Origin: Thermoplasmata archaeon
GTDB lineage: Archaea > Thermoplasmatota > Thermoplasmata > Halarchaeoplasmatales > Halarchaeoplasmataceae
Assembly: GCA_019594195.1 (NCBI GenBank)
Contig: JAFDTP010000035.1
Span: 1-17,678, forward strand
Direction of reading: 5' to 3'
Length of the DNA: 17,678 nucleotides
The notes under the pieces are model-generated. The model was not told the origin of the DNA and ran no database searches. It saw nothing but the letters and a program-made list of their open reading frames with translations. The position numbers were made by a program, and so were the translations under genes. Of the stretch, positions 1-17,678 are shown in pieces; positions within the stretch are counted from its first letter, which is position 1; the number at the start of each line of letters is the position of its first letter.

Positions 1-52
1 CCATCACTCAATAGATTGATCAAGTGGTAAATTGACCGAAAAGAGCAGAAAG

Positions 53-379
53 ATGGAATCACTCTTGGAAGGAGGAGAGGACCTATTGAACACTGAAAAC
101 CTGATGGTGGAAGCCGTCGAGGAACTCATAAAAGACGAGATCAAAGCTAGGATCAAAAAGAAACTTGAAGAGAACGAGGAACTGAAGTCTGAGTTCGAAG
201 AGCATGTCAAAGTCCTCATGGAAGCCAAGATGAAGGAAGCTTATGCTTATGCGATGCTGGCGAAAACAAGCGCTGACCTAGGCTTTGAGATGGTCCCACC
301 AGAGATGAAAGACAAGATGAACGAAAAACTCAGAGAATTCATCGAAAAAAAGATGGAAGAGATGATGAAAGAAGGGTAG
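53..379 (+). CDS. Small acidic/basic helical protein of unknown function
   Basis: I do not recognise this 108-residue protein. It is almost wholly predicted alpha-helix, with alternating Glu/Lys runs (for example EELIKDEIKARIKKKLEEN) and a less charged central stretch (YAYAMLAKTSADLGF) followed by VPPEM. No signal peptide or membrane segment is visible. The start is uncertain: ATG at 53 is used here, but in-frame TTG at 32 and TTG at 86 are possible, the latter about 10 nt after a GGAGG at 71-75. It lies 42 nt upstream of the methylthiotransferase gene on the same strand. A TATA-like box in that gap suggests the downstream gene also has its own promoter. The reading frame is convincing because composition and codon use match the neighbours, but any role would be guesswork. 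Confidence 0.7.
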   Translation: MESLLEGGEDLLNTENLMVEAVEELIKDEIKARIKKKLEENEELKSEFEEHVKVLMEAKMKEAYAYAMLAKTSADLGFEMVPPEMKDKMNEKLREFIEKKMEEMMKEG

Positions 380-396
380 TCTGGTGAGAAGAAGAC

Positions 397-409
397 AAAT
401 ATAAAATAT
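397..409 (+). promoter_or_regulatory. TATA-box-like element before the methylthiotransferase gene
   Basis: The AT-rich tract AAATATAAAATAT lies about 20 nt upstream of ATG 422 and about 30 nt upstream of the in-frame ATG 434. Archaeal TATA boxes centre near -26/-27, so the expected transcript start falls at about 428. That fits a leaderless mRNA using ATG 434 better than ATG 422. This is inferred from position and composition only. Confidence 0.4.
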
Positions 410-421
410 CACCTATCCCGA

Positions 422-1648
422 ATGAAAGAAGAGATGAAATTCTACGTCGAATCCTACGGATGCACCATGAATCAGGGCGAAACGGAGATGATAGCTGAGG
501 ATCTAGAAAGACAGGGGCACGTCGAGGTCGATTCACCTGATGAGGCAGATATGTCTCTCATAGGGACCTGTGTTGTTATCAAAAAAACAGAAGAAAGGAT
601 GAAACGGAGGATCGAGGAATTGAACCGTAAAAGTTCTGAAGTAGTGATAGCAGGATGCCTCTCTTCAACAAAAGGGAAGGAAATCGAACAGAGGTGTCCG
701 AACGTAGATCTGATCTCTCCCTCCGAAGTCGAGATTTCGAAAGGACAATTGAAATCTAAGGAGGATTCAACCATAGGTACTATACCTATATGTTCTGGAT
801 GTGTTGGAAATTGTTCTTATTGTATCACGAGGTTGGCCAGAGGTGAGTTAGAGAGTAGACCTATCGATGAAATCAAAGATAGATTTGAAAGTCTGTTATC
901 CTATTCTGTTAAAGAGATAAGACTGACCAGCCAGGATTCCGCTCTGTACGGAAAAGACCTATCTACAGACCTGATCGAGCTCTTGGAAGAGTTACTCAAG
1001 ATTGAGGGCGATCACAGGATCAGGATCGGTATGATGAATGTAGACACTCTTCAGCCGATAAGATCCGAATTGATGGATATGATGGAAGACGACAGGATCT
1101 ACAAATTCTTGCACCTTCCTCTACAGTCAGGATCGGATAATATCTTAAAGAAGATGAAACGGAACTATACCACCAAAAGATGGATAAAGACTGCCGAAGA
1201 ATTTAGAGAACGATTCCCGAACCTTACACTTTCCACCGACATCATAGTCGGTTTTCCCGGCGAGACCGAAGAAGACTTCCAAAAAACGAAAAGCACGGTC
1301 AAAAAAGTTAGACCAGACGTGATAAATGTTACTCGATTCAGTCCTAGAGAGGGAACTGAAGCGGCGGAGATGGATGAACAAATACATTCAAGAGTGAAGA
1401 AAGAGAGATCAAAACAGATGACAGAACTCAGATTCGATATAAGTAGAGATATAAATGAAACCTATGTAGGAAAAAATGAAGAGATCTTGGTATTGGAAGA
1501 AGGAAAAGGCGATTCTCTCAAAGGAAGGATGGATAATTACAAGGTCGTCGTTTTAAAGGGAAAAAGTACTGATCTGATAGGCGAACGTAAAGAAGTAAAG
1601 ATAAAAAAGGCCGAGGACATCTATCTTGTGGGCGAAGTGATATCTTGA
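422..1648 (+). CDS. tRNA t6A37 methylthiotransferase (e-MtaB/CDKAL1-like radical SAM enzyme)
   Basis: Predicted to convert N6-threonylcarbamoyladenosine at tRNA position 37 to its 2-methylthio form, using two iron-sulfur clusters and S-adenosylmethionine. The N-terminal methylthiotransferase domain keeps its three cluster cysteines (C14 in SYGCTMNQ, C50 in GTCVV, C79 in AGCLSS). The radical SAM CxxxCxxC motif is C127-C131-C134 in GCVGNCSYC. Family motifs follow: LTSQDSALYG, FLHLPLQSGSD and LSTDIIVGFPGETEEDF. A TRAM-like RNA-binding domain occupies about residues 345-408. The 408-aa length is normal for the family. The SYGCT start and LTSxD motif favour the archaeal/eukaryotic e-MtaB branch over bacterial MiaB. 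The first codon may be ATG 434 rather than 422. Its stop abuts the last base of the convergent panE gene with no gap. Confidence 0.93.
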   Translation: MKEEMKFYVESYGCTMNQGETEMIAEDLERQGHVEVDSPDEADMSLIGTCVVIKKTEERMKRRIEELNRKSSEVVIAGCLSSTKGKEIEQRCPNVDLISPSEVEISKGQLKSKEDSTIGTIPICSGCVGNCSYCITRLARGELESRPIDEIKDRFESLLSYSVKEIRLTSQDSALYGKDLSTDLIELLEELLKIEGDHRIRIGMMNVDTLQPIRSELMDMMEDDRIYKFLHLPLQSGSDNILKKMKRNYTTKRWIKTAEEFRERFPNLTLSTDIIVGFPGETEEDFQKTKSTVKKVRPDVINVTRFSPREGTEAAEMDEQIHSRVKKERSKQMTELRFDISRDINETYVGKNEEILVLEEGKGDSLKGRMDNYKVVVLKGKSTDLIGERKEVKIKKAEDIYLVGEVIS

Positions 1649-2548
1649 TCATCCGGATAGATATCTATTTTCTTTGGACTTTACAAGATTGAATAGTGTT
1701 TGATTTATAGGGGTCTGTACACCTGATCTCCCTCCGATCTTTATTATCTCTCCGTTGATCTGTTCTATCTCCGTTTTATTCTTGTTCCTTATATCCTGAA
1801 GCATGCTTGAATAATTGTCAGAAGTGTTATCGGCTACCTCCATGGTTCTAGAAACCAAACTATCCTCAGAAGTATCGATCTGTTTTTCCGCTACCTTCAC
1901 GCTTTCCGAGACTATCTTCTCAAGGAGATGCTCCAGAAATTCATCTTCTATCAATGCACCGTTTTTGATATCAAGTACTGCGGTCAGTGGATTTATAGCG
2001 GAATTGACAATAGTTTTCTCCCATATATGAGATATTATCTCGCTACTGGTCCTTGTTTTGATACCGGCTCGATTTAATATCTCGCAGACATCATCGATCG
2101 ACTCGTGATGTCCCTTAGGATAACTTCCTATCACTGTCTCGCCGACGCCTGCATGTCTCACCTTTCCAGGCTCTATGAATGTGACTCCGTTGCTAGTTAC
2201 ACCGCCTATCGTTCTATCTTCACCTACATAACTTGAGATCACTTTCTCATTGTTCAATCCGTTCTGTAGAGAAAGGACTACTGAATCAGCGGACAAGTGA
2301 TCGGATATGGATCTCATAGCATCGTCGGTATCGAAGGACTTCGTACAGATGATTATCAACTCGTCATCGGCGAGTTCTGAATCGGATACAGTATAATCAA
2401 CGGAACATTTTATCTCAGTCTTACCGACCACTTCGATGTCCTTAATATCCAACGACTTTCTTCCAAGAAGGGTCACTTCGTTCTCTTGGCCGAGTAAACC
2501 GGCAAGGAAGGTACCTACGGCGCCAGGACCAACGATCCCTATCTTCAA
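1649..2548 (-). CDS. panE: 2-dehydropantoate 2-reductase (ketopantoate reductase)
   Basis: Predicted to reduce ketopantoate to pantoate with NADPH in coenzyme A synthesis. The N-terminal Rossmann domain begins MKIGIVGPGAVG with the dinucleotide-binding glycines. Family residues visible include K70 (ICTKSF), N96 (SLQNGL), catalytic-type K178 and N182 in WEKTIVNSAINPLTA, and E260 in KTEIEQINGE. Length is 299 aa, as expected. I place the start at TTG 2548 because GGAGGT lies 7 nt upstream and the protein then opens exactly like other PanE proteins. The in-frame ATG at 2563 would put that Shine-Dalgarno inside the gene and add MEVGY. It follows the IleRS-like gene on the same strand by 40 nt and may be co-transcribed. 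All key residues appear intact. Confidence 0.92.
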   Translation of the reverse strand: MKIGIVGPGAVGTFLAGLLGQENEVTLLGRKSLDIKDIEVVGKTEIKCSVDYTVSDSELADDELIIICTKSFDTDDAMRSISDHLSADSVVLSLQNGLNNEKVISSYVGEDRTIGGVTSNGVTFIEPGKVRHAGVGETVIGSYPKGHHESIDDVCEILNRAGIKTRTSSEIISHIWEKTIVNSAINPLTAVLDIKNGALIEDEFLEHLLEKIVSESVKVAEKQIDTSEDSLVSRTMEVADNTSDNYSSMLQDIRNKNKTEIEQINGEIIKIGGRSGVQTPINQTLFNLVKSKENRYLSG

Positions 2549-2588
2549 ATAACCGACCTCCATGTGTTTTTTACTATCCTATCTCGTT

Positions 2589-5500
2589 CTAATCAGGGTT
2601 ATCGATCACCTCATCGACGACCCCGTTTATCTGGTCCAATTGATTTTCCTCAAGAATTGTAGGATTGACAGGTATGATAAGGATCGATCGATTGATCGCT
2701 ACCTGGTCTTTGATAGATTGGACTAGATGGAGAACGGTCCTGAAATCATTGTTTGTGATCAGATATTCCAACCCATTGAAAAGGATCACTCCACCGGACT
2801 TGGCTAAAAAGTTCTCTAGAGCCAAACTGAGTTTTTCTAGACTCTTAGGCCTGATCACATCTTCTCTATCAACATTTGACAACCATATCATATCTACCTC
2901 TTCAAGATCATATTTTTCCTTGATCTTGTCGGGATAATCACGGGTAACACAAAGACCTATCTCATCAGTTTCTAATATCTTTTTGAACAAATCGAAAGAC
3001 ATGTCTGAATCTTCTTCTTTGATGAGATAAGTGGAACTTTTGGTGATTTCATCAGGTAGGGTTTTCTTTTCTTCAATTTCCTCTTTTTCAGCTTCCTCCT
3101 CGTCTTCCTTTGGTTTTTCTTCAACGGACTCTGCTTCTACATCTTCTCCTGTTTCTTCATCCATTTTCTCTTCGATATCTTCCTCAATTTCTTCCTCGAA
3201 TGAACTGATGATCCTTTCAGCTGCCTCTTTGTCTACACCTTCTACTTCTGAGAGGTCGAGTGGTGATGCAGACCTGATAGAATCTAGTGAAGTGTATCCA
3301 GATTCGTAGAATCGTTGACCTATTCCTTCATCAAATTCTGACATATCGGAGACGTATTCGATGACTTCTGTTCTGTAAAGCGGATCTATGCCTATCACAA
3401 CATCCCGTCCGTTCACATCCCATTCTAATATATATTGGCTGCCGCTAAACTCATCATTTCTCAGAACGAGATCCCTGACTCCGGTATCCTCTATCAACTC
3501 ATCCCTATGTTCATCGACAGCGTCGGTGATCTCTTCATCGGCGGATATACAGACATCTATTTCATCCCGTTCATCCAACTCCAGATCCAACCGCATACTT
3601 TTAATCCTTAGTTTTATCTCTTTAGCGGTTTCTCTATCCCATATCTCATCTGTAACGCTGAGATCGATGAATATGTCTTGCTCATCTAAAGATATCTTCT
3701 CATAATCTTCGGGCATCTCTTTCCGGAAATCCACCATCTCAGGGTCTATCTCGACTATTTGTCCTTCTAATCCCATCTCAAGACCGCCTTTTTCCATCCC
3801 TTCTTTCAAGTTTTCTGGTGATTTCTTTTTCAACATAGTGTATATCTTGCTAACCCAATGTTGATAGGACTTCCTTATCACGTCTTTTTTGGGTTCTGCT
3901 GTCAATATCGCCTTATCCCAATCTTCGTCGGGATACAGCGTCTCTATCTCTTCGATCTTTGCCTTTTCTTTGATAACTCTGCCAAAATTTTCTATGATCT
4001 CAACGGCCTGCGGATCTTTGGCTTTGTAAACGATATCTGAAAGAGGCCATTTTTCGGGCAGGTCTGATCCTCTCTTGAAAGAGATTATCTCATCTATTAT
4101 CTCCTTCACATCCTCCATCTGATCTTCCAAAATCTCATTGTATCTATCGGGTTCGTCTTCAGGCCATTCCTCCATGAACACACTGACTTTCTGTCCTTCG
4201 ATCGATCGATAGATATCTTCAGCCAAAAACGGTGCGATAGGAAGTATGATCTTGGAGATCTGGTTTAAGATCATATGGAGCGTTTTTAAAACTATGAATC
4301 GCTGTTTAGGAGTACCTTCATCAAATCTTTTTCTTGCAGTTATTATATACGATTGGGCAAGATCATCTAGAACGAATCCGCTTAAAACCTCTACAGCTTC
4401 ATCGAACCTGTGATCTGAGTATGACTCCTCGATATTTTTTCTAACGGTCCCCATCCTTGAAAGTATCCATTCATCTTCAGCTGAGATATCATCATCGAGT
4501 GAAACATCTTTTATCTCATCTAGCTCGATTTCGGATGATCCAAGATTTTCGTCAAAGAACCTCTCAATATTTTTGATCACCCTGATCAAAGGATGCATGT
4601 ATTCAAAGTCTTCAGCCGTGAGTTCTCTACTTTCCCAAGGTGGTTTCCCAGAATACAAACGCACCCTGAGAGAATCATAACCGTGACTACTGACTAGACT
4701 TTTCACTTCGTCGTAATCTACCTCGCAAACAACATCTCCCAATGCCATCAATTTTTCACTGCTCGGCTTATCGAAGAGGGAAGACGAAATCGCTACGCTT
4801 TCGTCCAACAGCGAGAGTTCTCCATCATCATCACCGATGAAGATATCACCAGGCCACCAGGATTGATATTCTTTTTCCTTATCGGGAGACCCGATCTGTG
4901 CCCATGGAGCGCATGAACAGATAAATGAAGGATCTATGGATCTGTTGATCCAACTCATCTTTTCGCCGCATTCTGGGCATTCTTGTTCTAAGTCGAACAT
5001 ATCATCTGCTCTGATCGTATCATCGATATCTTCACCAAACTCCGATCGATCTGATATCACCGAAACGTTTCCGCATTCACATTCCCATATAGGTAACGGA
5101 TGACCCCAAAAATCGTCTCTACTGATATTCCATTCTTTAAATGTTATCTCCTTATCCGGTGGGAAAAGTTCCAGGTCTTCGACCATCTCTTCTGATCTCT
5201 TTTCGATCCTTGAGGCGTCGAAGACCCATCCTTGTTTGGGATAAGTTATCAATCTATTCCTACAAGTTTCACAGCGTTTCAGGTATTCCTCTACATCGAA
5301 GCGTTCAAGGACAAGTCCCATGGATTCTAGATCATTCAATATAACTGGTTCACTTTGAAATGCGGATAGACCAGAGTATTTGTTCTTCTCAGGCCGGCCG
5401 CCGTGATGACCGTTCATCATCAATGGATTATAAACATCTAGGTCCTTCTCCTCAGCGATATTCCAGTGGATATTGTCAAAGGGAGGAACTAAAGGTTCGA

Positions 5501-6473
5501 TACCTGTATTATCTAAGCTCACTTTATCTGAAAGAACTATCTTACCAGTATCACCATATATCTCCTTTTTTTCCTTTATCTTCGCACCTAAGGGCTGCCT
5601 ATATGAAAGCCCTTCAAGTTCCTTCCCTCCTATAATCTTCTGTATTTCATGACCACGGATTCCTGTCGAACTGAGGATCTCTTCTACGTTATCTTTAAGA
5701 CATACATATTGTTCAAAATCCCCATCGGCCATCTTAGATTTCACGATGGCGTAATCTTCTTCCGGATGAACAAGCAAGTACAGGCTAGCGGGATATTTCC
5801 AAACATCTTCGAGATATGTCAAAAAGTATCTATTTTTGCCGCTGGTCAGGGGAACTTTCACCAAAGCCTCTTCTCGTGATTCTTTAGTAGACGATTTCTC
5901 GGATACAGACGGTGAAAATTTACATTTGGGACACCAACTCATAGGACGTTCTTTTTCCAAAAGGTGGCCTTCCTCATTCAATTCACTTAAAGCCCACCAA
6001 ACGGCATCTATGAATTCTTCACTATCTGCATGATAATAAAAATCATCGATCATCCAAGTACCGATCTCTTTTAACTCATCTTTAGTCTTTTCCAAAAATT
6101 TGTTAGAGTTTTCTTCCAGTAGATCGATCAATTCTTCTTTTCTCTCTCTGGTCAATGATCCGAGGTTGCTGACATCGGCTTGTTCATTCAAGATAACACT
6201 TTTGGCCCTGGGATTGAACTGGTCGAATCCGATCCCATTTCTAACGTTGAACGTGCGCATACTTTCAAAACGGGATATAGTATCATATATGATATTAGCA
6301 TAAAGTTCGTCCCATGTCAGGATATCCTTGGTGCTGACAGGCGGACGGGGTAGATATAGATTTCTTCCTCCTTTCCGGCTCTCGCTGACATCTCCATTTA
6401 TATCATTAGATCTCCAAAATTCTAATATATCCTTCTCTGATCGTTGGGGAGCAAGTCGATTATTGATACCCAT
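2589..6473 (-). CDS. IleRS-like protein lacking synthetase signature motifs, with C-terminal HhH and DUF835 domains
   Basis: The first ~1,045 of 1,294 residues align by eye along the whole archaeal isoleucyl-tRNA synthetase. Recognisable blocks include MSWCPKC (178-184), WNISRDDFWGHPLPIW (448-463), CAPWAQIGS (521-529), PPWESRELT (611-619) and the C-terminal anticodon-binding region. The catalytic signatures are gone. HIGH is replaced around 51-56 by ILTWDE after a retained RPP. GWDxHGLP becomes GFDQFNPR (82-89). The KMSKS stretch is shortened to EKLMALGDVV (573-582), and VWFDSG to PSFICS. In the editing domain TTTPWTLPAN becomes TYLEDVWKYPAS (219-230). A helix-hairpin-helix-like segment (~1047-1096), an acidic linker and a DUF835 domain (~1146-1290) follow. 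No internal stop or frameshift is seen. I infer a maintained non-synthetase protein, presumably alongside a genuine IleRS elsewhere. Its role is unknown. Confidence 0.9.
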   Translation of the reverse strand: MGINNRLAPQRSEKDILEFWRSNDINGDVSESRKGGRNLYLPRPPVSTKDILTWDELYANIIYDTISRFESMRTFNVRNGIGFDQFNPRAKSVILNEQADVSNLGSLTRERKEELIDLLEENSNKFLEKTKDELKEIGTWMIDDFYYHADSEEFIDAVWWALSELNEEGHLLEKERPMSWCPKCKFSPSVSEKSSTKESREEALVKVPLTSGKNRYFLTYLEDVWKYPASLYLLVHPEEDYAIVKSKMADGDFEQYVCLKDNVEEILSSTGIRGHEIQKIIGGKELEGLSYRQPLGAKIKEKKEIYGDTGKIVLSDKVSLDNTGIEPLVPPFDNIHWNIAEEKDLDVYNPLMMNGHHGGRPEKNKYSGLSAFQSEPVILNDLESMGLVLERFDVEEYLKRCETCRNRLITYPKQGWVFDASRIEKRSEEMVEDLELFPPDKEITFKEWNISRDDFWGHPLPIWECECGNVSVISDRSEFGEDIDDTIRADDMFDLEQECPECGEKMSWINRSIDPSFICSCAPWAQIGSPDKEKEYQSWWPGDIFIGDDDGELSLLDESVAISSSLFDKPSSEKLMALGDVVCEVDYDEVKSLVSSHGYDSLRVRLYSGKPPWESRELTAEDFEYMHPLIRVIKNIERFFDENLGSSEIELDEIKDVSLDDDISAEDEWILSRMGTVRKNIEESYSDHRFDEAVEVLSGFVLDDLAQSYIITARKRFDEGTPKQRFIVLKTLHMILNQISKIILPIAPFLAEDIYRSIEGQKVSVFMEEWPEDEPDRYNEILEDQMEDVKEIIDEIISFKRGSDLPEKWPLSDIVYKAKDPQAVEIIENFGRVIKEKAKIEEIETLYPDEDWDKAILTAEPKKDVIRKSYQHWVSKIYTMLKKKSPENLKEGMEKGGLEMGLEGQIVEIDPEMVDFRKEMPEDYEKISLDEQDIFIDLSVTDEIWDRETAKEIKLRIKSMRLDLELDERDEIDVCISADEEITDAVDEHRDELIEDTGVRDLVLRNDEFSGSQYILEWDVNGRDVVIGIDPLYRTEVIEYVSDMSEFDEGIGQRFYESGYTSLDSIRSASPLDLSEVEGVDKEAAERIISSFEEEIEEDIEEKMDEETGEDVEAESVEEKPKEDEEEAEKEEIEEKKTLPDEITKSSTYLIKEEDSDMSFDLFKKILETDEIGLCVTRDYPDKIKEKYDLEEVDMIWLSNVDREDVIRPKSLEKLSLALENFLAKSGGVILFNGLEYLITNNDFRTVLHLVQSIKDQVAINRSILIIPVNPTILEENQLDQINGVVDEVIDNPD

Positions 6474-6500
6474 GCTATCCTATTAACATATTGCTTTCTT

Positions 6501-6512
6501 GTATATTAAATT
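6501..6512 (-). promoter_or_regulatory. TATA-like box for the IleRS-like gene
   Basis: On the minus strand the tract reads TAATTTAATATAC around 6501-6512, roughly 30-35 nt upstream of ATG 6473. That spacing predicts transcription starting within about 10 nt of the start codon, so the mRNA would be leaderless or nearly so. No Shine-Dalgarno is seen before this ATG. It also separates this gene from the upstream lpd gene. Confidence 0.45.
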
Positions 6513-6561
6513 AATTTTCATTCCGGAATTAGCTGTTGAGTTGAATAATTAGTCTCGTAGA

Positions 6562-7923
6562 TCATTTTCCGGTTGAATGAACACTAACACCAGAAACGTT
6601 CTCCGCCGCCTCTTTGATCGCTTCAGAGTATGTTGGATGTGGATGGATGATCTCTCCAAGCTCTTCAGCGGTCATATCTTTTTCTAAGGCTACGGAACAT
6701 TCCATTATGATATCTGTCGCGCCGGGACATGCTAGATGCGCACCTAATATATGACCTTCTGAGTCAGCTATGATTTTGGCTAGCCCCATCCTTTCACCGG
6801 TGGACGACCCTCTGCCTGTAGCTGATATAGGATACTTACCGATCTTTACATCGTTTTCTTCCTCCGCCTCTTCTTCGGTTAAACCGATGCTGGCCATCTC
6901 AGGATGTGTGTATATGCCTGCTGGAACTTTGCTCTGATCAAAACCATCAGTATATTCACCGACTATATCTTTTACAGCGATCTCTGCCTGTTTAAAGGCC
7001 GAATGTGCAAGCATTGACTCACCGTTCACATCGCCAACGGCATATATCCCTTCAAATCCAGTCTTCATCATCTCATCGACTTCTATATGGCCGTCATCCC
7101 TGCTGAGTTCAAGGTCACTTTCTGGAGGAGTCGGTCTTCTTCCTACGGAACAGAGCACTTTTTCGACTTCTATTGACTTTTCTATTTCCCCTTCAAGATG
7201 AACCTCTAGAGGGTCTGCTTTTTCGATATCGGTTACCTTTGATCCCGTATAGAATCGGATCCTTTTCCTTTTCATCATCTGTTCGGCAACGTCACTCAGA
7301 TCTTTATCCATGTTAGGTAAAAGCCTATCCATTAATTCAACAATTATAACTTCTGAGCCCATAGCTGAGTAAACATAAGCCATCTCTAGACCTATGTAAC
7401 CTCCACCGATGATCAAGAGAGAATCAGGCACTTCCTCGAGTGCCAGGATATCTTTACTTGATAGTATATCCTCCCCGTCTATGTCTATACCCGGGAGAGA
7501 CATGGGTTTCGAACCAGTAGCTATGATTATGTTATCTGATCCGATGATATCGCCGTTGACTTTAACTTTTCCTGGCCCAACTATCTTTCCAGTCCCTTCA
7601 ATCACTTCGATATCGTTCTCTTCAAAAAGAGAATCGATGGCCTTTTGGGAAACCTTGACTGCCCTTTCCTTTTTAGACATGACTTTCTGAAAATCAACTC
7701 CTTCAAATCGAACATCTATGCCCTCTCTTTTAGCACCCTTTATAGATTCGATCTTTTCTGAAGTCGATAAAAGGGCTTTAGACGGGATGCAACCGTGATT
7801 TGTACAAACGCCGCCTATCTCACTTTTCTCTATGACGGTAACATCCAAACCTTTCTTTGAAGCTAGAACCGCGGCAACATATCCTCCGGGACCACTCCCT
7901 ATGACGGTTAATTCATCTGTCAT
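6562..7923 (-). CDS. lpdA: Dihydrolipoamide dehydrogenase
   Basis: A FAD- and NAD-dependent flavoprotein that reoxidises dihydrolipoamide, usually as the E3 component of 2-oxoacid dehydrogenase or glycine cleavage complexes. The N-terminal FAD site is VIGSGPGGYVAA (7-18). The redox-active disulfide is C40-C45 in GGVCTNHGCIPSK. The second Rossmann motif is IGGGYIGLEMAYVYSAMG, and AVGDVNG is the FAD-contacting ATG-type motif. The dimerisation domain ends with HPHPTYSEA, where H429 and E434 form the catalytic His-Glu pair. At 453 aa it is normal length. No E1, E2 or lipoate genes are adjacent, so the partner complex cannot be named. The promoter region is shared with divergent ftsZ. A related disulfide oxidoreductase with another substrate is possible, but the Cys and His motifs favour the E3 type. 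Confidence 0.93.
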   Translation of the reverse strand: MTDELTVIGSGPGGYVAAVLASKKGLDVTVIEKSEIGGVCTNHGCIPSKALLSTSEKIESIKGAKREGIDVRFEGVDFQKVMSKKERAVKVSQKAIDSLFEENDIEVIEGTGKIVGPGKVKVNGDIIGSDNIIIATGSKPMSLPGIDIDGEDILSSKDILALEEVPDSLLIIGGGYIGLEMAYVYSAMGSEVIIVELMDRLLPNMDKDLSDVAEQMMKRKRIRFYTGSKVTDIEKADPLEVHLEGEIEKSIEVEKVLCSVGRRPTPPESDLELSRDDGHIEVDEMMKTGFEGIYAVGDVNGESMLAHSAFKQAEIAVKDIVGEYTDGFDQSKVPAGIYTHPEMASIGLTEEEAEEENDVKIGKYPISATGRGSSTGERMGLAKIIADSEGHILGAHLACPGATDIIMECSVALEKDMTAEELGEIIHPHPTYSEAIKEAAENVSGVSVHSTGK

Positions 7924-7949
7924 GTTATCGGATAGTAAATCCTTGATTC

Positions 7950-7961
7950 GATATTTATAGA
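7950..7961 (-). promoter_or_regulatory. TATA box for lpdA
   Basis: On the minus strand the sequence CTATAAATATC lies about 30 nt upstream of ATG 7923. This is a good archaeal TATA match, placing the transcript start within a few bases of the start codon. No Shine-Dalgarno is present, consistent with a leaderless transcript. Confidence 0.55.
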
Positions 7962-8005
7962 GTTTGGTTATAGGTTTTTATTTTCATTTTTAGTCAGCTA
8001 TAATC

Positions 8006-8021
8006 CATAAATATTAATAAT
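8006..8021 (+). promoter_or_regulatory. TATA box for ftsZ
   Basis: The tract ATAAATATTAATAAT sits in the 146-bp divergent lpdA/ftsZ spacer. With archaeal spacing the transcript should begin near 8039, leaving a leader of about 30 nt before ATG 8070. Within that leader GAGG (8056-8059) lies 10 nt before the start and can act as a ribosome-binding site. Confidence 0.5.
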
Positions 8022-8069
8022 AGTTCGTTAATTACGTGATGATGAGATTTAAAATGAGGCGATGTAACC

Positions 8070-9161
8070 ATGGAATCATTAGTGGATGAAGCTCTTTCTA
8101 GCGAAGAAGAAGTTAAGGATGAAGGATATCAAGATACAGAAACTGATGAGGAGTTGAAGGAGGTACTCGAGTCTCTCAAAACAAACATACATATCGTAGG
8201 TCTTGGGGGTGCCGGTTGTAACACTATCAATAGGATATCTGAAGAAGGCATCCACGGGGCTGAACTCATAGCGGGTAATACCGATGCTCAGGACCTTCTT
8301 ACCGTCAGAGCGAACAGGAAAGTACTGATGGGGAGGAACCTCACAAAAGGACTAGGAGCCGGAGCGAAACCTGAAATAGGTGAAAAGGCTGCCAAAGAAT
8401 CTAAAGAAAAATACACAGAAATCCTAGATGATTCAGACATCGTTTTCCTTACATGCGGGCTGGGAGGAGGTACTGGTACAGGTTCTATAGGCCCTGTAGC
8501 TAGGGTAGCTAAAGACGCAGGTGCACTGACGATAGCTGTTCTCACAAAGCCCTTCGAGGCCGAAGGAAAATCACGTTTAAAAAACGCCCAGTGGGGCATA
8601 AAAAGGATCCGAAATATCGCCGATACAGTCATCGTGATACCGAATGATAAATTATTGGATCTTGTCCCGAGATTACCTCTTAACAAAGCATTCAAAGTCG
8701 CAGACGAGGTATTGATGAGAGCTATAAAGGGCATGACGGAGATAATCACTAAACCAGGTCTTGTCAATCTAGATTATAACGACTTGAGGACCATCATGGA
8801 AGGTGCCGGTCAAGCTATGATTGGCATGGGTGAATCCTCTGCAGGCGGCGACAAAAGAGCCGAGGAAGCCATAGAAGAAGCGATAAATTCCCCGCTATTG
8901 GATGTAGATATGTCCGGTGCAACAGGTGTTCTTATCAATGTCACTGGTCCAGAAGATATGAGTGTCCATGAGGCCGAGATGGTAGCCGAAAGTGTAGAGA
9001 AAAGAGCCAGTAAAGGCGCCAATATAATATGGGGCGCCAGCGTTGATCCAACTCTAGAGGATGAGTTAAAGGTTATGATAGTCGCTACCGGTGTAGAATC
9101 AAAACAGATCATCGGTGCTGAAAAAGTTTCTAGTGAAGAAGGCATAGAAGAAGTAGCTTAA
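8070..9161 (+). CDS. ftsZ: Cell division GTPase FtsZ (archaeal, FtsZ1-like)
   Basis: Tubulin-superfamily GTPase that polymerises into the division ring. The nucleotide-binding N-terminal domain starts with [11 protein letters not shown] (43-53). The tubulin signature is [11 protein letters not shown] (129-139). The T7 synergy loop [11 protein letters not shown] (233-243) carries the two aspartates D235 and D238 that hydrolyse GTP in the neighbouring subunit. About 38 acidic residues precede the GTPase fold, like the N-terminal extension I recall in Methanocaldococcus FtsZ1, and the [12 protein letters not shown] segment also resembles that paralogue. The C-terminal tail is short and acidic (EEGIEEVA), with no obvious conserved partner-binding peptide. 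All GTPase residues are present. It is transcribed alone, divergent from lpdA and convergent with speB. FtsZ1 versus FtsZ2 needs a tree. Confidence 0.95.
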
Positions 9162-9176
9162 AAATCCGATTACCTA

Positions 9177-10025
9177 TCACTTCTTTTTTTCTCTATTTCC
9201 GATCAATTCATATACAAGTCTAGCCGCAAGATTAGATGTGATGTCTGACTCATCATATTTAGGGTTGACCTCTACTATGTCCATCCCGACCAATGATGTT
9301 GAGATATTTGAGATGATCTTTTTTATCTCAGTAGGAGCAAGTCCGAACGGTTCTGGATTTCCGACACCTGGAGCGGAAGATGGATCGATAACATCCATAT
9401 CTATAGACAGATAAACAGGATGGTCTACATCTTCATCTATAAGGTCCAAAAACTCTGTTGAGGTTTTTATCTGCTTTGAAGAGTAATAAGTAGGCTTTTC
9501 GATGTCAGCAGATCCACTAGAGAAAGATCTAACACCACCTACGATAACGTTTTCAAGACCTGCGATCTCTGATATCCTACGTGAAACTGTTGCATGGCTG
9601 TGTTTTAGCCCCTCATAAGAGTCCCTGAAATCGAGGTGAGCGTCCAGGATCAAAACAGTTAGATCAGAATATCTCTCCCTGACAGATGAAACCACGGGAA
9701 CCGAAATGGAATGCTCACCACCTAAAAAGATCGGAAAACTTTCTTCATCAAGGACGTTTCCCGTTACTTCATGTATTTTTTCTTGAAGTTCCTTAAAATC
9801 ATCATAACTCATGTTCCCGAGATCGCAAAGGGGCAACTGACTCAGTGAGATACCATATTCCATAAGATAAGGTTCAAAACAGTAGGACGCATCCCTTATC
9901 TTATATGGTCCATCTCTCGTACCAGTTCGAAAAGAAGAAGTCTTATCAAATGGTACTCCAACAATGGTATAGGAAGCTTCTTTCAGATGAGAGGTGAATC
10001 CCGCGAATTTTCTATCCTTGTTCAT
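9177..10025 (-). CDS. speB: Agmatinase (ureohydrolase family)
   Basis: Predicted to hydrolyse agmatine to putrescine and urea in polyamine synthesis. The two-manganese site of the arginase/agmatinase fold is complete: H105 in GGEHS, D128/H130/D132 in DAHLDFRD, and D209/D211 in SIDMDVIDP. The substrate-side segment SSAPGVGNPEPFGL is typical of agmatinases. The N-terminal TRDGP motif and the C-terminal MDIVEVNPKYD block are also conserved. Length is 282 aa, normal for the family. Its ATG overlaps the stop codon of the aIF5A gene (ATGA), suggesting translational coupling. The pairing makes metabolic sense because putrescine-derived spermidine is the usual donor for (deoxy)hypusine on aIF5A. The exact substrate within the ureohydrolases is inferred from motifs and context. 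Confidence 0.93.
   Translation of the reverse strand: MNKDRKFAGFTSHLKEASYTIVGVPFDKTSSFRTGTRDGPYKIRDASYCFEPYLMEYGISLSQLPLCDLGNMSYDDFKELQEKIHEVTGNVLDEESFPIFLGGEHSISVPVVSSVRERYSDLTVLILDAHLDFRDSYEGLKHSHATVSRRISEIAGLENVIVGGVRSFSSGSADIEKPTYYSSKQIKTSTEFLDLIDEDVDHPVYLSIDMDVIDPSSAPGVGNPEPFGLAPTEIKKIISNISTSLVGMDIVEVNPKYDESDITSNLAARLVYELIGNREKKK
9179..9191 (+). terminator. Possible T-rich terminator downstream of ftsZ
   Basis: A T-rich tract (TTCTTTTTTTC) begins 18 nt after the ftsZ stop. Archaeal polymerase can terminate at short oligo-T runs. It overlaps the 3' end of the convergent speB gene, where it encodes the lysine-rich C-terminus (REKKK), so the T-run may simply be coding. Confidence 0.3.
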
Positions 10026-10408
10026 GTCTGGATTATCTTTTTCCTACCCATCGCTTCTAGATATCTTATGTCTTGACCCTGTTCTATTTCTTCGTAGGTC
10101 TCTTCATCTACATTTATCTGGAAAGTATCGTAGGTATCTAGATCCATTATATTTACTTCTCCGCCGGATTTGTTGACTACTTGACCCTTTCTTCTATCTA
10201 TTATAGGGACTCTTATCTTGGTAGTGACCGGATTCAACATGCTGTGTTTTTTGTTATCAAAGATCCCTTTAGCTTCTATCCTAGCTTTAGCTTCGCCGTG
10301 TTTTCCTGGCTTCGAAGTATCTATGCTCTTGATCTCACAAGGTTCGTCGTCGATTATTATATACTGATTTTCTTTTAGATTCCTTATCTCGTCCTGTTCC
10401 CAATCCAT
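10022..10408 (-). CDS. eif5A: Translation factor aIF5A (hypusine-containing)
   Basis: Archaeal homologue of eIF5A/EF-P, which binds the ribosome to relieve stalled peptide-bond formation. The N-terminal SH3-like domain holds the hypusine loop DTSKPGKHGEAK, where K36 in GKHG is the lysine converted to (deoxy)hypusine. The C-terminal OB fold spans roughly residues 70-128. I choose ATG 10408, giving 128 aa that open at MDWEQDEIRNLK like other family members, with GTGAT just upstream as a ribosome-binding site. A GTG at 10417 would add three residues but is itself part of that GTGAT. It is first in a two-gene operon with speB, overlapping by 4 nt. Deoxyhypusine synthase is not in the window. Confidence 0.95.
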   Translation of the reverse strand: MDWEQDEIRNLKENQYIIIDDEPCEIKSIDTSKPGKHGEAKARIEAKGIFDNKKHSMLNPVTTKIRVPIIDRRKGQVVNKSGGEVNIMDLDTYDTFQINVDEETYEEIEQGQDIRYLEAMGRKKIIQT

Positions 10409-10436
10409 GTCTATCACAGCGAGATTAAGAGTTTAT

Positions 10437-10448
10437 CAATTAAAAATG
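10437..10448 (-). promoter_or_regulatory. Weak TATA-like tract for the eif5A-speB operon
   Basis: On the minus strand ATTTTTAATTGA lies about 30-40 nt upstream of ATG 10408, in the short gap after pepF. It would give a leader of about 10 nt containing GTGAT. The same T-run could serve as the pepF terminator. Assignment rests on position only. Confidence 0.3.
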
Positions 10449-10467
10449 TTTAGGTTTGAAAGATCAG

Positions 10468-12282
10468 TCAGATCTTCCCTGTCTTTTCTGCTAAATCCTC
10501 CATCTGTTCGACTTTTTCTTTCAAAACCTCTATACCCCTATTCCAGAAGTTAGGATCGGTTATGTCTATACCTATTTTTTGTAGCAGATCTTTCGGATCC
10601 TCGGAACCTCCAGCTTTCAAAAGGTCTAGATACTGCGGGACGAATTCATCGCCTCTCTCCTGATAAAGATCGTATAGCGCTAGAACAAGTAGTTCTCCGA
10701 AGGCGTAGGCATAACAGTAAAATGGATAATGGACGAAATGAAGTACGTAACTCCACCACCAGCCATATTCCTCTCTGAGTTCGACAGATTCACCGAATTC
10801 TTTCATGTTCGCTTCAAGCCATAATTCGTTTATCTGTTCACTTTTTAGTTCTCCCTTTTCTCTATATGCATGATGAAGTTTTTGTTCGAATCTAGTCATG
10901 ATGACCTGTCTGAAAACAGTGGCGAAATCTCTTTGTAGCTTGTTTCCTATCAAAACCAGTTTAGTTTCGTCATCATCGACTTCATCCATGAGCTTGTCGA
11001 ATAGAAGCATCTCACCGAAAACACTAGCCATCTCTGCCGTGGTCAACGGCGTACTTTGTTGGAGAGCACCTTGGTCCCTTGCAAGATATTGATGCACTCC
11101 GTGCCCTAACTCGTGAGCCATAGTTATCATATCGCTAGTTTTATCTGAAAAGTTCAGCATTATGTATGGATGTACCGATGGCACAGTACTGGCACTGAAA
11201 GCCCCTCCACGTTTTCCTTCTTTGATCTCAGCGTCGATCCAATCATTTTCAAAGAACTTCTCTGCGATATCCTTCATCTTTGGAGAGAATTTTTCATATG
11301 CCTCTAAAACCTTTCCTCGACTTTCCTCGAACTCTGCTTCAGGGACACCTCCTGGAAGAGGATTGTACCTATCATAATCATAGAGTTCATCGAAATCACC
11401 TATCTCCTTTTTGAGTTCATAAAACCTTTCAACGATATGGGAGTTGTCCTCGACTGTTTCCATCAGCGCATCTACTGTTTCACGGTCGACTCGATTATCG
11501 AGATTTCTAGGTTTCATCGGGTCCGGATAATCTCTGAATTCACAGATAGTAGTATGGTTCTGCACTATATTATTGAAAATGAAATTCAAAAGCTTGTTTT
11601 CCTCCTTGAGAGCTTCAGTTATAGCATCAGATGCCGCTCTTCGTTTGTTCCTGTCCTCTTCATATAAAACCGAAAGAGCCTGATCCAAAACCATCTCATA
11701 GCTCTCCCCGTTTGCTTCGAATTCAACAGTTATATCACCTACTGTTTGATCAAATAATCTTTTGAAAGCTTCTTTTCCCGTGTTCTGTAGAGATTCGATT
11801 ATTTGCTCTTCGTACTCAGAAAGCATGTAAGGCGTATATCGTCTCCAATTGTTCAGATAACTCCTGTAATGTTCCAGCTCATCGCTTTCAAGATATCGTT
11901 CTGCTTTTTCTTCAGAAAGAGACTGCCATTCCAATTCAAAAAATATCAGCCTGTTTTTCACTTCACTCTTTTTTTGTTCAGATCTTTGGAGTAGGGCCCC
12001 TCTATCTGGATCCTGTGTATCCATCGCATGATAAAGGGAGGCAAATGAAGAGATCTTATTTATGGATTCATGTATATCTTCGTATTCTTCCATAGCTTCT
12101 TTGAACTCTGACGGGGATAGATCACCAGCTTCTATCTTACCTTTATACTTTTCTTGGAACTTCTCAGCGTCCTCGATAGTCTTTTTTATATCCTCATCTA
12201 ACTTAGGATCATCAGGTCCTTCATACAGGTCGGTCAGATCCCATTCAACACCATCTGCACTAGTCGATTGAGCCGGAGACAT
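10468..12282 (-). CDS. pepF: Oligoendopeptidase F (M3 family zinc metallopeptidase)
   Basis: Cytoplasmic zinc peptidase that cleaves short peptides. The gluzincin motif is HELGH at 390-394, with the third zinc ligand at E417 in TTAEMASVFGE, both in the expected M3 arrangement. The N-terminal half is the helical region that encloses the active-site channel. C-terminal family motifs include WWSYVLHFVHYPFYCYAYAFGEL. The protein is 604 aa from ATG 12282, the usual PepF size. The frame is open back to ATG 12330, but I prefer 12282. The protein then starts MSPAQSTSADGVEWDLTDLY, matching the family's usual WDLTDLY opening, and GTGA lies 5 nt upstream. No signal peptide is present. It is divergent from the DUF835/bactofilin-like gene and followed by the eif5A operon on the same strand. 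Confidence 0.95.
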   Translation of the reverse strand: MSPAQSTSADGVEWDLTDLYEGPDDPKLDEDIKKTIEDAEKFQEKYKGKIEAGDLSPSEFKEAMEEYEDIHESINKISSFASLYHAMDTQDPDRGALLQRSEQKKSEVKNRLIFFELEWQSLSEEKAERYLESDELEHYRSYLNNWRRYTPYMLSEYEEQIIESLQNTGKEAFKRLFDQTVGDITVEFEANGESYEMVLDQALSVLYEEDRNKRRAASDAITEALKEENKLLNFIFNNIVQNHTTICEFRDYPDPMKPRNLDNRVDRETVDALMETVEDNSHIVERFYELKKEIGDFDELYDYDRYNPLPGGVPEAEFEESRGKVLEAYEKFSPKMKDIAEKFFENDWIDAEIKEGKRGGAFSASTVPSVHPYIMLNFSDKTSDMITMAHELGHGVHQYLARDQGALQQSTPLTTAEMASVFGEMLLFDKLMDEVDDDETKLVLIGNKLQRDFATVFRQVIMTRFEQKLHHAYREKGELKSEQINELWLEANMKEFGESVELREEYGWWWSYVLHFVHYPFYCYAYAFGELLVLALYDLYQERGDEFVPQYLDLLKAGGSEDPKDLLQKIGIDITDPNFWNRGIEVLKEKVEQMEDLAEKTGKI

Positions 12283-12395
12283 CTTATTCACGGAGGCTCT
12301 ATTACATATCAAAGAAATAAAGTTTATCATAGGTTTTTAGATAATTTAGGGATTTAGAAGATAGTTGATCAAATAAGATGATGTATGAGGTCAAG

Positions 12396-12407
12396 GTTTA
12401 TAATATG
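12396..12407 (+). promoter_or_regulatory. TATA box for the DUF835/bactofilin-like gene
   Basis: TTTATAATATG at about 12397-12406 is a good archaeal TATA match. The predicted start near 12428 would leave a leader of about 88 nt before GTG 12516. That is long for this window, and it contains a 23-codon open frame at 12442-12513. Confidence 0.45.
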
Positions 12408-12441
12408 AGAAGAGTATTTAGTAGCAAAAGATAAAGGTTAA

Positions 12442-12513
12442 ATGGATACTAACCGAACGATGGGTAGTCAATTATCGATCATATCTAAAATCTATGAAGA
12501 CAGGAGGATGTAA
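12442..12513 (+). CDS. Possible 23-codon leader ORF
   Basis: ATG 12442 opens a frame of 23 codons ending TAA at 12511-12513, two bases before the GTG start of the next gene. Its last codons (AGG AGG ATG) contain the Shine-Dalgarno GGAGG of that gene. The peptide starts MDTNRTMGSQ, resembles no family I know, and has only a weak ribosome-binding site of its own (AAGGT). The abutting stop and start would fit translational coupling or a leader peptide. A chance open frame of this length is also quite possible. Confidence 0.25.
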   Translation: MDTNRTMGSQLSIISKIYEDRRM

Positions 12514-12515
12514 AT

Positions 12516-14159
12516 GTGAGAAGTGAAGGAAATATCAGACACGGAAAAACTCATCTTTTAAAAACAAAAGATGCAGGACATGCCTTAGAATTTTTTAGAT
12601 CCTTAACAGAAAACAAACGAGGATTATGCATCACTAACGAAAATCCAAGAGAACTCAAAAAAAGATACGATCTTTTAGGTATAGATTTCGCCCGCCTTTC
12701 AGATAACCATGATAAATCCGCTATAGATTATGATGAACTCGATCTCTTAGGGCTGATAATAAAGAGGTTCATATCCGAAGAAGACGGCGTTGTACTGATC
12801 CATGGTATCCATCTTCTTCTAGAGAACAATTCTCCTGAAACGATGATAAGGTTTTTCAGATCTATCGATGATCAGATAAATCAACATCATTCCACATTAT
12901 TGATCGTACTAGACGAGTCTGAATTGAGAAGAGAACAACTGAGATTATTAGAGAAGGAGCTTGACTTCAATATAAAAAGGATCGGTCCTTCTTCAAAAAA
13001 GATTAGAGAGAAAACATTTAGCGGTGATAAAGACCTAGTTTCAGAAGTCAGAGAGATGATGGATTTTCTAAAGGACCAGGAAATAAATCTTGAAAAAGAG
13101 TTGCATGATAAAAGATATCCAGACCAGTTCAAAAGAGAAGATGCGGACCTTGAGAAGATACACGATTCTATAGAAGACCTTAGGAGAGAGAACGAAGAAC
13201 TGAAAAAACAGCTACAAAATTTGAAAGGGCAAAAAGAGGTCATCGATCATGGTGATAGACGGAAAAAAATAGAGGGAGATGTTATCTCAACGATCGATGA
13301 AGAAAAAGAAGACATAAAAAAACAGATGAAAAAGATGGAGAATGAGAAGAAAGTAGATGAGTTCAGCGATAAGAGTTCGGACGATCTCTTAGAAACATTA
13401 TCAGATCTGAAGGATGAAGTGAAATCGCTAAGGGATGAGGTAACAGAGATAAGAGATGATGAAACACAAACGATATCTGATTTGCCTGAAAGTAAGAAGC
13501 CAACCCAATTTGACAAATCACACGACGATAGAAAGGTTATAGAAGAACCAAAATTCAAAGATGTCGATGAGGATGTTCAACCTTCCAAAAAAGAAGAAAA
13601 ACCAACAAAAAGCGACCAGGACCTGGAAGAGGAAATGAAAGGATATGGCGTTGACATAAAGCCCGGCTCCGTCATCGATAGGGATCTTTTTTCAGAAACA
13701 GATCTAAGGATAGGAAGTGATTCCACAGTTAAGGGTTCACTCGAAGCCGACGGTGATGTGATAATCGAAGAAGAGGTGATAATCCAGGGTTATGCAACCT
13801 CAAACCAAGGAGACGTAGATATAGGTCCAGATAGCAAAGTAGAAGGTGATGTGAAAGGGAACAGCGTTGCTCTTTCTGAACGATCGAGGGTCAAGGATAT
13901 TAGGGCAGAAGATAAGGTGGTTCTAAAAAGAGGGTCGAGCGTTGAGAATGTTTACTGTGAAAAAGATATCGATATCTCTGAAAACGTGAATATTGTCGGT
14001 GATATCTATTATGGTGGCGATCTCGAATTGAAGAAGTCAGATATTACTATCACAAAAAAGATCCATCCTGTGAAAAACCTAGAAAAGATAAAAGAAGATG
14101 GTAAGGGGGAAGAAGATGGCGAGGAAGAGATATTGGATGAAAGATGGGCATCTGAATGA
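12516..14159 (+). CDS. DUF835 - coiled coil - bactofilin-like beta-helix protein
   Basis: A 547-residue protein of three parts. Residues ~10-158 are a DUF835 domain closely similar to the one ending the IleRS-like protein: GLCITNENPRELKKRYDL here against GLCVTRDYPDKIKEKYDL there. Residues ~175-315 are charged heptad-rich coiled coil, followed by a disordered acidic linker to ~385. Residues ~386-512 form short repeated beta-strand turns (LRIGSDSTVKGSLEADGDVIIEEEV and similar), as in polymer-forming bactofilins. The start is GTG 12516, with GGAGG 8 nt upstream; the overlapping ATG at 12514 is out of frame and stops at once. No signal peptide or membrane helix is present, so a cytoplasmic scaffold or filament is inferred. 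DUF835 has no firm function. The bactofilin assignment rests on the repeat pattern and needs a profile search. Confidence 0.85.
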   Translation: MRSEGNIRHGKTHLLKTKDAGHALEFFRSLTENKRGLCITNENPRELKKRYDLLGIDFARLSDNHDKSAIDYDELDLLGLIIKRFISEEDGVVLIHGIHLLLENNSPETMIRFFRSIDDQINQHHSTLLIVLDESELRREQLRLLEKELDFNIKRIGPSSKKIREKTFSGDKDLVSEVREMMDFLKDQEINLEKELHDKRYPDQFKREDADLEKIHDSIEDLRRENEELKKQLQNLKGQKEVIDHGDRRKKIEGDVISTIDEEKEDIKKQMKKMENEKKVDEFSDKSSDDLLETLSDLKDEVKSLRDEVTEIRDDETQTISDLPESKKPTQFDKSHDDRKVIEEPKFKDVDEDVQPSKKEEKPTKSDQDLEEEMKGYGVDIKPGSVIDRDLFSETDLRIGSDSTVKGSLEADGDVIIEEEVIIQGYATSNQGDVDIGPDSKVEGDVKGNSVALSERSRVKDIRAEDKVVLKRGSSVENVYCEKDIDISENVNIVGDIYYGGDLELKKSDITITKKIHPVKNLEKIKEDGKGEEDGEEEILDERWASE

Positions 14160-14199
14160 TTGGGTGAGAGTCTTATAAACTATCAAAATCTATTGTTCT

Positions 14200-15069
14200 T
14201 TATAGAGTGTCAGGTTCCCACTCCAATCTTTCGATCCTTGAAAGCATATCTTCTATCCTATCCTCTGTAAAACCTATCAAAGGTCTAAGTACCATCAGGT
14301 CGGTATCGATCTTAGAACGATCCGATATAGTTTCCCCCACTACCAAAGCCTGGGCCTTCTCAGGAAAATCTATCGAGGATAGATCGGCTGTTGATTCAGA
14401 TCGGATCTCCTTTATACTCACGTCCCATTTTCTCAAGCGTTCTAATAATTCTTGATCTTCACATATGATGTATAGTCTAGCTCCTCGTCTCATGATCAAC
14501 CAGGCGGCCAAAAAATCCCGTTCATCTTCAACATAGGCGGCGATCTTACCTTGGGAGCCCACTGGAAGCCCTCCGGGTGCATCGATGATCTCGGTGAAAA
14601 CGTATGCATCGGAATGCCTTATCTCAATGTGGAATTCATTTTCAGGTGCATCTAAGTCGACTTCAAGATCGGGATCTTCCTCTAAGATAGCTTCACCGAC
14701 CATGTCCTCTACATCTTGACTATCAAAATCGTGCTCTCCGACCCTTCTTGCTCTAACTGCAAAAGTACCAGATATACTCCTACTGAATTTCTTACCTTCT
14801 ATTTGCAACTTCGATATATCACTGTCCGATCTTTTCGCCGGACTAAAAGAAACGAGACCGAACGTCCTTGAAAAAAGGTATGAATTTTCAGCCTGGGTGT
14901 AGGCAAAGATCCTACCCATATCTTTTTTTTCGATCACCAACTCTTCACCCCTATCTAAAAAGGTGTTTTCCATATTCTGTATCAATATATCCTCAAAGTG
15001 TTTTCTTATATTGGCACTCTTTATGCCTATCTCCCCATATCGTAAAAGATGAAGGTCTAGTTCAGACAT
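14200..15069 (-). CDS. ThiI-like THUMP protein lacking the PP-loop
   Basis: Residues 1-~165 match the N-terminal ferredoxin-like and THUMP RNA-binding domains of the tRNA 4-thiouridine synthase ThiI (LLRYGEIGIKSANIRKHFED, then FAVRARRVGEHDF). The hallmark GGLPVGSQGK (167-176) leads where ThiI has the ATP-binding SGGxDS, but here the sequence is IAAYVEDERDFLAAW. The flanks (LAAWLIMRRGA, then ALVVGET and LRPLIGF) still align. The whole protein is 289 aa, about 100 short of typical ThiI, mostly between LYIICEDQ and ALVVGE. AMP-forming catalysis therefore looks lost, while tRNA binding may remain. The start is ATG 15069, with GGTGA upstream overlapping the nitroreductase stop; ATG 15093 is the alternative. 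It is the last gene of a three-gene operon. Its role is unknown. Confidence 0.85.
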   Translation of the reverse strand: MSELDLHLLRYGEIGIKSANIRKHFEDILIQNMENTFLDRGEELVIEKKDMGRIFAYTQAENSYLFSRTFGLVSFSPAKRSDSDISKLQIEGKKFSRSISGTFAVRARRVGEHDFDSQDVEDMVGEAILEEDPDLEVDLDAPENEFHIEIRHSDAYVFTEIIDAPGGLPVGSQGKIAAYVEDERDFLAAWLIMRRGARLYIICEDQELLERLRKWDVSIKEIRSESTADLSSIDFPEKAQALVVGETISDRSKIDTDLMVLRPLIGFTEDRIEDMLSRIERLEWEPDTL

Positions 15070-15079
15070 GATCTTTTCT

Positions 15080-15601
15080 TCACCATCGCCCATAGTGTAT
15101 CAATTCTTCAGCGTCCATCTTATCTGGTTCGTCGGGTATCTCGGCTGGATGACCGATCGGTAAAAGACATATCGGTCTTACTCCGTTAGGTATTCCGAGC
15201 TGATCCGATACTTTCTCTTCCTCAAAAGCACCTATCCAAACAGATGAATAATTTTTATCCACAACAGCTAGCAGCATATTTTCTACCGATGCTGTTGCAT
15301 CCTGTATCGAATAAAGCTTTCTACCTCTTTCACCATATCTTTCAGCTGATCTCTCTTTGTTCGCGCAGACCACTATTACCCAAGGTGCATCTGCGATGAA
15401 TGATTGTCCGTAAGCATTTTCTACCAAACGTTGTTTTTCTCCTTCATCTTTTATAACTATGAAATCTCTAGCTTGACGATTCCCAGCAGAGGGAGCAGAG
15501 TGACCGATCTTTATTATCTCTTTTATTTCCTCTTCAGGGATATCTTTATCTTCAAAAGACCTTACGCTTCGTCTTTTTTCAGCTACTTTTTTGAAGTCCA
15601 T
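15080..15601 (-). CDS. Nitroreductase-family FMN oxidoreductase
   Basis: An FMN-dependent NAD(P)H oxidoreductase of the nitroreductase fold. FMN-binding features include RRSVRSF near the N-terminus and the HSAPSAGNRQARDFIVI segment. Other family blocks are ADAPWVIVVCAN, DATASVENMLLAV and GIPNGVRPICLLPIGHPAE. It is 173 aa, at the compact end of the family. I choose ATG 15601, which overlaps the flavoprotein stop as TGATG and has GGAGGT 6 nt upstream; ATG 15604 is equally in frame. The tight packing with the WrbA-like gene upstream and the ThiI-like gene downstream indicates one transcript. The natural substrate cannot be read from the sequence. Such proteins range from quinone or nitro-compound reductases to cofactor-modifying enzymes. 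Confidence 0.92.
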   Translation of the reverse strand: MDFKKVAEKRRSVRSFEDKDIPEEEIKEIIKIGHSAPSAGNRQARDFIVIKDEGEKQRLVENAYGQSFIADAPWVIVVCANKERSAERYGERGRKLYSIQDATASVENMLLAVVDKNYSSVWIGAFEEEKVSDQLGIPNGVRPICLLPIGHPAEIPDEPDKMDAEELIHYGRW

Positions 15602-16095
15602 CATACGACCTCCGATCCAGATATCTTTTCGGTGAATTCAGCTAGCCATCTGCCATAATAATTGCACTGTTCCAAATCGTCTTTTTCGGCTTCTCCAACG
15701 ACAACAGGCCCATAATGGTCGCCTTTAGGCATACCTTTGATCACCATGCCGTGGATTATCAGGGCCTCAAGTATGGCTATTATTGTGGTCTCATTACCTC
15801 CAGCAGTATTGGCACTAGATGCGAATGCACCTCCTACCATCCCATCGAGATCCCCGTGATGCTCTATACTTTTATCTAAAAATTTTTTAATCTCACTAGA
15901 TGGCAAGCCGTAATAGGTGGGAGAGCCAAGGACGATAGAATCATATTCTGGTAGTGCTGAGATATCTACATCTTCAACCATTTTAAGATCTACCTCTAAG
16001 TCGACATCAGCTTCTTTTGCACCCTCATAGATCTCTTCTGCCATCTCCTCAGTGGTCCCTGTTTTCGAATAATAACATATCAACATCTTGGTCAT
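15601..16095 (-). CDS. WrbA/flavodoxin-like FMN protein
   Basis: A 164-residue flavodoxin-fold protein. The FMN-phosphate loop is SKTGTT (10-15). LGSPTYYGLPSSEIKKFLDK (57-76 region) and FASSANTAGGNETT, then ALIIHGMVIKG, match the WrbA-type NAD(P)H:quinone oxidoreductases. It is shorter than typical WrbA (about 200 aa), so a flavodoxin-like electron carrier is an alternative. The frame stays open to ATG 16284, but that extension reads through the hairpin array and looks unlike protein. ATG 16095 gives the standard start, followed by MLICYYSKTGTTEEMAEEI. A TATA-like box about 25-35 nt upstream implies a leaderless mRNA. It is first in the operon with the nitroreductase and ThiI-like genes. Confidence 0.9.
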   Translation of the reverse strand: MTKMLICYYSKTGTTEEMAEEIYEGAKEADVDLEVDLKMVEDVDISALPEYDSIVLGSPTYYGLPSSEIKKFLDKSIEHHGDLDGMVGGAFASSANTAGGNETTIIAILEALIIHGMVIKGMPKGDHYGPVVVGEAEKDDLEQCNYYGRWLAEFTEKISGSEVV

Positions 16096-16117
16096 GCTAC
16101 CATACCAGGATGTTTTT

Positions 16118-16131
16118 TTCTCATTTAATAT
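16118..16131 (-). promoter_or_regulatory. TATA-like box for the flavoprotein operon
   Basis: The minus strand reads ACATATTAAATGAG here, centred about 29 nt upstream of ATG 16095, as expected for a leaderless archaeal promoter. Its upstream edge touches the left boundary of the hairpin array (16130), so the array sits where BRE and upstream activator sites would normally lie. Confidence 0.45.
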
Positions 16132-16385
16132 GTTTCGGTTGTAAAAGCTGTGACATCCTCCTCTCCCTGAACCTAACAGGAAAACCTGGTTTTCCTGTAG
16201 TGTCTTCTGGAAATTTAAAAGAATTTCTAGAGATAGCTGGAACAGAATTCCAGCAATGCAAAGGAATAGAATTCCTTCTTCCACTCAGAAACCACCTCGT
16301 GATACAGAGGAATTTTGCAAAATTCCTAGAAGCCGAAGGAATGAAATTCCTTCTTTGTTTGGAAATCCTATAATTTCCGAAACAT
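16130..16385. repeat. Array of seven short hairpins bracketed by a 9-bp inverted repeat
   Basis: Seven consecutive inverted repeats (arm/loop/arm): 16176-16198 ACAGGAAAAC/CTG; 16206-16231 TCTGGAAATT/TAAAAG, with one G-T pair; 16236-16254 GCTGGAA/CAGAA; 16261-16277 AAGGAAT/AGA; 16308-16327, a perfect palindrome AGGAATTTTGCAAAATTCCT; 16335-16353 GAAGGAAT/GAA; 16358-16381 TTTGGAAAT/CCTATA, with one G-T pair. Arms are 7-10 bp and share a GGAA...TTCC core. Centres are about 31, 27, 24, 48, 27 and 26 nt apart, so one unit-sized gap (around 16293) lacks a clear stem. ATGTTTCGG at 16130-16138 and its complement CCGAAACAT at 16377-16385 bracket the region. Nothing here looks coding. It may be a MITE-like element, a structured RNA or multi-site operator DNA. 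Confidence 0.75.
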
Positions 16386-16516
16386 GAAAAGGTCTTAGCC
16401 CTGATTAGAGATAAAAAATAAACTGTTTTGTTAAAAAATCATAAAAGTTATGTAATATGAGGTATTTCGATATTGTGAAGTTATCGTAGAATATCTTATA
16501 ATCCAAAGGTGGAATT
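16386..16516 (+). promoter_or_regulatory. AT-rich spacer with possible promoter of the Mrr-like/TPR gene
   Basis: A gene-free AT-rich stretch. Two TATA-like tracts are visible: CATAAAAGTT near 16439-16448, which would give a leader of about 48 nt, and TCTTATAATC near 16494-16503, which would be too close for a leadered start at 16517. AAAGGTGG at 16505-16512 is the ribosome-binding site for TTG 16517. I see no RNA gene or hairpin of note. Confidence 0.3.
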
Positions 16517-17678
16517 TTGCTGAATGAGGAACAAACCATACAGGCACTGAAATCAGTTTCAGATGAAGACTTCCAAAGGACCTGTTCAGAGTTATTGGAA
16601 AAAATGGGTTTCGAAATTTCATCTTTGGAAAGGAAAGATGATTCTATCGTTGTCGAAGGTGAAATAGAGAGAGGGGGAAAAGTCCGAGACTATTTGATAA
16701 AGTGCACTAGAAGTGAAGAAGATCTGAAAGAAGATATAACAGAACTAAATGACCTATTAGATGGTAATAAATATGGCCTTTTTTTGACCACGACGCTAAG
16801 AGATAGACCTATAGAAAAGACTGAAAAGATCGAATTTGTTGGAGGTACCCCATTCTATAAACTTTTGAAAAAATTCGATATGATCCCGGTGATCGAGAGT
16901 CATATCAGAGAAAGCTCCGGCAAGAAAAAAGAAAAAGATACGTCTGAAGAAAAAAAATATCTATCACAGGATGAAAAAAACAAAACTAAAAGCTTAGGAG
17001 AAAAAGGTAAGAAGGCATATAATAATCAGGAATACTTGAAGGCTATATCATTCTTTGAAGAAGTCTTACAGATCGATCCAGAAAAACATGCCGCTTGGAA
17101 CAATAAAGCTCTCTGTCATCTGAAAGCAGGAGATAACGATAAGGCACTGAGTTCTATTGAAAAAGCGATATCTTTGGAACCTGAATTTGAAGATGCCTAT
17201 CTCAATAAAGCTTTGATCCATGAGAAGAAAGAAGAATTAGAGAAGGCAAAACAATCTGCCGATAGATTGATCGAGTTAGACCCTGAAAATCCTGAATACC
17301 ACTACATAAAAGCCGCATATCTGAAAAAATTGGGTGAGCTAGAGAGCGCTAGATCATCTATACAAAAGGCTCTAAACATCGATCCTGAACTCGATAAAGC
17401 AAAAAGATTAGAGAGAGAAATAGAAGAAAGTATAGGTAAAACTCGAACCGAGGGCAAAAAGAGAGAATACGATGAGGAATTAAAAGATCTAAAAAAGAAA
17501 AATGAAGATCTCAAAAAAGAACTAAAAGAAAAGGAATCTAAGATCAGCGAGTTGGAAAACGAACTTGAAAGAGAAAAACAGATCAAAGATGAAAAACTAA
17601 AAGAAAAGGAATCTAAGATCAGCGAGTTAGAAAACGAACTTGAAAGAGAAAAACAGATCAAAGATGAAAAACTAAAAG
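16517..17678 (+). CDS. Mrr-like nuclease-fold domain + TPR + coiled-coil protein (3' end beyond window)
   Basis: An open frame of at least 387 codons running off the window. The start is TTG 16517, preceded by GGTGG at a 4-nt gap. Residues 1-~125 resemble the Mrr/restriction-endonuclease-like fold (FQRTCSELLEKMGFEISSLE, then DYLIKCTR, then YGLFLTTT and GGTPFYKLLKKF). The usual D-(E/Q)xK signature is not clear: VQCKR-like becomes LIKCTR, so activity is doubtful. A Lys/Glu linker leads to about four TPR units (~160-295), for example AYNNQEYLKAISFFEEVLQIDP, which should bind a protein partner. A coiled coil follows with a 25-residue tandem repeat (LKEKESKISELENELEREKQ start). No membrane segment is seen. 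It may be a scaffold or a nuclease-derived sensor. The Mrr assignment is tentative; TPR and coiled coil are secure. Confidence 0.85.
   Translation, partial: MLNEEQTIQALKSVSDEDFQRTCSELLEKMGFEISSLERKDDSIVVEGEIERGGKVRDYLIKCTRSEEDLKEDITELNDLLDGNKYGLFLTTTLRDRPIEKTEKIEFVGGTPFYKLLKKFDMIPVIESHIRESSGKKKEKDTSEEKKYLSQDEKNKTKSLGEKGKKAYNNQEYLKAISFFEEVLQIDPEKHAAWNNKALCHLKAGDNDKALSSIEKAISLEPEFEDAYLNKALIHEKKEELEKAKQSADRLIELDPENPEYHYIKAAYLKKLGELESARSSIQKALNIDPELDKAKRLEREIEESIGKTRTEGKKREYDEELKDLKKKNEDLKKELKEKESKISELENELEREKQIKDEKLKEKESKISELENELEREKQIKDEKLK
17521..17678 (+). repeat. 75-bp tandem repeat within the coiled-coil coding region
   Basis: The unit beginning ACTAAAAGAAAAGGAATC at 17521 recurs at 17596 and begins again at 17671, a period of exactly 75 bp (25 codons, in frame). 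The two full copies differ by one visible silent change (GTTGGAA versus GTTAGAA). The near-identity indicates a recent duplication or ongoing length variation. The total copy number lies beyond the window. Confidence 0.9.

Follow-up and report, generated by a model that had tools for sequence, protein, structure and literature searches.

The question raised by this locus is why a gene for an isoleucyl-tRNA synthetase (IleRS) homologue should be kept at full length once its catalytic motifs have gone. The protein is encoded on the minus strand of the window (the whole stretch of 17,678 nucleotides that was analysed), in an open reading frame of 1294 amino acids with no internal stop, as the first-pass annotation had reported. 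The features that bear on the question are as follows.

2589..6473, minus strand: decayed IleRS with helix-hairpin-helix (HhH)–DUF835 tail, 1294 amino acids (open reading frame, domain profiles, family alignments)
6303..6323, minus strand: ILTWDEL, residues 51–57, in the HIGH position (aligned column)
6207..6230, minus strand: GFDQFNPR, residues 82–89, in the GYDMHGLP position (alignment)
5922..5933, minus strand: zinc-type CxxC, Cys181/184, retained in 49/49 decayed rows (family alignment)
5784..5816, minus strand: YLEDVWKYPAS, residues 220–230, in the position of the editing motif TTTPWTLPAN (alignment)
5262..5273, minus strand: zinc-type CxxC, Cys401/404, retained in 49/49 decayed rows (family alignment)
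5073..5081, minus strand: zinc-type Cys465/467, retained in 49/49 decayed rows (family alignment)
4968..4979, minus strand: zinc-type Cys499/502, retained in 49/49 decayed rows (family alignment)
4914..4931, minus strand: PSFICS, residues 515–520, in the VWFDSA position (alignment)
4704..4739, minus strand: residues 579–590, KMSKS loop missing as a 9-column alignment gap (alignment)
4038..4475, minus strand: anticodon-binding domain, Pfam Anticodon_1, residues 667–812 (profile; identity ratio 0.73)
3387..3974, minus strand: C-terminal body domain, Pfam DUF5915, residues 834–1029 (profile; identity ratio 0.83)
3195..3317, minus strand: helix-hairpin-helix, residues 1053–1093 (profile)
2634..3011, minus strand: DUF835, residues 1155–1280, RecA/KaiC-like fold without Walker A (profile, predicted model)
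1649..2563, minus strand: ketopantoate reductase PanE/ApbA, directly downstream of the decayed IleRS (neighbour genes)
12516..14159: DUF835–bactofilin gene

The IleRS body is real, since the Pfam domains tRNA-synt_1, Anticodon_1, and DUF5915 all score above their cut-offs, and its predicted model matches the whole IleRS fold, including the anticodon-binding and C-terminal domains. The top NCBIfam family is ileS (TIGR00392), at 250 bits and below the cut-off of 621. The end-to-end alignment to IleRS that had been claimed for the protein holds for residues 1–1030; residues ~1041–1294 form an HhH and DUF835 tail that had been missed (DUF835, 101.8 bits versus a 33.1 cut-off; HHH_5, 27.5 versus 27). 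With both domains following the IleRS body, the protein falls into the lineage of HhH–DUF835-tailed archaeal IleRSs.

HIGH, GxDxHG, TTTPW, WFDS, DQxxGW, and KMSKS are all gone from this body, and the eight zinc-type cysteines are all present. The alignment places LTWDE at HIGH, GFDQFNPR at GYDMHGLP, LEDVWKY at TTTPWTL, and SFICS at WFDSA, bearing out the replacements proposed earlier for HIGH, GWDxHGLP, TTTPWTLPAN, and WFDSG. The remaining proposal, KLMALGD for KMSKS, did not hold, as KLMALGD aligns with the strand that precedes the motif (VLMHGWML) and the KMSKS loop itself is a 9-column gap. In the CP1 editing domain, both TTTPW and the downstream HxAPGxG are missing. A pattern scan of 48 family rows, which include some genes twice (as a P row and an L row), retrieved GxDxHG, TTTPW, and WFDS in none, a HIGH-like pattern in one, and a KMSKS-like pattern in four, with no match at the homologous position; in 15 motif-bearing control IleRSs the same scan retrieved GxDxHG, TTTPW, and WFDS in all 15, HIGH-like patterns in 12, and KMSKS-like patterns in 14. 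Relocation of the catalytic motifs within the protein, which the first-pass annotation had named as a way to be wrong, is rejected on this pattern scan.

Motif loss extends beyond the window. Motifs were scored in 140 of 146 tailed rows, after removal of five non-IleRS DUF835 proteins and with six partial rows dropped; some genes are again present as both P and L rows. Of seven motifs, 46 rows carry none, three carry one, 70 carry all, and 21 lie in between, proportions that are not natural frequencies because the rows come mostly from searches seeded with the window protein (the protein searches with results listed the best 120 of 261 and the best 120 of 299 proteins). All eight zinc cysteines persist in each of the 49 rows with at most one motif (persisting zinc-type CxxC pairs had been noticed in the window protein), and the joint loss of synthetic and editing motifs claimed for it recurs across the family (49/140 scored rows). 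A loss of catalytic chemistry in the decayed family is well supported by these alignments. Among the intermediates, seven rows lack KMSKS alone and five lack KMSKS and HIGH; P0157 and P0174 have lost other motifs and keep SK at KMSKS, so the order of loss is not fixed. The decayed intermediates of genomes G268, G265, G333, and G368 score 705–736 bits, above the ileS cut-off. Two in-between rows, P0162 and P0164, lack HIGH and GxDxHG merely through cut-short sequence, and GVHH and MHKS-type variants also occur among the sequences examined.

Which enzyme, then, charges tRNA-Ile in such cells? One search took in 389 genomes and listed part of its matches. Among relatives' genomes, 11 carry a fully decayed protein. 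An intact, full-length, type-2-like IleRS accompanies it in eight of these genomes and fragments only in two; in the eleventh genome, labelled Mollicutes though probably a binning error, the ileS belongs to a different type. The second intact ileS suggested at the outset as a check was thus found in relatives. All five genomes with other decayed tailed IleRSs (G268, G265, G333, G368, and G323) hold a second ileS, and a tail-less, type-2 second IleRS is present in 13 of the 16 genomes with a decayed copy, with fragments in two more. Conversely, the motif-complete tailed IleRS is the sole ileS above cut-off in 19 of 21 relatives' genomes (6/8 and 13/13), a count that leaves out G343, whose one ileS is the tailed L090 (MHKS, 1239 amino acids, unscored for motifs), and G189, which has a partial tailed IleRS only. 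One second IleRS, compared with the PDB, scores 989 bits against P. megaterium IleRS2 and 372 bits against IleRS1, which makes it type 2. Displacement of the native tailed IleRS by a second IleRS is well supported on these grounds, and for the window organism would follow from its relatives. A second ileS need not bring decay, since two genomes hold a motif-complete tailed IleRS beside one: in G263 the second copy has KISRA for KMSKS, and in G372 it is of another type (L095), next to a tailed IleRS that scores complete with mild changes (PLSKS, EQTAG). In genome G012, which contains the second ileS, searches found no decayed protein and no PanE; this genome may be incomplete.

Trees were built from hand-picked rows (74, 47, and 44). 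The window family branches inside archaeal-type IleRS beside the tailed intact enzymes (46 rows with starred support of 95; 43 rows with starred support of 98). The fully decayed rows form a single group in both the 74-row and the 47-row tree (100, starred), within a decayed clade of 26 rows in the former (99, starred) and of 28 rows in the latter (SH-aLRT 94, unstarred), where four of the 28 rows differ only by a variant KMSKS. The motif-lost forms accordingly share one clade with graded intermediates. L051 and L090 fall outside this clade in the 74-row tree, and L064 of G323, a long branch of unsure placement there, was excluded from the 47-row tree. Fifteen of 16 second IleRSs also group together in the 74-row tree (100, starred), with a branching that largely mirrors the decayed clade. 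The second IleRS of G323 pairs with that of G263, and the native copies of these two genomes do not pair. In the 44-row tree the second IleRSs are separate from the six bacteria sampled and from a further seven type-2 IleRSs of the phylum, and a copy from genome G046 lies inside their group; the midpoint root of this tree has no meaning, and it says nothing on the source of the second IleRS.

The first-pass annotation had argued for selection on another function, and the substitution pattern agrees. Over whole genes, five decayed pairs give a pS of 0.74–0.82 and a pN of 0.087–0.25; dN/dS is not given because dS is saturated. Conservation has shifted toward the C terminus: in a comparison of 19 decayed with 16 intact rows, the decayed/intact identity ratio is 0.50–0.57 for the catalytic part and CP1, 0.73 for the anticodon domain, 0.83 for DUF5915, and 0.91 for DUF835. 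Some residues of the anticodon domain that are conserved in intact enzymes are altered (for example, S-R to A-Q at 706–707). Five close pairs were compared by region: the catalytic part changes more slowly than residues 660–1030 in four of them and only slightly faster than the tail in four, so the IleRS body may itself have taken on a new function. That the protein is kept whole and conserved, with an extra tail, suggests a different, probably regulatory, job.

The predicted model of DUF835 matches KaiC, FlaH, and Elp456, proteins of RecA-like rings to which it is 9–16% identical; the likeness is one of predicted fold only. A Walker A pattern occurs in none of the 48 family rows; GxxxxGK[ST] occurs in 11 of 79 other tailed rows, at least 704 residues from the C terminus and outside DUF835. 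Each genome has several DUF835 matches, and the domain is also found within many other protein contexts. A multi-copy archaeal domain, it is named in a single paper of the literature searched.

Based on these data, a simple model would suggest that the protein is a native archaeal IleRS that was displaced, is catalytically dead, and has been kept as a tRNA-binding adaptor that acts through its tail, a reading that is somewhat favoured. An ancestor in a Thermoplasmatota lineage would have had a working native IleRS that already carried the HhH–DUF835 tail. Arrival of the second, tail-less, type-2 IleRS would have freed the native enzyme from tRNA charging, and its signature motifs would have been lost stepwise, usually KMSKS first, while the work of the tail and the tRNA-facing half would have preserved the gene. 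The anticodon-binding and C-terminal domains would hold a tRNA, probably tRNA-Ile, and the HhH and P-loop-less KaiC-like DUF835 would relay its state by assembling with the cell's other DUF835 proteins. tRNA binding, oligomerization, and regulatory output are what we infer for the decayed protein. A more specific and rather doubtful version is a two-part pseudoenzyme sensor, in which the dead IleRS reads tRNA-Ile and the dead KaiC-like domain joins a DUF835 ring or mixed polymer (for example, with the DUF835–bactofilin protein), and in this way the state of a DUF835 network, and perhaps of PanE, would depend on isoleucine or tRNA status. If the sensor reading is true, the working tailed IleRSs of other Thermoplasmata would already signal, and displacement would have uncovered that role by lifting the demand for catalysis.

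Alternatively, the HhH–DUF835 tail alone might work, with the IleRS body as a passive scaffold that binds no tRNA. DUF835 is indeed the best-conserved domain (63% identity within the decayed family, 51% to intact tailed IleRSs), accounts for 36 of the 106 columns that are conserved across decayed and intact rows alike, and occurs apart from IleRS in other proteins; the tail's slightly slower evolution in most close pairs points the same way. However, the zinc cysteines are retained in 49/49 decayed rows that cover the body, purifying selection on the body nearly equals that on the tail, and the anticodon and C-terminal body domains are better conserved than the catalytic part. This alternative is unlikely. 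A rebuilding of the former active site for a different reaction, as in the SbzA precedent (PMC9437257), would explain the conservation of the catalytic part in close pairs, but five of the 17 columns newly conserved in the decayed family lie between residues 1 and 660, where they are scattered, and neither the class I nucleotide motifs nor a Walker A pattern is present; it is improbable.

Equally improbable is a regulator tied to pantothenate/CoA supply and encoded with its partner PanE. All 11 decayed-family loci with sequence there have PanE as the next gene downstream and on the same strand, including ones just 30–32% identical to the window protein, as against none of the 12 flanks taken from other tailed IleRSs (one of which, L109, stops ~430 bases past the IleRS gene); in eight of eight genomes searched of those 12, PanE is encoded elsewhere. 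Yet adjacency is all that speaks for it, operon partners often lack a common mechanism, and genes further out are also partly kept (MtaB-like in seven loci), so the gene order may reflect nothing more than a stable region.

An active IleRS with unorthodox motifs finds some precedent in IleRS2, where HIGH can vary (PMC10485003), and in the GVHH and MHKS-type variants; it is nonetheless rejected as very improbable, given the joint loss of seven motifs, the gapped KMSKS loop, and the intact second ileS in relatives. A decaying pseudogene or misassembly, for which the disappearance of every catalytic motif might speak, is dismissed with still greater assurance, given stop-free sequence in every listed match, spans of 1285–1925 amino acids in the 48 family rows (the longest being stop-to-stop frames), the many contigs and sources among the matches listed, and the purifying selection evident from conserved replacement sites beside saturated synonymous ones.

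The locus is informative in several ways. A synthetase is caught at many stages from enzyme to non-enzyme with the likely cause visible, and the distribution of second ileS genes between decayed-copy and motif-complete genomes makes testable whether archaeal synthetases hold second jobs sufficient for gene retention without a need for charging. The family also offers a handle on DUF835 and suggests a function for the same tail in methanogens, where the IleRS still works. New relative to the first-pass annotation, which knew of no described family of this kind, are the tail, the history of displacement, the intermediate forms, and PanE as a neighbour; as far as the literature was searched, none was found and the family appears undescribed.

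Synthetase-derived proteins that sense or regulate without charging include the HisRS-like domain of GCN2 and HisZ, of class II HisRS origin; they parallel the role proposed for the decayed IleRS and have an unrelated fold. HisZ is described in PMC9437257, and text on GCN2 or HisZ was not found in PMC10211241. PMC9437257 also describes LeuRS-I of Sulfolobaceae, which binds tRNA-Leu and does not aminoacylate it but still makes leucyl-adenylate, and LeuRS2 of Halobacteria, likewise additional archaeal class I synthetases of unclear role; unlike LeuRS-I, the decayed IleRS lacks adenylate-forming motifs and has a KaiC-like tail. SbzA of altemicidin biosynthesis, which is homologous to IleRS and uses Ile-tRNA as the donor in an Ile transfer (PMC9437257), is another IleRS-derived protein outside translation, set beside the decayed IleRS by its description only; the neighbours in the window suggest no antibiotic-synthesis pathway. 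The closest counterparts are the HhH–DUF835-tailed IleRSs of Methanomassiliicoccales and other Thermoplasmata (for example, P0014), the nearest relatives in the trees, which have the same domain order and differ in their intact active-site and editing motifs and in serving mostly as the sole ileS.

The gene at 2589-6473(-) is a frame of 1294 codons, uninterrupted as the first-pass annotation had stated, and its product contains the following Pfam domains:

residues 16-566, tRNA-synt_1
residues 667-812, Anticodon_1
residues 834-1029, DUF5915
residues 1053-1093, HHH_5
residues 1155-1280, DUF835

The body of isoleucyl-tRNA synthetase (IleRS) described in that annotation is recovered by Pfam, but the tail domains, HHH_5 and DUF835, had been overlooked. 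Against NCBIfam, the top family is ileS, at 250 bits with a cut-off of 621. The reported motif replacements are borne out by alignment, with the exception of KLMALGD, which aligns with the strand preceding KMSKS rather than with KMSKS itself; the KMSKS loop falls inside a 9-column gap. Pattern searches for the lost motifs, including the HIGH and KMSKS equivalents elsewhere in the protein that had been named as refuting evidence, found none at any position able to substitute. The original finding is genuine, and wider than could be seen from the window.

Among the matches listed in the protein search, the window protein has 12 close orthologues besides itself (38-52% identity, 1285-1349 aa), all 12 with DUF835; next in the list is an IleRS from a Methanomassiliicoccales MAG (P0014), in which the motifs are intact and the HhH-DUF835 tail is likewise present. 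The DUF835 part alone as query retrieved 299 proteins; among the best 120 of these, the top rows add further decayed-family proteins (two carry the name Candidatus Natronoplasma), and the remainder are mostly tail-bearing IleRS from Thermoplasmata and their relatives. Motif scoring, which covers 140 of the 146 tailed rows, gave all seven motifs in 70, none in 46, one in 3, and an intermediate number in 21, two of which fall there solely through their sequence being cut short. KMSKS alone is lost in 7 intermediates and KMSKS together with HIGH in 5; two proteins (P0157 and P0174) retain SK at the KMSKS position with other motifs gone, and the order of loss is therefore a tendency. All eight zinc-type cysteines are preserved in every one of the 49 rows that keep no more than a single motif.

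Of the 16 loci that a scan of species genomes yielded, 11 (L001-L011) code for the decayed protein; the record title is Thermoplasmata or Thermoplasmatota for ten of these and Mollicutes for one. The Mollicutes record (L008, genome G008) is probably misbinned, because its contig bears a decayed archaeal IleRS. Judging from isolate names, the decayed-family genomes presumably come from hypersaline lake sediments. An intact, full-length second ileS is found in 8 of the 11 genomes (G002, G003, G004, G006, G007, G009, G010, and G011), with two ileS fragments in G001, one in G005, and an ileS of another type in G008. G012 has the second ileS, and a search of it found no decayed copy. In a phylum sample of 389 genomes, 188 matched at E 1e-120, and the DUF835 tail is present in 25 of the 27 loci read among the matches listed, the decayed family's three loci excluded. 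A second ileS accompanies the decayed tailed IleRS in all five further genomes (G268, G265, G333, G368, and G323), and four of these decayed copies remain above the ileS cut-off, at 705-736 bits. Conversely, no other ileS above the cut-off occurs in 19 of the 21 genomes whose tailed IleRS scores as motif-complete; the exceptions are G263 and G372, the second IleRS of G372 being of another type. Comparison with the PDB, made for one second IleRS, shows it to be type 2, with scores of 989 bits to P. megaterium IleRS2 and 372 to IleRS1.

G263 is a mirror case, with a complete tailed IleRS and a second, type-2-like copy bearing KISRA at KMSKS (L094, L056). The second IleRS of G372 (L095), with PMGVHH at HIGH and MHRS at KMSKS, groups with P0072 and P0097 and is a separate acquisition alongside a mildly changed tailed IleRS. 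G046 has an IleRS in the second-copy group (L128); no tailed IleRS was found there among the matches listed at E 1e-120, and the native tailed gene may have been lost outright.

FastTree, applied to 74 rows, places the fully decayed ones in a single group (starred support, 100), which L064, L062/L063, and L071/L096 join in a clade of 26 (starred, 99); next to it stands a group of 20 containing the intact tailed IleRS (support 93). The second IleRS fall into one group in 15 of 16 cases (starred, 100), and their pairings mirror the decayed clade: G333 is next to G368 and G268 next to G265, and the fully decayed family's genomes stay together. G323 is a mismatch, its second copy being the partner of the one in G263. 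IQ-TREE, run on 47 rows with L064 left out, recovers a decayed clade of 28 rows (SH-aLRT 94), four with a variant KMSKS.

In the five gene pairs compared, all decayed or decaying, synonymous differences are saturated (pS 0.74-0.82), with pN at 0.087-0.25. Change in the catalytic part is slower than in residues 660-1030 for four of the five pairs, and a little faster than in the tail for four of five. Identity within 19 decayed rows relative to that within 16 intact rows is 0.50-0.57 for the catalytic and CP1 parts, 0.73 for the anticodon domain, 0.83 for DUF5915, 1.37 for HhH, and 0.91 for DUF835. Relative to the intact pattern, 95 columns are lost, 73 of them in bins between residues 1 and 660, and 17 are newly conserved, 5 in those bins; nothing in the column conservation of these rows points to a rebuilt active site. 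These ratios and column distributions speak for retention of what would be the tRNA-facing half and the tail.

A model in which the native tailed IleRS was displaced by the second IleRS, and then retained as an adaptor that binds tRNA and bears a KaiC-like tail, fits most of the results; we infer roles in tRNA binding and signaling. No prior description of such a family turned up in the open-access literature searched, which takes in few subscription journals.

Further features of the window are as follows:

422-1648(+), MtaB-like methylthiotransferase
1649-2563(-), PanE/ApbA (ketopantoate reductase)
10022-10417(-), aIF5A
12516-14159(+), DUF835-coiled coil-bactofilin fusion
14200-15093(-), THUMP/ThiI-like protein

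PanE immediately follows the IleRS gene, in the same orientation, in all 11 decayed-family loci with sequence there (window, L001-L007, and L009-L011), and is itself followed by an MtaB-like gene in 7. It was not found in any of 12 flanks of other tailed IleRS and is located elsewhere in 8 of those 12 genomes, the 8 in which it was searched for, suggesting that the linkage arose together with the fully decayed family. In L112, the flank with detailed annotation, the neighbors include FEN1, rpe, and aconitase X, in clusters common to several other flanks.

The MtaB-like, aIF5A, and THUMP/ThiI-like genes are nearby RNA or translation genes. The fusion protein (DUF835, 63.6 bits; bactofilin, 28.7 bits) joins a KaiC-like domain to a polymer-forming domain, and a relative lies on the corresponding side of L001. 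DUF835 matches number 37 in G268 and 31 in G265; each of the 17 remaining genomes in that search has 2-14.
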